Shown here in pieces: positions 1-64,000 of a stretch of DNA of 64,000 nucleotides. Within the stretch, counting starts at the first letter, position 1, and each line of letters begins with the position of its first letter. Source of the stretch: Cyanobacteriota bacterium (GTDB lineage: Bacteria; Cyanobacteriota; Cyanobacteriia; CACIAM-69d); assembly GCA_022402445.1 (NCBI GenBank), contig JAKRSF010000003.1, positions 1-64,000 on the forward strand, given 5' to 3'. The notes under the pieces are model-generated. The model was not told the origin of the DNA, searched no databases, and saw nothing but the letters and a program-made list of their open reading frames with translations. Position numbers and translations under genes: made by a program.

Positions 1-32
1 TGACTACAGCCTAACTTCCTTAAGTTGAAGCC

Positions 33-56
33 AGTGGGGGAAACCCCGCCCCTACT
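33..56. repeat. Short palindromic repeat, GTAGGGGC family
   Basis: Read on the minus strand this is AGTAGGGGCGGGGTTTCCCC followed by CACT, a GC-rich inverted repeat. A close relative lies at 8587-8618. It overlaps the end of the binding-protein gene, and the TAG inside the repeat is that gene's stop codon. Confidence 0.6.
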
Positions 57-1791
57 GGGTGGGCCGTTTCCAGTCCTTGATGTTCCAGGTGTCGGCGTCC
101 CAGGGGGTTAGGCGCACCCCTTCGAGGCGATTGCTGACGGCTCCGACGGAGGCGCGCACCACTAGGGGCACCAGGGCCACATCGTTGATCAGCAGGTCGT
201 TCATTTGGATGAGGAGCTCCCGGCGCTTCTCGGGATCCAATTCGGCGGCGGCGGCGGTCCAGAGGCGATCGTACTCCGGGTTGCAGTAGCGGGCGTAGTT
301 ATTGAGGCTCCATTCGTTGGCCTTGGTCACGATTTCATCACAGGTCCACCATTTCATGTAGGAGCCGGGATCGGGGCTGGAGTTGCCGGTGGTGAACATC
401 TGCAAATCCGCCTCGAAGCGATTCACGGTGTCGGGGCTGCTGGGATCGCCGGAAAAGTAGACGCTGGCATCGATGGTTTTGAGTTCGACGCCGACGCCGA
501 TCGCGGTGAGATTCTGCTTAATAATTTCCTGGGCCTTTTGCCGCAGGGGGTTGACGGAGGTGACGAAGGTGACGGCCATTTCAACGCCATCTTTGTCGCG
601 GGTGCCGTCACTGTTGCTGTCGCGCCAACCGGCCTGTTCGAGCAGGGCGATCGCGGCGGCGGGGTCGTGGCGATAGGTGGTGTTGGGGGAATTGAACTGC
701 TGGGGCGACACGAGCAAATTCACCGCCACCTTACCCGTGGGGCCGTAGAGCTGCTGGGCGATCGCGTCCCGGTCAATGGCCAGCGAAAAGGCTTCCCGGA
801 TCCCGCGATCGCTCAGGAACGGATGGGGAAATTGGCGGGTCGAGCGTTCCCCGTCCGCCGTTTCCCGCCGGGGATCCGTGAAATTGAAATACAGCCGCTC
901 AATGTCCGACCCAAAGGCCACATCCAACCGCCCCTTGCCCGCCGCCTCCAGTTGCTTCAGGATCGGCGCTTCCACCTGGGGATTGTAGGCATAGTCCGCA
1001 TCCCCCGTTTGCAGCACCGCCCGCGCCGCCGAGGTGGCATCGCCGCCCCCCTTCAGCTCCACCCGCCGGAAGGGCACCGGCTCCCGGAAATGGGGATTGG
1101 GTTCGTAGACGATAATGTCCCCCGCCCGGAACTCCACCACCCGGTACGGCCCCGTCCCCACGGGCTGGGTGTTGGCGGGCGCTTGCTTGGCGTTGGCTCC
1201 GCTGTAGGACTCAAAGACGTGGCGCGGCAGAATCGCCCCCCCCAGGCCCACGAAGGGCTGGGACCAGGCGGGGGTGGATTGCTTAAAGGTGATTTTGACC
1301 GTGGTGGGATCGACGGCTTCGACGCGATCGACCTCCGCATAGTCCGCCGTGGTGGTGGCGGCCACCTCGGGGTTGGAGAGGTATTCAAACGTAAAGGCCA
1401 CATCTTCGGCGGTAAACGGTTGGCCGTCGGACCATTTCACGCCCTCGCGCAGTTTCCAGGTGACGGCGGTGCCGTCGGGGGCGATGCCGCCATTTTCTGC
1501 CGTGGGGATTTCGGCGGCGAGGATGGGGATGAGGTTGCCGTCGCGATCGTAGGTGGCGAGGGGTTCGTAGGTGATGCGCGCCCCTTCAAAGTCCTTGAAG
1601 CCCGTGGCCAGGTGGGGATTGAGGATGGTCGGCGCTTGCCAGTAGAGCAGTCGAAGGACGCTTGGATCCCCGCCGCTAGGGCCACTGCCGCCGCCACAGC
1701 CCCCCAGCCCCAGACCGACTAGGGTGCAGGCGATCGCGGCGATCGCCCTGGGGGCAACTCGATGACGGTGGCAGCGGCGCTGGGGAATCAT
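52..1791 (-). CDS. ABC transporter substrate-binding lipoprotein (SBP family 5, peptide/nickel type)
   Basis: Probable periplasmic solute-binding lipoprotein that would deliver oligopeptides or a similar ligand to an ABC permease. I start it at the ATG at 1791, because this gives a short basic N-terminus, a hydrophobic stretch and a lipobox (LGLGGC); a longer frame back to 1902 would bury the signal. Family features are the early LLYWQAPTILNPHL segment, EDVAFTFEYLSNPE and the C-terminal DPEKRRELLIQMNDLL helix. The length of 579 aa is normal. No permease or ATPase gene adjoins it, which is common for scattered cyanobacterial ABC systems, so the ligand cannot be told. Its TAG stop lies in a dispersed repeat. 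A second family member is at 61635-63434. Confidence 0.9.
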   Translation of the reverse strand: MIPQRRCHRHRVAPRAIAAIACTLVGLGLGGCGGGSGPSGGDPSVLRLLYWQAPTILNPHLATGFKDFEGARITYEPLATYDRDGNLIPILAAEIPTAENGGIAPDGTAVTWKLREGVKWSDGQPFTAEDVAFTFEYLSNPEVAATTTADYAEVDRVEAVDPTTVKITFKQSTPAWSQPFVGLGGAILPRHVFESYSGANAKQAPANTQPVGTGPYRVVEFRAGDIIVYEPNPHFREPVPFRRVELKGGGDATSAARAVLQTGDADYAYNPQVEAPILKQLEAAGKGRLDVAFGSDIERLYFNFTDPRRETADGERSTRQFPHPFLSDRGIREAFSLAIDRDAIAQQLYGPTGKVAVNLLVSPQQFNSPNTTYRHDPAAAIALLEQAGWRDSNSDGTRDKDGVEMAVTFVTSVNPLRQKAQEIIKQNLTAIGVGVELKTIDASVYFSGDPSSPDTVNRFEADLQMFTTGNSSPDPGSYMKWWTCDEIVTKANEWSLNNYARYCNPEYDRLWTAAAAELDPEKRRELLIQMNDLLINDVALVPLVVRASVGAVSNRLEGVRLTPWDADTWNIKDWKRPTQ

Positions 1792-2450
1792 GGGCGAGGG
1801 CTCCAGGGAAGGTGACAGCAGAACGGCGGCGGATCCAAGACAGGGTGGCCAGGGCCAGGGGCTGTCCAGCGAACCCCGCTTCCGTGCCAGAGTGTGCCAC
1901 ATTCGCCGCGCTTTTGCCGTAGCGCCGCGCCCGGAGCCAAGGGCCGGGGGTATCCCTGAGGGACAATCCCCAGATCCGCGTTTGGATCCCCGGTTGTGTT
2001 GGCTCCCTAGGGTTCGTTAAGCTAGGGGTAGCATTCTGCCAAGCACAAAGGCTCCAGGGCCGCGCTAAATTCCAGATCAATTTCAGGTTCAGGTTCTCGT
2101 CAGTATTGCCCCCTGCCCCCCACGTTGCCCTCGGGAGCCGTTGCCAGCCGCTCCCTGGGGCCATCGTCCCGCGATCGCATCGGTGCATCCAGTTTTCATC
2201 GCCATCGGGTCGAGGGTTGGCGATCGCCCAGACCGTTGGGATAGCCCCCCCTGGGGATAGCGCCCAGACCCGAGTCTTGAGAACTTCCCTGAAATGTTCC
2301 CTAAGCCCCTGAAACCTCATGGAGACCGTCCATCCTCTTTGGGGTTGACGGCCCAGTGAGTCTGGGACCATTTTTTACCGGCAGTGGTTCCCCCTAGCCA
2401 TTGCCCTGCCCCGTTTCTCGCCCGTTGAGCACCCTACGCCGCACCGATCC
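1792..2450. other. 659-bp intergenic region
   Basis: No convincing gene was found here. The open frames on both strands lack recognisable domains and look like shadows of G+C-rich DNA. It should hold the promoter of the minus-strand lipoprotein gene and that of the plus-strand LOV kinase, but I see no clear -35/-10 pair. A weak terminator-like hairpin lies at 2349-2376. Confidence 0.5.
2349..2376 (+). terminator. Weak terminator-like hairpin
   Basis: CCCAG (2352-2356) pairs with CTGGG (2362-2366) and six T follow at 2371-2376. The stem is short and no gene ends just upstream on this strand, so it may be incidental or may attenuate the transcript of the LOV kinase. Confidence 0.25.
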
Positions 2451-4493
2451 ATGGTCATGTCCCACCACAGTACCCGCCGGGGCAGCGGAAATCTTCCCCC
2501 CAGCACCGGCTATTTGTCCCCCACGGAGGAGTGTTCAGGGGCTCCCGTGGAGGCGATCGCCCCCCAGGATCGAGCCATGCCGTCCCTAAATGCCCTCGAT
2601 ACGGTGGAGGCGGGGGAGTTGAGCGAGCCCCTGCGGGCCACCTTGGATCTGTATGAACGGGCGATCGCGGCATCGAGCTGCGGCATTGTCATCGCCAGTA
2701 TGCAGCACCCCGATCGCCCGTTGATCTACTGCAACCGAGCCTTCGAGGCCATGACGGGCTACGGCCGTGACGAAGTGCTCGGGCGCAACTGCCGCTTTTT
2801 GCAAGGGCCAGAAACGGATCCGCGCACCGTGGAACGCATCCGCCAAGCGGTCAAGGCCGAGCAGCCCTGCGAAGTGGTCCTGCGGAACTACCGTAAGGAC
2901 GGCACCCCCTTTTGGAATAACCTCGCCATTTCGCCCGTCCATGATGCCCGGGGGGTTTTGACCCACTACATCGGTGTGCAGACTGATATTACCCAGCAGC
3001 AGCAGGCGGACGAACAGAACGCGCGGCAACTGCGGGGAGAACAGCTCCTGAGTGGGGTGGTGGAACGGATTCGCCAATCCCTCGATCTTGATGAGGTGCT
3101 CGATACGGCGGTGGCGGAGGTGCGATCGCTCCTGGTGACCGATCGCGTCCTGGTCTATCGGTTCAATGACGACTGGAGCGGCACGGTGGTGGCGGAGTCG
3201 ATCGCCCCCGGCTGGACCCCCTCGCTGAACGCCCGCATCGAAGACACCTGCCTCCAAACCACCCGGGGCAGCAACTATGTGCGGGGCAAGGCCCAGGTCA
3301 TCGAAGACATCGACGCGATTAACCTGGATCCGTGCCATCACCAACTGCTGAGCCAGTTCGAGGTGCGCGCCAATCTGGTGGTGCCCATCCTCCAGGGGAC
3401 CAGCCTGTGGGGCCTGTTGATCTGCCACCAGTGCCGCTCCACCCGCCGTTGGACCTATGGGGAGGTGGCTTGGATCCAGCGGCTGGCGGACCAGATCGCG
3501 ATCGCGGTGCAGCAGGCGGAACTCTACGAACAGGCCCAGGCGGAAATCGAACATCGCCGCGCGATCGAAGCCCAGCTCCAAGCCTCCAAAGCCCAGATCG
3601 AAGCCCAGGCAAGCTGCCTCCAGGAAGCCCTGCAAGACCTGCAATGGCACCAAAGCCGCCTCGTTCAGAGCGAAAAACTCTCGGGCCTGGGCAAGCTCGT
3701 CGCCGGCATCGCCCACGAAATCAACAACCCCGTCTCCTTCATCTACGGCAACCTGCGCTACGTCCGCTCCTACGCCAACGACCTCCTCAACCTCCTCGAT
3801 GGGAACCCCAACTCCCCCGACGGCGATGCCCTAGAGGACATTGATCTCGACTTCATTCGCCAGGATTTACCCAAGATCTTGACCTCCATGGAATCGGGGG
3901 CCGAGCGCATCCGCGATATCGTCACCTCGCTGCGGACCTTTGCGCGGCTCGATGAGGCGGCGGTCAAGGAAATTGATCTCCACGCCAGCCTCGACAGTAC
4001 GCTGATGGTTCTCCAGGCGCGGTGGAATGAGGCGGGCATTGGTTCCGTGATCGAGGTGGTGCGCGACTACGGTGCCCTGCCGCCCCTGCTCTGCTGCCCT
4101 GGGCAACTGAATCAGGTGTTTGTCAGCCTCATTGACAATGCCTTCGAGGCCCTGCACACGGCCCTGGGGGATGCCACCTGGCTTGGCCGCCACGATCGCG
4201 GGCGCATCACCATTCAGACGGCCCTTGATACATCAACCCCGGAGCCCATGGCGATCATCCGCATTATCGACAATGGCCTAGGCATCTCCCCGGCCCTGCG
4301 CGCCAAGATTTTTGATCCGTTCTTCACCACCAAGCCCGTGGGCCAGGGGACGGGGCTGGGCCTGTCGATGTCCTACCAAATCGTGACGGAGCAGCACGGC
4401 GGACGGCTGACCTATGAACCGGCGACGCCTTCGGGGGCGGTTTTCATCGTGGCGTTGCCCCTGAAGGGCTGCGCGGCCTATCGGGTTCCCTGA
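2451..4493 (+). CDS. LOV - cyanobacteriochrome-type GAF - histidine kinase (dual photoreceptor kinase)
   Basis: Probable light-sensing histidine kinase of 680 aa. Residues about 65-190 form a LOV domain: GRNCRFLQ has the flavin-adduct cysteine C114 and Q118, with N146 and N156 in [11 protein letters not shown] and Q187 in GVQTD, so every usual flavin-contact residue is there. Residues about 200-360 form a GAF domain of cyanobacteriochrome type, with [10 protein letters not shown], a Cys-His pair (C295-H296 in DPCHHQLL), the RANLVVPI strand and [11 protein letters not shown] second cysteine, C267, sits in DTCL, the place of the DXCF motif of dual-cysteine cyanobacteriochromes. A coiled coil leads to HisKA (H422 in AHEINNP) and an HATPase domain ([15 protein letters not shown]). 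No receiver gene adjoins. The start is uncertain: 2451, 2457 and 2577 are in-frame ATGs without clear ribosome binding sites. Confidence 0.9.
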
Positions 4494-4568
4494 GGCGTTT
4501 GGGATTTTGAGCGGTTGGGATTTTTTTGAGCGGTTTGGATGTTCTTGCCCCGATGCGGCCTGCCCCCG

Positions 4569-4916
4569 CTAGGCATCAATTCCCGCCGCCGTGAGGAGGT
4601 CTGCCAGGGCTTCGGGGGTCAGGTCGGCGGCGAGATAGTTGGGGGTGTCGGGGCGGTAGGGGGCGCGCAGGCGATCGCCCCCCAGAACCCGATCCGTGGC
4701 GGCGAGGATGGGGACATCGGGATCAAAGGCGGTGGGGCGCATCAGGGAACTGGAAAAGCCGCGAAAGATCATGACCAGATCCGCGCCGGTTTCTTCGCCG
4801 GTTGTTTCATCCCCGTCGGCGTCTTGGCGTTCGGCCCGCAGCAGCAGCACTTCCCCCGGATGGGCTAGGGTGTAGCGTTCACAGCGCAGCAGCAGAGGGT
4901 GGGGCGCGATCGCCAT
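4569..4916 (-). CDS. Conserved cyanobacterial protein (possibly DUF7734)
   Basis: Protein of 115 aa without signal peptide or membrane segment. The central stretch FRGFSSSLMRPTAFDPDVPI followed by DRLRAPY is what I recall from a small family conserved in cyanobacteria and plastids; the DUF number is from memory. The insert DADGDETTGEETGAD is variable and acidic. The role is unknown. It lies 61 bp downstream of the DUF3177-like gene on the same strand, so the two may be co-transcribed. Confidence 0.7.
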   Translation of the reverse strand: MAIAPHPLLLRCERYTLAHPGEVLLLRAERQDADGDETTGEETGADLVMIFRGFSSSLMRPTAFDPDVPILAATDRVLGGDRLRAPYRPDTPNYLAADLTPEALADLLTAAGIDA

Positions 4917-4977
4917 GGGTCAGCCAGCCAAACGGAGTAGGGATTTAGATCAGGTCAGGGCAGGGCAGATTATTCAA

Positions 4978-5574
4978 TTAACGCTGGGCGAGGCGGCCCT
5001 GTTTCGGCAGGCGGAACAGGACAAAGGTGCCCAGATAGAGCACATAAATCACCAGGCCCAGGATGCCCAAGAAGCCGAGGAAGCTGGGGTTGGTGTTGGC
5101 GTGGAAATATTCCCGGTACAGCCAGGTGGGGGCGAGCCACGCGCGGCAGAGGCTGTCTTCGGCGATCGCGGCGGCATTTTTAGCGGCGCAGGGCAGCGAG
5201 AACAGGTTTGCCACCACCCCGACAGCGCAGTAGGCCGTGATCGCAAAGCGCCATGCCTTGACCGCGAATTTCAGCTTGGGCTGGCGCAGTTCTTCCAGTT
5301 CTTCGTTGAGATCCACCCAATACCACAGGCCCAGGGGGATCAACATCCGCGACGCGATCGCGGTGACAAAACTGATGGGGAACGAGCCAATCATCAGATA
5401 GACCGTGATGGCCAACAGGCTCGCCACCCGCCAATAGACCACGAGCAGTTGCTGCACCGCTTCGGCCTTGGCGATCGCCGCCCACAGGAGCAGCCCCAGG
5501 GGGATCAACACGGTGAACAGCACGGCAACGCGGAAGTCAGCCCAAATCCACGGCTCAAACCAGGGCGTAGTCAT
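4978..5574 (-). CDS. DUF3177-like integral membrane protein
   Basis: Protein of 198 aa with about four or five hydrophobic segments (roughly residues 14-34, 45-65, 68-86, 108-128 and 168-188) and the N-terminus MTTPWFEPWIWADFRVAVLF, characteristic of a cyanobacteria-restricted membrane family I know as DUF3177. The function is not known. The C-terminus is basic (RLPKQGRLAQR) and probably cytoplasmic. It is divergent from the acyl-activating enzyme gene at 5781, with a gap of about 200 bp that must hold both promoters. Confidence 0.8.
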   Translation of the reverse strand: MTTPWFEPWIWADFRVAVLFTVLIPLGLLLWAAIAKAEAVQQLLVVYWRVASLLAITVYLMIGSFPISFVTAIASRMLIPLGLWYWVDLNEELEELRQPKLKFAVKAWRFAITAYCAVGVVANLFSLPCAAKNAAAIAEDSLCRAWLAPTWLYREYFHANTNPSFLGFLGILGLVIYVLYLGTFVLFRLPKQGRLAQR

Positions 5575-5780
5575 GGCGCAAAATTCACCCCATCGGGGTC
5601 TCTACAGTAGGGGGCAGTCGGGCAACGGGCGCTTAAAATGCTACCAGTTTCGGGGCGGGGGCGGGGCGATCGCATCGGGCCGATCGCGCAAGTGGCCGCT
5701 CCACCTCCGGGGGCAACCCCAGACCCCTTAGGTTAAACGTGCATCGACGGACAGTGCCATACGCGGTGGGAGCAATTGCC

Positions 5781-7778
5781 ATGACGACCACGGAGACCCT
5801 CACGCCCCAGGAACAGGAATACGTCAATCGCCTGGTGGACTACGGCCCAGCGGCTAACCTGGCGGAGGTCTGGGCGATCGCGGCGGAGAAATTTGGCGAC
5901 CTGCTGGCCCTCAACGATCCCGGTGCTAAACCGTCCGTGCGCTTGACCTATGGGGAATTTTGGCAACAGGTGCAGCAGTTCGCGGCGGGCCTCCAGCATC
6001 TGAGTCAGAACATCACCGATCCCGCCGTCCAGCCCTGGGAAACGGAGTTGGGTCTGCGGGTACCGCCCCGGTTGGCCCTCTTTGCGGACAATTGCGCCCG
6101 GTGGCTGGTGGCGGATCAGGGCTCGATCGCGGCGGGCTTTGCCAATGCGGTGCGCAGCGCCACGGCGGAAACGGAGGAGTTGCTCTACATCCTGGGCCAC
6201 AGCGGCGCAACCATCCTCATCCTCGAAAACCAAACCCTCCTCGATCGCCTCGCCCCGCGTCTAGGACAGTTTGATTTGACCGCGATCGCCCTGCTGTCGG
6301 ACGAGCAACCGCAAATGAAGGGGGAAATCGCCCCCACCGTCCGCCTGCTGAATTTCAATGACATCCTCGCCCTCGGCAAAGATCAGCCCTGGACCGCGCC
6401 CCCCTGCGATCGCGAAACCCTCGCCACCTTGATTTACACCTCCGGCACCACCGGCCAGCCCAAGGGGGTCATGCTCTCCCACGGCAATCTGCTCCATCAA
6501 CTCACCAGCCTCCGCGCGATCGCGGCCCCCAACCCCGGCGATCGCGTCCTCACCCTGCTGCCCACCTGGCACTCCTTTGGCCGCATCGGCGACTACTACC
6601 TCCTCTCCCAGGGATGCAGCCTCACCTACACCAACATCCGCAACCTCAAAACGGATTTTAAAAAGCACAAACCCCAGTACATGACCGCCGTCCCGCGCCT
6701 GTGGGAATCGCTCTACGAAGGCATCCAAAAGCAACTGCAATCGCAGCCGGCCAAAAAGCAAAAACTCGTGGGGCGGCTCCTCAAGGCCAGCGAACGCTAC
6801 ATCCTCGCCAAGCGCCGCCTCCAAAATCTGGAACTGGATCACCAAATCACCCCCGTCCGCAAGCGCGATCGCCTCGCCGCCGCCGCCACGGCCGCCGCCC
6901 TCTGGCCCGTCCACCAACTGGGGGAAAAACTGGTCTACGGCAAAATCCGCGAGGCCACCGGCGGCGAATTTCAATACGCCATCAGCGGCGGCGGTTCCCT
7001 GGCGAATTACCTGGAACTGTTCTTTGAAATCGTTGGCATCAATGTCCTGGTGGGCTACGGCCTCACGGAAACGGCCCCCGTTCTCAGCGCCCGCCGCGCC
7101 TGGGCCAATCTGCGCGGTTCCTCCGGTCGCCCCATCCCCGGCACCGAACTGCGCGCCGTGGATCCAGAAACGCGATCGCCCCTGCAACCGGGCCAAAAGG
7201 GTCTCATCCTCACCCGAGGGCCGCAGGTCATGGCGGGCTATTTCCATAATCCCGACGCCACCGCCAAGGCGATCGACGGCGACGGCTGGTTCGATACAGG
7301 CGACCTGGGCTGGCTTTCCCCCAACGGCGACATCGTGATCACGGGCCGCGCCAAGGACACCATCGTCCTCACCAACGGCGAAAATATCGAGCCGCAGCCC
7401 ATCGAAGACGCCTGCGCCCGCAGCCCCTACATCGACCAAATCGCCCTCGTCGGCCAGGATCAAAAGCTGCTCGGGGCCTTGATCTACCCCAACTGGGAAG
7501 CCCTCGAACGCTGGGCGCGCGATCGCGGCGACGCCCCCCCCGACCCCGCCACCGCCAACCAAAACAGCGCCCTGCAAACCCTGATGCGCCAGGAACTCGC
7601 CAGGGAAGTCAAAAACCGTCCCGGCTACAAACCCGAAGAGCGCATCGGCCCCCTCTACTTCCTGCCCGAGCCCTTCAGCCAGGACAACGGCATGATGACC
7701 CAAACCCTCAAAATCCGCCGCCCCGTCATCGCCGATCGCTACGCCACCGAAATCGCCGCCATCTTCACCGAAGCCTGA
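5781..7778 (+). CDS. aas: AMP-binding long-chain acyl-CoA/acyl-ACP synthetase
   Basis: ATP-dependent acyl-activating enzyme of the ANL superfamily. Cyanobacterial relatives such as Slr1609 act as acyl-ACP synthetases that recycle free fatty acids from membrane lipids. The P-loop-like motif TLIYTSGTTGQPKGVMLSHG lies near residue 217, VGYGLTETAP near 425, and the GWFDTGDLGWL hinge with the late lysine region KNRPGYKPEERI follows. At 665 aa it is close to the family size. I place the start at the ATG at 5781, preceded by GGTGGGAG, instead of an upstream frame opening at 5739. HIP1 sites are frequent within the gene. Acyl-ACP over acyl-CoA specificity is inferred from the lineage and cannot be read from the sequence. 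Confidence 0.9.
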   Translation: MTTTETLTPQEQEYVNRLVDYGPAANLAEVWAIAAEKFGDLLALNDPGAKPSVRLTYGEFWQQVQQFAAGLQHLSQNITDPAVQPWETELGLRVPPRLALFADNCARWLVADQGSIAAGFANAVRSATAETEELLYILGHSGATILILENQTLLDRLAPRLGQFDLTAIALLSDEQPQMKGEIAPTVRLLNFNDILALGKDQPWTAPPCDRETLATLIYTSGTTGQPKGVMLSHGNLLHQLTSLRAIAAPNPGDRVLTLLPTWHSFGRIGDYYLLSQGCSLTYTNIRNLKTDFKKHKPQYMTAVPRLWESLYEGIQKQLQSQPAKKQKLVGRLLKASERYILAKRRLQNLELDHQITPVRKRDRLAAAATAAALWPVHQLGEKLVYGKIREATGGEFQYAISGGGSLANYLELFFEIVGINVLVGYGLTETAPVLSARRAWANLRGSSGRPIPGTELRAVDPETRSPLQPGQKGLILTRGPQVMAGYFHNPDATAKAIDGDGWFDTGDLGWLSPNGDIVITGRAKDTIVLTNGENIEPQPIEDACARSPYIDQIALVGQDQKLLGALIYPNWEALERWARDRGDAPPDPATANQNSALQTLMRQELAREVKNRPGYKPEERIGPLYFLPEPFSQDNGMMTQTLKIRRPVIADRYATEIAAIFTEA

Positions 7779-7908
7779 CCCCAGCTAGCCAAACCGGACG
7801 CCCCCACCGCGATCGCGTACATTAGGATACTGTTCTAGGGCCTCAACCAAAAATCCCGGCCCCACGTCCGGGGCGATCGCCCCGACCCATCACACAACCC
7901 CAGCACCT

Positions 7909-8358
7909 ATGGAAATGTCCCAAGGCCAATTGCTCATCAAGCGCGCCATCACGGTCAAATCCGTGGTCACCCCCCTCTGGAAAGAAGAAGCCCAGAAGGA
8001 ACTCCAAGAGCAGGTCAACCGCCTCGATCGCCAAATGCAGCAGCTCGACACCCAAGGGCAACGGGCGATCGCCGAAATCCAAAAACAAAGCGTCCAACCC
8101 CCCGGCCCCGAAGTCACCCGCCAGATCGAAAACGTCAAAGGGCAAGTCAACGAAGGCAAAAGCAAAATGCTGGAGCAAAAAAACCAACTGCTCCAACAAC
8201 TGAGCCAGGTGCAAGTCCTCGAAATTGACCAGGAAGTGAGCCAAGGTCAAATCGACAGCTTCTTCACCATTCAACCGGGCGACAACCTCGTCGAAAAAAT
8301 GCAGGTAGAAATCCTCCTGCGCGACGGCGTCGTCGAAGAAATTCGCGGCAGCGTCTAG
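7909..8358 (+). CDS. YlqD-like coiled-coil protein
   Basis: Protein of 149 aa consisting of an N-terminal beta region (LLIKRAITVKSVVTPLWKEE), a long Gln/Lys/Glu-rich coiled coil (about residues 25-105) and a C-terminal beta region (GDNLVEKMQVEILLRDGVVE). This layout matches the YlqD family found in Bacillus and cyanobacteria, whose function is unknown. No signal peptide or membrane segment is seen. A strong hairpin terminator follows at 8432, so it is probably a single-gene unit. Confidence 0.8.
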   Translation: MEMSQGQLLIKRAITVKSVVTPLWKEEAQKELQEQVNRLDRQMQQLDTQGQRAIAEIQKQSVQPPGPEVTRQIENVKGQVNEGKSKMLEQKNQLLQQLSQVQVLEIDQEVSQGQIDSFFTIQPGDNLVEKMQVEILLRDGVVEEIRGSV

Positions 8359-8431
8359 ATCTTTTTAGATCATTCTAGGCACCCCTAAGCCGCCCATCTT
8401 TCCAACGATTTCCACAAAAAATCGATCCAGC

Positions 8432-8469
8432 AAAAGCGCACCCCAGCCCATCGGTCAAGGTGCGCTTTT
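8432..8469 (+). terminator. Rho-independent terminator, probably bidirectional
   Basis: Perfect 11-bp inverted repeat AAAAGCGCACC / GGTGCGCTTTT with a 16-nt loop, ending in T residues on the plus strand and, by symmetry, on the minus strand. It sits between the YlqD-like gene and the end of petH and can serve both. Confidence 0.9.
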
Positions 8470-8513
8470 CGCGTATCAAAGATCCCAGGACTGATCATCA
8501 ATCCCGCGATCGC

Positions 8514-8578
8514 AGGGGTTGAATCTCCCAACCCTAGCCCAACCGATCACCCCAAACCCGTTCACCCTTGGGAATACC
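8514..8578. repeat. Dispersed repeat, GGGGTTGARTCTCCCAACCC family
   Basis: Contains GGGGTTGAATCTCCCAACCC, whose ends are inverted copies, followed by CCAACCGATCACCCCAAACC and CGTTCA. The same order of segments recurs at 50712-50763 and 50797-50870, with about one base in ten changed. Confidence 0.7.
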
Positions 8579-8586
8579 GGGAATCA

Positions 8587-8618
8587 CGGGGGCAGGGCAG
8601 GGAAACCCCGCCCCCACG
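8587..8618. repeat. Short palindromic repeat, GTAGGGGC family
   Basis: On the minus strand GTGGGGGCGGGGTTTCCCTG followed by CCCTGCCCCCG, an inverted repeat closely related to the copy at 33-56. It lies 31 bp beyond the petH stop codon. Confidence 0.55.
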
Positions 8619-8648
8619 ACGGCGAATCGGTTGCGTCGGACTCTAGAC

Positions 8649-10379
<1,731 letters not shown>

Positions 10380-11375
10380 ATGACCAGTAAGCCAGATCGC
10401 GTCGTCTTGATTGGGGTTGCCGGAGACTCCGGTTGTGGAAAATCGACGTTCCTCCGTCGGCTGGCCGATTTGTTCGGCGAAGAGTTCATGACCGTGATCT
10501 GCCTGGACGATTACCACAGCCTCGATCGCAAAGGGCGTAAGGAGGCGGGGGTCACGGCGCTGGATCCTCGGGCAAATAATTTTGATCTGATGTATGAGCA
10601 GATCAAGACCCTCAAGGGCGGTCAGGCGATCGATAAGCCGATTTACAACCACGAGACGGGGGAAATTGATCCGCCGGAACGAATTGAACCCAATCACGTG
10701 GTGGTGATCGAAGGGCTTCATCCCCTTTACGATGAGCGGGTCCGGTCTTTGCTGGACTTCAGCGTCTATCTCGACATTAGCGATGAGGTAAAAATCGCCT
10801 GGAAGATCCAGCGAGATATGGCGGAACGGGGCCACACCTATGAGGATGTGCTGGCGTCGATCGAGGCGCGTAAGCCGGACTTTAAGGCTTACATTGATCC
10901 CCAGCGCGCCCATGCGGATGTGGTGATCCAAATTCTGCCGACCCAGTTGATCAAGGATGATACGGAGCGCAAGGTGCTGCGGGTCCGCCTGATCCAGCGC
11001 GAGGGGGTGGAAGGGTTCGAGCCGGTGTACCTGTTTGATGAGGGTTCGACGATCTACTGGACGCCGTGCGGCCGCAAGCTGACGTGCCCCTATCCGGGTC
11101 TGAAGATGTACTACGGGCCGGAGGAGTACATGGGCCATGAGGTGTCGGTGCTGGAGGTGGATGGCCAGTTCGATAACCTGGAGGAGATGATCTATGTGGA
11201 GAATCACCTCAGCAATACGTCGGCGAAGTATCCGGGCGAGATGACGGAACTGTTGCTGAAGCACCGGGATTATCCGGGCTCGAATAATGGGTCGGGTCTG
11301 TTCCAGGTGTTGGCGGGTCTGAAGATGCGGGCGTCCTATGAGCGTCTGACCCAGAAGCAGTTGGTGAATGCGTAG
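10380..11375 (+). CDS. prk: Phosphoribulokinase
   Basis: Calvin-cycle enzyme that phosphorylates ribulose 5-phosphate to ribulose 1,5-bisphosphate. The product is 331 aa, the usual size. The P-loop GDSGCGKST carries redox cysteine C19, and C41 follows in VICLDDYHS; this pair forms the thioredoxin-controlled disulfide. The second pair, C230 and C236 in WTPCGRKLTC, is also present, so the enzyme should join the CP12-GAPDH dark complex. The ATG is preceded by AGAGGGA. A strong terminator at 11439 suggests a single-gene transcript. It is divergent from petH, a pairing that puts NADPH production and CO2 fixation side by side. Confidence 0.98.
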   Translation: MTSKPDRVVLIGVAGDSGCGKSTFLRRLADLFGEEFMTVICLDDYHSLDRKGRKEAGVTALDPRANNFDLMYEQIKTLKGGQAIDKPIYNHETGEIDPPERIEPNHVVVIEGLHPLYDERVRSLLDFSVYLDISDEVKIAWKIQRDMAERGHTYEDVLASIEARKPDFKAYIDPQRAHADVVIQILPTQLIKDDTERKVLRVRLIQREGVEGFEPVYLFDEGSTIYWTPCGRKLTCPYPGLKMYYGPEEYMGHEVSVLEVDGQFDNLEEMIYVENHLSNTSAKYPGEMTELLLKHRDYPGSNNGSGLFQVLAGLKMRASYERLTQKQLVNA

Positions 11376-11438
11376 GGGCTTTTGATCGGTTGGGGTTCGT
11401 TCGACCGCTGACTGAGATCAAGGGTTTTCTGCGATAGG

Positions 11439-11476
11439 AGTGGGGGCAGGTTTTAGGTCTGCCCCCACTGTTTTTT
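11439..11476 (+). terminator. Rho-independent terminator of prk
   Basis: Perfect 11-bp inverted repeat AGTGGGGGCAG / CTGCCCCCACT with a 9-nt loop, followed by G and six T, 64 bp after the prk stop. Confidence 0.95.
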
Positions 11477-11554
11477 GGGGATTTTTTTAGGCTTTTTGTT
11501 TGGGTTGTTGGGGGGGGGTGCGTTGGGGTCTGGTGGGGGGGACGGCGATCGCGC

Positions 11555-12457
11555 CTAGAGGCTGTGCATCCACTGGCGGATGAGTTGGTTGACCTGCTCG
11601 GGGGCTTCGTCGTGGGGGCAGTGGCCGGCTTCTAGAAAAGTTTCGGTGAGTTGGGGGTAGTGCTGGCGGAATTGGGCGGCGCGATCGCGGCATTTCATCC
11701 AGGGATCCCCTTCGCCCCAGAGGGTGTAGAGGGGGCAGGCCAAGGTGGCGAGGAGTTGGTCGATGTTTTTGCCGCGCGGGGCTTTGAAGACGGAGGCGAA
11801 GACCTGGACGGCTCCGCGATCGCAGGAGGGCTGATAGATTTCGTCCACGAGGCGATCGGTGACGGCGCTTTGATCGACGTAGACCTTTTGCAGGGTCTTT
11901 TTGATGGTGCTTTTGCGGCGGGCGTTTTGGAAAATCAGGTAGCTGCCGATGGGGCTCAGGGCGATCGCTTTGGTGGCGTCCGCGATCGCGCGTTTGAGGG
12001 GATTGGGGGGCGCGGGGGGCGTGGTGGGGGTGAAGGGACCGGCGCTGTTGAGCAAAATCACGCCAGCGGCGGATTCGGGCCGTTCGGCGGCGACGCATAG
12101 GGCCGCATAGCCCCCGAGGGAGTTCCCGGCCACGACGGTGGGGCGGCCGATTTGGCTTTGGATGAAGTCGTGGAGCTGATCGCGCCAGAGGTCGCCGCTA
12201 TATTCCCAGTTGGGTTTGGCGGAGCGGCCAAAGCCCAGCAGGTCAATGGCCCACACTTCAAAATCCTGCTGCAATTCGGCGATGTTTTTGCGCCAGTGGT
12301 CCGTGGAGGCCCCAAACCCATGGATCAGCAGCAGGGGCGGGCGATCGCGGCGGGGCTCACCGGCCCGAACGTAATACACCGGCTGATCGCGCCAGAGCCA
12401 GTGCTGGCCGGGGACGCTGGGGGCCGCTTCGAGGGTTTGGCGATCAAGGACGGGCAT
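11555..12457 (-). CDS. Alpha/beta-fold hydrolase
   Basis: Hydrolase of 300 aa with an oxyanion motif (LLIHGFGAS), the nucleophile elbow GNSLGG, an acid in WGEGDPWM and the catalytic histidine in EAGHCPHDEAPE. This is the type common in cyanobacteria and plastids, some members of which act on chlorophyll derivatives or lipids; the substrate cannot be read here. I start it at the ATG at 12457 (MPVLDRQT), because the longer open frame would run into the dehydrogenase gene. It lies 92 bp downstream of that gene on the same strand, so the two may share a transcript. Confidence 0.9.
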   Translation of the reverse strand: MPVLDRQTLEAAPSVPGQHWLWRDQPVYYVRAGEPRRDRPPLLLIHGFGASTDHWRKNIAELQQDFEVWAIDLLGFGRSAKPNWEYSGDLWRDQLHDFIQSQIGRPTVVAGNSLGGYAALCVAAERPESAAGVILLNSAGPFTPTTPPAPPNPLKRAIADATKAIALSPIGSYLIFQNARRKSTIKKTLQKVYVDQSAVTDRLVDEIYQPSCDRGAVQVFASVFKAPRGKNIDQLLATLACPLYTLWGEGDPWMKCRDRAAQFRQHYPQLTETFLEAGHCPHDEAPEQVNQLIRQWMHSL

Positions 12458-12549
12458 GGGTGGGGATGGGGAAGTTTGTAACGGAACGTTAACTAGTTTA
12501 ACGAGCTTCCCGCGATCGCCACCGGCCCTACGCAGTCGGGATTTCCCCC

Positions 12550-13779
12550 CTAGGGATTGAGGCCCAGGGCATCGAGGAGGGGCCGCGCCACCCAGTTGAG
12601 ACCCACCTTGAGTTGGTGGCTGGGGGAGGGCATCCGGTAGAGGTAGACTAGGCGGCGGGCCAGGTAGGCGAGGGGGCCATCCAGCTCCAGGCCCAGGCCC
12701 GTGAGGGTGGCGCTGTCGTTGCCGAGGGCGAGCATTTCCCCCAGATTTTGGTACCGGAAGGGCAGCAAGGGCCGATCGCGCAGGGACGCCCACACGTTCC
12801 AGGCGGCATAGTCCCCCTGCTGCATGGCGGCTTGGCCGGTGCTGGGGGCGCTGGTGCCGTCGGCGTCGCGGATTTCGGCCAGGTCACCGATCGCGAAGAG
12901 GTCGGCGCGATCGCGGATTTGTAGGGTGGCGTCCGTGAGCAGTTGGCCGCGATCGCCCTTCGGTAGGGGCAGATTTTGGATCAGGGCCGGGATGCGGTTG
13001 CCAACGGTCCAGAGGACGAGATCGACGGGGATGGCTTCGGCGGTGCCGCGATAGTTGAGGTACAGCATGTCCGCTTCGATGCGCTCCACGCTGGTTTCCC
13101 AGTCGATCCAGATGCTGCGTTTTTCGAGGGCGCGATCGGCGGCGGTGCGGTTGAATTCGGGGGAGTTGCTCAGGAGGCGATCGCCCCGTTCCACCAGCCG
13201 CAGTCGCCCGCGATCGCCCAGGCGGTCCGCCAGTTTGCAGGCCAGTTCCACGCCGCTGTAGCCGCCGCCGATGACCGCCACGCGGATTTTGTCTGCGCCG
13301 CTGCGTTCCAAGGCCCGCAGGCGATCGCCCAGGCGGTAGGCATCGGCCAAACTGCGGAAGGGGAGGGCATGGTCCGCCGCGCCGGGGACCGTATCCATGG
13401 GCGTTTCACCCCCGAGGGCCAGGATCAGGCGATCGTAGGGGAGGTGCTGGCCGTCGGCGAGGGTGACCCGGTGGCCGTCGAGATCGAGGGCCGTGACGCT
13501 GCCCTGGATGAAGCGAATGGGCGTATCGGCGAGCAATTCGTCGTAGGACGGGGCAATTTCCCAGGTTTCCAGCTCCCCCGTCACCAGTTCGTAGAGCAGG
13601 GGCAAAAAGACGAAGCGATCGCTCCGGTCCACGAGGGTAATTTCCGGGCTGTGGCCGTTGTGCCAGGGCAGTTGGGCCAGCCGCAGGGCCGCATGGAGGC
13701 CGCCGAAGCCGCCGCCAAGAATCACGACGCGATCGCCCCGGTGGGTGGTGGAATCGGCGGTGGATGGGCGTTCAGTCAT
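12550..13779 (-). CDS. Type-2 NAD(P)H dehydrogenase, NdbB/NDC1-like
   Basis: FAD-dependent pyridine nucleotide-disulfide-fold oxidoreductase of 409 aa. The first Rossmann motif VVILGGGFGGLHAA binds FAD, the second VAVIGGGYSGVELA binds NAD(P)H, and DLFAIGDLAEI is the late FAD motif. NDH-2 enzymes reduce quinones without pumping protons. The length fits the NdbB group (about 400 aa) better than the longer NdbA and NdbC; NdbB has been tied to reduction of demethylphylloquinone in vitamin K1 synthesis. The subgroup is inferred from length and general similarity only. A hydrolase gene follows downstream. Confidence 0.88.
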   Translation of the reverse strand: MTERPSTADSTTHRGDRVVILGGGFGGLHAALRLAQLPWHNGHSPEITLVDRSDRFVFLPLLYELVTGELETWEIAPSYDELLADTPIRFIQGSVTALDLDGHRVTLADGQHLPYDRLILALGGETPMDTVPGAADHALPFRSLADAYRLGDRLRALERSGADKIRVAVIGGGYSGVELACKLADRLGDRGRLRLVERGDRLLSNSPEFNRTAADRALEKRSIWIDWETSVERIEADMLYLNYRGTAEAIPVDLVLWTVGNRIPALIQNLPLPKGDRGQLLTDATLQIRDRADLFAIGDLAEIRDADGTSAPSTGQAAMQQGDYAAWNVWASLRDRPLLPFRYQNLGEMLALGNDSATLTGLGLELDGPLAYLARRLVYLYRMPSPSHQLKVGLNWVARPLLDALGLNP

Positions 13780-13870
13780 GGGAAGGGAAGGTGCGGGGAA
13801 CGGGAACGGGTCGGCTTCTATTCTAAGGAGTTCTCAGGAATGGCTCCGGGGCGGGCGCGGGCGGTTTTCC

Positions 13871-15184
13871 CTATCGGTTTGCGCTAAAGGTTTGGCAGAG
13901 GTGGTGGGCGATGCGATCGGCGGCTCCGGGGGGGCCGAGGCGGCGGCGACCGATCGCGGCGAGGCGGTGCCAGCGGTCGGGATTGTTGAGGAGATCGTTG
14001 ACGGCATTCACTAAAATTTCTGGGGAGTTGCAGGCGATCGCGGGCGGCCCGAGTAAGCGGGTTTGGGCTTCGGCGAAGGCGGCGGTGAACTGGGGTCCGT
14101 CGCCGGGGAGGGTGAAGGCCGGTTTGCCCAGACCCACGACCTGTTCCGTGGCGGTGCCGGTGGTGGCGATCGCCAGGTGGCAGCGTTCGGCCCAGGGGAT
14201 GAAGCGATCGCTTGCCAGGTTTAGGGTCGCGCGATCGCGGTGCCAGGACTGGGGCGGGCCGGAATCAAGGCATTGCCAGCCGTGGTCCCGCAAAGCATCG
14301 GCCAAGCGATCAAGCTCCAAGGACGGGGCCGGGGCCGCCAAAAACCGCCAGGGGCGATCGCGGTCTTGATCCACCAATACGGTGACCGCCGCCAGAATCC
14401 GTGACCAGTTGCCGTAGGCTTCCGGCGATCGCGATCCGGGCAGCAGCAGCACCTCGACGGATTCACCGGGGGCCGGGGGTTTTGGTAAATTCGGCGGCAC
14501 CTCAAACCCATCCATCATCGGATTGCCGCAGTTGAATACGGGACCGGCGCTGGTGGACATTGCGCGCGATCGCGGCCCCAGACAGCCGCTCAAAATCTGC
14601 GCCGTCAAATCATCCCGAGGGAAAATCGCCCGACAGCGCGATCGCCCCATCAGCCACCGTTCCCAGGGCAAATAGACCGAACCGGACCAGCCCTCCAGCC
14701 GCCGCATCCCTAAAAATTTGCCGTCATCATCCCGCAGGTAATATTCCGATTTCGCCGTACCCACAAAACCGTAGGGCACCCCCGACCAGGCCGCAAACAG
14801 CAGCGGCACAATGTCCCCCACCGCCAAAACCGCCGCAGGCCGCGAATCCTGGGCGATCGCGCCGCCCCAGGCCCGCACCGTCCGCAGTTGCGATCGCGTC
14901 AGGGCCACCAAACCGCCCCGCACATCCCGCAGCAGTTGCCGCCCGCCATCCATATAAATGAAGCCACCGGAGGGCAGTTGTCGCGCCGGACCCAAGCTCG
15001 CAAACCCCGCCCGCCGATAGGCATCCCCCTCGCCCACCAGGGGCAACACCGCCACCTCCGGGCCGTCCGGGCGGCGGGCCAAGGCTTGCAAAATCTGCAC
15101 CGCGATCGCGTCCTCACCGTGGCCATTGCTCAGGCACAGCAGCCGCCAGGGGCGATCGCCCGACGCCGGATGATCCAAATCCAT
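13871..15184 (-). CDS. Lipid-A-disaccharide synthase-related protein
   Basis: Protein of 437 aa from a family restricted largely to cyanobacteria and related to LpxB-type glycosyltransferases. Recognisable pieces are LLCLSNGHGEDAI at the N-terminus, LAVGDIVPLLFA, the GTAKSEYYLRD segment, LLLPGSRSPEA in mid-protein and ATTGTATEQVVGLGKPAF near the donor-site end. The reaction is not known and it need not make lipid A. The frame extends to a TTG at 15214; I prefer the ATG at 15184. The tRNA-Gly gene lies immediately upstream on the same strand. Confidence 0.85.
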   Translation of the reverse strand: MDLDHPASGDRPWRLLCLSNGHGEDAIAVQILQALARRPDGPEVAVLPLVGEGDAYRRAGFASLGPARQLPSGGFIYMDGGRQLLRDVRGGLVALTRSQLRTVRAWGGAIAQDSRPAAVLAVGDIVPLLFAAWSGVPYGFVGTAKSEYYLRDDDGKFLGMRRLEGWSGSVYLPWERWLMGRSRCRAIFPRDDLTAQILSGCLGPRSRAMSTSAGPVFNCGNPMMDGFEVPPNLPKPPAPGESVEVLLLPGSRSPEAYGNWSRILAAVTVLVDQDRDRPWRFLAAPAPSLELDRLADALRDHGWQCLDSGPPQSWHRDRATLNLASDRFIPWAERCHLAIATTGTATEQVVGLGKPAFTLPGDGPQFTAAFAEAQTRLLGPPAIACNSPEILVNAVNDLLNNPDRWHRLAAIGRRRLGPPGAADRIAHHLCQTFSANR

Positions 15185-15225
15185 CACAGGGGAATTTTGA
15201 AAAAACTGGGCCAAAACCTTGGAAG

Positions 15226-15296
15226 AGCGGGCACCGGGAATCGAACCCGGATCAATAGCTTGGAAGGCTATGGTTTTACCACTAAACTATGCCCGC
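15226..15296 (-). tRNA. tRNA-Gly (anticodon UCC)
   Basis: A 71-nt cloverleaf on the minus strand. The acceptor stem GCGGGCA pairs with TGCCCGC, the anticodon loop is CTTCCAA between ATAGC and GCTAT, and the T arm reads CCGGGTTCGAATCCCGG. CCA is not encoded. It reads glycine GGA/GGG codons. Confidence 0.97.
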
Positions 15297-15394
15297 AGAC
15301 GCTTGGGAATGTTTCGCGCGATTGCGACGATTCCTCAGCCAGACCCTATGCTAGCAGACTTGGCGATCGCGCGATCGCCCCGGCTCCGGCCAAG

Positions 15395-16483
15395 TCACTC
15401 CAGGGCCGACAGGCGCACCCGAATTTCCAGATTCACCGCCAGCAGTTGCCCCGTATCGGCCCGCGCGGGCGAAAAGGTCAGTTGCGACACCAGCCGTTTT
15501 ACGCCATCCGCGATCGCGCCGTCGAGGTTATCCGGGGTCGTAATGGCAATCCCCGCGATCGGCACCGTGCCATCGGGCAACACGGCAATGCGGCAGGTGA
15601 TGATCCCCAAGGCGATCGCCCCCGACGGCAGTTGCAGGGCCGGATCACTCACCGTTGCCGCCGCCACCACGGGCCATGCTTCGATGCGATCGCTCGGCGT
15701 CACATCCCCCATCAGCGGCTGGGTTGGCGTCGCCCCCTCCAACAGCAACCGCCCCCCCACCAGGGTTTCGCCGCCCCCCGCTGCGGAGCCGTTGCCCGAC
15801 CCGTTTCCCGCACCGTTGCCCGTACCGTCACCCGAGCCGCCGACATTACCCGAACCGTTGCCAGAATTCCCAGAACTGCCGGGATTTTCGGAATTTCCAG
15901 GAGTTTCGGCGGTGGGGCCGCGATCGCCCGTCCCAGAGCCCGATCCTGTCCCCGCTTGCCCGCCAGTGCTAGGAGCTTGGGGTTGATTTGGAGACGGCGG
16001 CGTTTGGGTTTGGGTTTGGCCCTGCGATCGCGGCCTCAACTGCCCCGGTTGATTCCCAGAAGGACGAGTCAATGATCGGTTCAATGATCGGTTAACCCGC
16101 GCTCCATTGGTCACCTCCGGCGCAAGGGGCACCGCCTCCGGCACCGGCACCGTCGCCCCATTATTGGTCCCGTTACTTTCCCCGCCATTACTTTCAGTCC
16201 TTTCGGGCGGCGTCCTAGTCCCCGGCGATCCACCTGACACCACCGAACCCGTACCGGGCGCAGTCTGACGGTTACCGGTTCCCCCCGTCCCCGTGCCCGC
16301 CACCGGCCCATCGATCAACGTCACCGGCACCGCCGACGCGATCGCCCCCGGACGGCCCCGCCCCGCGATCGCCCCCACCCCCCACAGCACCGCCCCATGC
16401 ACCGCGATCGACAGCACCGCCCAAACGCCCCAGCGCCCCAAAACCGCCCCTCGCGATCGCGATCGCCCCGCCATTAACCCCAT
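15395..16483 (-). CDS. TonB-like protein with Gly/Asn/Ser-rich spacer
   Basis: Protein of 362 aa with one N-terminal membrane segment (about residues 17-42, VWAVLSIAVHGAVLWGVGAI), a long low-complexity spacer (about 60-240; Gly, Asn, Ser, Pro and Thr, with GNGSGN-type repeats) and a folded C-terminal part of about 110 residues (GIITCRIAVLPDGTVPIAGI to the end). This is the layout of TonB/TolA-type energy transducers, which span the periplasm to reach the outer membrane. The Pro-Lys run of classical TonB is absent, and no ExbB/ExbD gene is nearby, so the assignment rests on architecture. The spacer DNA is itself repetitive and probably varies in length between strains. Confidence 0.65.
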   Translation of the reverse strand: MGLMAGRSRSRGAVLGRWGVWAVLSIAVHGAVLWGVGAIAGRGRPGAIASAVPVTLIDGPVAGTGTGGTGNRQTAPGTGSVVSGGSPGTRTPPERTESNGGESNGTNNGATVPVPEAVPLAPEVTNGARVNRSLNRSLTRPSGNQPGQLRPRSQGQTQTQTPPSPNQPQAPSTGGQAGTGSGSGTGDRGPTAETPGNSENPGSSGNSGNGSGNVGGSGDGTGNGAGNGSGNGSAAGGGETLVGGRLLLEGATPTQPLMGDVTPSDRIEAWPVVAAATVSDPALQLPSGAIALGIITCRIAVLPDGTVPIAGIAITTPDNLDGAIADGVKRLVSQLTFSPARADTGQLLAVNLEIRVRLSALE

Positions 16484-16577
16484 CGCCCCCTCCCGAAACG
16501 TAGCCCCAGTTCTATTATTAGAAGATTAGAAAACCGCAACAAACCGCCCATTTACTTCATTCTTAATCCCCGTCACC

Positions 16578-17213
16578 GTGTCCCAAACCGCAATCAATCC
16601 CAACCCTAACGCCCCCCTCGACGCCCTCGACTTCTTCCGCAACAGCGCAGGCACCTGGCGATCGCAGCGCGTCACCCACCACCTCGCCTTCCGCCGCGCC
16701 GAAGTGGGCGAATCCACCATCCGCGTCGAAATGCTCGACAACAGCGACCCCCGCATCGCCGAAATCTGCGCCATGCACGCCATCGACCCCGCCCAGGCCG
16801 CCGGGGGAGCCCACATCGCCTGGAAAGGACTCATGGAATGGGATAAGGCCGACGAAAACCACGAAGGCCAAAGCGTCATGGTCATCGTCCCCGACCCCGA
16901 CGCCCCCGGCAGCGGCCAACTGCTGCGCGAACGCGGCTACGCCGAAACGGCCCCCGTCGCCGGTCGCTACCACATCGACAACGACAACGGCATGGTCCTC
17001 ACCACCGAATACGAGACCATGAGCTCCACCGAACGGTTCTGGTTCCCCTCGGGCAACCTGCGGATGCGCACCAGCACCCTCCAGCGCTTTGGCGGCTACA
17101 ACACCGCCACCTTCTGCACCGAGGTGCGCGTCAGTGAAGATGGCAACGTTCCTCAAGCGGCCCCGGATACTGCCCCTGCCGCCACCCCGATCTACTCTGC
17201 CCTGGGCTGGTAA
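16578..17213 (+). CDS. cpcS: Phycobilin lyase, CpcS/CpeS family
   Basis: Chromophore lyase that attaches phycocyanobilin to Cys-84-type sites of phycobiliproteins. The product has 211 aa, with FFRNSAGTWRSQRVTHHLAF at the start of the lipocalin-like fold, GESTIRVEML, the MEWDKADENHEGQ segment and the SSTERFWFPSGNLRMRTS block typical of the family. The start is a GTG at 16578. A TATTAT at 16513-16518 could be its -10. It lies 285 bp upstream of cpcG on the same strand, so two phycobilisome genes sit together, although no cpcBA or apc genes are in this window. Confidence 0.93.
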   Translation: MSQTAINPNPNAPLDALDFFRNSAGTWRSQRVTHHLAFRRAEVGESTIRVEMLDNSDPRIAEICAMHAIDPAQAAGGAHIAWKGLMEWDKADENHEGQSVMVIVPDPDAPGSGQLLRERGYAETAPVAGRYHIDNDNGMVLTTEYETMSSTERFWFPSGNLRMRTSTLQRFGGYNTATFCTEVRVSEDGNVPQAAPDTAPAATPIYSALGW

Positions 17214-17457
17214 AGCCGCGATCGCGCCCCTCCCCCCAATCAGGCCCCCAGGCGATCGCCCCTACAAAATCGTAACGATCGCAGCGGGAGCAACCGGGGA
17301 GAACTGTAAAAGATTGTTAACCGACCTCATTAAAGGCGAGAAGCGATCGCGGTAATCTTCTACCCTTAAGGTTGGCTGGATCGGTTGGTTGAAATGGTCC
17401 CGTCAGTTCGACCCCTTCTCAGATCCAGCATCCCTAGCGCGCCTTTAACAAGCGCCC

Positions 17458-17498
17458 CATAATAAAGCCTGAGACTTTGAGACTACGGAGACTCTGAC
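17458..17498 (+). promoter_or_regulatory. cpcG promoter/leader with GAGACT repeats
   Basis: CATAAT (17458-17463) could be a -10. Three GAGACT copies follow at 17471, 17479 and 17488; the last overlaps the likely ribosome binding site GGAG, eight bases before the GTG start. The repeat may tune translation or may be chance. Confidence 0.35.
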
Positions 17499-18260
17499 GT
17501 GGCATTACCCCTGTTGAACTATGCGCCCTCCTCTCAGAACCAGCGGGTAGCTGGCTTTGAGGTGGGTAACGATGATAACTATCGGATTTATTCCACCGAT
17601 AATGTGGGCACCGACAGCGACATGGAAGCGCTGATCTGGGCGGCCTACCGGCAAGTTTTTAGCGAACACCAGATGATCACGGCGAACCGCCAGACCTTCT
17701 TGGAGTCGCAACTGCGCTACGGCCAAATTACCGTCAAAGATTTCATTCGCGGTTTGGCGACTTCGGATTCGTTCCGCCGTCTCAACTACGAGCCGAATGA
17801 TAACTATCGGTTTGTGCGTTTGGTGGTGGAGCGGCTGCTGGGCCGTGAGGTGTACAACAAGCGCGAGGAGATTGCTTGGTCGATCTTCATCCCCACCCGT
17901 GGCTACCAGGGCTTCATTGATGCGGTGCTGGCCAGCGACGAATACAACGGGGCCTTTGGGGAGAATGTGGTGCCCTACCAGCGCCGCCGCAGCCTGCCCC
18001 AGCGGACGGCGGGTGAAACGCCGTTCAACCTGAAGACGCCGCGCTACGGTGCTTACCACCGCAGCCAGTTGGGCTTCCCGCAGGTGATCTGGCAGAATTC
18101 CGTGCGTCGCTTTATTCCGCAGGAGAAGGCTCCGGCGGCGGGCAGCCCGGTGAACTTCCTGGGTATGGCCCGGGCGGTGGCTCCGACGGTGACGACGGTG
18201 CCTCGGGTGGCGACGGCCAATATCAACATTGCGACCCAGGTTCCCTACCGCAAGCGCTAG
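17499..18260 (+). CDS. cpcG: Phycobilisome rod-core linker polypeptide
   Basis: Linker of 253 aa that joins phycocyanin rods to the allophycocyanin core. The N-terminal PBS-linker domain covers about residues 20-180 (DMEALIWAAYRQVFSEHQ, FIRGLATSDSFRRL, the RFVRLVVERLLGREVY segment and the GFIDAVLASDEY helix). The C-terminal part ends without a strongly hydrophobic helix, so it is the soluble CpcG1 type and not the membrane-anchored CpcG2/CpcL type. The start is GTG at 17499 with GGAG eight bases upstream. A terminator follows at 18390. Confidence 0.96.
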   Translation: MALPLLNYAPSSQNQRVAGFEVGNDDNYRIYSTDNVGTDSDMEALIWAAYRQVFSEHQMITANRQTFLESQLRYGQITVKDFIRGLATSDSFRRLNYEPNDNYRFVRLVVERLLGREVYNKREEIAWSIFIPTRGYQGFIDAVLASDEYNGAFGENVVPYQRRRSLPQRTAGETPFNLKTPRYGAYHRSQLGFPQVIWQNSVRRFIPQEKAPAAGSPVNFLGMARAVAPTVTTVPRVATANINIATQVPYRKR

Positions 18261-18389
18261 GGTTGGGGCGATCGCGGGTTCGGCCCCTGGTGTTTGGCTC
18301 CTTGATGCTTGGGATCTGACGCTGGGGGATGGGGCGACGCGATCGCGCCGAAGGCTATTGAAGACTTTAGTCTCCGCTTAATAACCTCG

Positions 18390-18431
18390 ATGCAGGGATG
18401 GCTGACGAAAATTCGCTATCCCTGCATTTTT
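18390..18431 (+). terminator. Rho-independent terminator of cpcG
   Basis: Ten-bp perfect inverted repeat ATGCAGGGAT / ATCCCTGCAT with an 18-nt loop and a T run, 130 bp after the cpcG stop. Confidence 0.85.
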
Positions 18432-18466
18432 AGGAGCTGTTTGCGCACTGCGGAACCGGCTTCGGA

Positions 18467-19504
18467 TCAGCAGCGGCGGCGCAGCACGTCGAGCAATTTA
18501 TTAAATTCCGGCGGCGGCGGCGCTTCGGTGCAGATCCATTCGTCGGTTTGGGGATGCTGGAATTGCAGTTTCCAGGCGTGGAGTGCTTGGCCGGTGAGGT
18601 TGACGCCGAGGCTGCGTCCGGAGCCATAGACGGGATCGCCGACGATGGGATGGCCCAGGTGGGCGCAGTGGACGCGGATCTGGTGGGTGCGGCCGGTTTT
18701 GAGCAGGAAGCGCAGGAGGGTGAAGTTGCCCAGCCGCTCTTCGACGAACCAGTGGGTGATGGCGCGGCGGCCGCCCTTTTCTTCGGGGAGGATGGTTTGT
18801 TTTTTGCGATCGCTCGGGTGCCGTCCGAGGGGTTGATCGACGATGCCGCGATCGCCCGCGGGGCAGCCATAGACCACGCCGAGGTATTCCCGATGGGCAA
18901 TTTTGTGGCGCAACTGCGCTTGCAGATGCTGATTGGCGAGGTCGGTTTTGGCGAAGGCGATCGCCCCGGTGGTGTCGCGATCAAGCCGATGGACCACCCC
19001 AGGGCGCTGGACACCGCCGATCGCGGGCATATCCATCCCCGGCAGGGTTTTGCAATGGTGCAGCAGGCCGTTGACCAGGGTGCCGTCCCAGTGGCCCGGA
19101 GCCGGATGGACCACGACGCCAGCGGGCTTATTGAGCACAATGACGTGGCGATCTTCGTAGAGGATATCCAGGGGCATCTCCTGGGGCACCAAATCCAAAG
19201 GCACGGCGGCGGGCAGCACCACCCGCAGGCGATCACCCGGTTGCACGGTGGCATGTTTCGAGGTTTCTGCGACGCCGTTGATGCTGACTTGGCCCCCCAC
19301 AATCAGCTTCTGGCACCGCGATCGCGACAGGTCCGGCTGGGCCACCGCGATCGCCCGATCGAGCCGATCCGCCGCGATCGCCACCCACTCCAGCACCGCC
19401 TCCGGAGCCGTCTCCAGATCCAGATCCAGATCCCGTTCCAGGTCCACCGCCGCCCCCCCCGAACCTCGCCCCATCGCCGCCGAATCCCCGATCTCCATCG
19501 TCAT
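18467..19504 (-). CDS. RluA-family 23S rRNA pseudouridine synthase (RluD-like)
   Basis: Enzyme that isomerises uridine to pseudouridine in RNA, most likely helix 69 of 23S rRNA if it is RluD. An S4 RNA-binding domain covers about residues 46-105 (RSRCQKLIVGGQVSINGV) and the catalytic domain contains VVHRLDRDTTG with catalytic D165. KTGRTHQIRVH and LGHPIVGDPVYG are further family blocks. The Asp/Leu-rich N-terminal tail (about residues 20-32) is not part of the fold. The length of 345 aa is slightly above RluD. The start may be 19504, 19498 or a later ATG. Confidence 0.92.
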   Translation of the reverse strand: MTMEIGDSAAMGRGSGGAAVDLERDLDLDLETAPEAVLEWVAIAADRLDRAIAVAQPDLSRSRCQKLIVGGQVSINGVAETSKHATVQPGDRLRVVLPAAVPLDLVPQEMPLDILYEDRHVIVLNKPAGVVVHPAPGHWDGTLVNGLLHHCKTLPGMDMPAIGGVQRPGVVHRLDRDTTGAIAFAKTDLANQHLQAQLRHKIAHREYLGVVYGCPAGDRGIVDQPLGRHPSDRKKQTILPEEKGGRRAITHWFVEERLGNFTLLRFLLKTGRTHQIRVHCAHLGHPIVGDPVYGSGRSLGVNLTGQALHAWKLQFQHPQTDEWICTEAPPPPEFNKLLDVLRRRC

Positions 19505-19719
19505 CCCTGTACCCCTGACCCGTTTCCGTGCAAAATCCTAAGTGATTGAACCGCCGTGAAGCCGCGATCGGGCCAATCGCCATCGATCGCCATCAATCGC
19601 CACCGCTCAACGGCCATCCGCCTTGCCCCTTGGCACTCACCTGGCGTCCCATCGGCGAAGCGGCAGCCCGTTGCCTCCCCCCTCCCCTTCCATTCCATTC
19701 ACCAGGTATCCCTAAATCC

Positions 19720-20268
19720 ATGACTGCTCCCCCCCGCCGCCGCAATCCCTTTAAGCGCCTCCTAGCCGCCTTCCACCGGGACGAAGAATTCCTATGGGTG
19801 ATGGAGGGGGTTGAAGGGTTCGTATCGCGGCTGCTCTCCGTGGCGATGGTGATGGTGATCATCGTCGCCTGCATTGACTTGGTGTTGCTGCTGACCGGCC
19901 AGTTAATGTCTGCGCCGATGGGTTTTTTTAACACCACCCTCCAGGATATCTTTGGGGCTTTCCTGAGCATTCTCATTGCCCTGGAGATCCTCGAAAATAT
20001 CACGGCCTACCTGCGTAAGCATGTGGTGCAGGTGGAGTTGGTGGTGGCCACGTCCCTGACGGCGGTGGCGCGAAAGATTATTATTCTGGATCTCGAGAAG
20101 ATTGACGGGGTGGAGCTGATTGGGCTGGCCCTGGCGATTTTGGCCCTGGCGGTGAGCTATTGGTTGATCCGCGCCGTCACGCCGGTCAAGGGACGCACCA
20201 CGGGGGTTAAGCGCCTCAAGGATGCCCTGCGCCAGACCCGCGATCGCGGCGATCGCGATACCATTTAG
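19720..20268 (+). CDS. PsiE-like (phosphate-starvation-inducible E) membrane protein
   Basis: Membrane protein of 182 aa with about four hydrophobic segments (roughly residues 35-60, 72-92, 108-125 and 137-157). The core resembles the PsiE family: NTTLQDIFGAFLSILIALEI followed by ENITAYL and VARKIIILDLEK. PsiE function is unknown; in enterobacteria the gene responds to phosphate starvation. I start at the ATG at 19720 (MTAPPRRRNPFKRL), not at the earlier in-frame opening at 19546, which would add a Pro-rich tail. No Pho-type repeat was seen in the short upstream region. Confidence 0.82.
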   Translation: MTAPPRRRNPFKRLLAAFHRDEEFLWVMEGVEGFVSRLLSVAMVMVIIVACIDLVLLLTGQLMSAPMGFFNTTLQDIFGAFLSILIALEILENITAYLRKHVVQVELVVATSLTAVARKIIILDLEKIDGVELIGLALAILALAVSYWLIRAVTPVKGRTTGVKRLKDALRQTRDRGDRDTI

Positions 20269-20382
20269 ACTCACCAATCCCCACCCCCCAGCGCCCGGCC
20301 CCCCTGTCCATCACGGCAGCGCGGCGTCCCCAATTCCAATCCCTAAATCCCTAGTCCTTGCCCCCCATAGAACGAACTGGCC

Positions 20383-21870
20383 ATGTTTGACGCCCTCGCC
20401 GATCGCTTCGAGTCCGCCTGGAAAAAGCTGCGCGGCCAAGACAAAATATCGAGCACCAATATCCAGGAAGCCCTACGGGACGTGCGCCGCGCCCTGCTGG
20501 AGGCGGACGTCAACCTCCAGGTGGTCAAGCAATTTGTGGCCGACGTGGAGCAGCGCGCCCAGGGGGCGGAGGTCATCAGCGGCGTCAATCCCGGCCAGCA
20601 GTTCATCAAGGTGGTCCACGATGAACTGGTCAAGCTCATGGGCGAGAGCAATGTGCCCCTGGCCCATACGGAACCGGCCCCGACGATCGTGCTGATGGCG
20701 GGGTTGCAGGGGACCGGTAAAACCACGGCGACGGCTAAGCTGGCCCTGCATTTACGCAAGCAAAAGCGCACGGCCCTGATGGTGGCGACGGATGTGTATC
20801 GCCCCGCCGCGATCGACCAGCTCAAAACCCTCGGTAAGCAAATCGATGTGCCCGTTTTTGACCTGGGCAGCGACGCGGATCCGGTGGAAATCGCCCGCCA
20901 GGGCATCGAAAAAGCCAAGGCCGATGGCATCGATACGGTCCTGGTGGATACGGCGGGCCGTCTGCAAATCGATGAGTCGATGATGGATGAACTGGCGCGC
21001 ATCAAGGACGCGATCGCCCCCCAGGAAATCCTGCTCGTCGTCGATGCCATGACCGGCCAAGAGGCCGCCAACCTCACCAAAGCCTTCCACGATCGCATCG
21101 GCATCACCGGCGCAATCCTCACCAAAATGGACGGCGACTCCCGGGGCGGCGCAGCCCTATCCGTGCGGCAAATTTCCGGCCAGCCCATCAAATTCATCGG
21201 CGTCGGCGAAAAGGTCGAAGCCCTCCAGCCCTTCTACCCCGATCGCATGGCCTCGCGGATTTTGGGCATGGGCGACGTGCTCACCCTGGTGGAAAAAGCC
21301 CAGGAAGCCGTTGACTTCGCCGATGCCGAAAAGATGCAGGAAAAGATCCTGACGGCCAAATTCGACTTCGACGATTTTCTCAAGCAAACCCGCCTCATGA
21401 AAAACATGGGATCCTTGGCGGGCATGGTGAAGCTGATTCCCGGCCTCAACAAAATCGGCGCGGATCAACTCGAAGAAGCCGAGAACAAACTCAAGCAAAC
21501 GGAATCCACGATCAACTCCATGACCCTAGAGGAGCGGCGCAACCCGGACCTGCTGGCCCAGACCCCCAGCCGCCGCCGTCGCATTGCCCGTGGGGCCGGG
21601 GTGGATGAGCAGTCGGTCTCGAATCTGGTGCGCGATTTCCAGAAAATGCGGACCCTGATGCAGCAGATGGGCTCGGGCAATTTTGGCGGCATGAATCCCC
21701 TGGCGGGCCTGATGGGCGGCGGCGGCGGGATGCCTGGGATGGGCGGCCCCGGTGGAATGCCCGGTATGCCTGGGATGGGCCAGGGTCCGGCTCCGGGGTT
21801 TCGGGGCTATAACCCGGCGACGGGTAAGAAGAAGAAGGGCAAGAAGAAAAAAGGTTTCGGGGAACTGTAG
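20383..21870 (+). CDS. ffh: Signal recognition particle protein Ffh (SRP54)
   Basis: GTPase that, with 4.5S RNA, binds signal sequences on ribosomes and docks with FtsY. In the 495-aa product the N domain covers about residues 1-90, and the G domain has GLQGTGKTTATAKL (P-loop), DVYRPAA, DTAGRLQ and TKMDGDSRGG. The M domain starts near residue 325 and includes RRRRIARGAGVDEQSVSNLV, the RNA-binding helix-turn-helix. The C-terminal tail is rich in Gly and Met (PGMGGPGGMPGMPGMG) and ends in a Lys cluster, longer than in E. coli but usual in cyanobacteria. The ATG at 20383 is the only sensible start. Confidence 0.98.
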   Translation: MFDALADRFESAWKKLRGQDKISSTNIQEALRDVRRALLEADVNLQVVKQFVADVEQRAQGAEVISGVNPGQQFIKVVHDELVKLMGESNVPLAHTEPAPTIVLMAGLQGTGKTTATAKLALHLRKQKRTALMVATDVYRPAAIDQLKTLGKQIDVPVFDLGSDADPVEIARQGIEKAKADGIDTVLVDTAGRLQIDESMMDELARIKDAIAPQEILLVVDAMTGQEAANLTKAFHDRIGITGAILTKMDGDSRGGAALSVRQISGQPIKFIGVGEKVEALQPFYPDRMASRILGMGDVLTLVEKAQEAVDFADAEKMQEKILTAKFDFDDFLKQTRLMKNMGSLAGMVKLIPGLNKIGADQLEEAENKLKQTESTINSMTLEERRNPDLLAQTPSRRRRIARGAGVDEQSVSNLVRDFQKMRTLMQQMGSGNFGGMNPLAGLMGGGGGMPGMGGPGGMPGMPGMGQGPAPGFRGYNPATGKKKKGKKKKGFGEL

Positions 21871-21956
21871 ACAAGCCCAGACTGGGGGGCCAACCGCGTG
21901 ATTTTGCGGGGGGTATGCTGGATTGAAGCGTGATGCCCCTGGGAGGGCAAATCCCC

Positions 21957-22520
21957 ATGGTGCAAGCTCCACTGACGGCCCTAACCCTAGCGGACTTTCT
22001 ACAACTGGCGGAAACGAAACCCGCCAGTGAATACATTGACGGTCAGATCCTCCAAAAGCCGATGCCCCAAGGGAGACATAGCGCGATTCAAGGGGAACTG
22101 GTTGCGGCCATTAATGGGGTTGTGAGATCGCCAAAAATTGCCCGCGCCTTTCCGGAGTTGCGCTGTACGTTTGGGGGCCGTTCGGCGGTGCCGGATATTG
22201 CGGTGTTCCTTTGGGACCGCATTCCTCGGGATCCGAGGGGCGCGATCGCGGATGCCTTTGCGATCGCGCCGGACTGGACCATTGAAATCCTCTCCCCGGC
22301 CCAAAGCCAAACCAAAGTCACGAAAAATATTCTCCACGCGCTGCAATACGGCACCCAAATGGGCTGGCTCATTGATCCAGAGGAGCAAACCCTTTTGATC
22401 TATCGCCCCAAGCAGCAGCCGGAGGTGGTGGATGCGCCCGATGACATCCTGCCGGTGCCGCCCTTTGCCGATGGTTTGCGGCTGACGGTGCGCGACCTAT
22501 TCGCTTGGCTGTTGGATTAG
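21957..22520 (+). CDS. Uma2 family putative endonuclease (DUF820)
   Basis: Protein of 187 aa from a family greatly expanded in cyanobacteria with a PD-(D/E)XK nuclease fold. The pattern is visible: SEYIDGQILQKPMPQGRHS near the N-terminus, VPDIAVFLWDRIP with the catalytic Asp, and WTIEILSPAQSQTKV with the Glu and Lys/Gln positions. No biological role is established. I start at the ATG at 21957, eight bases after GGGAGG, and not at the earlier in-frame ATG at 21930. It follows ffh on the same strand by 86 bp; the pairing is probably accidental. Confidence 0.85.
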   Translation: MVQAPLTALTLADFLQLAETKPASEYIDGQILQKPMPQGRHSAIQGELVAAINGVVRSPKIARAFPELRCTFGGRSAVPDIAVFLWDRIPRDPRGAIADAFAIAPDWTIEILSPAQSQTKVTKNILHALQYGTQMGWLIDPEEQTLLIYRPKQQPEVVDAPDDILPVPPFADGLRLTVRDLFAWLLD

Positions 22521-22652
22521 GTTGGAATAGGTCTGAACCCGGCGCGATCGCCCCTTTCCCAGACCCATTTCAAAATTTCCACATTGGACCAGCGGCCCCT
22601 GGATCAAGGGATAGAGTAGGAAAAATCCATCTCCGACGCGCCCAATACTCCC

Positions 22653-23015
22653 ATGAGCCCCTTCGCTGAGTTTATGTCCCAGGCGGCCTATCTCCGGGTA
22701 AAGGTGCTGACCCCGTGGACCTTCAGGGCCGCCAAACAGGTCATCGATGGGGCCAAGGAATCCGCGATCGCCCAAGGCCATAACTACATTTTGTTTGACT
22801 TGACCCCCTGGGCCGACGTGGATACGGGCATGACCCGCTTCCTGTCGGGGGAGTATTTGGCGCAGCAGTTTTCGCCCCGGTTCAAGATGGCAGCCTTCAC
22901 CGTACCCGAGGCCATCGATCGCTTCGGGGAAAATGCCGCCGTTAACCGGGGGGCGCGGTTTCGGATCTTTGACAACGAGCAGGACGCGATCGCGTGGCTG
23001 TTGCGGGATCTCTGA
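22653..23015 (+). CDS. Small STAS/SpoIIAA-like protein
   Basis: Protein of 120 aa predicted as alternating beta strands and helices (ILFDLTPWADVDTGMTRFLS, then FKMAAFTVPEAIDRFGE). It resembles the STAS-like fold of small cyanobacterial SpoIIAA-type proteins, but no conserved phosphorylatable serine can be picked with certainty. The role is unknown. It converges on the phosphodiester glycosidase gene, whose stop lies 30 bp beyond. Confidence 0.55.
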   Translation: MSPFAEFMSQAAYLRVKVLTPWTFRAAKQVIDGAKESAIAQGHNYILFDLTPWADVDTGMTRFLSGEYLAQQFSPRFKMAAFTVPEAIDRFGENAAVNRGARFRIFDNEQDAIAWLLRDL

Positions 23016-23044
23016 CGCCGATCGCCCCCAGAACTAGGCAAAAC

Positions 23045-24919
23045 CTAGGGGCTCAAAAACACCCCCAAAATGCCGTGGACCCGAGCGGCGGTGCGGGACG
23101 GGCGATCCAGCAACTGGCCCCCCAGATAGAGGGTCGTGGAACTGCCGCCATCGAGATTCACCGCCCGCGTCGCGCCCAAAGTTCCCATCAGTTGGGCAAA
23201 TTCCCCCAGGGACGGGCCAGAGCCGCCCACCCGGTTATGGATCGCCACAATCAGCAGCCGCCCATTGGCCGTCAGCCCCACGCCGCTGCGGGCCGCCCGC
23301 TCCCGGATGAAGGCATCACTAAACCCTTCCGCGGCGGGATCGAGGACCACGCGGCCCCCATCGATCAACAGGGGACCGGCGGCGAGGATATGGGGCAGCG
23401 CCTCAAAATTGGCGGGGGTGGTGCGGCCCTGGAGGCGGACGGAGGTGCCCACGGCCAGGGCATTGGCGGCGGTGCGGAACGATCGCGCCACCAACAGATA
23501 GCCATTGTCGGGAATCGGGAAAGACCCGGCCCCGGCGGTGGTGCCATTGATCTGCTGGATGACGCGATCGCCCTGGACCAAAATGCCAATTTCCCCATCG
23601 GTCAGGGGCGTATAAAAGCCCCCCCAGTCGCGGCTGTAGCGGGCCAGACCCGCCTGGATATAGCCGCTGTTGAGGTGGGTGAGGGTCCAGGTTTGGCCGG
23701 CCCCCTCGATCGTTTCCGTGAGGGCTAGGCGACCCACACTGAAGTTACCTGCGTTGTCCCAGGCGATCGCCCCCCGGTTGAGGATCGGGCCAGACAGCCA
23801 GCGGCCATCGCGCCGCATCGCCCCCAGGGGCAGTTGATTATTGCGGTTGAAGTAGCCACCGTTGATGGCCGCCGCCGTTTGGTTCACTTGCGCCGTCTGG
23901 ATCAGGGGCGCGATGCCCGTCTGGGAGCTGGTGTTGACGGGCACGGGGCGCAGTTGGGTGCCCGCCGCCTTCGGATCGAGATCTAGCCACACGGCGGGGA
24001 AGCGATCGCCCCCGAGGGTGAGATATTGCTGTCGCCAGGTGAGGGACGGAGCCCAGCGGATGGTGCGGTTGGGGAGGGCGTCGGCCCGCAGGTCAATGAC
24101 GATGCGATCGGGCTGCGCCAGGGTATAGATCCGGGGCCGCAGTCCCGCCGCGAAGGGAATGGTTAAGACGGTGCGGTTGGCCGCGATCGCACTGTCGATG
24201 GGCAAGGCGTCGCGGTTGGCCGCCAGGGCCGGGGCCAGGTTAGCGTCCAGGGCCAGGGTGAGTTGGTTGCGCTCCTCGACGGGCTGGAACGGGGCGGGGC
24301 CATCGAGATCAATCACCAGGCGATCGCCCCAGGGTTGCCGCCCCCGACGGATGGCGGTGACGCGCGGCGTGGGGGCCGTAATTTCTAGGGCCGTGCCGTT
24401 GGGGCGCATTTGCCAATTCCGCGATCGCGCCAGATCCGTCAAATCCACGTAGCGATAGGCCCCCGCCCGCCGCACCGCCGCCGCGATCGGCACCCCAAAC
24501 CACTGGACCGGCTGGCGATCAGCATTGGTGGTGTCCAGCAGATCCGCCCCGAGCCCCTGCATCAGGGCCGCATCGGACAGGCCAAACCGCGCTTGATTGG
24601 CCCCATCGAGCCAGCGCGCCCAGGGCAAATTCATCGTTCGGCCATTCCAGAGGATGCGATCGCCCTGCTGAAGATTGGCGGTCGAAGCGGTGGCGGCACG
24701 GGGCAGTTCAGTCACAACGGTCACCGGCGGCGAAGGGATGAAGGGGACAGCGCTCAGGGGAGCCGCGCCCAGGGATGTGGCCTCCAAGGCCGGGGCATGG
24801 GGCATCGCCAGGGTCGGGGCAACATCGTCGCGCCCGAGGGCCAGCCCCAGGACGCCGATCCCTAGGCCGATCATCCCCAACGATCGCCCCGCCGTCCGCA
24901 CCCTAGGCTTCAACTTCAT
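23045..24919 (-). CDS. Exported phosphodiester glycosidase (NAGPA/DUF2233 domain)
   Basis: Secreted protein of 624 aa. A basic N-terminus with a hydrophobic segment (MIGLGIGVLGLALG) is a likely export signal. Residues about 160-290 contain two AMIN-like beta repeats (DRLVIDLDGPAPFQ and DRIVIDLRADALPN). The C-terminal 230 residues form the NAGPA domain: AAAINGGYFN, PLGAMRRDGRW, then AHHILAAGP-like and AVNLDGGSSTTLYLGG motifs. The domain acts on phosphodiester-linked sugars; cyanobacterial targets, perhaps in the cell wall, are unknown. The start is an ATG at 24919, inside the last 17 bases of the upstream copper-chaperone gene, which indicates translational coupling. Confidence 0.85.
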   Translation of the reverse strand: MKLKPRVRTAGRSLGMIGLGIGVLGLALGRDDVAPTLAMPHAPALEATSLGAAPLSAVPFIPSPPVTVVTELPRAATASTANLQQGDRILWNGRTMNLPWARWLDGANQARFGLSDAALMQGLGADLLDTTNADRQPVQWFGVPIAAAVRRAGAYRYVDLTDLARSRNWQMRPNGTALEITAPTPRVTAIRRGRQPWGDRLVIDLDGPAPFQPVEERNQLTLALDANLAPALAANRDALPIDSAIAANRTVLTIPFAAGLRPRIYTLAQPDRIVIDLRADALPNRTIRWAPSLTWRQQYLTLGGDRFPAVWLDLDPKAAGTQLRPVPVNTSSQTGIAPLIQTAQVNQTAAAINGGYFNRNNQLPLGAMRRDGRWLSGPILNRGAIAWDNAGNFSVGRLALTETIEGAGQTWTLTHLNSGYIQAGLARYSRDWGGFYTPLTDGEIGILVQGDRVIQQINGTTAGAGSFPIPDNGYLLVARSFRTAANALAVGTSVRLQGRTTPANFEALPHILAAGPLLIDGGRVVLDPAAEGFSDAFIRERAARSGVGLTANGRLLIVAIHNRVGGSGPSLGEFAQLMGTLGATRAVNLDGGSSTTLYLGGQLLDRPSRTAARVHGILGVFLSP

Positions 24920-25109
24920 GGCCCGTCGCCGCGATCGCCGCCGCCACCGCCGCCGCCGACAGGGTTGCACTGGCTACGGTGATTTGTTTCGTCGCCACAT
25001 CCCCCGTCACCGTGGCCTCGGGGTCGCGATCGCGCACCGCCGCCGCGATCGTGTCAATGCACCCGCCACAGGCGATCGTCGGCACCCGCACCTGCACTGT
25101 TTCTGCCAT
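24903..25109 (-). CDS. Heavy-metal-associated (HMA) copper chaperone, Atx1/CopZ type
   Basis: Small cytosolic metal carrier of 68 aa. The beta-alpha-beta-beta-alpha-beta fold is evident, with metal site TIACGGC (C14, C17) and the loop-5 sequence TGHEVEA (H64). Synechocystis Atx1 also has a histidine in that loop and shares the VPTIAC start, so this is probably the orthologue that hands Cu(I) to CtaA/PacS-type P-ATPases for plastocyanin and oxidase. No ATPase gene is in the window. Its last 17 bases overlap the glycosidase gene. Confidence 0.9.
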   Translation of the reverse strand: MAETVQVRVPTIACGGCIDTIAAAVRDRDPEATVTGDVATKQITVASATLSAAAVAAAIAATGHEVEA

Positions 25110-25279
25110 AAAAATCCTTCACTCCTGCGAACCCCAGGGCCGATCGCGGCCTAGGCTTGCTGATCCCTGAACTCTGATTCTAGCCGCCGCCCGCCCGCCG
25201 TCCGGCCCCGCGAAATCCAAAAAAAATCCTTAACCGTGCTATAAAACCCTCGATCTTCCACCCCCAGCCCCAAAACCCC

Positions 25280-26149
25280 ATGGATTGGACCCAACTTGCC
25301 CAACTGACCGTCAACGGCATCGCCGTCGGCAGTATTATCGCCCTCGCGTCCGTCGGCCTGACTCTCACCTATGGCATTTTGCGCCTGTCCAATTTTGCCC
25401 ATGGGGATCTGCTGACCCTGGGGGCTTACCTGGCGTGGGTGGTCAATGGGGCGGGCGTCAATATCTGGCTGGCGATCGCGGTGGGCTGCGCGGCGACCAT
25501 CCTCGTGGCCCTGGTGAGTGAGTGGGCCATCTGGGCACCCATGCGCGCCCGACGGGCCGAATCCACCACGCTGATCATCATTTCCATCGGTCTGGCCCTG
25601 CTGATCCGCAACGGGATCATTTTCATCTGGGGCGGTGCGAACCAATCCTACGATCTGCCCATTGTGCAGGCGGCCAATATCGCGGGCCTGACGATCAAAA
25701 CCTATAACGTGGTCGTGGTGGTGCTGGCGGCGATCGCGATCGCGGCGCTCCACTGGCTGCTGCAAACCACCAAAATCGGCAAAGCCATGCGGGCCGTGGC
25801 GGACGATCTAGACCTGGCGCGGGTCACGGGCATCGACGTGGAACGGACGATTCTGTGGACCTGGGTGATTGCGGCGGGGCTCACGGCCCTCGGGGGCGGC
25901 ATGTATGGCCTGATTGCCGCCGTGCGCCCGAATATGGGCTGGTTCATGATTTTACCCATGTTCGCCGCCGTCATCCTCGGGGGCATCGGCAATCCCTATG
26001 GCGCAATTTTTGGGGCGCTCACCATCGGCATTGCCCAGGAAATCAGCACCTATTGGCTGCCGACGGAGTACAAACTGGCGATCGCCCTGATCGTGACGAT
26101 TATCGTCCTGCTGTTCCGTCCCCAGGGGCTCTTCCGCAGTACCCTGTAA
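25280..26149 (+). CDS. Branched-chain/neutral amino acid ABC transporter permease (LivH/NatD-like)
   Basis: Inner-membrane permease of 289 aa with about eight hydrophobic segments. LivH-family features are SVGLTLTYGILRLSNFAHGD at the N-terminus, the EAA-like loop GKAMRAVADDLDLARVTGID and MFAAVILGGIGNPYGAIFGA. In Synechocystis the N-I system for neutral amino acids has subunit genes scattered over the chromosome, and the LivH subunit is NatD (about 288 aa); the lone position here fits that. UrtB of the urea transporter is the main alternative, but it normally sits in a urt operon. Confidence 0.9.
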   Translation: MDWTQLAQLTVNGIAVGSIIALASVGLTLTYGILRLSNFAHGDLLTLGAYLAWVVNGAGVNIWLAIAVGCAATILVALVSEWAIWAPMRARRAESTTLIIISIGLALLIRNGIIFIWGGANQSYDLPIVQAANIAGLTIKTYNVVVVVLAAIAIAALHWLLQTTKIGKAMRAVADDLDLARVTGIDVERTILWTWVIAAGLTALGGGMYGLIAAVRPNMGWFMILPMFAAVILGGIGNPYGAIFGALTIGIAQEISTYWLPTEYKLAIALIVTIIVLLFRPQGLFRSTL

Positions 26150-26206
26150 CCCGCTTCGAGGGCTCGGAATGGGGGCATTGCCCAAAGAATTAATTTTTTC
26201 TCACAT

Positions 26207-27538
26207 TCATAGGCCCGTGGCTCGGGTGGCTTCCACCTCCTCCTGCGATCGCTTCGTCACCCCACTTTTGCGATCGCGGCGGGCAATGGGCACCTCAATT
26301 TGCCAGTAGCGGGCCGCCTGGGACATTTCCATCGCCGTCAGTTCCGCCTCCCCCAACGCGATCGCCTGCTTCGGCACCGTCGGTTTGCGCCCCAGGGTCT
26401 GGATCAGTTCCGCCGCGATCGCCCGTCCCAACGGCACCGGCACCGCATTACCCACCTGCCGCGCCCCGTGCCATTTGGTGCCATGGAGGCGGAACCAGTC
26501 CGGAAAACCGTGTAAACGGGCCATTTCCCGCACCGTAATGCAGCGATCGTGCTCATAGTGAATCGGGCGCGGGCTCGTGAAGGCACCCCGCGCCGCATCC
26601 GTCCCCGCCCGCAGGGTATTCGACACCCCACCCGGCGGCAGCCTAAAAAACCGCGACACGGGCTCCACCTCACCGGGCCGCGTTTCCGCAAAGCGACGGC
26701 GGGAAATGTCCGTGTGATTCGTCCGAAAACTCGAGGTCAGCAGCCGTTCATTCCAGGGCCGCCGATAGCCATAAAACCACCCCTCCCCCTCCAGACAGCG
26801 CATCTGTTGGCCGTAGGCACTCGGCGATCGCCACCGCTCCGCCACCAACTCAATCCAATCCTGGGATTTAAGGAGATCAAACTCATCCGCATTGGGCAAA
26901 TCCTGGAGGGCTTCATAACAGCTTGGCCCCTCCGGCAAACCATTTTCCTTTGACCCCGCCGGCCGCGTTTTTGGTTCAGGATAATTGGGCAGGGGCAGTC
27001 CCTTTTTAGCTCCCATTAAAATCAACCGCTCCCGACTTTGCGGAACCCCAAATGACGCCGCATTTAGCACCTGCCAGGGCAGCTTAATTGCATAGCCCTT
27101 CGCTTCAAATGCATCGATTAATTCGTGGAGAAATTGCCGGTGCCGCCCCACCGTCAACCCCTTGACATTTTCAAAGACAAAATAGGACGAATTCAACTCC
27201 GCCACCAGCCGCACAAATTCCCGCACCAGGCGATTGCGCGGATCATCCAAAACCCGCTGGCCCATGAGGGAAAAGCCCTGACATGGGGCACCGCCAAACA
27301 CAACATCCACCGGGCGATCGCCCAATTTCGCGGCCTGTCGCAGGGCGATCGCGGACACCTCCGCCACCGATCGCGGCACCACCGCACAGTGGGGGAAATT
27401 AAACTGATGAATTGCGCAGTGGATCGGATCCACCTCCACCGCCGCCACCACATCAAACCCCGCCTGCTCAAAGCCCAAACTCAAGCCCCCGGCTCCAGCG
27501 AACAAATCAATGGCAATGGGACGACGTTGGCGGGCCAT
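26207..27538 (-). CDS. Solitary DNA (cytosine-5-)-methyltransferase
   Basis: C5-cytosine methyltransferase of 443 aa with the motifs in order: IDLFAGAGGLSLGFEQAG (motif I), GGAPCQGFS with catalytic C86 (IV), FENVKG with E123 (VI), PQSRERL (VIII), a target-recognition region of about 150 residues, then RLHGFPDWF and QVGNAVPVPLG (IX-X). No restriction endonuclease gene flanks it, so it is probably a housekeeping methyltransferase. The orthologue in Synechocystis methylates CGATCG, the core of HIP1, which is very frequent in this window; that specificity is inferred. The C-terminal tail after motif X (about 60 aa, basic) is an extension. Confidence 0.93.
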   Translation of the reverse strand: MARQRRPIAIDLFAGAGGLSLGFEQAGFDVVAAVEVDPIHCAIHQFNFPHCAVVPRSVAEVSAIALRQAAKLGDRPVDVVFGGAPCQGFSLMGQRVLDDPRNRLVREFVRLVAELNSSYFVFENVKGLTVGRHRQFLHELIDAFEAKGYAIKLPWQVLNAASFGVPQSRERLILMGAKKGLPLPNYPEPKTRPAGSKENGLPEGPSCYEALQDLPNADEFDLLKSQDWIELVAERWRSPSAYGQQMRCLEGEGWFYGYRRPWNERLLTSSFRTNHTDISRRRFAETRPGEVEPVSRFFRLPPGGVSNTLRAGTDAARGAFTSPRPIHYEHDRCITVREMARLHGFPDWFRLHGTKWHGARQVGNAVPVPLGRAIAAELIQTLGRKPTVPKQAIALGEAELTAMEMSQAARYWQIEVPIARRDRKSGVTKRSQEEVEATRATGL

Positions 27539-27955
27539 GGGGTTGCGCTAAATCCTTCATTTGAGCTTGTCAACAGTACCAGCATAAACGCCCCTTCGGC
27601 CAGATCCAGATCCCTCTCCCCCTGGGGGGCTGGGTACCCCTGAAGCAGTGGGGCGGCGGGGGAATTTTTTAGGGCGCGGAGGGGAGACATGGATCGGCGC
27701 GATCGCCCCCTACCAGCCCCCTTGGGGGAATCCCTAGGCCAGTTTCCCAAGCGCCCCAGGGATAGGCTTGAGGGCATTTCTTTCCCCCTTGAGGCACCTA
27801 TGCAGCCCCCAATTCCCCCGATCTAAGTCTCCGGAACCGCCCCCCTTTCCCCCGAACAGGTAGGTACCCCCGCAACCCCCGTCGCCGAACGGTCCTGCGG
27901 CCCGGTCCCCCCTGTTGCCCCGTACCCGATCGCCCTTGAGTCTTTGGAGAACGCC
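27539..27955. other. 417-bp intergenic region, C-rich
   Basis: Lies between the divergent methyltransferase and RodZ-like genes and must carry both promoters. It is rich in C and G runs on the plus strand. I see short local inverted repeats (for example CCCCCTTGGGGG near 27719) but no clear promoter, repeat-family copy or gene. Confidence 0.45.
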
Positions 27956-29062
27956 ATGATCATGACGCCCAACTATTCACCGCCGCTGACCCCCACCGAA
28001 GGCGGGGACGATTTGGCCGCCCTGTTTAGCCGCATCGAGTCCGCCCTGCTGGAGGATCCGGCCTACGCCAAGGCCATGGAGTGCCTCAAGGAGGTGCTGG
28101 GCACCACCACCACGGCGGAACAGGCCCTCGCTCCCCTGCGGCGGGCGGCCATCTCCCAGGCGTTGCGCTACGGTCAGGCGATCGCGGCTCCCCCCGCCCC
28201 CCCCACCGATCCCATCCCCGCCGCCCTCACCCAATCGGATGCGGCGGCCCTAGCGGAAGCGTGGCTCCGACCCGGTGCCGTGGCCGTCTGGCCCGACGAT
28301 CGCACCGAAGACCTGCCCGCCGCCCTGGCCCCCGTGGCCCTCGATCGCCCCCTGCGCGATCGCGATAACCCCTTCTATGAGCCGACCCTGCTGGGGGCCA
28401 TTTGTGAGGACTGGGGCACCCACCCCGAAGACCCCTCCGTCGAGCTGCTGGACTTTTTGGGCAACAGCGGCCGCATCGATCGCCTGATCATCCCCATGCC
28501 CCGCGCCGACCTGGTGGAAACCGATCCGGTCTGGGCCGCCGAGGTGCAGGAAATCGGAGCCCTGCTGCGCCAGGAGCGCCACCGCCGGGGGGTGAGCCTC
28601 TATGCCCTCCATGGCCGCACCCGCGTGCCGTTGCACCATTTGGCCGCGATCGAAGCGGGCCGCGTCACCCTGCTGCCGGAGCCCGTCTATGTGCGGGGCT
28701 TCGTGCGGCGCATTGGCGATGCCTTGGGCCTCGATGGGCGCGCCCTGGCCGATCGCCTCCCCTGGACTGAAGATGGGGTGATTCCCTCCTGGGCGATCGC
28801 CGATCGCACCTCCAAACTGCCCATCGAAATCCAGCCCTGGCACCTGTATCTGGCCTACGCCGCCGTGGTGGCCGGGGGCATCACCTGGATGACCCAAGCG
28901 GCCCCCCAACCGGCCGGGGCCAAAACCGCCGTCCCCGCCAGCACCCAATCCCAGTCCCTGAACTGGATCGAGGAGGATCAAACCTGGATGGCGGCCATGG
29001 ACGCCCTGGGGGCCGCCGACGGATCCACCCTCGCCCCCCCCGAGGCGATCGCCCCCTTCTAG
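27956..29062 (+). CDS. RodZ-like membrane protein with helix-turn-helix domain
   Basis: Protein of 368 aa. Residues about 195-275 form an HTH domain of the RodZ/Xre type (EIGALLRQERHRRGVSLYAL, then LHHLAAIEAGRVTLLPEPVY and RGFVRRIGDALGLDG). One membrane segment follows (about residues 292-312, HLYLAYAAVVAGGITWM) and a short C-terminal tail. In rod-shaped bacteria RodZ links MreB to the membrane. The 190-residue N-terminal part, placed before the HTH, is not usual for RodZ and I do not recognise it. The start is an ATG at 27956, six bases after GGAG. It precedes the kinase-chemosensory cluster but is separated by 209 bp, so a functional link is open. Confidence 0.7.
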   Translation: MIMTPNYSPPLTPTEGGDDLAALFSRIESALLEDPAYAKAMECLKEVLGTTTTAEQALAPLRRAAISQALRYGQAIAAPPAPPTDPIPAALTQSDAAALAEAWLRPGAVAVWPDDRTEDLPAALAPVALDRPLRDRDNPFYEPTLLGAICEDWGTHPEDPSVELLDFLGNSGRIDRLIIPMPRADLVETDPVWAAEVQEIGALLRQERHRRGVSLYALHGRTRVPLHHLAAIEAGRVTLLPEPVYVRGFVRRIGDALGLDGRALADRLPWTEDGVIPSWAIADRTSKLPIEIQPWHLYLAYAAVVAGGITWMTQAAPQPAGAKTAVPASTQSQSLNWIEEDQTWMAAMDALGAADGSTLAPPEAIAPF

Positions 29063-29271
29063 CCCCCCCTTGGGCATCCCGTTATCCCCCCAGGGACCGG
29101 TGGCGGTAGCAAGCTTGCCGATTCCGCCAAAAACCTTAGGCTAAGCTGAGAAGCAGGATGGAAAGGGGTAGCACAACCTCCCCCTGGCCGTGGCCCGCCG
29201 TTCATGGCCCGCCGCTTGTGGCCCATCCACAACCGCCCGTTCCCTGACCCGATCGCCCTTCACCTTTGTTA

Positions 29272-31992
29272 ATGCCGTCCCGAACGCCTTGCCCCACCCC
29301 AGGCGACCCCCACCGGCAGCCCGAACGCCCCCCCGCGATCGGGGCAAAGCCCCCACCCATCGCCCCCAGTGTCTCCAGTGGCGGTCTAGAGTCCGGTACG
29401 CTGTACCGCTCCATTGCGGAACGGGCGGAAGAAATCGTTCTCGTCCTCGATCACGAAGGGTGTTTTCGCTATGTCAGCCCCTCCGCCGAACGGGTTTTGG
29501 GCTATGTCCCCAGTGCCACCCTCGGCCAGTCGGTGGTGCAATTTGTCCATCCCGACGATGTGCTGGCGGTCCAGGGGACGATCGCCCGCGCCCTAGAACG
29601 CCCCGGTGAAGCCCAGCGCCTCTCAGACTACCGGGTGCGCCACGCGGACGGCACCTGGCGAGATTTTGAAGCGGTCACCACCAACCTCCTCGACGATGCC
29701 ACCGTGCGCGGCGTGATCGTCAACTGCCACGACATCACCGAACGGAAACAGGTGGAACGGCTGCTGCTGGAGCGATCGCGCCTTGCCCGCCTCGAAGCAG
29801 AAGTGGGGGCAGCCCTGGCGGCGGGGGGCGATCTAGACGACATGCTGGGCCGCTGCACGGAAATTTTATCTAGGGCCTTGGCCGCCCCCTTCGTGCGGGT
29901 GTGGGTGCCCGTGCCCAACTCGCCCCTGCTGGAGGTGCGCGGCGCGGCGGGCCACCATTCCCTTCTGGTGGAGCTCCCTAACCGCGTGTCCCTGGGCACC
30001 TTCCCCATCGGCGCGATCGCCCGGACCCGCGAAACCATCGCCGTCAATGATTTTGATGACCCCAGCTTCAGTGAACTGCGGTCCTGGATTGACCATGAGC
30101 GGGTCGCCGCCTTCGTGGGCTGCCCCCTGATCGTTGAGGAAAGCGTCGTGGGCGTGCTGGCGATCTTTTCCCAACAGCCCCTGGGCACCGCCGCCTTTGG
30201 AGCCCTGGGGTGGGTGGCCAATGCCCTGGCCGTGGGGATTGATCGCGCCCTGGTGCGCGAGGCCCTCGCTAGCCAGCGGGAGGCGGTGCTGCTACGGCTC
30301 GCCAGCGAAATTCGCACGTCGTTGGATGTGACGGCGGTGCTGCAAACCACCGTGCGGGAGGTGTCGGCCCTGTTGCAGATCGATCGCTGTGCCTTTTTGC
30401 GCTATCGTCCCATGCCCGTGGCGGCGGGGACGCCGGTGCCGAAGGAGTCGTCCTACTGGGAGGTGGTGGCGACGGTGGCGCGGCGGGGGGAGGGCCAGCG
30501 GCGGTTGCCCGATCGCCTGGGCAGTTTGACGGCGGGGATGCTGCCGATTCTGTTGCAGCACGGCATCATCACGGTGGATGGGCCGGGGGGGCGGCCCCCG
30601 TCTGCCCTGGTGAAGTTCATGGAGGAGCTGGGGGCGGTGGCGATCGCCGTGGTGCCGGTGATTGGGCGGCGGAGCCAGGATTTTAGTGTGCTGTGCTGTT
30701 TCCAGGAGCAGGAGTCGCGCCACTGGACCCGCCGGGAAATTGAGCTGCTGGCGGGGGTGGGGGATCAGTTGGCGGTGGCCCTTGATCAGGCGGTGCTCTA
30801 TGAGGAGGCGCGATCGGCGGCGGCGCGGGCCCGCGATCGCTCCCGGCAGTTGTCGATCGCCCTGGCGGACCTGAAGACCGCCCAAACGCGGCTGGTGCAG
30901 GCGGAAAAGTTATCCAGTCTGGGGCAGATGGTGGCGGGCATCGCCCACGAGATCAATAATCCGGTGGCGTTCATCCACGGCAATTTGACCTATGCCAGCC
31001 AGTACCTCCAGGATTTGCTGGGGCTGCTGGATGCCTATGGGGATGCCTACCCCACCCCGACGGATTCGGTGGCCGCGCGGCTGGCGATGGTGGATCTGGG
31101 GTTTGTGCGGGAGGATTTTACGAAGCTGCTCGGGTCGATGCAGATGGGGGCGGAGCGCATTCGGCAGATTGTGCTGTCGCTGCGGAATTTTTCCCACCGC
31201 GATCGCGCGGGCATGAAGCGCACGGACCTGCACGCTTTGCTGGAGGACACCCTGACGATCCTGCAACACCGGCTCAAGCCGCGCCAGCGCCATCCCGGCA
31301 TTGAGGTGCATCGGATCTATGGGGAATCGGTGCCGTCGGTGGTGTGCCATACGGGGCAGATCGGCCAGGTGCTGATGAATTTGCTGGGCAATGCGATCGA
31401 TGTGCTGGAGGCCCAGCTTGAGGTGGGGATCGTGGAAATTGAGACGGAGTTTTTGCCCCTGTCGCCCCTGACGGTGCCGGTGGCGGCGGCGGTGGCGGAA
31501 CCGATCGAGGGGGGGATCAATCCGGCCCACCATTGGTTTAAGCCCGATGAACTGACGTCGCCGACCGGGGCGATCGCGGCGACCGTGACCGGCGATCGCC
31601 GCGATGGGACCTTAGGGGGCACCGCCGACGAGGACGAGGATGATGACGACGAGTGCCGGACACCGAAACCGGGCGATCGCGTGCGGGTGAGCGTCCGGGA
31701 CAACGGGCCGGGGCTAGATCCGGAGGCGGTCAACCGTCTCTTTGAACCCTTTTTCACCACCAAACCCGTGGGCAAGGGCATGGGGCTGGGCCTATCGATC
31801 GCCTATCAGATCGTGGTGGAGGGCCACGGGGGCCACATTGAAGGGAGATCGCGGCCCGGAGGCGGGGCAGAATTTATCCTGGAATTACCGGTGTTGCCGG
31901 AGGCGATCGGGGTCAGCGACGGCGACGGCGATGGCTCCCCCCCAACGCCCCCACCCCTCCACCCGTCATCCTCCGCCGGGACACGCCCATGA
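29272..31992 (+). CDS. PAS-GAF-GAF sensor histidine kinase
   Basis: Soluble hybrid-less sensor kinase of about 906 aa. A PAS domain is at about residues 45-160 (FRYVSPSAERVLGYVPSATL), two GAF domains at about 175-320 and 345-500, a coiled coil, then HisKA with H559 in [10 protein letters not shown] and HATPase (NLLGNAIDVLEA, DNGPGLD, GKGMGLGLS). Neither GAF has the Cys-His bilin motif. Between the N and G1 boxes is an insertion of about 75 residues ending in an acidic run (DEDEDDDDE). Its stop overlaps the cheR start (ATGA), so kinase and chemosensory genes are translationally coupled. A dispersed repeat encodes part of the N-terminal tail. The first codon is uncertain (ATG at 29272 or TTG at 29266). 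Confidence 0.9.
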   Translation: MPSRTPCPTPGDPHRQPERPPAIGAKPPPIAPSVSSGGLESGTLYRSIAERAEEIVLVLDHEGCFRYVSPSAERVLGYVPSATLGQSVVQFVHPDDVLAVQGTIARALERPGEAQRLSDYRVRHADGTWRDFEAVTTNLLDDATVRGVIVNCHDITERKQVERLLLERSRLARLEAEVGAALAAGGDLDDMLGRCTEILSRALAAPFVRVWVPVPNSPLLEVRGAAGHHSLLVELPNRVSLGTFPIGAIARTRETIAVNDFDDPSFSELRSWIDHERVAAFVGCPLIVEESVVGVLAIFSQQPLGTAAFGALGWVANALAVGIDRALVREALASQREAVLLRLASEIRTSLDVTAVLQTTVREVSALLQIDRCAFLRYRPMPVAAGTPVPKESSYWEVVATVARRGEGQRRLPDRLGSLTAGMLPILLQHGIITVDGPGGRPPSALVKFMEELGAVAIAVVPVIGRRSQDFSVLCCFQEQESRHWTRREIELLAGVGDQLAVALDQAVLYEEARSAAARARDRSRQLSIALADLKTAQTRLVQAEKLSSLGQMVAGIAHEINNPVAFIHGNLTYASQYLQDLLGLLDAYGDAYPTPTDSVAARLAMVDLGFVREDFTKLLGSMQMGAERIRQIVLSLRNFSHRDRAGMKRTDLHALLEDTLTILQHRLKPRQRHPGIEVHRIYGESVPSVVCHTGQIGQVLMNLLGNAIDVLEAQLEVGIVEIETEFLPLSPLTVPVAAAVAEPIEGGINPAHHWFKPDELTSPTGAIAATVTGDRRDGTLGGTADEDEDDDDECRTPKPGDRVRVSVRDNGPGLDPEAVNRLFEPFFTTKPVGKGMGLGLSIAYQIVVEGHGGHIEGRSRPGGGAEFILELPVLPEAIGVSDGDGDGSPPTPPPLHPSSSAGTRP
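29333..29369. repeat. Dispersed palindromic repeat inside kinase coding region
   Basis: Minus-strand core GATGGGTGGGGGCTTTGCCC followed by CGATCGCGG; it differs by one base over 37 bp from the intergenic copy at 34955-34991. In the kinase frame it encodes AIGAKPPPIAPS. Confidence 0.75.
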
Positions 31993-33641
31993 ATCGACTG
32001 CCAGGATCATCAGACTTGCCGGGAGCGCCGGAGCGCCGCTGGCCGTGGGGGCCGTGGTTCCCCAGGGGGTCGGCGGTGGATCCGGACCCTGGGGCGACGG
32101 AAGCGGCGGGGGAGGATTCGGGCCTGGGGTCGGGCCTGGGGGGGGCGCGGGCCGGGACGATCGCCCAGGGGCCAACCTGGGACAGGCTGGTGGCGATGAT
32201 TGGCCAGGAATTTGGGCTGGCGTGGCGATCGGGGGATCAAACCACCCTGGTGCAGACCGTGGAGCGGCGGATGCGGGCCTTGCGGCTGGCGAAGCTGGGG
32301 GACTATCTCGGGCGCTTGGCCGGGGGGCCGCTGGGGCCGGGGGCGGATGAGTGGGGGCACCTCGCCGAGGGGTTGACCGTGGGGGAGAGTTATTTTTTCC
32401 GCGATCGCGGCCAGATGGCGGCCCTGCGGGATGAAATTTTGCCGACGCTCCTGGGCGATCGCCGACCGGGGCAGCCGCTGCGGCTCTGGAGTGCGGGCTG
32501 CTCCACCGGCGAGGAAGCCTACTCCCTGGCGATGCTGGTGGATTTGGTGCGGCGGGGGCAAGGATCGACGGCGGCGGCGATGGTCCAGGTGTTGGGCACG
32601 GATCTCAACCCCAGCGCGATCGCCCGAGCCCGCAAGGGAACCTATGGGGACTGGTCATTTCGGATGGTGGAGCCGCACCTGCGCGATCGCTACTTCAGCG
32701 GGCGGGGGGGCCATTGGCAGGTGGAGGCGCGCATTCAGCAGTGGGTGACCTTCCAGGTGGGTAACCTGATGGCGACCGACTTCGAGCGGCAGGGGCTGCG
32801 GGAGTTTGACGTGATCCTCTGTCGCAATGTCTTTGTCTACTTCAGCCCCACCGCGATCGCAGCCACCCTCGCCAAGTTCTACCGAGCCCTGAGGCCGGGG
32901 GGCTACCTGCTGACGGGCCATGCGGAACTGTCGGGCATTGCCCTGCCCGGTTTTGAGGCCGTCAGTTTCCCCGGCACCCTGGCCTATCGCCGCCCCCTTG
33001 ATGCCGCCACGGCCCCCGCTGGGCGCGCGGTTCCCGTCCCCCTGCCGCCGCCGCCTGCCCCATCGAGCCCCCGAACGATCGCCCCCAACCCCCGGCCCAG
33101 CGATCGCCCCACCCTTCCCAAGGCCCCGGAACCAGAACCGTGGCTCGTGGCCCTCGATGCCGCCATGGGACGCGGCGACCACACCGGCGCGATCGCGATT
33201 GCCCAGAACGCCCTGCGCCACCACCCCAACCACGGCCCCCTCCTAGAGCGGCTCGCGGAACTCTACGCCGATCGCGGCCAATATGACCAGGCGATCGCCA
33301 CCGCCCGCCGCTGCCTGACCCTGGTGCCCGACGCGATCGCCCCCTGCCACGTCCTAGCCCGCATCGCCGAAGAGCGCGGCAACCTCGACGAAGCCAAAAC
33401 CTGGCTCCAGCGCATCGTCTACCTCCAGCCCGAGGCCATCCTCGCCCGCGCCGAACTGGGCACGATCTACTGGCACGGCGGCGATCGCGATCGCGCCCGC
33501 GTCACCCTCAGCGCCGCCCTCAAACTCCTCGAACCCTGCGCCGACGACACCCCCCTCGATCGTCACGGCCACCTCACCGCCGCCCCCTGCCGCCAGCAGA
33601 TCCTCACCCTGCTCGACTCCCTTGATCGCCCCGCCCCCTGA
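31989..33641 (+). CDS. CheR-type MCP methyltransferase with C-terminal TPR repeats
   Basis: SAM-dependent glutamate methyltransferase that would modify the MCP encoded two genes downstream. After a Pro/Gly-rich N-terminal tail the CheR core begins near residue 60 (LVAMIGQEFGLAW) with LTVGESYFFRD, the SAM motif LRLWSAGCSTGEEAYSLAML, LGTDLNPSAIARA and DVILCRNVFVYFSP. After a Pro-rich linker, residues about 385-540 form TPR-like helices (AIAIAQNALRHHPNHGPLLE). CheR-TPR fusions are the WspC type. The start ATG overlaps the stop of the kinase gene. Confidence 0.92.
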   Translation: MNRLPGSSDLPGAPERRWPWGPWFPRGSAVDPDPGATEAAGEDSGLGSGLGGARAGTIAQGPTWDRLVAMIGQEFGLAWRSGDQTTLVQTVERRMRALRLAKLGDYLGRLAGGPLGPGADEWGHLAEGLTVGESYFFRDRGQMAALRDEILPTLLGDRRPGQPLRLWSAGCSTGEEAYSLAMLVDLVRRGQGSTAAAMVQVLGTDLNPSAIARARKGTYGDWSFRMVEPHLRDRYFSGRGGHWQVEARIQQWVTFQVGNLMATDFERQGLREFDVILCRNVFVYFSPTAIAATLAKFYRALRPGGYLLTGHAELSGIALPGFEAVSFPGTLAYRRPLDAATAPAGRAVPVPLPPPPAPSSPRTIAPNPRPSDRPTLPKAPEPEPWLVALDAAMGRGDHTGAIAIAQNALRHHPNHGPLLERLAELYADRGQYDQAIATARRCLTLVPDAIAPCHVLARIAEERGNLDEAKTWLQRIVYLQPEAILARAELGTIYWHGGDRDRARVTLSAALKLLEPCADDTPLDRHGHLTAAPCRQQILTLLDSLDRPAP

Positions 33642-33854
33642 GGCCGCCCCACCTTGCAATTCCTATCCCCCCATCAACCTTTTTGAAGAAGTGCAACGGG
33701 GGAGCCCCAGAGCCCAGACCGGCCCAAACCCTTTGGATAAGCTAAATGCAAGGGATGCCGCGATCGCGGCCAAGCATCGACCTTCAGCGGGGCCATCGCA
33801 GGGGCCACCCCCAGACCGGCCCCCACCTCCACCGAATCACCCGATAGGACAACG

Positions 33855-34934
33855 ATGGTCGGTACGGCCTACCTAATCTTTGAACTCCATGGCGTCGCCT
33901 ATGCCGCCGCCGCCAGCCGCATCCGGGAGGTGTTTTACCTGCCAGAACTGCTGCCCATGGCGGAAGCACCGCCGGAAATTGCGGGGGTCTTGAACCTGCG
34001 GGGGGAAATCCTACCGGTGCTGGATCTCGACCGGCGCTTTGGCCGCCGTCCGCCCCCCTATCGCCTCACCGATAGCGTGGTGGTGCTCCAGGGGCCAGCC
34101 GGACCCTTCGGGGCGATCGTCAATGGGGTGCGGGAGGTGCGGGAGATCACCCCCGAGGACATCATCGAGACCCCCACCTATGGGCAGCGGACGGCGGAGC
34201 GCGGCGGTGCCCGCGTGATTATGGCCCTGGCGCGGTGCGATCGCGAGATGGTGGCCCTGCTAGATCCTGACCTGCTGATCACCCTGGGGGAGGGGGACTT
34301 GGCACCGCTGCTGGAGCTTCCCGGCAACGGCCCCGGTAACGGCAACGGTCCCCTGGAGCCACCCCCGGAGGCGATCGCCCCCCCCTCCTCTGACTGGATC
34401 TTTTGTCCCGACGCCACCGACGCCGATCGCGAAGTCTTCCGGCGGCGGGCCGAACACCTGCGGCAGCGCACCCTCCTCACGGAACGCACCGACGAAGTGG
34501 CCGTCGCCGCCATCACCCTAGGGAATGAAGCCTATGCCCTGCCCCTTGATCAGGTGCGGGAATTTATTGAAGTCCGCAAAATTGCCCCCATGCCCTGCTG
34601 TCCCCCCCACATCCTGGGCAACACCAACCTCCGGGGGGACATTGTGCCGGTGGTGGATGTGCGCAGCTTCCTGGATTTGCCCCCCGTCAAAAACACCCGG
34701 CAGGCGGCGATCGTCGAGGCGGAGGGCATCGTTGCCGCGATCGCGGTGGACGGCGTGCTGGACATCTACAACCTCGACATGGCCACCGTGGCCCCGGTGC
34801 CCACAGCCCTCCAGGGGGGCGATCGCGACTATCTCCACGGGGTCGTGCGCCACGGCGATCGCGTCATTGGCCTCCTGCACCTGAGCAAACTCTTTAGCCA
34901 AGAGGGCTTTGTCATCAATGAAACCCTCACCTAG
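33855..34934 (+). CDS. Double CheW-domain coupling protein
   Basis: Adaptor of 359 aa with two CheW domains, about residues 4-150 (YLIFELHGVAYAAAASRIRE, then GVLNLRGEILPVLDLDRRFG) and about 210-350 (AAITLGNEAYALPLDQVREF, GNTNLRGDIVPVVDVRSFL). CheW links receptors to CheA. The Wsp system uses two separate CheW proteins, WspB and WspD; here the two are one polypeptide joined by a Pro/Gly-rich linker. The start is an ATG at 33855 with AGGA upstream. A 213-bp gap separates it from cheR and an 87-bp gap holding a dispersed repeat separates it from the MCP. Confidence 0.92.
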   Translation: MVGTAYLIFELHGVAYAAAASRIREVFYLPELLPMAEAPPEIAGVLNLRGEILPVLDLDRRFGRRPPPYRLTDSVVVLQGPAGPFGAIVNGVREVREITPEDIIETPTYGQRTAERGGARVIMALARCDREMVALLDPDLLITLGEGDLAPLLELPGNGPGNGNGPLEPPPEAIAPPSSDWIFCPDATDADREVFRRRAEHLRQRTLLTERTDEVAVAAITLGNEAYALPLDQVREFIEVRKIAPMPCCPPHILGNTNLRGDIVPVVDVRSFLDLPPVKNTRQAAIVEAEGIVAAIAVDGVLDIYNLDMATVAPVPTALQGGDRDYLHGVVRHGDRVIGLLHLSKLFSQEGFVINETLT

Positions 34935-34954
34935 GGCGATGGCCGCCGACCCCA

Positions 34955-34991
34955 CCGCGATCGGGGCAAAGCCCCTACCCATCGCCCCCAG
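34955..34991. repeat. Dispersed palindromic repeat, intergenic copy
   Basis: Minus-strand core GATGGGTAGGGGCTTTGCCC followed by CGATCGCGG, containing the stem GGGGC-TTT-GCCCC. It lies between the CheW and MCP genes and could form a hairpin in the transcript. Confidence 0.8.
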
Positions 34992-35021
34992 CTACCCACC
35001 CTTCGTCCTCAGCAACAACCC

Positions 35022-36509
35022 ATGACCCTTGCCCTCAACCATGGCTCCTCCACCCGCCTTGCCCAAGGCTGGGGCCTGCGCTACTGGATCGCCATTGGCT
35101 ACGCCGTGCCCATTATTTTGTTCACCCTCTCCGCCGGCATCGTCACCAACAAGGTGGGCGTCGTGCGGCGGGAAGCGAGCAATCTGGAACGCTCCACCGA
35201 GGTGCTGACGCAACTGAACGAGATCGGGTTCAATATCCAAACCTTTTCACGCACCATTCGCGGCTATCTCCTGGACCCGGCCCCCGTTTCTCGCCAGAAC
35301 TACAACCGCGCGGAGGCGGAAATTAAGCGCATTCGCCCCATCCTCAGTGAGATTGTGGTCAATCCTGAACAGCAGGCGGACCTCAACCGGCTCTACGAGA
35401 TCGTCGAGCGCATGGAGCAGAACAACGCCACCATGTTTTCCCTGATGGATCGCGGCCAGCAACAGGCGGCTATTAATTTCTGGAAAACCAGCGATAACCG
35501 GTCTTTGATTGAGGCGGCGGTGGCCCTGATGAATACCATTCGCGATCGCGAGCGGGCGATCGTCGGACAGTTTGAATCGGACCAGGACGCAGCTCTCAGT
35601 ACCCTCCTATGGACCATTGGCCTTGCGGTGGGGGCCACGGTCATCGCCTCATCCCTCCTGGGCTGGTGGCTCGTCAGTACGATCACCGGTCGCGTGACGG
35701 GGGCGGCGGGTATCATTGCCAGTTCCTCGACGGAAATTGCCGCCACCGTGGCCCAGCAGGAGCGCACCGCTGCCCAGCAGGCCGCGTCGGTAAATGAAAC
35801 CACCACCACGATGGATGAGCTCAATGCCTCGTCGCGCCAGTCGGCGGAGCAGGCCCAGGCGGCCGCCAGCGGTGCCCAGAAGGTTTTGGCCCTGGCGGAA
35901 CAGGGGACGCGATCGGTCGATCGCACCCTCGATGGCATGGCGAACTTGAAGGTGAAGGTGGAGGCGATCGCGGAGCAAATCCTGCACCTGAGCGAGCAAA
36001 CCAGCCAAATCGGCAATATTTCCGGCCTGGTGAGCGATCTGGCCAACCAAACCAATATGCTCGCCCTGAATGCGGCGGTCGAGGCGGTGCGGGCGGGGGA
36101 ACATGGGCGCGGCTTTGCGGTGGTGGCCAGCGAAATTCGGAAACTGGCGGACCAGAGCAAGCGATCGGCGGAACGGATCAATGCCCTGGTGGCGGATGTC
36201 CAAAGCGCCATCAATTCAACGGTCATGGCCACCGATGAGGGCACCAAAACCGTGGATGACGGGGTGATGCTGGCGCGGGAAACCTCCGACGCCTTTGCGG
36301 GCATGACGGGGGCGCTGGACAATGTGGCCATCAGTTCCCAGCAGATTTCCCTCAATGCGAAGCAGCAGGCGATCGCGATTCAGCAGGTGGTGGAGGCCAT
36401 GACTTCCCTGAACGGGGCGGCGCGGGAGATGGCGGCGGGCATCAGCCAGGTGAAATTGGGCACCGATGGGCTCAACCAGGCGGCGGGTGAATTGAAGTCG
36501 ATCATGTAG
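35022..36509 (+). CDS. Methyl-accepting chemotaxis protein
   Basis: Receptor of 495 aa with TM1 at about residues 21-43, a periplasmic helical sensor domain of about 145 residues (4HB/CHASE3-like; ends FESDQDAAL) and TM2 at about 191-220. The cytoplasmic signalling domain begins almost at once ([20 protein letters not shown]) with only some 12 residues after TM2, so a normal HAMP domain is missing. The conserved tip that binds CheA/CheW is at about 351-385 ([32 protein letters not shown]). It should signal to the CheA encoded next through the double CheW. The ligand is unknown. No clear ribosome binding site precedes the ATG. Confidence 0.93.
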
Positions 36510-36561
36510 CCAGCCGATCACCGGTGCGGGGCGATCTAGGCTGACCGTTGGAGCGCGAAGG

Positions 36562-39213
36562 ATGCGAATCGAAGACGACGAACTGCGGGAAATTTTTGCG
36601 ATCGCCAGTGGGGAACGCCTCGACAATCTGGAAGCGGGGGTGCTGGCCCTGGAGGACAATTCCGGCGATCGCGGCCCCCTGGTGGCGCTGCTGCGGGAGG
36701 CCCATTCCCTCAAGGGGGATGCGGGCATGTTGGGGGTCAAGGATGTGCAAACCTTGGCCCACCAGTTCGAGTACCTCCTGAAGGGGTTCGAGCAGGGGGA
36801 ACAGGCGGCCACTCCGGGCTTTTTTGAACGGCTCTACCGCGCGATTGATGCCCTGCGGCGGCTGGTGGACGAGGCGACGACGGGGGAACCGGCGGGGGTG
36901 GATACGTTTCACCTGCTGGCCTACCTGATGGGGGGGCCAGATCCCCAGGCCCCTGCGCCAGATCCTGGGGCTGAGGCGGGGGCTGAGTTAAACCCAGATC
37001 TAGATCCCGATCCGGCAACGGCTTCAGCGATGGATCTGGGGCCAGACCTAGACACCGACCTGGAGCCAGACCTAGACGCCGACCAGGCATCGGGGCCGGA
37101 TCCGTCCCCCCTGGAGACCCCATCCCTAGAGGCGATCGCGGGGCCGCCCATCGCAGAGCCGGACCTAGACCCGAACCCAGATCCAGACCTAGACCTAGAC
37201 CCCAGCCAAGAACCAGAAGCCCCCCCCAACGGCACCGCCCCCCCCGCGATCGCCGTGAGCACCGCCGACACAGCCTACAGCCCAACGGCCCCGCGATCGG
37301 CCCCCACCCCCCCCAACGGGGACAGCCCCAGCCCCGGCAGCGCCGCCTATCGCATCGACACCATCCGCGTCGCCACCTCCCAACTCGATCACCTCATGAC
37401 CCAGGCGGGGGAACTCACCGTCGCCAAAATCCGCATCGCCCGCCGCCAAAACGACCTCGAAGAACTCTCAGACCTGTGCGAAGAGTGGAGCCGCGACGCC
37501 TTCGCCCATCGCCTCGTGATCAACGATGTCCTGCGTCAGCCGACGGAAATCCGCCCCGGCCCCACCGGCGATCGCCTCCATACCCGCCAGCGCCACAGCG
37601 ATCGCACCGTCACCCTAGAGCGGCTACTAGATTTCCATCGGCGAGTTGAACAGCGCCTCGAACGCCTCAACCAAATCGTAGACACCCTGCGGGGCAACTC
37701 CCACGAGGACACCGCCCGCCTAGAGGTGGTCGCCGACAACCTCGAATCCGGCATCCGCACCCTGCGGCTGTTGCCCCTGGCCACCATCTTCAACACCTTC
37801 CCCCGCCTCGTGCGCGACCTGGCCAGGGATCAGAAAAAATCCGTGCGCCTGGTCATCGAAGGGGGCGACACCAAGGCCGATAAGCAGATCCTAGAGGCCA
37901 TGAAGGATCCGCTGCTCCATGCCCTGCGCAACGCGATCGACCATGGCATCGAACCGCCCGACGAACGGGAACGGGCGGGCAAATCCCCCGAGGGCACCAT
38001 CTGGCTGCGGGGCCACCAAACCGCCTCGACGGTGGTCCTTGAAATTGCCGATGATGGCCGGGGCCTCGATACGGCGGCGATCCGGGCTAGGGCGATCGAA
38101 CGGAAGCTCTACACCGCCGAAGAGCTCGATGCCATGCCGCCGGAGCAGCTCCATGCCCTGGTGTTTTCCCCCGGTTTTTCCACGCGCCGCTTCGTGACGG
38201 AGGTGTCGGGCCGGGGCATTGGCCTGGATGTGCTGCGGGCGAATGTGGAGGCCCTCAAGGGCACCTTGGAAATTGATTCGACCCCCGGCCGTGGCTGTAC
38301 GCTGCGGGTGCGCCTGAGTTCGACCCTGGCGACGGCGCGGGTGTTGCTGGTGGCGGTGGCGGGGGTGCCCTTTGCGATTCCCGTGGAGGCGGTGGAGACG
38401 ATTCGCCGGGTGGAACCCCAGGATTTGTTTGCGGTCGAAGGGCGCGACACGATGCTGGTGGAGGGGCGATCGGTCTCGACGCTGCCCCTGGCGCGGCTGC
38501 TGGAGATGGATGGGGGGGGCGGGGCGCTGCCGAAGGATCAGGTGTGGCCCTGCATTGTGCTGCGGGTGGGGGCGTCGCGGCTTGGGGTGCTGGTGGATGA
38601 GTTGCTAGATGAGCAGGATGTGGTGCTTAAACCCCAAAGTCGCCTGTTCAAGCGGGTTCGCAATATTGCGGGGGCGACGATCCTGGGCAGTGGGGATGTG
38701 TGCTCGATTCTGAATCCCCAGGATTTGATCCGGTCGGCGCGGCAGGCGGGTCACGGGGCGATGGGTAGGGGCTTTGCCCCGATCGCGGCGGGCCAGCGCA
38801 CCACCCCGGACGGCAAAGGCAACCGCCTCGCGGGCAGCGAAGCCCCCAAACGGCAAGCGGTCCTGCTGGTGGAGGATTCGATCGCCACGCGCACCCAGGA
38901 AAAACGGGTGCTGGAGGCGGCGGGCTATGAGGTGGTGCCAGCGGTGGATGGCCTCGATGGCTACAACAAACTGGCGACGCGGCAGTTTGACGCGGTGATC
39001 TCCGATGTGCAAATGCCCAACCTCGATGGCCTAGAACTGACGGAGCGCATTCGCCGCCATCGGGAATATCGCGATCTGCCCGTGATCCTGGTGACCACCC
39101 TGGCCAGCGATGCCGATCGCCAGCGGGGGGCCGAAGCGGGTGCGAATGCCTACATCACCAAAGGGAGCTTCAGCCAGGAATTGCTCCTCGAAACCCTCAG
39201 GCGGTTCATTTAG
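36562..39213 (+). CDS. CheA-type hybrid histidine kinase with receiver domain (WspE-like)
   Basis: Chemosensory kinase of 883 aa. The Hpt domain (about residues 5-110) has phospho-acceptor H48 in REAHSLKGDAGML. A linker of about 130 residues (128-260) is rich in Asp-Pro-Leu repeats (DLDPNPDPDLDLDP). Dimerisation and HATPase domains follow (LLHALRNAIDHGIE near 451, IADDGRGLD near 495, SGRGIGLDV near 549), then a CheW-like domain (about 597-735) and a receiver domain (about 765-883; VLLVEDS, D815 in VISDVQMPNLDG, the TTLAS threonine and the ITKGS lysine). The CheA-REC layout is that of WspE and other alternative-function chemosensory systems. Residues about 731-744 are encoded by a dispersed repeat. 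Confidence 0.95.
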   Translation: MRIEDDELREIFAIASGERLDNLEAGVLALEDNSGDRGPLVALLREAHSLKGDAGMLGVKDVQTLAHQFEYLLKGFEQGEQAATPGFFERLYRAIDALRRLVDEATTGEPAGVDTFHLLAYLMGGPDPQAPAPDPGAEAGAELNPDLDPDPATASAMDLGPDLDTDLEPDLDADQASGPDPSPLETPSLEAIAGPPIAEPDLDPNPDPDLDLDPSQEPEAPPNGTAPPAIAVSTADTAYSPTAPRSAPTPPNGDSPSPGSAAYRIDTIRVATSQLDHLMTQAGELTVAKIRIARRQNDLEELSDLCEEWSRDAFAHRLVINDVLRQPTEIRPGPTGDRLHTRQRHSDRTVTLERLLDFHRRVEQRLERLNQIVDTLRGNSHEDTARLEVVADNLESGIRTLRLLPLATIFNTFPRLVRDLARDQKKSVRLVIEGGDTKADKQILEAMKDPLLHALRNAIDHGIEPPDERERAGKSPEGTIWLRGHQTASTVVLEIADDGRGLDTAAIRARAIERKLYTAEELDAMPPEQLHALVFSPGFSTRRFVTEVSGRGIGLDVLRANVEALKGTLEIDSTPGRGCTLRVRLSSTLATARVLLVAVAGVPFAIPVEAVETIRRVEPQDLFAVEGRDTMLVEGRSVSTLPLARLLEMDGGGGALPKDQVWPCIVLRVGASRLGVLVDELLDEQDVVLKPQSRLFKRVRNIAGATILGSGDVCSILNPQDLIRSARQAGHGAMGRGFAPIAAGQRTTPDGKGNRLAGSEAPKRQAVLLVEDSIATRTQEKRVLEAAGYEVVPAVDGLDGYNKLATRQFDAVISDVQMPNLDGLELTERIRRHREYRDLPVILVTTLASDADRQRGAEAGANAYITKGSFSQELLLETLRRFI
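38755..38793. repeat. Dispersed palindromic repeat inside the CheA gene
   Basis: Plus-strand core GATGGGTAGGGGCTTTGCCC then CGATCGCGG. It is in frame and encodes [13 protein letters not shown] in the linker between the CheW-like and receiver domains. Confidence 0.75.
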
Positions 39214-39320
39214 GGGCCTTTGCAGGATTCGGAGGGGGGAAACGGGGGAGCCGCGATCGCGTACTTTCCGAAAAAATCGCCCAAAAATCCCTTGCCATCT
39301 ACGTGAAATCCCGTAAAAGA

Positions 39321-39430
39321 CCTGCTATGGTAGTGGGGTGCCCGCAGGGCGGGGGTGCGATCTTCGGATCGAGCATCACCAGGGCCTAGCGCCAACGCCT
39401 TCCGAGGTTCGGAATTGGCCCCGTTGGCGG
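39321..39430 (+). ncRNA. Candidate structured 5' leader or small RNA
   Basis: An extended -10 (TGCTATGGT, 39323-39331) is followed by four stems in about 90 bases: GCCC-GCA-GGGC (39341-39351), CGATC-TTCG-GATCG (39358-39371, a UUCG tetraloop), and a two-tier hairpin with inner TTCCGA-GGT-TCGGAA (39400-39414) inside outer GCCAACG/CGTTGGC (39391-39397 with 39422-39428). It lies upstream of the M16 peptidase gene. I do not match it to a known riboswitch. The rest of the 39214-39505 gap holds nothing I recognise. Confidence 0.4.
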
Positions 39431-39505
39431 TAGAGGCTTCAGGGTGCCGCAGTCGGTTTTGGTCTAGCCCTGACCGTGGTTTGGGCAGTTGCCTTGGCAT
39501 CTTTC

Positions 39506-42502
39506 ATGGTCTGCTTCCCCACGTTTTGGTTTTTGGCCGCGCTGCGACCGTCGCGCCTGGGTACTGCTCTCGTTTGGCCGGTGCTGTTGGGCTGGTTCAT
39601 CTCCGTGGGGATGGCTGGGTCGGCGGTGGCGGCGGTCGAGCGGCTCGGGATTTCTCCCAATTCATCAGGCAATCGCATTTCAGTGCGTGCATCTCGTGCA
39701 TCTGTGCCCATGCTGGCGGCCGGCGGTTCCCTTGGGGGATCGTCGGCCGGTTGGCATTTGGGGGAACCCACGGTGCGGCGGCTGGCCAATGGGCTGACGG
39801 TGGTGGTGCTGGAGTCGCGATCGGCTCCGGTGGTGTCGGTGCAGATGTGGTACGGGGTTGGGTCGCGCCAGGAGGGGCCGGGGTCCAATGGCATTTCCCA
39901 TCTGCTGGAGCATTTGATGTTTGCGGGGACGCGCGATCGCCCGGTGCAGTTTGGCTATTTGTTTGATGCCCTCGGGAGCGAGTCGAATGCCTATACGGGC
40001 TATGACACGACGGGCTATGTGAATACGGCTCCGCGCGATCGCCTGGAGGCCCTGCTGACCCTGGAGGCGGATCGCCTGGGGAATTTGCGGATTGCGGCGG
40101 CGGATCTGGCGAAGGAAATGCGGGTGGTGACGGCGGAGCTGGAGGGCTATGAGGATGATCCGGCCTATCGGCTCGATCGCGCGGTGATGGCGGCGGCGTT
40201 TCCGCAGCAGGCGATGGGGCTGCCGGTGGGGGGGACGGTGGCGGATCTCCAGGGGCTGACGGTGGCGGATCTGCGGCGCTATTACGAGCGGTTCTATCGC
40301 CCGGAGAATGGGGTGCTGGTGGTGGTGGGGGATGTGGATCGGGGGGCGGCGATCGCGGCGGCGGAGCGCATTTTTGGGGGCATTTCCCCGGGGCCGATCG
40401 CCCAACTCGACGCAAAGCCAGCTCCAGCGCCCAAAACAGCCCAGGGGCCGGAGCGCTCAAGCCCCCAGATCGTGACCCTGCGGGAGGCGGGGGGCGGTTC
40501 GCCGTTGCTGTCGCTGACGTTTCCGCTGCCGCCGCTGGATCGGAGCGATCGCGCGGCCTTGGCGGTGCTTGATGGGCTGGTGGCGGCGGGGGCCGAGTCT
40601 CCCCTGATGGCCCTGGTGAATGGGGGGGCGGCCACTTCGGTGGAGACGGACCAGTTCCACGGGCGCGATGGGGGCTGGTATCAGGTGTTGGCGGCGGTGC
40701 CCCCAGGTCAGTTGGATCGGGTGCAGGGGGCGGTGCTGGACGCGATCGCGGCGGTGGCGTCGGGCCAGGGGGCGCTGGAGGAGCCGCTGCTGGAGCGGGC
40801 GAAACGGCAGGCGCGGCTACGGCTACTGTTGCCGGTGGAGGATTTGACCGGGCGGGGCATGGGCATTGCTGAAGATTGCCTGTCCCTGGGGGATTGCCGC
40901 GATCGCCAGGGGGTGCTCGACGCGATCGACGCGGTGACAGCCCAGCAGGTGCAGCGGATCGCCCGGACCCACCTGCGGCCCGATCGCGCCACCATTGGCC
41001 GCTTTGAGCCGATCGCCCCCCCGACCGCCGCCGCCGCCGCCCCAGGGGAAGACCCCCCCAACCGGCCCCGCCCCGGCGGCGCATCTCGCCCGCCGGCCCA
41101 TGCCCCCGAAGCCTATCGCCCCGCTGAGCGGCCGGCTAACCTGGCGGCCCTGGTGCCCCCCCTGGCCGATCGCGCGATCGCCGCCACCACCGCCCCTAAT
41201 CCCCCCAACGCCCCCGCCCCCATCCCCTTCACCCTCGCCAATGGCCTGCGGGTGGTGCTGCTGCCCGATCGCGCCCTGCCCACCGTCACCCTGCGGGGCC
41301 ATGTGCAGGCGGGCCGTCAGCATGATCCGAGCGATCGCGCGGGCCTAGCCGATTTGGTCGCCGCCGCCCTCCTGGATCCCGCCGACCTCCGCCAGGGCCT
41401 CACCAACGCCGCGATCGACCTGACCGCCAGCGCCTACCGCGAGGGCACCCTCATCGGCGGCCGCGCCCTGCCCGAGGAAACCGCCACCCTCCTCACCCTG
41501 CTGAGCCAAGCCCTCCAGCGCCCCCAGTTCGCCGCCCCCCAGGTTGATCGCCTCCGCCAGCAGGCCCGCGCCGACCTCCAGCTCCAGCTTGATGACCCCC
41601 TCTACGTGGCCCAGCGGCAGCTTCAGCAGGCCATCTATCCCACCGGCCACCCCTTCCACGGCTTCGCCACCGCCGACAGCCTCGATCGCATCACCGAGCA
41701 GGATTTGCGCCAATTCCACCGGCAGCACTATCGCCCCGCTGGCACGGTCCTGGCGATCGTTGGCCCCTTCGATCCGGTGGCGGTGCGCCGTCAAATCCAG
41801 ACCCTGTTTGGCCCGTGGCCGGTGACCGATGCCCCGCCCGCCGAGGATTTTACGGCCCTGGCCCCCCTGCCGCCCCACACGATTTGGCACCATACGGTCC
41901 TGCCCGGAAAGGCGCAAACGGTGACCCTCATGGGCTATCCGGGGATTGATCGCCGCGATCGCCGCCATGATGCGGCCGTGGTGCTCAATCAAATTCTGGG
42001 GGGCGATACCCTCACCAGTCGCCTCGGGCGGGAGATCCGCGATCGCCAGGGCATGGCCTACGGCATCTTCAGCAGTTTCCAGATGGGGCAACATGCGGGG
42101 CCGTTTGCCATTGAAATGCAGACCGCCCCGGAGGATACCTTCACGGCCATCCAAAGCGCCCTGCACATCCTGCAAACCCTCCGCGATCGCGGCGTCACCG
42201 CCGACGAGGTGGCCAGCGCCAAACAAACCCTCACCAGCCGCTACCCCGTGCGCCTCGCCCACCCGGACGCCCTCGCGGACCACTGGGTGATGGCCCTAGC
42301 CTACGGCCTCGAAGGGGAAACGCCCCTGGACTTCACCCGGCGCATCGAAGGGGTCACCGTCTCCCAAGTCCAGGACGCCGTGCGGGAGCTGCTGCATCCG
42401 GACCACATGACGATCATCTCGGCAGGCCCACCGCTGCCCCCCAAGCCGCACCTGCGCGATCGCACCGCCGCCGCCCCCTATCCCACCGAAATCGATCCCT
42501 AG
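39506..42502 (+). CDS. Double-domain M16 (pitrilysin/insulinase) peptidase, exported
   Basis: Zinc metalloprotease-type protein of 998 aa. An N-terminal hydrophobic region ending in VGMAGSAVAAVE looks like a signal peptide, placing it in the periplasm or lumen. The first M16 unit (about residues 85-520) carries the inverted zinc motif HLLEH (H132, E135, H136) with the downstream acidic ligand region VVTAELEGYEDDP. The second unit (about 590-990) has the fold (GLRVVLLPDRALPTVTLRGH) but lacks HxxEH at the matching place (GRQHDPSDRAGLADLVAAAL), so it is a catalytically dead partner half, as in other M16 enzymes. A GTG at 39476 is an alternative start. Its stop shares the palindrome CTAG with the converging gene. 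Confidence 0.92.
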   Translation: MVCFPTFWFLAALRPSRLGTALVWPVLLGWFISVGMAGSAVAAVERLGISPNSSGNRISVRASRASVPMLAAGGSLGGSSAGWHLGEPTVRRLANGLTVVVLESRSAPVVSVQMWYGVGSRQEGPGSNGISHLLEHLMFAGTRDRPVQFGYLFDALGSESNAYTGYDTTGYVNTAPRDRLEALLTLEADRLGNLRIAAADLAKEMRVVTAELEGYEDDPAYRLDRAVMAAAFPQQAMGLPVGGTVADLQGLTVADLRRYYERFYRPENGVLVVVGDVDRGAAIAAAERIFGGISPGPIAQLDAKPAPAPKTAQGPERSSPQIVTLREAGGGSPLLSLTFPLPPLDRSDRAALAVLDGLVAAGAESPLMALVNGGAATSVETDQFHGRDGGWYQVLAAVPPGQLDRVQGAVLDAIAAVASGQGALEEPLLERAKRQARLRLLLPVEDLTGRGMGIAEDCLSLGDCRDRQGVLDAIDAVTAQQVQRIARTHLRPDRATIGRFEPIAPPTAAAAAPGEDPPNRPRPGGASRPPAHAPEAYRPAERPANLAALVPPLADRAIAATTAPNPPNAPAPIPFTLANGLRVVLLPDRALPTVTLRGHVQAGRQHDPSDRAGLADLVAAALLDPADLRQGLTNAAIDLTASAYREGTLIGGRALPEETATLLTLLSQALQRPQFAAPQVDRLRQQARADLQLQLDDPLYVAQRQLQQAIYPTGHPFHGFATADSLDRITEQDLRQFHRQHYRPAGTVLAIVGPFDPVAVRRQIQTLFGPWPVTDAPPAEDFTALAPLPPHTIWHHTVLPGKAQTVTLMGYPGIDRRDRRHDAAVVLNQILGGDTLTSRLGREIRDRQGMAYGIFSSFQMGQHAGPFAIEMQTAPEDTFTAIQSALHILQTLRDRGVTADEVASAKQTLTSRYPVRLAHPDALADHWVMALAYGLEGETPLDFTRRIEGVTVSQVQDAVRELLHPDHMTIISAGPPLPPKPHLRDRTAAAPYPTEIDP

Positions 42503-43542
42503 GAAATGGACGTGGGCAGTTCCGCCTGCCGTTTCCGCTGGCTCAGCAGCCGCGCCACCCGGGCCGCCGACTCCTGCAGGGAAGAGCCACCGCCGCCGCC
42601 TGCCCCCTCCTCGGTCCCCTGGGGAAGCGCCGGATCCGGATGCCCACCGGCGGACGAGGGGGAGCCCGTTCCCAAGGCCGAACCACCGGAGGACTGGCCC
42701 AGACGGCCCTGGCGGCTACCATGCTCGATCGTGAAGAGGTTCGCATGGAGATTGGCGATGATTTGCTTGCCCTGCTGGGTGAGTTCCAGGTAGCGGCGGG
42801 CGGGGCGGGTGTGGGGTTCGATCGCGCTCCAGAAGGTATCGAGAAAATGGTCCCGCAGGTCGGCGGGCGAATAGTAGCCCCGCGATCGCGCCGCCCCCGT
42901 TTCCTCCATTTCATAGAACAGGGCCGCTAGCCGATGGAGATGGCCCGGATCGGACAACGGCCCCAAAAAATCCGCCGCCCGCACCAAAGCTGGATAGTCC
43001 CCCGGATCCCCCAGGGGCGCGTCCGTCGGGATCGGAAAGCGGGTGGCTTCGATATTGCGCTTGAGGATGTCCACGTCGATCAATTGGTGGCCGCCGAAAC
43101 GCTCTTCTACGAACCGTTTACTGCGATCGACGTGGTAGGGCATCAGGCTCGCGTCCGTGGCCCCAAAGGGCAGCCGCGCCACCCCATCCCCCAGACCGGT
43201 GGCGTAGTGGCCATCGCGATCGCCCGTGCAAACGCCCTTGACATAGCCAATGTCATGGAACAGCAGGGAGATGATGTAGTGCAGCCAATCTTCGGGGGAA
43301 ACGCCCCCTTCGCGGATGTGCTTGCCCCGGATAATTTCTTGGCCCGTGAGGGTGACCCAGATGGTGTGATCGACCGTGTGGTAGAGGGCGTCGCTGTTGG
43401 CGATATTTTCGAGGGCCATGGAACCGGCCCAGGCCAGGATTTCGCTGTACTGGGATTTCCAGCCCCCGTAGGTGCGCCGGTACCCGTCACGGATTTTGGC
43501 AACGAAGGCGTCGATCAGCAGGGCGGTGGAGTTGAACAGCAT
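42499..43542 (-). CDS. HD-domain metal-dependent phosphohydrolase
   Basis: Protein of 347 aa with an HD-type metal site: HTVDHTIWVTL near residue 55 and LLFHDIGYVKGVC near 93 supply the His and His-Asp ligands. It resembles a conserved cyanobacterial family annotated as Npun R2479-type HD hydrolase; the substrate is unknown (nucleotides or cyclic dinucleotides are possible). The C-terminal 75 residues are low-complexity Gly/Ser/Pro and probably disordered. It converges on the M16 gene with a 4-base overlap, each gene using one strand of CTAG for its TAG stop. Confidence 0.85.
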   Translation of the reverse strand: MLFNSTALLIDAFVAKIRDGYRRTYGGWKSQYSEILAWAGSMALENIANSDALYHTVDHTIWVTLTGQEIIRGKHIREGGVSPEDWLHYIISLLFHDIGYVKGVCTGDRDGHYATGLGDGVARLPFGATDASLMPYHVDRSKRFVEERFGGHQLIDVDILKRNIEATRFPIPTDAPLGDPGDYPALVRAADFLGPLSDPGHLHRLAALFYEMEETGAARSRGYYSPADLRDHFLDTFWSAIEPHTRPARRYLELTQQGKQIIANLHANLFTIEHGSRQGRLGQSSGGSALGTGSPSSAGGHPDPALPQGTEEGAGGGGGSSLQESAARVARLLSQRKRQAELPTSIS

Positions 43543-43630
43543 GGGGATGGGGTCGGGGCGCGATCGCGGGGGGCTGGGCCTATCCCCCAGTGTAAGTGGG
43601 TGTGAAGGGCTTTTGGGATGGGTGGGGGGC

Positions 43631-44563
43631 TCAGCCGTGGTGGTGGATCAGGCTCAGGAAGGGCAGCAGGGCGATCGCGCCGCCGCTGAGCCAGCCGGAC
43701 CAATCCAGGCGATCGCGCTCCGCCGTGGGGGGCCGCTGGGGGTCCAGGTTCAGGAGGGCATCGACCCGCTCCGTGAGGTTGTGGCCATCCAGGATGCCGA
43801 TCGCGCCGATGGGCTCTGGGGTCCAGCGATCGCTCCGGGCCAGGGTCAGCAGGGCCTCCGCCAGGGTGAGGGGATCAACGGTGGCCGCCGCGAGGCGATC
43901 GGCCCGCAGTTCCCGCAGCAGGGTCAGCTCTTGCCAGAGGGCGTCCGTGTGGGGAAGCCAGCGGGTCAGCCGCCGCAGGCCCCCCAGCCAAAAGAAGAGG
44001 AATGGATCGCGGCAGGTGACATGGGCGCGCTCGTGGGCCAGGACCGCCGCTAGGGTTTCGGGGGCCAGTTGGGCGATCGCCCCGGCGGTCACCAGCACCT
44101 CCGCCCGCCAGCCCCCCAGGGCTGCCGCATAGGGCCGCGCCACCGGGGCCACCCGCACGCGATCGCCAAAGACGGTCACCTCCGGAAACGCCCGCACCCG
44201 CTGCAAATCCTGCCGCTGAAGCCATGCGCACCAACTCACCAGGGCGATCGCCCCCCCCAGCACCGCCACGGCGATCGCATGGCTAGCAATTCCGCTCCAC
44301 GGCCCCGTCATGGGGCAATGGCGACCCATCAGCAGCACCGCCAGGGCACTATTGGCCAACAGCAGCGGCGGCACCACAAATGCGCCCATGGCCCAGCGCC
44401 ACCGAGATCGCCACCCCAACGCCTCCGGTTGCAGGAACCGCCCCCAGCCACTGCGCCCCAAAAAGGCCACCGCGATCGCGATCGCCAACATCCAGCCGTG
44501 CAGGCTCGAACCGGCCATGTCCATCCCCGCCATTCCCAGATCACCCATCCCCAGATCCCCCAT
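43631..44563 (-). CDS. petP: BlaR1-type M56 membrane protease PetP
   Basis: Integral membrane metalloprotease with about four hydrophobic segments and the zinc motif LAHERAHV, followed by the acidic LRELRADRLAAA. In Synechocystis the orthologous pair PetP-PetR controls the switch between plastocyanin and cytochrome c6: with copper, PetP degrades the repressor PetR. The same arrangement here, petP directly behind petR and both divergent from petJ, supports that role. The N-terminus is rich in Met and Asp (MGDLGMGDLGMAGMDMAG) and the C-terminus ends IHHHG, both plausible copper ligands. The start is uncertain: ATG at 44563, 44548 or 44536, or TTG at 44596. Confidence 0.87.
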   Translation of the reverse strand: MGDLGMGDLGMAGMDMAGSSLHGWMLAIAIAVAFLGRSGWGRFLQPEALGWRSRWRWAMGAFVVPPLLLANSALAVLLMGRHCPMTGPWSGIASHAIAVAVLGGAIALVSWCAWLQRQDLQRVRAFPEVTVFGDRVRVAPVARPYAAALGGWRAEVLVTAGAIAQLAPETLAAVLAHERAHVTCRDPFLFFWLGGLRRLTRWLPHTDALWQELTLLRELRADRLAAATVDPLTLAEALLTLARSDRWTPEPIGAIGILDGHNLTERVDALLNLDPQRPPTAERDRLDWSGWLSGGAIALLPFLSLIHHHG

Positions 44564-44614
44564 GGCTAGATCCCGCAGCACCACCCCAATTCCCAAATCC
44601 TAAAACCTTCTGCC

Positions 44615-45055
44615 CTAGGTATTTGGGCGATCGCCCTCGCGCCGTTGCCGCGCCTCCCGGAGCTTCGCCGCCAATGCCTCGATCTTGTCCAAACTCGCCG
44701 CATCAAAGCGATCGACACAGGCGGCCACCGCATCGGCATTCCCCAGGGCCAGGAACCGATCCAAATGCTCACAGGCTTGCAGGGCGCGGGCGCGATCGCG
44801 CGAGAGGGCCGGTCGCCACCAGTAATGCCGTCCCCGCTTCTCCCGCAGGAGCCACCCCTTCTCCACCAGGCGATTGAGCACCGTCATCACCGACGGTTGG
44901 GTCAATTCGCGATCGGGATCCTCCAGGATGTGGTCTAGAATTTGCCGCGCCGTGGCCCCGTCGCAGTCCCACAAAATCTCTAAAATTTCCGCCTCCAGCG
45001 GCCCGAGGGACAGGCGCTTGGGGGAGGGGTCTCGGTTAACGGGAAATAGTCCCAC
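44615..45055 (-). CDS. petR: BlaI/CopY-family repressor PetR
   Basis: Winged-helix regulator of 146 aa. The DNA-binding domain spans about residues 15-85 (LGPLEAEILEILWDCDGATA, QPSVMTVLNRLVEKGWL, REKRGRHYWWRP) and the C-terminal dimerisation helices about 88-140. By orthology it represses petJ and is removed by PetP when copper is available. It starts at GTG 45055 with GGGAG seven bases upstream. It is transcribed away from petJ across a 355-bp gap containing two GAC-N5-GTC sites. The Lys/Arg-rich N-terminal tail PVNRDPSPKRLS is an ordinary feature. Confidence 0.9.
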   Translation of the reverse strand: MGLFPVNRDPSPKRLSLGPLEAEILEILWDCDGATARQILDHILEDPDRELTQPSVMTVLNRLVEKGWLLREKRGRHYWWRPALSRDRARALQACEHLDRFLALGNADAVAACVDRFDAASLDKIEALAAKLREARQRREGDRPNT

Positions 45056-45138
45056 GGCAATCTCCCACGGTTGATACGGATTTCAAAAAAAGCATGACTT
45101 GGGTTCAACCCTATCAGATTCAGCCCTTTCAACGATTA

Positions 45139-45165
45139 GACGGGGCGTCATTTTGACTGAACGTC
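45139..45165. promoter_or_regulatory. Tandem GAC-N5-GTC sites, candidate PetR operator
   Basis: Two inverted repeats of the same form, GACGGGGCGTC (45139-45149) and GACTGAACGTC (45155-45165), start 16 bases apart in the petR-petJ gap. TTGACA at 45168-45173 follows directly. BlaI/CopY repressors bind such short dyads. My recollection is that the Synechocystis PetR site has this form, but I cannot confirm it here. Confidence 0.55.
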
Positions 45166-45248
45166 TTTTGACAGGGTTTGGGATGGGTTGGACTTTGGAA
45201 GGGCTATTGAATCGCTAATGGCGAAACGTGCTAGCGCTCGGGTGAATT

Positions 45249-45286
45249 TTCATTGAAGGCTCATGGCAATTTCATTGAATGTTCAT
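45249..45286 (+). promoter_or_regulatory. Four TTCAT-type direct repeats with 11-bp period upstream of petJ
   Basis: TTCAT at 45249, CTCAT at 45260, TTCAT at 45271 and TTCAT at 45282, each exactly 11 bp apart; the first and third extend to TTTCATTGAA. Such arrays are bound head-to-tail by OmpR/PhoB-type regulators. A TTTTAT at 45301-45306 could be the -10 of petJ. The rest of the 45056-45410 gap shows no gene. Confidence 0.55.
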
Positions 45287-45410
45287 CGGTAGCGCTGCTT
45301 TTTTATGGGAGAGGGCGATCGCGATCGCGGCCCCCATCCCCCCAGACGGCTCCGCCGCCGTCCGAGAGACCTAAAAGGCAACTTAAAAGAGAGAAAGAGA
45401 GGAAACCTTC

Positions 45411-45779
45411 ATGTTGCAAACCACCATTCGTCGCCTGCAAACGTCCCTGAAGCGTTGGGTGCTCCTGACGATCGCCGTTGGTACCTTCATGGCCCTGTGG
45501 GGGGCATCGCCCGCGATCGCAGCGGACCTCGATAAGGGCCAGCAGATTTTTTCCGCCAACTGCGCCGCCTGCCATGCGGGGGGCAATAACGTGGTGGTTC
45601 GGGAAAAGAACCTGAAGAAAGAAACCCTCGAAAAATTTGGCATGGACAACCTAGAGGCCATTAAGACGCAGTTGAAAAATGGCAAGGGTGTGATGCCGAG
45701 CTTTAGCAGCAAGCTCTCGCTTGAGGACATGGAAAATGCTGCGGCCTACGTCCTCGCCCAGGCGGAAAAGGGCTGGTAA
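45411..45779 (+). CDS. petJ: Cytochrome c6
   Basis: Lumenal c-type cytochrome that carries electrons from cytochrome b6f to photosystem I, replacing plastocyanin when copper is scarce. The precursor is 122 aa: a basic, hydrophobic signal peptide cleaved after AIA (residue 37), then heme site CAACH (C51, C54, H55) and the axial methionine M95 in GVMPSF. GAGAGGA lies seven bases before the ATG. Divergent petR-petP upstream indicates copper control. No terminator separates it from the His-rich gene 30 bp downstream. No plastocyanin gene is in the window. Confidence 0.97.
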
Positions 45780-45809
45780 CACGCCCCATCACCATTCTTC
45801 ATAACTCCA

Positions 45810-46328
45810 ATGCATCAACGGTTTCTCCCCTGGGGGCGTCGGCGTCCTGGGTACTGGGTTCCATTGCTGTTGGTTGGCCTCGGTGGCGCGATCGCCGCTA
45901 GCCCCGTCCGGGGCCATGGGCCAACTGGGCAGCATCAGCATCAGCACCAACAGCAGCAGCCCCACCAGCACGGGCATGGGCATGAAGCCCTAGAGTGGCC
46001 CGGCGATCGCGATCGCCCCACCCTAGACCTCCAGGCCCAGCCGGATCCCCACGGCCGGGGGTTCAATGTCCAGGTGCTCGTTTCCGGGTTTCGGTTTGCC
46101 CCCGAGCGGCTCGCCAACCCCAGCGACGATCCGGGCGAAGGCCACGCCCACCTCTACCTCAATGGCGAGAAAATTGCCCGCCTCTATGGGCCTTGGTATT
46201 ACCTCTCGGATCTGCCGCCCGGTCGCCACGTGCTGTCCGTGCGCCTGAGCACCAATCGCCACCAGGAGCTCTATTACCAGGGGCAGGCGATCGCGGCGGA
46301 AACCACCCTCACGGTTGCCAATCCCTAG
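45810..46328 (+). CDS. Exported His-rich protein, probable metal binder
   Basis: Protein of 172 aa I do not recognise by name. A signal peptide (VPLLLVGLGGAIAASPVRG) is followed directly by a His/Gln run (residues about 36-59, HGPTGQHQHQHQQQQPHQHG) of the kind that binds Cu, Zn or Ni. A beta-rich domain follows with DDPGEGHAHLYLNGEKIARL and YGPWYYLSDLPPGRHVLSV, similar to small copper-associated periplasmic proteins. It starts 30 bp after petJ with no terminator between, and a terminator follows it at 46373, so petJ and this gene probably form one transcript. A role in copper sensing or storage is inferred from context. Confidence 0.75.
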   Translation: MHQRFLPWGRRRPGYWVPLLLVGLGGAIAASPVRGHGPTGQHQHQHQQQQPHQHGHGHEALEWPGDRDRPTLDLQAQPDPHGRGFNVQVLVSGFRFAPERLANPSDDPGEGHAHLYLNGEKIARLYGPWYYLSDLPPGRHVLSVRLSTNRHQELYYQGQAIAAETTLTVANP

Positions 46329-46372
46329 GTAACATCACCAAGCATCAAAATCTCAAAAGAATCAAAACAATC

Positions 46373-46412
46373 GGGGCCGGGGAAATGATTAATCTCCCCA
46401 GCCCCCTTTTTA
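46373..46412 (+). terminator. Terminator after petJ and His-rich gene
   Basis: Stem GGGGCCGGGGA / TCTCCCCAGCCCC with one mismatch, an AAATGATTAA-type loop and CTTTTT. It lies between convergent genes. Confidence 0.75.
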
Positions 46413-46446
46413 TGCCCCTAAATTGGGCAATGAATTAGGTGATGAA

Positions 46447-47052
46447 TTACGCGATCGCAGCGGCATAGTTATCCGCCGCAAAATTCCAGTTGAGCAGATT
46501 CTCCACCACATCGCCGATGTAGTCCGGACGGCGGTTTTGGTAATCCAAATAGTAGGCGTGCTCCCACACATCAATCGTCAGGATCGGCGTTTGGCCGTGG
46601 GCGATCGGCGTATCCGCATTGCCCGTTTTGGTCACCTTGAGGGTGCCGCCATCGAGCACCAGCCACGCCCAACCGCTGCCAAATTGGGTCGCGGCGGCGG
46701 TTTTTAGCTGGCCCTTGAACTCATCAAAGCAGCCAAAATCAGCGGCAATTTTGTCCGCCAACGGGCCGCTCGGTTCGCCGCCGCCGCCCGGAGTGAGGCA
46801 CTGCCAGTAGAAGCTGTGGTTCCAGGCTTGGGCCGCATTATTAAACAGGCCAGCGGCGCTCGGATCCTTGGCGATTTCAACAATCACATCTTCGATCGCG
46901 CGATCGGCATGGGGCGTCTCGGCGATCGCCTTGTTGTAGTTCGCCACATAGGCCGCGTGGTGCTTGTCGTGGTGAAATTCGAGGGTTTGCTTCGAGATAT
47001 AGGGAGCGAGGGCATCGTAGCCGTAGGGCAATGCGGGCAGATCGTAGGTCAT
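46447..47052 (-). CDS. sodB: Superoxide dismutase, Fe type
   Basis: Cytosolic enzyme of 201 aa that converts superoxide to hydrogen peroxide and oxygen. Metal ligands are H27 (QTLEFHHDKHH), H79 (AWNHSFYW), D161 and H165 (DVWEHAYY). Gln at position 75 in NNAAQAWNH, just before the second histidine, is the arrangement of iron enzymes, whereas manganese enzymes supply this Gln from the C-terminal half. No signal peptide is present. It is head to head with sodN, a nickel enzyme, over a 385-bp gap. Confidence 0.96.
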   Translation of the reverse strand: MTYDLPALPYGYDALAPYISKQTLEFHHDKHHAAYVANYNKAIAETPHADRAIEDVIVEIAKDPSAAGLFNNAAQAWNHSFYWQCLTPGGGGEPSGPLADKIAADFGCFDEFKGQLKTAAATQFGSGWAWLVLDGGTLKVTKTGNADTPIAHGQTPILTIDVWEHAYYLDYQNRRPDYIGDVVENLLNWNFAADNYAAAIA

Positions 47053-47437
47053 GGTTTTTCCGGCTAACTCCGGTCTCGTCTTCTCTCATCGGCAATGCTC
47101 CCGCCACGGCGATCGCCCCAGGGGCCAACCCACCATGCCCCATCTCCACCCTTGGGGAGTCTGGGATGCTCGGAGTCATTGTGACTTTAGGATAACGTTT
47201 CGCGTCGGGTCTAAAACCGTTTCGGGATCTAGGTTTCAGCGTTTTTTTACGGCGCGGCGCGATCGCGAAATTCTCAATTGCGCCCTATCCAGGGGGAGGG
47301 GATCGAAAAGATCCTGCGGTAGGATGATTGACGGACATGCCCCTAGGGGGGACTAAGGCTCCGGCCACCGCAGCGCCCCCGCACGTCCATTGGCGATCGC
47401 GCGATCGTCCGGTTCACCTTCTGAGTCATCCAAACCT
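47053..47437. other. 385-bp sodB-sodN divergent promoter region
   Basis: Holds both sod promoters. The perfect inverted repeat GGATC-GAAAA-GATCC (47300-47314) followed by TAGGAT (47321-47326, -10-like) lies about 120 bp before sodN and could be an operator. No gene is visible and I saw no typical Fur or Nur box. Confidence 0.5.
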
Positions 47438-47911
47438 ATGCTGTCCAACCTTCTTCGCACCCTGGCCCAACGGCTGCCCGCCACCACCGCCAGCGCCCAC
47501 TGCGACGGCCCCTGCGGCGTGTACGATCCGGCATCGGCGCGCATCTATGCGGAAGCGGTCCTGTCGATGACCAAGAAAATCCTCGCCCTCGAACTGCCCG
47601 CCGCCGGTGACGCCGCCGCCATGGTGGCCTACGAAAACACCCTGTCGCGCTACATCGCCATCAAGGAAGAGCAGGCCCAAAAAACCAAGGAAGATCTGCT
47701 GATCCTCTGGACGGACTACTTCAAGCCCGTGCATCTGGAGCAGTGCCCCGACCTGCACGAAACCTTCTGGAATGCCGCTAAGCTTTGCTCCGCCTGCAAG
47801 GTGGAAGTGAGCCTGCAACACGCGGAAGAGCTGATGGCCGCCGTTGAGAAAATCCACGGCATGTTCTGGGCCACCAAGGGCCGCGACGTGACTTTCTATA
47901 AGGCCAGCTAG
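47438..47911 (+). CDS. sodN: Nickel superoxide dismutase
   Basis: Ni-dependent superoxide dismutase. The signature nickel hook HCDGPCGVYDP begins at residue 21, so a 20-residue propeptide (MLSNLLRTLAQRLPATTASA) must be removed to free the His-1 amine ligand; C22 and C26 are the thiolate ligands. The remaining helices (YENTLSRYIAIKEEQAQK, ILWTDYFKPVHLEQCPDLHE) match the family's four-helix bundle. The start is the ATG at 47438. The maturation protease SodX is usually encoded next to sodN, but no such gene is adjacent or elsewhere in the window. It is divergent from sodB. Confidence 0.96.
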   Translation: MLSNLLRTLAQRLPATTASAHCDGPCGVYDPASARIYAEAVLSMTKKILALELPAAGDAAAMVAYENTLSRYIAIKEEQAQKTKEDLLILWTDYFKPVHLEQCPDLHETFWNAAKLCSACKVEVSLQHAEELMAAVEKIHGMFWATKGRDVTFYKAS

Positions 47912-47936
47912 GGGAATTTTTTCCCAATCGTCCGTT

Positions 47937-48009
47937 AAAAAAGGAGCCCTGGAGGTGCGTTCCATTGCGTGTTCTGTCGCTAGGAATGCGGTCCCCTGGG
48001 GCTCCTTTT
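47937..48009 (+). terminator. Nested hairpin and terminator after sodN
   Basis: Outer stem AAAAGGAGCCC (starting 47939) with GGGCTCCTTTT (47998-48008). Inside its loop GCGTTCC (47958-47964) pairs with GGAATGC (47983-47989), allowing one G-U pair. It is larger than a simple terminator and lies between convergent sodN and argF. Confidence 0.65.
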
Positions 48010-48084
48010 GCTGTGGAGTTTTTTAGTCGTTGTGGATTTGGTTATGGGACCGTTTCCGGGGGGGATGCTTGATCCCTGTGATCC

Positions 48085-49023
48085 CTAGGCGTCGGGGCCG
48101 AGGATGCTCAGCAGCAGGGCCTTTTGGGCGTGGAGACGGTTTTCCGCCTGATCCCACACCCGCGATTGCGGCCCCTCGATCGCGCCGTCAGTAATTTCCT
48201 CATCCCGGTGGGCGGGCAAACAGTGCAGGACGATCGCGTTCGGGTCCGCCTTGGCGAGGAGATCTTCATTGAGTTGATAGGGCTGAAAAACGGGGATGCG
48301 ATCGTTCGCCAGATCCTCTTGACCCATGCTGGCCCACACGTCCGTATATAGGGCATGGGCACCGGTGGCCGCCGCGATCGCATCATGGGTCACCGTCACC
48401 TCCGTCCCCCGCGCCGCCGCGATCGCGATCGTCTGGTCCAGGATTTCCTTCGCCGGTTCAAACCCCGGAGGACACGCCACCCGCACATTCATCCCCGCCA
48501 TCGCGCAGCCCAGCATCAGGGAATGGGCCACATTATTGCCATCCCCCACATAGGTCAGGGTGCGCCCCGCCAACTCCCCAAACGCCTCCTGCACCGTCAG
48601 CAAATCCGCCAGGGCCTGACAGGGGTGCGACAGATCGCTCAGGGCATTGACAATCGGAATGCCCGAATAGGCTTTGAACGTTTCCAGATCCGCCTGGGCA
48701 AAGGTGCGAATCGCCAGCACGTCCAGATAGCGCCCCAGCACCCGCGCCGTATCGATCAGCGGCTCCCCCCGGCTGACCTGGGTGACGTTCGGGTTCAGGT
48801 CAATCACCTGGCCCCCCAGTTGATACATCGCCACCGTGAAACTCACCCGCGTGCGGGTCGAAGCTTTGTAAAACAGCAGCCCCAGCACCTTATTGCAGCG
48901 GGGTTTTAGGTCGCCCGACTTCAGCAGGGCCGCTAACGTCAGCAGCTCCTCTAGCTCCTGGGTGGAGATGTCGAGCAAGCTCAAAAAACTGCGGCCTTTT
49001 AAACCGGCGGGGATCCGTTCCAT
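48085..49023 (-). CDS. argF: Ornithine carbamoyltransferase
   Basis: Cytosolic arginine-pathway enzyme of 312 aa that makes citrulline from ornithine and carbamoyl phosphate. The carbamoyl-phosphate site STRTR (in [11 protein letters not shown]), [14 protein letters not shown], the ornithine loop region [10 protein letters not shown] and [11 protein letters not shown] are all present. The size is standard. It starts with ATG at 49023 and appears to be a single-gene unit, convergent with sodN. Confidence 0.98.
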
Positions 49024-49336
49024 GGTGGCTAAAGGGTGCTGTTAAAGCGATAGGGTGATAGCGATCGCGCCCCGGTCACCCCCACACGTACATCACCCCT
49101 CCACCCGAAGGCGGCCTGGGCCGGGGACCAGCGGCGCGTATGGAAAGCATCATCCTACTACCTGCCTGCCGTTGCGGTATCCCACGCGATCGCGAGATCG
49201 CAGCCGGTATGCGCCCAAGAACCCCCGCCAGCTTCACCCACCCCACCCCGTTCAACCGGGGCGGCGGTGGCTGGGTCATGAATTGGCCCCTGGGACGGGG
49301 GGCGATCGCCCTTAGAATTGCGGTTTAGGCGGCCCC
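49024..49336. other. 313-bp intergenic region
   Basis: Upstream of argF and downstream of the DUF6761-like gene, both on the minus strand. It should contain the argF promoter. The open frames lack domain features. I see no repeat-family member or strong hairpin. Confidence 0.4.
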
Positions 49337-49582
49337 TCAGTCCACATAATCCGGCTGGGGTTTGGCCAGATCATAGTTCGAGGGATCGTAGATATAGCGA
49401 ATGGATTCTTCCTCTAGGCGATTAATTTGCAGAGGATCAAGCACTTCGGAATAGCGCAGGGCCGCGACATAGCCATCGAGGTACATCCGCATCTCTTCAA
49501 AGCGATAGCCGCGATGCCAGAGTTCGGCGACCCGATCGGCAATTTTCTGGAAATGTCGAACGGTGCGGGCGTCTTGGAGCAT
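49337..49582 (-). CDS. Small conserved cyanobacterial protein (DUF6761-like)
   Basis: Helical protein of 81 aa (MLQDARTVRHFQKIADRVAE, then FEEMRMYLDGYVAALRYSEV, and INRLEEESIRYIYDPSNYD). I recall this pattern from a small cyanobacteria-only family; the DUF number is from memory and the function is unknown. I use the ATG at 49582; a TTG two codons upstream is the other option. Confidence 0.75.
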   Translation of the reverse strand: MLQDARTVRHFQKIADRVAELWHRGYRFEEMRMYLDGYVAALRYSEVLDPLQINRLEEESIRYIYDPSNYDLAKPQPDYVD

Positions 49583-49907
49583 GGCCAAAGGAGAAGAATT
49601 GCAAGGGGGGCGATGGGGTAGAAACTGCGTCGGATCGGGCCTTTTGATGATCCCCGCTGATCCCTGGCGATCGCGGCCGGGGGGGCAAGATCACGCGGGG
49701 GCAAGGGCTTTACCCCGATCGCGTCGCCAAGGGGCAACGGGGCAGCAGGGGGAACCTGAATCTTCCTCCGATAGTTCTATCTTAGCGGCGATTGCGGGGC
49801 CACTGGGGGGCACAAAGGCCCGTAACCGCAGTTACAGAATCCTGACAAAAAGATTGTTAGGCTACCGGTGCTTTTCGGACAGCACTGATTCGCCCTGGAG
49901 TTCGGCT
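49583..49907. other. 325-bp regulatory region upstream of the NblR-like gene
   Basis: A divergent copy of the GTAGGGGC-type repeat lies at 49697-49726 (GGGCTTTACCCCGATCGCG core). GTTACAGA (49831-49838) and CTGACAAAA (49842-49850) place TTACA and TGACA 11 bp apart, resembling the HLR1-type site of RpaB/RpaA regulators. GGAG at 49897 is the ribosome binding site of the downstream gene. Confidence 0.4.
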
Positions 49908-50696
49908 GTGGTCTCGGTTTCTATTCAAGTCATTGAGGGGAATCCGCACCTGCGATCGCTCCTCGGTTGGCACCTCCAGCAGCTTGGCTATTCGGTTTCC
50001 CATGCGGCGACGCTTCAGCAGGCCCGGGAGCTTTGTCAACAGACCCAGCCGTCGGCGATTGTGCTCGATTCGGATTTGCCCGATGGGGATAGTTTGGAAT
50101 TTTGCCGCTGGCTCCAGCGATCGCAGCAGCCGCTGGTGTTGATGCTGTCGGCGAAGGCGGGGGAGGGGGATATCGTCGAGGGGCTCCGGGCGGGGGCGGA
50201 TGATTACCTGACGAAGCCCTTTGGGATGCAGGAATTTTTGGCGCGGGTGCAGGCCCTGGTGCGGCGGCGGCGCAGCGCGATCGCCCCGTCCCATCTGGAC
50301 TATGGCAGTTTGCGGATTGATTTGATCCAGCGGCGGGTGTGGTTCTCGGGCCGCGCGATCGACCTGACGCCCCAGGAATTTAGTTTGCTCTACGCCCTGG
50401 CCCAGTCGGGGGGCGCGCCCCTGAGCCGGGCAGAAATCCTGCGGCGGGCGTGGCCGGACAGTATCGACAATCCCCGTACGGTGGATACCCATGTGCTGTC
50501 GTTGCGTAAAAAAATTGAGGCGGATCCCCGGCAGCCCAGCACGGTGCAGACGGTGCGGAATGTGGGCTATCGCCTGAATGTGGAACTGTTGGCGGGGGGC
50601 GGTGGCCTGCCGACGACTCCAGCGGCGACGACACCGGCGGCGGTGCCCCATGGGGGACGGCCCGTGGCCCCCAGCATGTCGGTATTTCGGCGTTAG
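49908..50696 (+). CDS. OmpR-family response regulator, NblR-like
   Basis: DNA-binding regulator of 262 aa: a receiver domain (about residues 1-118) and an OmpR-type winged helix (about 128-228, LTPQEFSLLYALAQSGGAPL, then TVDTHVLSLRKKIE and GYRLN), ending in a Pro/Gly-rich tail. The N-terminal IEGNPHLRSLLGWHLQQLGY and FGMQEFLARVQALVRRRR resemble NblR, which controls phycobilisome breakdown under nutrient stress. The acidic pocket is reduced (IEGN in place of the usual two acids), though the phospho-acceptor region IVLDSDLPDG and the KPF lysine are kept; NblR has been reported to work without phosphorylation. The start is GTG at 49908 with GGAG seven bases upstream. Confidence 0.8.
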   Translation: MVSVSIQVIEGNPHLRSLLGWHLQQLGYSVSHAATLQQARELCQQTQPSAIVLDSDLPDGDSLEFCRWLQRSQQPLVLMLSAKAGEGDIVEGLRAGADDYLTKPFGMQEFLARVQALVRRRRSAIAPSHLDYGSLRIDLIQRRVWFSGRAIDLTPQEFSLLYALAQSGGAPLSRAEILRRAWPDSIDNPRTVDTHVLSLRKKIEADPRQPSTVQTVRNVGYRLNVELLAGGGGLPTTPAATTPAAVPHGGRPVAPSMSVFRR

Positions 50697-50711
50697 GGTC
50701 CATCGCCAACC

Positions 50712-50763
50712 GTAGGGGTTGAGTCTCCCAACCCTCGACCAGCCCTGGCACAACCGATCACCC
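50712..50763. repeat. Dispersed repeat, GGGGTTGARTCTCCCAACCC family
   Basis: GTAGGGGTTGAGTCTCCCAA followed by CCCTCGACCAGCCCTGGC and ACAACCGATCACCC. It lies just after the NblR-like gene and resembles 8514-8578. Confidence 0.7.
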
Positions 50764-50796
50764 GCCGCAAGCAATCCGCCTAGGCCGCCGATCACG

Positions 50797-50870
50797 TCCT
50801 CCCAACCCTCGACCAGCCCTGGCCCAACCGATCGCCCCAAACCCGTTCAACCCTGGCCCAACCGATTCCC
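50797..50870. repeat. Dispersed repeat, second tandem copy
   Basis: TCCTCCCAACCCTCGACCAG followed by CCCTGGCCCAACCGATCGCC and CCAAACCCGTTCAACC. The unit CCTGGCCCAACCGAT occurs twice inside. It ends at the stop codon of the next minus-strand gene. Confidence 0.7.
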
Positions 50871-51560
50871 CTAACGATCCAGCAGGCGGGCGGCCTGTTC
50901 GATGATCTCTAGGGCGAAGGTGCCGATGCGGCCGATGAGGACGTCGATCGCGGGGAGGGGGCGGCTGTCGGCGGTGCGATCGCGCTCCTGGGGCAGACGG
51001 GTCGAGAGGGCATTGAAGCGATCGCGCAATTCCTGGACCTGTTCATAGATCCGCAGGAGGCGATCGACCCGCACATGGACCTCGCGGCCCGGATACTGTT
51101 GCAGCACATCCAGGACCGTGATGCGCCCATCATTGCGGGCGGCGGCGGTGAGGGCCTCCTCCAGGGCTTGGCGGTTGTCCTCCCCGTTGGGGCCTTGGAT
51201 CCCTTCCCCCACCTGATCGAGCAGGGTGCGGCCCCAGGGACTTTTGAGTTGACTATCGAGCCAGTCCGCGTCGATCGCAACCCCCTGGTTCAGAATTTCG
51301 CGCACCTGCTCCGGCGACTGTTTCCCCAGGATGAGATACGCCTCCAGGGCGGGGGACAGTTCACCGCGCTCCGCCAGGGCCACCAGGTCGGCGGTGGCGA
51401 TCGCGCCGGAAAAGGGGCCATAGCGCAGCACCAGCCGTTCGGCGGCCTCGGCGCTCCCGATGCTGCCCAGGGCAATCATCAGGGTCGTCAAGGGGGCGAT
51501 CGCAACCCCACGCAGTCGATCGCGGCGGCGCATTGGACGAGAAAGCCAAGGGTGGACCAT
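50871..51560 (-). CDS. Exported DUF1400-domain protein
   Basis: Protein of 229 aa with an N-terminal signal (IAPLTTLMIALGSIGSAEA), then the pattern AERLVLRYGPFSGAIATADL and SPEQVREILNQGVAIDADWL that I know as DUF1400, a domain often placed before cyanobacterial alpha/beta hydrolases. Here it stands alone, without a hydrolase domain. Function unknown. The start is ATG at 51560 or, more compactly, ATG at 51533. Confidence 0.75.
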   Translation of the reverse strand: MVHPWLSRPMRRRDRLRGVAIAPLTTLMIALGSIGSAEAAERLVLRYGPFSGAIATADLVALAERGELSPALEAYLILGKQSPEQVREILNQGVAIDADWLDSQLKSPWGRTLLDQVGEGIQGPNGEDNRQALEEALTAAARNDGRITVLDVLQQYPGREVHVRVDRLLRIYEQVQELRDRFNALSTRLPQERDRTADSRPLPAIDVLIGRIGTFALEIIEQAARLLDR

Positions 51561-51833
51561 GGAAGTTGCCTGAACAGGAACGGGGGACTAGATCAACGGC
51601 GAACGGTCGGGGCCAAGCGATCGGGGGCCATCGGGAGCACACGGGGCCATCCCTTCAAAACATCGCCCCTATGAATTCCCTATCCCGATCGCGGGCGGCC
51701 ATTTCAGGAGTTTAGTGAAGGGCGGCGGCGGCGGCGGCGGCGGTGAATCGGATCCGCGATCGCCCCCAACCCCACCCAAAACCGCCTATCCCCCCTCCCG
51801 ACGCATAATCAAAGCAGGAAGTTGCCCCGAATC

Positions 51834-52802
51834 ATGGCCATGGCCCCCGGAAGATTGCCCCTCAAATCCTTCATTTCCCCCCTATTCACTGGCCTGGTGA
51901 GCGGCCTGGTGGGGTTGCCGATCACCGCGATCGCCCAAACCCCTAACCGCCCCATCCCCGCAGACGGCACCGCCGTGGAATGCCCCTACCCCGCCGCCGT
52001 CCTCGATCGCCTCACGGCCTACACCGTCCGACCGGGCGACAGCATCGAAACCGTCGCCGCTAGCAATGGCCTGCTGCCCGCCACGATCCTGGCCTTTAAT
52101 GAACTGGCCCGCGATGGGCGCATTGAACCGGGCGATCGCCTGCAACTGCCCCCCTTTGACGGCATCCGCACCCGCCCCGAACGGGGCAGCACCTGGCGCG
52201 ATCTCGCCACCACCTACGGCCTGCGGGCCAATGTGCTCTACGAACTCAACGGCTGCACCGCCACCCCCAGCGCCACCGTCTTCATCCCCGGCGTCATCTG
52301 GTCCCCCACGGGGGACGGCGGCACGGTCCCCAGCGCCCGCGATGACGACAATGATCTCAAAACCTATCCCCTCCCCGAACTCGCGGCGATCGCCCTGGGC
52401 TACGGCTGGAACGTGGAAGGCAACCGCGATCGCCCCCGGTTCAACAGCAGCGTTGTGCTAGAAACGGCCCCCGGCGCGATCGTCAGCGCCGCCGGCCCCG
52501 GCACGGTCGCCTTCGCCGGAGTGCAAGAAGGCTACGGCAACCTCGTGGTCCTCAACCACCAGGGGGGCCGCCAAACCCGCTACGGTAACCTGGGCACCAT
52601 CGCCGTCCAGGCGGGCCAGCGGATTCCAGCGGGCCACAGCCTCGGCATCCTCGCCGCCGAACGGCCCAACAGCCCCCGCGCTTTTCTCACCTTTGAGGTG
52701 CGCTACAGTTCCCCCCTCGGCTGGGTGGCCCAAAATCCCTTGCCCTATCTGCGCCTCGCCCAGCCCAGCGGCAACCGCCCCACCGCAATCGCGCCCGATT
52801 GA
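51834..52802 (+). CDS. LysM protein with degenerate LytM/M23 domain
   Basis: Exported cell-wall protein of 322 aa: a signal peptide ending in TAIAQ, a LysM repeat (about residues 63-108, YTVRPGDSIETVAASNGL), a second LysM-like repeat (about 118-150, STWRDLATTYGLRANVLYEL) and an M23 fold (about 205-310). The M23 zinc ligands are mostly lost: VVLETAPG stands where HxGxD is expected, TRYGNL replaces TRYAHL and FLTFEVRY replaces HLHFE. It probably regulates an amidase, as EnvC and NlpD do, instead of cutting peptidoglycan. The start is ATG at 51834 with AGGAAG upstream. Confidence 0.82.
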   Translation: MAMAPGRLPLKSFISPLFTGLVSGLVGLPITAIAQTPNRPIPADGTAVECPYPAAVLDRLTAYTVRPGDSIETVAASNGLLPATILAFNELARDGRIEPGDRLQLPPFDGIRTRPERGSTWRDLATTYGLRANVLYELNGCTATPSATVFIPGVIWSPTGDGGTVPSARDDDNDLKTYPLPELAAIALGYGWNVEGNRDRPRFNSSVVLETAPGAIVSAAGPGTVAFAGVQEGYGNLVVLNHQGGRQTRYGNLGTIAVQAGQRIPAGHSLGILAAERPNSPRAFLTFEVRYSSPLGWVAQNPLPYLRLAQPSGNRPTAIAPD

Positions 52803-52852
52803 CCCCGTAACCCCTTAGCCGATAGGTTAACTAAAGTAAACCCTTCGTTATC

Positions 52853-53596
52853 GTGGCAAAACGACCCTTGGCTAAGACTGTCATTGCCGGCAACTGGAAA
52901 ATGTTCAAAACCCAGGGGGAAGCCCTGGACTTTTTGAAAGATTTCGCCCCCCGCGTCAGCGAAACCCCCGACGATCGCGAAATCGTCCTGTGCGTCCCCT
53001 TCACCGATCTGAGCGTTCTTTCCAAGGGCCTCCACGGCAGCCGCATCCGCATTGGTGCCCAGAATGTCCACTGGGCCAATGATGGGGCCTTCACGGGGGA
53101 AATTTCCGCCCCGATGCTGGTGGAGTTGGGGGTGCGCTATGTGGTGATCGGCCACAGCGAACGGCGGCAATATTTCGGCGAAACGGACGAGACGGTGAAC
53201 CGGCGGCTCAAGGCGGCCCAGGGGGCGGGGCTCATGCCAATCCTGTGCGTGGGGGAGTCGAAGGATCAGCGCGATCGCGGCGAGACGGAGGGGGTGATTG
53301 CCCACCAGCTTGATCTGGGCCTCGATGGGGTGAACCTCGACCAGTTGGTGATTGCCTATGAACCGATCTGGGCGATCGGCACGGGGGACACCTGCGCGTC
53401 GGAGGAGGCCAACCGGGTCATCGGCACGATCCGCCGCCAGATCGGCAATGACGCGGTGCCCATCCAGTACGGCGGGTCCGTGAAACCGGACAATATTGAC
53501 GAAATCATGGCCCAGCCGGAGATCAATGGGGCATTGGTGGGGGGCGCGAGCTTGGATCCGGCGGGGTTTGCGCGCATTGTCAATTTTCAAGCCTAG
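52853..53596 (+). CDS. tpiA: Triose-phosphate isomerase
   Basis: Glycolytic and Calvin-cycle enzyme of 247 aa that interconverts dihydroxyacetone phosphate and glyceraldehyde 3-phosphate. The active-site lysine is in AGNWKMFK (K16), the histidine in [11 protein letters not shown], the base glutamate in [11 protein letters not shown] and the phosphate-binding loop in [10 protein letters not shown] and GGASLDP. It starts with GTG at 52853, since no ATG precedes the conserved N-terminus. It follows the LysM gene by 50 bp on the same strand. Confidence 0.98.
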
Positions 53597-53629
53597 GGCA
53601 TGTCGTCCAATCACCCAACAGGCTTCAAA

Positions 53630-53651
53630 ACAAGGGGCTTAAGCCCCTTGT
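53630..53651. repeat. Perfect 22-bp palindrome after tpiA
   Basis: ACAAGGGGCTT followed by its exact complement AAGCCCCTTGT, 34 bp after the tpiA stop. It may form a hairpin; without a T run it is not a typical terminator. I consider it a dispersed-repeat relative or transcript stabiliser. Confidence 0.6.
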
Positions 53652-53728
53652 CCCACCCGCCGACGCACGATGCCGCAAGGGTTTCAGTTCAATTGACCGT
53701 AGCCCCGTCTTTCCAAGCTGGCTCGCCC

Positions 53729-55117
53729 CTAGCGCAGCACCAAGGGGTTGGCATCGGCAGGGGTTTCCGATCGCGCGGCCTCGGGCAGCCGCACCGGCAA
53801 GGCGAGGCTAAAGCGGGTGAAATGGTCCGCCTCTTGGGTCACCGCGATCGCCCCCGCGTGCTTCTGGGTGATGATCTGATAGGAAATCGCCAGCCCCATG
53901 CCCGTCCCCTTGCCCACCGGTTTAGTGGTGAAAAAGGGATCGAATAGCTTATGGACCAGGGCGGCGGGAATGCCGATGCCGTTGTCGCTGATGCTGACCG
54001 CCACGCGATCGCCCCCGTCGAGCACCTCCGTGTGGATGCAAAGGGTCGGCTGCCAGGGGCCACCACCGCGATCGCCCGGATCCATCTCCGGCCCCATGGG
54101 CAAATTCTGCTGCATCGCCAGGGCCATCCGCAGCCGCCGCTCCCGTTCCTCATCGAGGGCATCGAGGGCATTGCTGAGCAGATTCATAAACACCTGGTTC
54201 AACTGGCCGCTGTAGCACTCCACCGGCGGCAGATCCCCATAATCGCGCACCACCTCCACCGCCACGCGATCGCCCTTCCCCTTCAGGCGATGGCCCAAAA
54301 TCATCAAACTACTGTCAATGCCCTCGTGCAGATCCACCCGCTTGTAGGACGCCTCATCCACCCGTGAAAACGTCCGCAGGGCCTTGACGATACTCTGGAT
54401 GCGATCGGCCCCAATCTGCATCGAATCCAGCAACTGCGGCAAATCCTCCCGAATGAAGCCATAGTCCAGCTCCTCCTCGAGATCTAGGGCCTCCGGCGGC
54501 GGCTGGGGGTGCGTCGAGCGGTACAGATCCAACAACTCCACCAGCCCTTTTACATAGTCGCGGGCGTGGAACAGGTTGCCGTAAATGAAATTGACGGGGT
54601 TATTGATCTCGTGGGCCACCCCCGCCACCAACAGGCCCAGGGACGACATTTTCTCACTTTGGACCACCTGCAACTGGGCCGCCTGGAGGTCCGCCGTCCG
54701 CTGGGCCACCTCCGCCTCCAGGTGCCGTTGCAGGCGATAGAGATCCAGATGCACTCGCACCCGCGCCAGCACCTCCTCCTTTTGGAAGGGTTTGGTGATG
54801 TAGTCCACCGCCCCGAGGGCCAGGGCGCGCACCTTGTGGCTGGCGTCCGCTAGGGCGGTCATGAAGATGATGGGGATGCTTTGGGTTTGGGGATCGTCCT
54901 TGAGGCGCTGACAGGTTTCAAAGCCGTCGATACCGGGCATCATGACGTCCAGCAGGATCAGGTCGGGGGGGCGATATTGCACCTGTTCGATCGCGCTGGG
55001 GCCGTCGATCGCCACGGCCACCTGATAGCCAGCACTGCCGAGGGCGTCGCAGAGGATGTCGAGGTTGGTCGGGGTGTCGTCCACCACCAGGATGGTGGCG
55101 CGGTTGGGTTCGGCCAT
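53729..55117 (-). CDS. Receiver-histidine kinase (REC-HisKA-HATPase)
   Basis: Signalling protein of 462 aa. The receiver domain (about residues 7-125) has VVDDTPTN, D57 in LLLDVMMPGIDGF and KPFQKEE; a coiled coil leads to HisKA with H169 in GVAHEINNP and an HATPase domain (NLLSNALDALDE, SDNGIGIP, GKGTGMGLA). Receiver-first kinases usually take a phosphoryl group from another kinase and then act as kinase themselves. It begins 35 bp after the transporter-kinase gene on the same strand, so the two most likely form one phosphorelay. Confidence 0.93.
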   Translation of the reverse strand: MAEPNRATILVVDDTPTNLDILCDALGSAGYQVAVAIDGPSAIEQVQYRPPDLILLDVMMPGIDGFETCQRLKDDPQTQSIPIIFMTALADASHKVRALALGAVDYITKPFQKEEVLARVRVHLDLYRLQRHLEAEVAQRTADLQAAQLQVVQSEKMSSLGLLVAGVAHEINNPVNFIYGNLFHARDYVKGLVELLDLYRSTHPQPPPEALDLEEELDYGFIREDLPQLLDSMQIGADRIQSIVKALRTFSRVDEASYKRVDLHEGIDSSLMILGHRLKGKGDRVAVEVVRDYGDLPPVECYSGQLNQVFMNLLSNALDALDEERERRLRMALAMQQNLPMGPEMDPGDRGGGPWQPTLCIHTEVLDGGDRVAVSISDNGIGIPAALVHKLFDPFFTTKPVGKGTGMGLAISYQIITQKHAGAIAVTQEADHFTRFSLALPVRLPEAARSETPADANPLVLR

Positions 55118-55152
55118 GGGTGTGACGGGGGAAGGGAGCGTGGGAGGGGCGG

Positions 55153-58100
55153 TCAGGGGCGGAGCGATCGCTGTTCGTCGAGGAGTTGGCGCACCTGCCG
55201 GGTCTGGAACTGGCGGGCCAAGGTGGCGAGGCGATCGCAGGTGGCCTGGAGGGGGGGGTGGGCGATCGCGAGTTGCTCGGCGGCGACGGCTAGATCGCGC
55301 ATTAATCCCTGTCGGGCCAAATCTAACAGGTGGTCGAGGGCGTCATCGGGAAGACCGGCGGCGGCGGTTTCAGCGGCTTCGACGGCTTCGGTGGGTAGGG
55401 ACTTTGCCCCGATCGCGGCGGGATCGGGCTCCGGTGCGCACTCTGGTTCGCTGTAGTACCACTCCAGGGATAGCAAGGCGGCGATCGCCTCGTACAGTTC
55501 ACCGGCATTGACGGGCTTCGGCAGGAAGCGATCGCCCCCGGCAATGGTGCTTTTGCGGCGATCGTCCACGGAGACGCTGGCGGAGGACACCAGCACCGGC
55601 AGCGCTTGCAAATGCGGATCCTGGCGCAGGTGTTTGAGCAGTTCATAGCCATCCATCTCCGGCATGGCCAGGTCGGTGATGATGAGGTCCGGGCGATCGC
55701 GCTCCATTTGTTTGAGGGCATCGCGGCCATTGTCCGCCTCGGTGATCTCAAGGCCCAGGGGGGTGAGCAGTTGGGCCAGGACGGAGCGGTTTTCCCAGCG
55801 ATCGTCCACCACCAGAATCCGCCGCCGGGGGCCGCCATAGCCCAGGGGTCGCCCGCGATCGCCCGCCCCGTGGACCGCCCACTCATCGGAGCGGGGCAGG
55901 GTCAATTCAAACCAAAAGCGGCTGCCGACGCCGGGGGTGCTCTCCACCTGGATTTCGCTCCCCATCAACTGCACAATCTGCTGCGAGATCGTGAGGCCCA
56001 GCCCTGTCCCTTCGGCCTTTTTGCTGCCGCTGCTGACCTGTTCAAAGGGCAGAAAAATATGTTCGAGCCGGTCGGGTTCCATGCCGATGCCCGTGTCTAC
56101 GATTTCAAAGCGCAGCCGCACGCCGGGGCGATCGCCCGTTGACTCCGGTAGGGTCACATCCCCCTGGTATTCCGCCCAGAAGGTGACGCAGCCGCGATCG
56201 GTGAATTTGATGGCATTGCCCAGGAGGTTGATGAGCACCTGGCGCAGGCGTTTTTCGTCCGCTTCGATGCCCTCGGGGAGGCGATCGTCGGGCATGTATT
56301 CCACCGGCAGATCCTTGCTATCGGCCCGCACGCGGCACATTTCAACGACCGCCTGAAGCAGCGAAGGCAGGTGCAGGGGGCGGGGATAGAGCTCCATCTT
56401 TCGCGCTTCGATCTTCGACAGGTCGAGGATGTCGTTGATCAGGGTGAGGAGATGGTTGCCGCACCGTTCAATGATGTCGATGCCCCGGCGATCGCGGGGG
56501 TCCAGGTCCGACTGTTGCAGGATTTGGGCGTAGCCGAGGATGCCATTGAGGGGGGTGCGCAGCTCGTGGCTCATGCTGGCGATGAATTCGCTCTTGGCAT
56601 GGTTCGCCAGATCCGCCGCCTCCATGGCCGTTTGCAATTCCGCCGTGCGATCGCGCACCCGCCGTTCCAGTTCGCTGGTCCACTGGCGCAGTTGCAGCTC
56701 CGACTGGCGCAGGGCCGCCTCCGATCGCTTCCGTTCGGTGATGTCCCGCAGCAGCACCAGATATTCCACCCCGTCCCCCGCATCCAACGGCGACAGGGCC
56801 ACCTCCACCACGCGATCGCCCATCCCTTCACCGGTCGTTTCTGCATCCGGCCCTGGATCCGAAGGGTTCTTGCGATCGCCCGGAAGCCGCAACGGCTGTT
56901 CACTGCGGCGGGGCCAGCGGTCCACCTCCGGCGGCAGATCGATCAACCGATCCTGGAGGGGATGGCCGATCGCCGCGTGGGCATCAAGATTGAGCAGCGC
57001 GATCGCCGCCGGATTGAGCTGACGGATCAGGCCCCGGCTATCGAGGATCACGATCGCATCCTGGGCAATCTGAAACAGCAGCTCCGAGCGATCGCGCGAC
57101 TCCGCCAACGCCTCCGACTGGGGCAAACTGGTCCAGCAGGCGATCGCCACCCCCACAAAGGACAGGATCATCAGCAGCATCACCAGCAAATTATTCGACG
57201 CAAACCCCGCCTGGGCGATCGCCGCTCCCCGATCCACCACCGCCCGCTGCAAATAGGACTGGGTGAGCCAGCTCGCGATCGTCGCCCCGCACAGCAGCAC
57301 CAGCACCACCGCAATCTGCACCGCCGCAAAATCTCGCCCCACCCGCGCGGGCCGCTGGTATTGCCGCTGCCACCACCGCACCGACCCATAGCGCCAGGGC
57401 ACCGCCGCCAGCAGCCGATCGGCCGCCATCACCGCGATCGGCAGCAGCAGCCCCACCAGCCAATCCACCCAACTCCAGGAAAGGCCCCCCACCACCAGCA
57501 CCATCCCTTCAATCAGGGCAAACCCCAACGCCCAGCGCGGCCACAGCACCTCCGGGCGATCGCGCTGGACCCACAGGCCCACATGGGTGCCAATCATCGA
57601 ACAGAGATAGCCCGTCCCCGTCACCATCACCACCCGCTCCACATCCCCCCACAGCAAACACAGGATGCTCAGGGCAAAGGTGAACGTCAGCCCCGGCCCA
57701 AAGGCCCCCCGCCGCGACACCACCGCAAACAGGGGCGACAAATGCCCATCCCGCGCCAGTTGATAGAGCACCCTGGGGCTATTGGCCACCGCCGTGGCGG
57801 AACTGAGCAAACACCCGGCCACAATCAAAAAGGTGACAAAAACCGACGCCCCATCCCCCCACAGGGGCCGCGCCACCGCCAGCAAATTCAAAAACGTCCC
57901 CGGCAAGGTGCGATCGGTCGCCAAGCAGGCCAGCAGCCACGATCCGCCCACATAGACCAGCGGCAGCAGACCGGCGGCCATGAGCAAACTGGGGGTAGTT
58001 TTTCGGGGGTTGCGGTTGTCGGCAATGAAGGAGGACGCCGTTTCGCACCCATAGGCGGCATAGACCCCCAGGAAATACCACTTGGCCCAGGCGCTCAGGG

Positions 58101-58701
58101 GGGGCACCGTCGCGGCGGAGGGCAATAAACCGGGGCTGTCCGGCGCGATCGCGAGCCAGCCGATCCCCTGGATACACAGCCCCGCCAACAGGCCGATCGC
58201 GGGGAGGGAAAAGAACAAATGCAGGATGCTGATGGCGCGGGTGCCGCTGTAGGCCACGATGAAGGGAATGGCCGTGAACATCACCTTGAGGGGCATCGAG
58301 GGCAGCGCAAGGCCCAGGCTTTGGAGATTATTGGTGACGAATTCCGCCAGGATGATGCCGTTCATGGCCGGGACGGAGATCCAGCCGAGGAAGTAGCCGA
58401 TCGCGCTGAAGCGTGCCCAGAAGGGATAGCGCGCGAGTAGATGGCTGACGTAGTTGGGGGTGCCGCCGGACACGGTGGGATAGGCGATCGCGAGGCGGCG
58501 CACCTGGAGATTGAGCACGGCCCCCGCGATCGCGCAGGGAATCCATACCCAAAGGGCGGCGGGGCCAAGGTCCGAGTTAGCGGCGGGGCCGGGACCGAGC
58601 CACAGGAGCAGGCCGCTCAGGCCAAACCCCCACACTTCAAGGGCCGACAGCAGTTGGGGCAACGGGGCGGTGGTAACGGCGGTCCGGGGTGACGCGGCCA
58701 T
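55153..58701 (-). CDS. APC-type amino acid transporter fused to PAS-histidine kinase-receiver
   Basis: Protein of 1182 aa. Residues about 1-500 are an amino acid/polyamine permease-like domain of 12 or more hydrophobic segments ([54 protein letters not shown]). One more segment ([20 protein letters not shown]) precedes a PAS domain (about 537-660), HisKA with H712 ([13 protein letters not shown]), HATPase ([26 protein letters not shown]) and a receiver with D1010 ([13 protein letters not shown]), then an Hpt-like helical tail without a clear phospho-histidine. It is a probable transceptor. Start ATG at 58701 (the frame opens at a TTG, 58719). A dispersed repeat encodes [10 protein letters not shown] near residue 1100. 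Confidence 0.9.
55390..55423. repeat. Dispersed palindromic repeat inside the transporter-kinase gene
   Basis: Plus-strand GGTGGGTAGGGACTTTGCCC followed by CGATCGCGGCGGG. It is in the gene's reverse orientation and encodes [11 protein letters not shown] in the linker after the receiver domain. Confidence 0.7.
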
Positions 58702-58831
58702 GGCAATTTGGGGGGCCAAGGAAACGGTAACTTGCGCTTAGCTGGGACGTTTCAAGGGGTGGCGCTTCAAGGTCTATTCCAACAAAATTATGGCCCTTCG
58801 GGAACCGGGTGTTGGTGCCAGGTGACATGCC

Positions 58832-60202
58832 CTATCCTAGGGCTTCAAAGCAGTCGGACAGCACTTGATTTGACAATAAAAATCCTTCGGGATCGGTCAG
58901 GGCGATGCGATCGCTGTCCCCCAGGGCGATCGTTGGGTCTAGGGCCGTTCCCCGGTCGTCTAGGGCTACGACGAGGCCGCGATCGCGGTGGGGTTTCAGG
59001 ACGGTTTCGATCGCCGCGATCGCCGCCGGTCCAAAGCGATCGCGCAAGGTTGCCACGGACAAACCCGCCGCCAAGCGCAGACCGAGCATCAGGGTTTCCA
59101 AGAGGCGATCGGTTTCCGTTGTGGGGTCCGCCGCGATCGCGCAGCCCCCCGCTACCCAGTCCCCATAGGCCGCGCGGTTCCGGGGTCGGGTGAAGCGCCC
59201 CCCGCCAAGATGGCTCGCCGCCCCCATGCCGAAGCCGTAGTAGGGGCGATTGTGCCAATAGACCCGGTTGTGGCGGCATTCAAAGCCCGATCGCGCGTAA
59301 TTAGAAATCTCATAGTGGTGATAGCCCGCCCCCCGCAAAACCTCACTGGCGCAGCGATACATCTCAGCGGTGGCGCGATCGCTCGGCAGCGGCGCACAGC
59401 CCGCCTCATACCATTTTCCGAAGGGCGTCCCCGGCTCCACCGTCAGGTCATAGACCGACAGGTGCGGCGGCCCCAGGGCGATCGCCCGCTCTAGCCCCCA
59501 CCGCCAGCGCTCGATGGTTTGGTGGGGCAGGCCCGCAATCAGATCCAAGCTCCAATTGTTTAGATCCACCGCCGCGATCGCCGCCACCGCCCGATCCACA
59601 TCAGCGCAACGGTGCGATCGCCCGCAGGCCGCCAACAGCTCATCCTCAAACGCCTGCACCCCCAAACTCACCCGGTTGATGCCCGCCGCCACAAAATCCG
59701 CCAATTTGGCTCGGTCAAACGTCCCCGGATCCATCTCGATCGCCACCTCCGCCCCCGCCGCAATGCCCCAATGGCGATCAAGCAACCCCAAAATGAACCC
59801 CAACTGCTCCGGCGACAGGAGCGACGGCGTACCACCCCCAAAAAACACCGTTTCTAACGGTTCTAGAGAATTTGAAGCATTTGAGGACGATCGCCCCTGG
59901 GCCGCCACCGTTTCAATTTCTTGCCCCAGCAGGGTCACGTATTGGGCGATCGCGCCGGAATTTTCCCCACTCAGGGGCACCTTCGGGGCCAGCGGATCCG
60001 GCGGGCCGGACGGATCCCCCCCCCGCACCGGTCGAAATTCCCCCACCACCGCGATCGGAAAATCGCAGTAAAAACACCGCCGCCGACAGAACGGCACATG
60101 GACATAGGCCGATCGCGCCGCCCTTCGCCACCAATCCCGATCCACCCCCCTCGCCGTTTGTGGCCCCATTCGCCACCCCGCCTCACCCTTTGCCACCGCC
60201 AT
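58832..60202 (-). CDS. hemW: Radical SAM heme chaperone HemW
   Basis: Radical SAM protein of 456 aa related to oxygen-independent coproporphyrinogen oxidase. The cluster motif CRRRCFYC in HVPFCRRRCFYCDFPI is CxxxCxxC. FGGGTPSLLS, EMDPGTF, RVSLGVQAFED and GLPHQTIERW are typical. HemW proteins insert heme into respiratory enzymes and do not make protoporphyrin; real HemN usually has an additional cysteine right after the motif, which is phenylalanine-rich here (CDFP), favouring HemW. The start is ATG at 60202; GTG at 60220 is possible. A Pro/Gly-rich insertion of about 50 residues follows the cluster motif. Confidence 0.9.
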   Translation of the reverse strand: MAVAKGEAGWRMGPQTARGVDRDWWRRAARSAYVHVPFCRRRCFYCDFPIAVVGEFRPVRGGDPSGPPDPLAPKVPLSGENSGAIAQYVTLLGQEIETVAAQGRSSSNASNSLEPLETVFFGGGTPSLLSPEQLGFILGLLDRHWGIAAGAEVAIEMDPGTFDRAKLADFVAAGINRVSLGVQAFEDELLAACGRSHRCADVDRAVAAIAAVDLNNWSLDLIAGLPHQTIERWRWGLERAIALGPPHLSVYDLTVEPGTPFGKWYEAGCAPLPSDRATAEMYRCASEVLRGAGYHHYEISNYARSGFECRHNRVYWHNRPYYGFGMGAASHLGGGRFTRPRNRAAYGDWVAGGCAIAADPTTETDRLLETLMLGLRLAAGLSVATLRDRFGPAAIAAIETVLKPHRDRGLVVALDDRGTALDPTIALGDSDRIALTDPEGFLLSNQVLSDCFEALG

Positions 60203-60377
60203 TCGCTGCCCGTTCGCCACCGCAATCGCCCCGTCCCCCCATCCATCAGGGGCGAGAACCGCCAGAGATATAATGAACCCAATTCATATCCAGTGAATCC
60301 GTCCCCCCCAAGGTTGGATTCCCGGCGATCGCACCGCCTAGACCCCCAAGCGCCCCCTAACCGTCCTGGGGGAGTCC

Positions 60378-61508
60378 ATGGCCGCGATCGCAACCCCATC
60401 AGCCCGCACAAGGGCGATCGCCATGCTCGATGCCATCATCATCCTCTCATTTTTCCTCGCGGGTGCCGGGATCGGCTTCTTCGCCGTAGACCTGCTGCCC
60501 GCCGACGTCCTCGCCCAGGTCACCAACCGGGACGGCCTCAGTTCCGTCACCGCCGGATTTGGTGGTTTGCTGGGCCTCGTGTGCGGCATCGCCTTCCAGA
60601 CCACCTACCGCCGCATCGAAGACCGCATCCGCAGTATGCCGCCGGATATTTTGCTCACCCGGGCCGTGGGGCTCGTGCTGGGGCTGCTGGTGGCCAACCT
60701 CATGCTGGCACCGGTCTTTCTGCTGCCGATCCCGTGGGAATTTGCCTTCATCAAACCCCTGACGGCCATTTTGGGCAGCATCATCGTTGGCTTCACGGGC
60801 ATTTCCCTCGCCGATGCCCAGGGCCGCGCCCTCCTGCGCCTGATCAACCCCAGCAGTGTGGAAACTCTCCTGGTGGCGGAAGGGACCCTCAAACCTTCGA
60901 TCACCAAAGTTCTCGACACCAGTTGCATTATCGATGGGCGCATCGCCGATCTGCTGGCGACGGGGTTCCTAGAGGGCCAGTTGCTCGTGCCCCAGTTTGT
61001 GCTCCAGGAATTGCAGTACGTGGCGGATGCGGCCAATGAAAATAAGCGCACCCGGGGGCGGCGCGGTCTGGACATCCTCAATCACATGAAGGAGCAGTTT
61101 CCCGATCGCCTGGTGATCCATTCCGCCGACTATGACGACATCGCCACGGTGGATGCGAAATTGGTGCGCCTTGCCCAGGAGATCAATGGGGCGCTGCTGA
61201 CCAATGACTACAACCTCAATAAGGTGGCGACGGTCCAGAAGGTCCATGTGCTGAATATTAATGATTTGGTGGCCGCCGTCCGTCCTGCCTATCTGCCGGG
61301 GGATGCGATCGAACTGAAGATCCTGCGGGCGGGCAAGGAGCCATCCCAGGGGGTGGGTTACCTGAGCGATGGGACGATGGTGGTGGTGGAAACGGGCGAT
61401 CGCTACGTGGGCGATGAGCTGCGGGTGGTGGTGACCAGTTCCCTGCAAACGTCGGCGGGGCGGATGATTTTTGCGCGGCCGGAGGAGAGTGCGGCAGTTT
61501 CTTCCTAA
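60378..61508 (+). CDS. Membrane PIN-TRAM domain protein (YacL-like)
   Basis: Protein of 376 aa with about four membrane segments in the first 150 residues, a PIN nuclease-like domain (about 178-300; VLDTSCIIDGRIADLL, then VPQFVLQELQ, TRGRRGLDIL, and GALLTNDYNLNKVA with conserved Asp residues) and a C-terminal TRAM domain (about 315-365; GVGYLSDGTMVVVETGDRYV). This is the layout of YacL of Bacillus and its cyanobacterial homologues, probable membrane-bound RNases of unknown target. Start at ATG 60378 or ATG 60423. Confidence 0.9.
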   Translation: MAAIATPSARTRAIAMLDAIIILSFFLAGAGIGFFAVDLLPADVLAQVTNRDGLSSVTAGFGGLLGLVCGIAFQTTYRRIEDRIRSMPPDILLTRAVGLVLGLLVANLMLAPVFLLPIPWEFAFIKPLTAILGSIIVGFTGISLADAQGRALLRLINPSSVETLLVAEGTLKPSITKVLDTSCIIDGRIADLLATGFLEGQLLVPQFVLQELQYVADAANENKRTRGRRGLDILNHMKEQFPDRLVIHSADYDDIATVDAKLVRLAQEINGALLTNDYNLNKVATVQKVHVLNINDLVAAVRPAYLPGDAIELKILRAGKEPSQGVGYLSDGTMVVVETGDRYVGDELRVVVTSSLQTSAGRMIFARPEESAAVSS

Positions 61509-61555
61509 GATTTTCCGTAGGATGGTCCCCAGGGGCGAGGCGATGGATCGTCGGG

Positions 61556-61569
61556 CGTTAGCGCTAACG
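61556..61569. repeat. Perfect 14-bp palindrome CGTTAGCGCTAACG
   Basis: Lies between the PIN gene and the second binding-protein gene. The symmetry suggests an operator for a dimeric regulator or a short hairpin; no T run follows. Confidence 0.5.
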
Positions 61570-61634
61570 TCGCGAAGGGCCGCGATCGCCCCTTGAGATG
61601 GGACACAGCACGGTTAGCCGGTGGGGTTTCAGTG

Positions 61635-63434
61635 GTGAAGGGATTGTGGACTTGGGGACGGGGCGGCTGGCCTGCGGTGGGGCGGGGGTTCCTGGCGATC
61701 GCGATCGCCCTTGCGGTCACCCTCGGCGGCTGCGCCCAGTGGATCAAGCCCCCCCCGGAAGCGGCCATCCCCAGTTTGGTGACCAGCGTCCTGAGCGATC
61801 CCAAAACCTTTAACGCGGCCCTCAACGAAGAATCCCCCAATATTTTCACCTACACCTACGAGGGGCTCACCACCATCAACGGCGAAACCGCCGAGGTGGA
61901 ACCGGCCCTGGCGGAAAGTTGGACCGTCGAGGACGGCGGCCTGCGGGTGATCTTCACCCTGCGCGAGGGCCTGCGCTGGTCCGATGGGGAACCCCTGACG
62001 GCGCGGGATGTGGATTTTACCTACAACCAAATCTATTTCAATGATGCGATCGTCACCTCCACCCGGGACGTGATGCGCATCGGCCAGGGCCAGCGGCTGC
62101 CTACCGTGCGCGCCCTGGACGATCGCCGGGTCGAGTTTCGCCTCCCTGAACCCTTTGCCCCCTTCTTCCAAACCACCGGCGCAGAAATTCTGCCGGAACA
62201 CGCCCTGCGGCAGGCGGTGGAAACCAAGGATGCGGACGGACAGCCCCTCTTTTTGTCCACCTGGGGCGTAGATACGGATCCGCGCCAAATTGTGTTCAAT
62301 GGCCCCTACGTTCTAGAGCGCTACAGCACCAGTGAACGGGTGGTGTTTCGCCGCAATCCCTACTATTGGCGCACGGCGGCCAGCGGCGGTGAACCGCTCC
62401 CCAAAATTGATCGATTCATTTGGCAAATTGTCGAGTCTCAAGATACGGCCCTCCTCAAATTCCGATCGCGGGAATTGGACCTGATGGGGGTGTCGCCGGA
62501 CTATTTCACGCTGCTGAAACGGGAGGAAGAACGGGGGGAATTCACGATCTATGAGGCGGGGCCAGCCTTGAGTACGTCGTGGATTGCCTTCAATCTCAAC
62601 CAAGGAACGCGCGACGGAAAACCCCTCATTGATCCGAAAAAGTCCGCCTGGTTTAATAACGTCAAATTCCGCCAAGCGGTGTCCTATGCCATCAACCGTC
62701 AGGGGATGATTGATACGATCTATCGGGGGTTGGGGGAGCCGCAAATTTCGCCGATTTCTGTCCAAAGTCCCTTCTACGTGGGCGAAGAAGCAGGCGTCAA
62801 AACCTATCCGCTAGACCGCGATCGCGCCAAGCAACTGCTCCAGGAAGCGGGCTTTCAATATCGCGGCTCGGACCTGGTGGATGGGGACGGCAACCCGGTG
62901 CGGTTCACGCTGCTGACCAATGCGGGGGCCAAGATCCGCGAGGCCATGGGCTCACAAATCATGCAGGATTTGGCCGCGATCGGCATCAAGGTAGATTTTC
63001 AGCCCATTGCCTTCAATACGCTCCTCGAAAAGCTAGATGGCACCTTCGATTGGGATTGCATTTTGCTGGGCTTAACGGGGGGCACCGAGCCGAATAATGG
63101 GGCGAATGTGTGGCTCGTCGATGGGCGACTCCATGCCTTCAACCAAGCGCCGCCGCCGAATAAACCGCCCCTGGAAGGTCGAGTCATTGCCGATTGGGAG
63201 CAGCGCATTTCGGATCTGTATGTGGAGGGGGCGAAGGAGCTCGATCCGGTCAAACGTAAGGAAATCTACGCGGAAACCCAGCGCCTCACCCAGGAATATT
63301 TACCGTTCATTTATCTGGTTAATCCGCTCTCGATGTCGGCGGTCCGCGATCGCATCCAGGGGCTACGCTACAGCGCCTTGGGGGGTCCCCTATGGAATAT
63401 CCATGAACTGGAGTTGACGGAACAAGATACTTAA
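61635..63434 (+). CDS. ABC transporter substrate-binding lipoprotein (SBP family 5), second copy
   Basis: Probable peptide-type solute-binding lipoprotein of about 599 aa. A hydrophobic signal with lipobox (IALAVTLGGC) is followed by the family's ILREG-like block (VIFTLREGLRWSDGEPLTAR), EFRLPEPFAPFF and the C-terminal DPVKRKEIYAETQRLTQEYL. It is distantly related to the copy at the start of the window (both have DGEPLTARDV-type and KRKE-type motifs) and is not a close duplicate. No start ATG fits: I use GTG at 61635; TTG at 61593 is the upstream limit. No permease gene adjoins it. Confidence 0.85.
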   Translation: MKGLWTWGRGGWPAVGRGFLAIAIALAVTLGGCAQWIKPPPEAAIPSLVTSVLSDPKTFNAALNEESPNIFTYTYEGLTTINGETAEVEPALAESWTVEDGGLRVIFTLREGLRWSDGEPLTARDVDFTYNQIYFNDAIVTSTRDVMRIGQGQRLPTVRALDDRRVEFRLPEPFAPFFQTTGAEILPEHALRQAVETKDADGQPLFLSTWGVDTDPRQIVFNGPYVLERYSTSERVVFRRNPYYWRTAASGGEPLPKIDRFIWQIVESQDTALLKFRSRELDLMGVSPDYFTLLKREEERGEFTIYEAGPALSTSWIAFNLNQGTRDGKPLIDPKKSAWFNNVKFRQAVSYAINRQGMIDTIYRGLGEPQISPISVQSPFYVGEEAGVKTYPLDRDRAKQLLQEAGFQYRGSDLVDGDGNPVRFTLLTNAGAKIREAMGSQIMQDLAAIGIKVDFQPIAFNTLLEKLDGTFDWDCILLGLTGGTEPNNGANVWLVDGRLHAFNQAPPPNKPPLEGRVIADWEQRISDLYVEGAKELDPVKRKEIYAETQRLTQEYLPFIYLVNPLSMSAVRDRIQGLRYSALGGPLWNIHELELTEQDT

Positions 63435-63567
63435 ACTGCCGGGGGTTCAGTGAAAATCGGGGCTTGCTGATCGCGCTACGAGGACAGCATGGGTGAAATC
63501 TACATGATCGCGGTCGATCCTAGATTATCAACGCCAAGACATTGGCACCGCTCTGGCAGAATTTACA

Positions 63568-63960
63568 ATGAGTGAACGACAAGCAATTCTTAACCTTCAC
63601 AACCAATGGTTAGCGTTGGAATTATCTGGCCGCGCAGAGGACGTACTGGATCTTTGTAGTGATGACGTGTGCTGGTTCGTACCGGGCGTTGGGACAATTA
63701 TTGGAAAGCAACAGATTCATTCATTTCTACGTCAGCAGGAAAGCGAAACGCTGCAAGACATTGACATCTCGGAAATCGAGATCGAAGTTTCTGGATCGTT
63801 AGCCGTGAAGAAAGCAGGCTTCCGAACCCGAATATTAGGGGATGACCAGGAATCCACAGTGGAGATCACTGGCACTCATATCTGGACGCTTCGTCGGCCA
63901 GCCAGAAGTGATCGCTGGGTGGTTACAAACGTGGCGTGGGTTGTCAGTGAATGCGTGTGA
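63568..63960 (+). CDS. NTF2-like (SnoaL/DUF4440 type) small protein
   Basis: Protein of 130 aa with an alpha-plus-beta cone typical of NTF2-like folds: a helix (RQAILNLHNQWLALELSG), then LCSDDVCWFVPGVGTIIGKQ and a beta sheet ending WVVTNVAWVVSEC. Such proteins can be enzymes or ligand binders and no activity can be assigned. Base composition differs from all neighbours: G+C looks close to one half and no HIP1 site occurs inside, suggesting recent transfer. No mobile element flanks it within the window. Confidence 0.75.
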   Translation: MSERQAILNLHNQWLALELSGRAEDVLDLCSDDVCWFVPGVGTIIGKQQIHSFLRQQESETLQDIDISEIEIEVSGSLAVKKAGFRTRILGDDQESTVEITGTHIWTLRRPARSDRWVVTNVAWVVSECV

Positions 63961-64000
63961 CGTTGGGAGTTTCCTTTTCAAACCTCTGTCCATGGGTCGT

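Follow-up and report, generated by a model that had tools for sequence, protein, structure and literature searches.

The 680-residue product of one gene in the window (the whole stretch of 64,000 nucleotides that was analysed) joins a LOV domain and a cyanobacteriochrome (CBCR)-type GAF domain in front of a single histidine kinase, suggesting that flavin and bilin light sensing may be combined in one protein. We put the probability that it acts as a dual-chromophore kinase, in which LOV blue-light sensing and a two-cysteine bilin sensor jointly control a kinase that signals to an unlinked response regulator, at roughly 75%. The original prediction, made from the DNA alone, had proposed such a dual flavin/bilin kinase, and as a prediction it is supported, because it held up in domain identity, pocket residues, orthologue conservation, the fold model, bilin biosynthesis, the kinase motifs and the lack of a nearby receiver. 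The features on which the argument draws are as follows.

52 to 1902, minus strand: family-5 solute-binding lipoprotein, a divergent neighbour given for context and lying outside the sensor (SBP_bac_5, 5e-76).
2451 to 4493, plus strand: LOV-CBCR-histidine kinase, 680 aa (open frame, Pfam, orthologues in five genomes of the order).
2643 to 3008, plus strand: LOV domain, aa 65-186, with C114, R115, Q118, N146, N156 and Q177 (PDB sequence matches, residue invariance, fold match).
2790 to 2792, plus strand: codon of the photoactive LOV cysteine C114 (sequence, orthologue alignment).
2991 to 3077, plus strand: LOV-to-GAF linker helix, about aa 181-209 (continuous helix in the model; 24-residue spacing as in other LOV-GAF tandems).
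3027 to 3539, plus strand: cyanobacteriochrome-type GAF, aa 193-363 (PDB matches 6oap, 6bhn and miRFP670nano; fold matches 6oap, 3w2z and 4fof).
3249 to 3251, plus strand: codon of the second cysteine C267 in DTCL, at the DXCF position, with D265 as the conserved Asp (D-T-C invariant in six proteins).
3333 to 3338, plus strand: codons of the canonical bilin cysteine C295 and of H296 (Cys invariant, followed by His in 4/6 and Tyr in 2/6 proteins).
3456 to 3617, plus strand: GAF-to-HisKA signalling helix, about aa 336-389 (continuous helix in the model).
3690 to 3956, plus strand: HisKA with phospho-acceptor H422 (Pfam 4.7e-8; HEINNP at 422).
4104 to 4466, plus strand: HATPase_c with the N box, DNGLG and a further 19-residue box (Pfam 1.5e-19).

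The frame is uninterrupted across all 680 residues, and its codon-position GC of 66/44/80% is typical of a coding gene. The domains follow the order LOV, helix, cyanobacteriochrome GAF, helix, HisKA and HATPase, with Pfam placing PAS_9 at residues 77-182 (7.3e-25) and GAF at residues 212-353 (2.4e-24), followed by HisKA and HATPase_c at the values listed above. The expectation that a domain search would recover both a LOV domain and a CBCR GAF was borne out by Pfam and by sequence matches to solved structures: in a PDB sequence search the best relatives of the PAS are LOV domains (down to 3e-41), and those of the GAF are PPHK (6oap), a phototaxis-sensor CBCR (6bhn) and miRFP670nano (down to 1.5e-46). 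Structure prediction, which had also been proposed, agrees; an AlphaFold2 model of the LOV-GAF portion (aa 60-390, 41 aligned rows, mean pLDDT 93) lies close to known LOV and cyanobacteriochrome structures. In Foldseek comparisons the modelled LOV superposes on 9vf7 at 1.0 A (TM-score 0.90 normalised by target), and the modelled GAF on the blue-absorbing TePixJ 4fof (TM-score 0.86 by target) and on PPHK at 2.0 A each.

A LOV-CBCR kinase was found in 6/6 genomes of the window's order, which is small and sampled here by these six genomes, the five relatives coming from two genera other than the window's. The three genomes of genus g2 encode LOV-GAF-HK proteins, G387 (g143) encodes LOV-GAF-GAF-HK, and in G388 the contig ends past the first GAF. 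Across LOV and GAF the relatives share 58-61% identity with the window's protein, and C114, Q118, N146, N156, Q177, D265, C267 and C295 are invariant in the six proteins. Three orthologues, together with the second GAF of G387, carry DTCF, the literal DXCF. The G387 protein (L131, 8319-11294) has two tandem two-cysteine GAFs after its LOV domain, with DTCL/CY and DTCF/CH respectively, an apparent duplication within the order.

In the GAF, the bilin pair C295-H296 and a second cysteine at the DXCF position, both read earlier from the letters, are present, the latter as D265-T-C267, with D-T-C kept in 6/6 proteins. The GAF is of the CBCR type, with a canonical Cys followed by His, and Pfam finds no PHY domain in the 680-residue protein. 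The second-Cys motif is DTCL, and since Leu268 replaces the Phe of the literal DXCF, we describe the domain as a CBCR whose second Cys is DXCF-like, and not as a strict DXCF member. In DXCF GAFs the second Cys bonds the bilin at C10, phycocyanobilin is often isomerised to phycoviolobilin, and the photocycles are blue/green, teal or orange (PMC5578081). The domain is therefore probably, judging from its residues, a two-cysteine bilin sensor of the blue/green kind, and since this kind is expected, the two sensors may overlap in the blue; by the DXCF rule both dark states would absorb blue. An alternative, which we consider rather improbable, is that C267 makes no bilin bond, the GAF then being a green/red colour switch with a single cysteine, like that of PPHK. 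The best structural relative, 6oap, is indeed green-absorbing with a Tyr at the second-Cys place, and DTCL is not the literal DXCF, but the second Cys is invariant in the seven GAFs of the clade, four of which carry DTCF.

A two-cysteine bilin sensor also has to be weighed against the idea that the LOV domain alone is the working light sensor and that the GAF, with little or no bilin binding, functions as a structural relay. LOV tandems with a non-bilin GAF and the same 24-residue linker do exist (L139, L143, L144), as does a LOV-kinase with no GAF in G008 (L147). Against it, every GAF of the order, even the duplicated one, retains the canonical Cys, the second Cys and the Asp, these GAF domains group together at 100/99 in the GAF tree, and the cell can make phycocyanobilin, so that we hold it to be quite unlikely. 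The genome encodes a single ferredoxin-dependent bilin reductase, which is PcyA (equivalog score 314 bits, cut-off 206), and two heme oxygenases; phycocyanobilin is therefore the expected bilin. The same genome also holds an open frame of 1371 aa that encodes a row of four or more CBCR-like GAFs (L265, contig C7, about 65600-68400).

The LOV pocket contains C114 (in GRNCRFLQ), R115, Q118, R131, N146, N156 and Q177. Of the flavin contacts originally listed, C114, Q118, N146 and N156 stand, whereas Q187 does not: an Asp occupies position 187, and the glutamine of the LOV pocket is Q177, within GVQTD. The reactive Cys, the two Asn, the Gln reporter and the modelled LOV fold are those expected of a LOV photoreceptor domain, for which FMN binding and a blue-light adduct are predicted. 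It is the only LOV domain with a reactive cysteine that we found in its own genome, where two LOV-like PAS domains carry Tyr (L256, contig C9) and Pro (L264, contig C7) at the reactive-cysteine place. LOV-type PAS domains are able to sense the redox state of their flavin, and it is conceivable that this one is mainly a flavin redox or oxygen sensor and not a light sensor, as the two cysteine-less LOV-like domains of the genome might suggest; yet this protein and 5/5 relatives retain both the reactive cysteine and the glutamine reporter, which makes a mainly redox role very unlikely.

In the AlphaFold2 model one unbroken helix leads from LOV into the GAF, and a second, of about 54 residues, extends from the GAF towards HisKA. 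Counted from QTDIT, at the end of LOV, to RIRxxL, at the start of the GAF, the LOV-GAF spacing measures 24 residues in 18 tandems out of 19 and 31 in the remaining one; 17 of the tandems were parsed by script, all with 24, and two were read by eye (L234 with 24, L249 with 31). Among the 17 script-parsed tandems the spacing is independent of GAF type (two-Cys, green/red or non-bilin) and of the presence of the LOV Cys. The exception, L249 (G170, contig C24, 55000-60300), combines a GAF with a preceding LOV-like domain whose cysteine position is taken by Phe, and its linker of 31 equals 24 plus one heptad. The constant spacing fits coupling through a fixed-register helix, a mechanism that PMC6798134 proposes for the linkers joining sensor modules.

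The sensor histidine kinase motifs are intact (H422, the N box near 561 and DNGLG at 607). As had been noted for the kinase gene, no cognate receiver lies nearby: no receiver domain was found within 34 kb downstream on the contig or in the 2.45 kb upstream to the contig end, and the nearest receiver-domain match on the contig begins at 38860, about 34 kb downstream. About 88 receiver-domain matches are found elsewhere in the genome. That the kinase is a phosphatase or decoy with output through protein contact, a thought prompted by the lack of an adjacent response regulator in the window, is scarcely credible against the intact H422, N box and glycine-rich boxes and the roughly 88 receiver matches that could serve.

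Under the dual-chromophore reading, the protein would be a soluble histidine kinase that dimerises and carries two photosensors one after the other. The LOV domain would bind FMN and form an adduct at C114 under blue light, and the GAF would attach phycocyanobilin via C295 with a second, light-labile bond via C267, passing from a blue-absorbing dark state to a photoproduct at longer wavelength, possibly green, teal or orange. Both sensors would feed into a single unbroken helical spine leading to HisKA, where H422 would be autophosphorylated; the flavin and bilin states would thus jointly set the kinase output, and the phosphate would be passed to an unlinked response regulator. The conserved cysteines are no proof that the kinase responds to both chromophores, and one of the sensors could be a bystander.

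The divergent solute-binding lipoprotein gene adjoins the kinase gene also in G033, G045 and G386 (3/5 relatives), and in G387 it is located elsewhere, away from the kinase gene. Where the pair is kept, the flanking genes on the other side differ. A functional link between the kinase and the solute-binding protein was set aside, the intergenic DNA failing to align and the pair being broken in G387. Downstream of the kinase, the genes at 4569-4916 and 4978-5574, both on the minus strand, encode DUF7734 and DUF3177, families without an assigned function.

The pairing of LOV and CBCR is not unique to the window's protein and recurs in several cyanobacterial families. We read the domains adjoining about 80 LOV matches from 386 cyanobacterial genomes, a sample biased toward query-like sequences, for which reason we claim no frequency for the pairing. 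Ten further LOV + CBCR proteins were found, in six families besides the window's. (i) A LOV domain with the reactive Cys accompanies a CBCR GAF with the bilin Cys twice in G170 (L134, directly adjacent, and L186), in G062 (L184), in G195 (L191) and in G344, G191 and G280 (L225, L228, L239). (ii) The order is reversed in G127 (L223), with GAF before LOV. (iii) In G211 (L133) and G062 (L137) the LOV domain adjoins a GAF whose C-L motif is that of the green/red RcaE class, and a match to RcaE was demonstrated for the L137 GAF. Two further proteins, L135 (G155) and L136 (G261), have Ser at the LOV reactive-Cys place directly before a GAF with the green/red (RcaE) C-L motif, and seem, from these residues, to have lost flavin photochemistry while keeping the bilin sensor. 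Since such LOV-Ser proteins and the non-bilin-GAF tandems described above both exist, either sensor can be dispensable in evolution.

In the LOV tree the order's LOV domains fall together at 100/95, with one long-branch intruder, as its GAF domains do in the GAF tree. The LOV-CBCR label changes at least three times on supported branches in each tree; the pairing therefore arose, or was lost, several times, and a single origin is rejected. Enrichment of two-cysteine GAFs among LOV partners is not claimed, related GAFs without LOV often being two-cysteine as well. More tentatively, and at odds that we would call less than even, LOV and a two-cysteine CBCR might form a recurrent, interchangeable cassette with fixed helical coupling, in which blue intensity would be gated by the blue/green ratio in one kinase dimer, both dark states absorbing blue and only the bilin being reset by green; this would be a bacterial logic element without prior description in the literature covered.

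PPHK (Leptolyngbya sp. JSC-1; PDB 6OAP, 6OAQ, 6OB8) comes nearest in working principle: there too a helix joins a second sensor and a CBCR GAF ahead of one histidine kinase. In both sequence and fold the PPHK GAF is the best match to ours (45% identity across the aligned region, 2.0 A), and it differs in the Tyr at the second-Cys place. The other sensor of PPHK, which we take to be a phosphorylated receiver, is replaced by LOV in the window's protein; a BeF3-bound entry among the PPHK fold matches in Foldseek is consistent with a receiver. DXCF cyanobacteriochromes (TePixJ, 4FOF; Tlr0924) share the canonical Cys, the second Cys after a conserved Asp and the fold (2.0 A), whereas our GAF has Leu for Phe and is coupled to LOV and a kinase. 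LOV histidine kinases (Brucella LOV-HK; the Meiothermus Mrub_1259 LOV, 9VF7) have the same LOV pocket, at 1.0 A to 9VF7, but no bilin domain. The neochromes of plants combine phytochrome and phototropin. Neochromes and Ppr of Rhodospirillum centenum resemble our protein in carrying a bilin sensor and a second, chemically different photosensor on one polypeptide, and a 2022 review counts them, with CBCR-module arrays, among natural photoreceptors combining several photosensors (PMC9614035); Ppr joins PYP to a phytochrome (PMC5812497). Neither has a CBCR GAF, and by its Pfam domains, with no PHY, the window's protein is not of the neochrome or Ppr type and would at most work like them. Among studied cyanobacterial kinases that combine an FMN-binding PAS with a GAF, the closest is CdgK (All2875, Anabaena PCC 7120); it differs in being a large hybrid kinase of the membrane, with CHASE, five PAS domains, two receivers and Hpt, and its GAF is not described in that study as bilin binding (PMC9927289). 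Our search, which covered passages of some open-access papers on CBCR and LOV and the titles of others, found no description of a natural LOV-CBCR protein, and none is named in the passages covered of the 2022 review (PMC9614035).

In the protein described here, a compact natural polypeptide of 680 aa with two sensors and one kinase, flavin and bilin chemistry would share one helical spine. To our knowledge, most studied multi-input photoreceptors repeat one chromophore class or are engineered. The relatives form a series with one GAF, two GAFs, a green/red-type GAF, a cysteine-less LOV or no GAF, which would allow signal integration in histidine kinases to be tested with point mutants and light colours, and a LOV-CBCR kinase could serve as a two-colour optogenetic switch.
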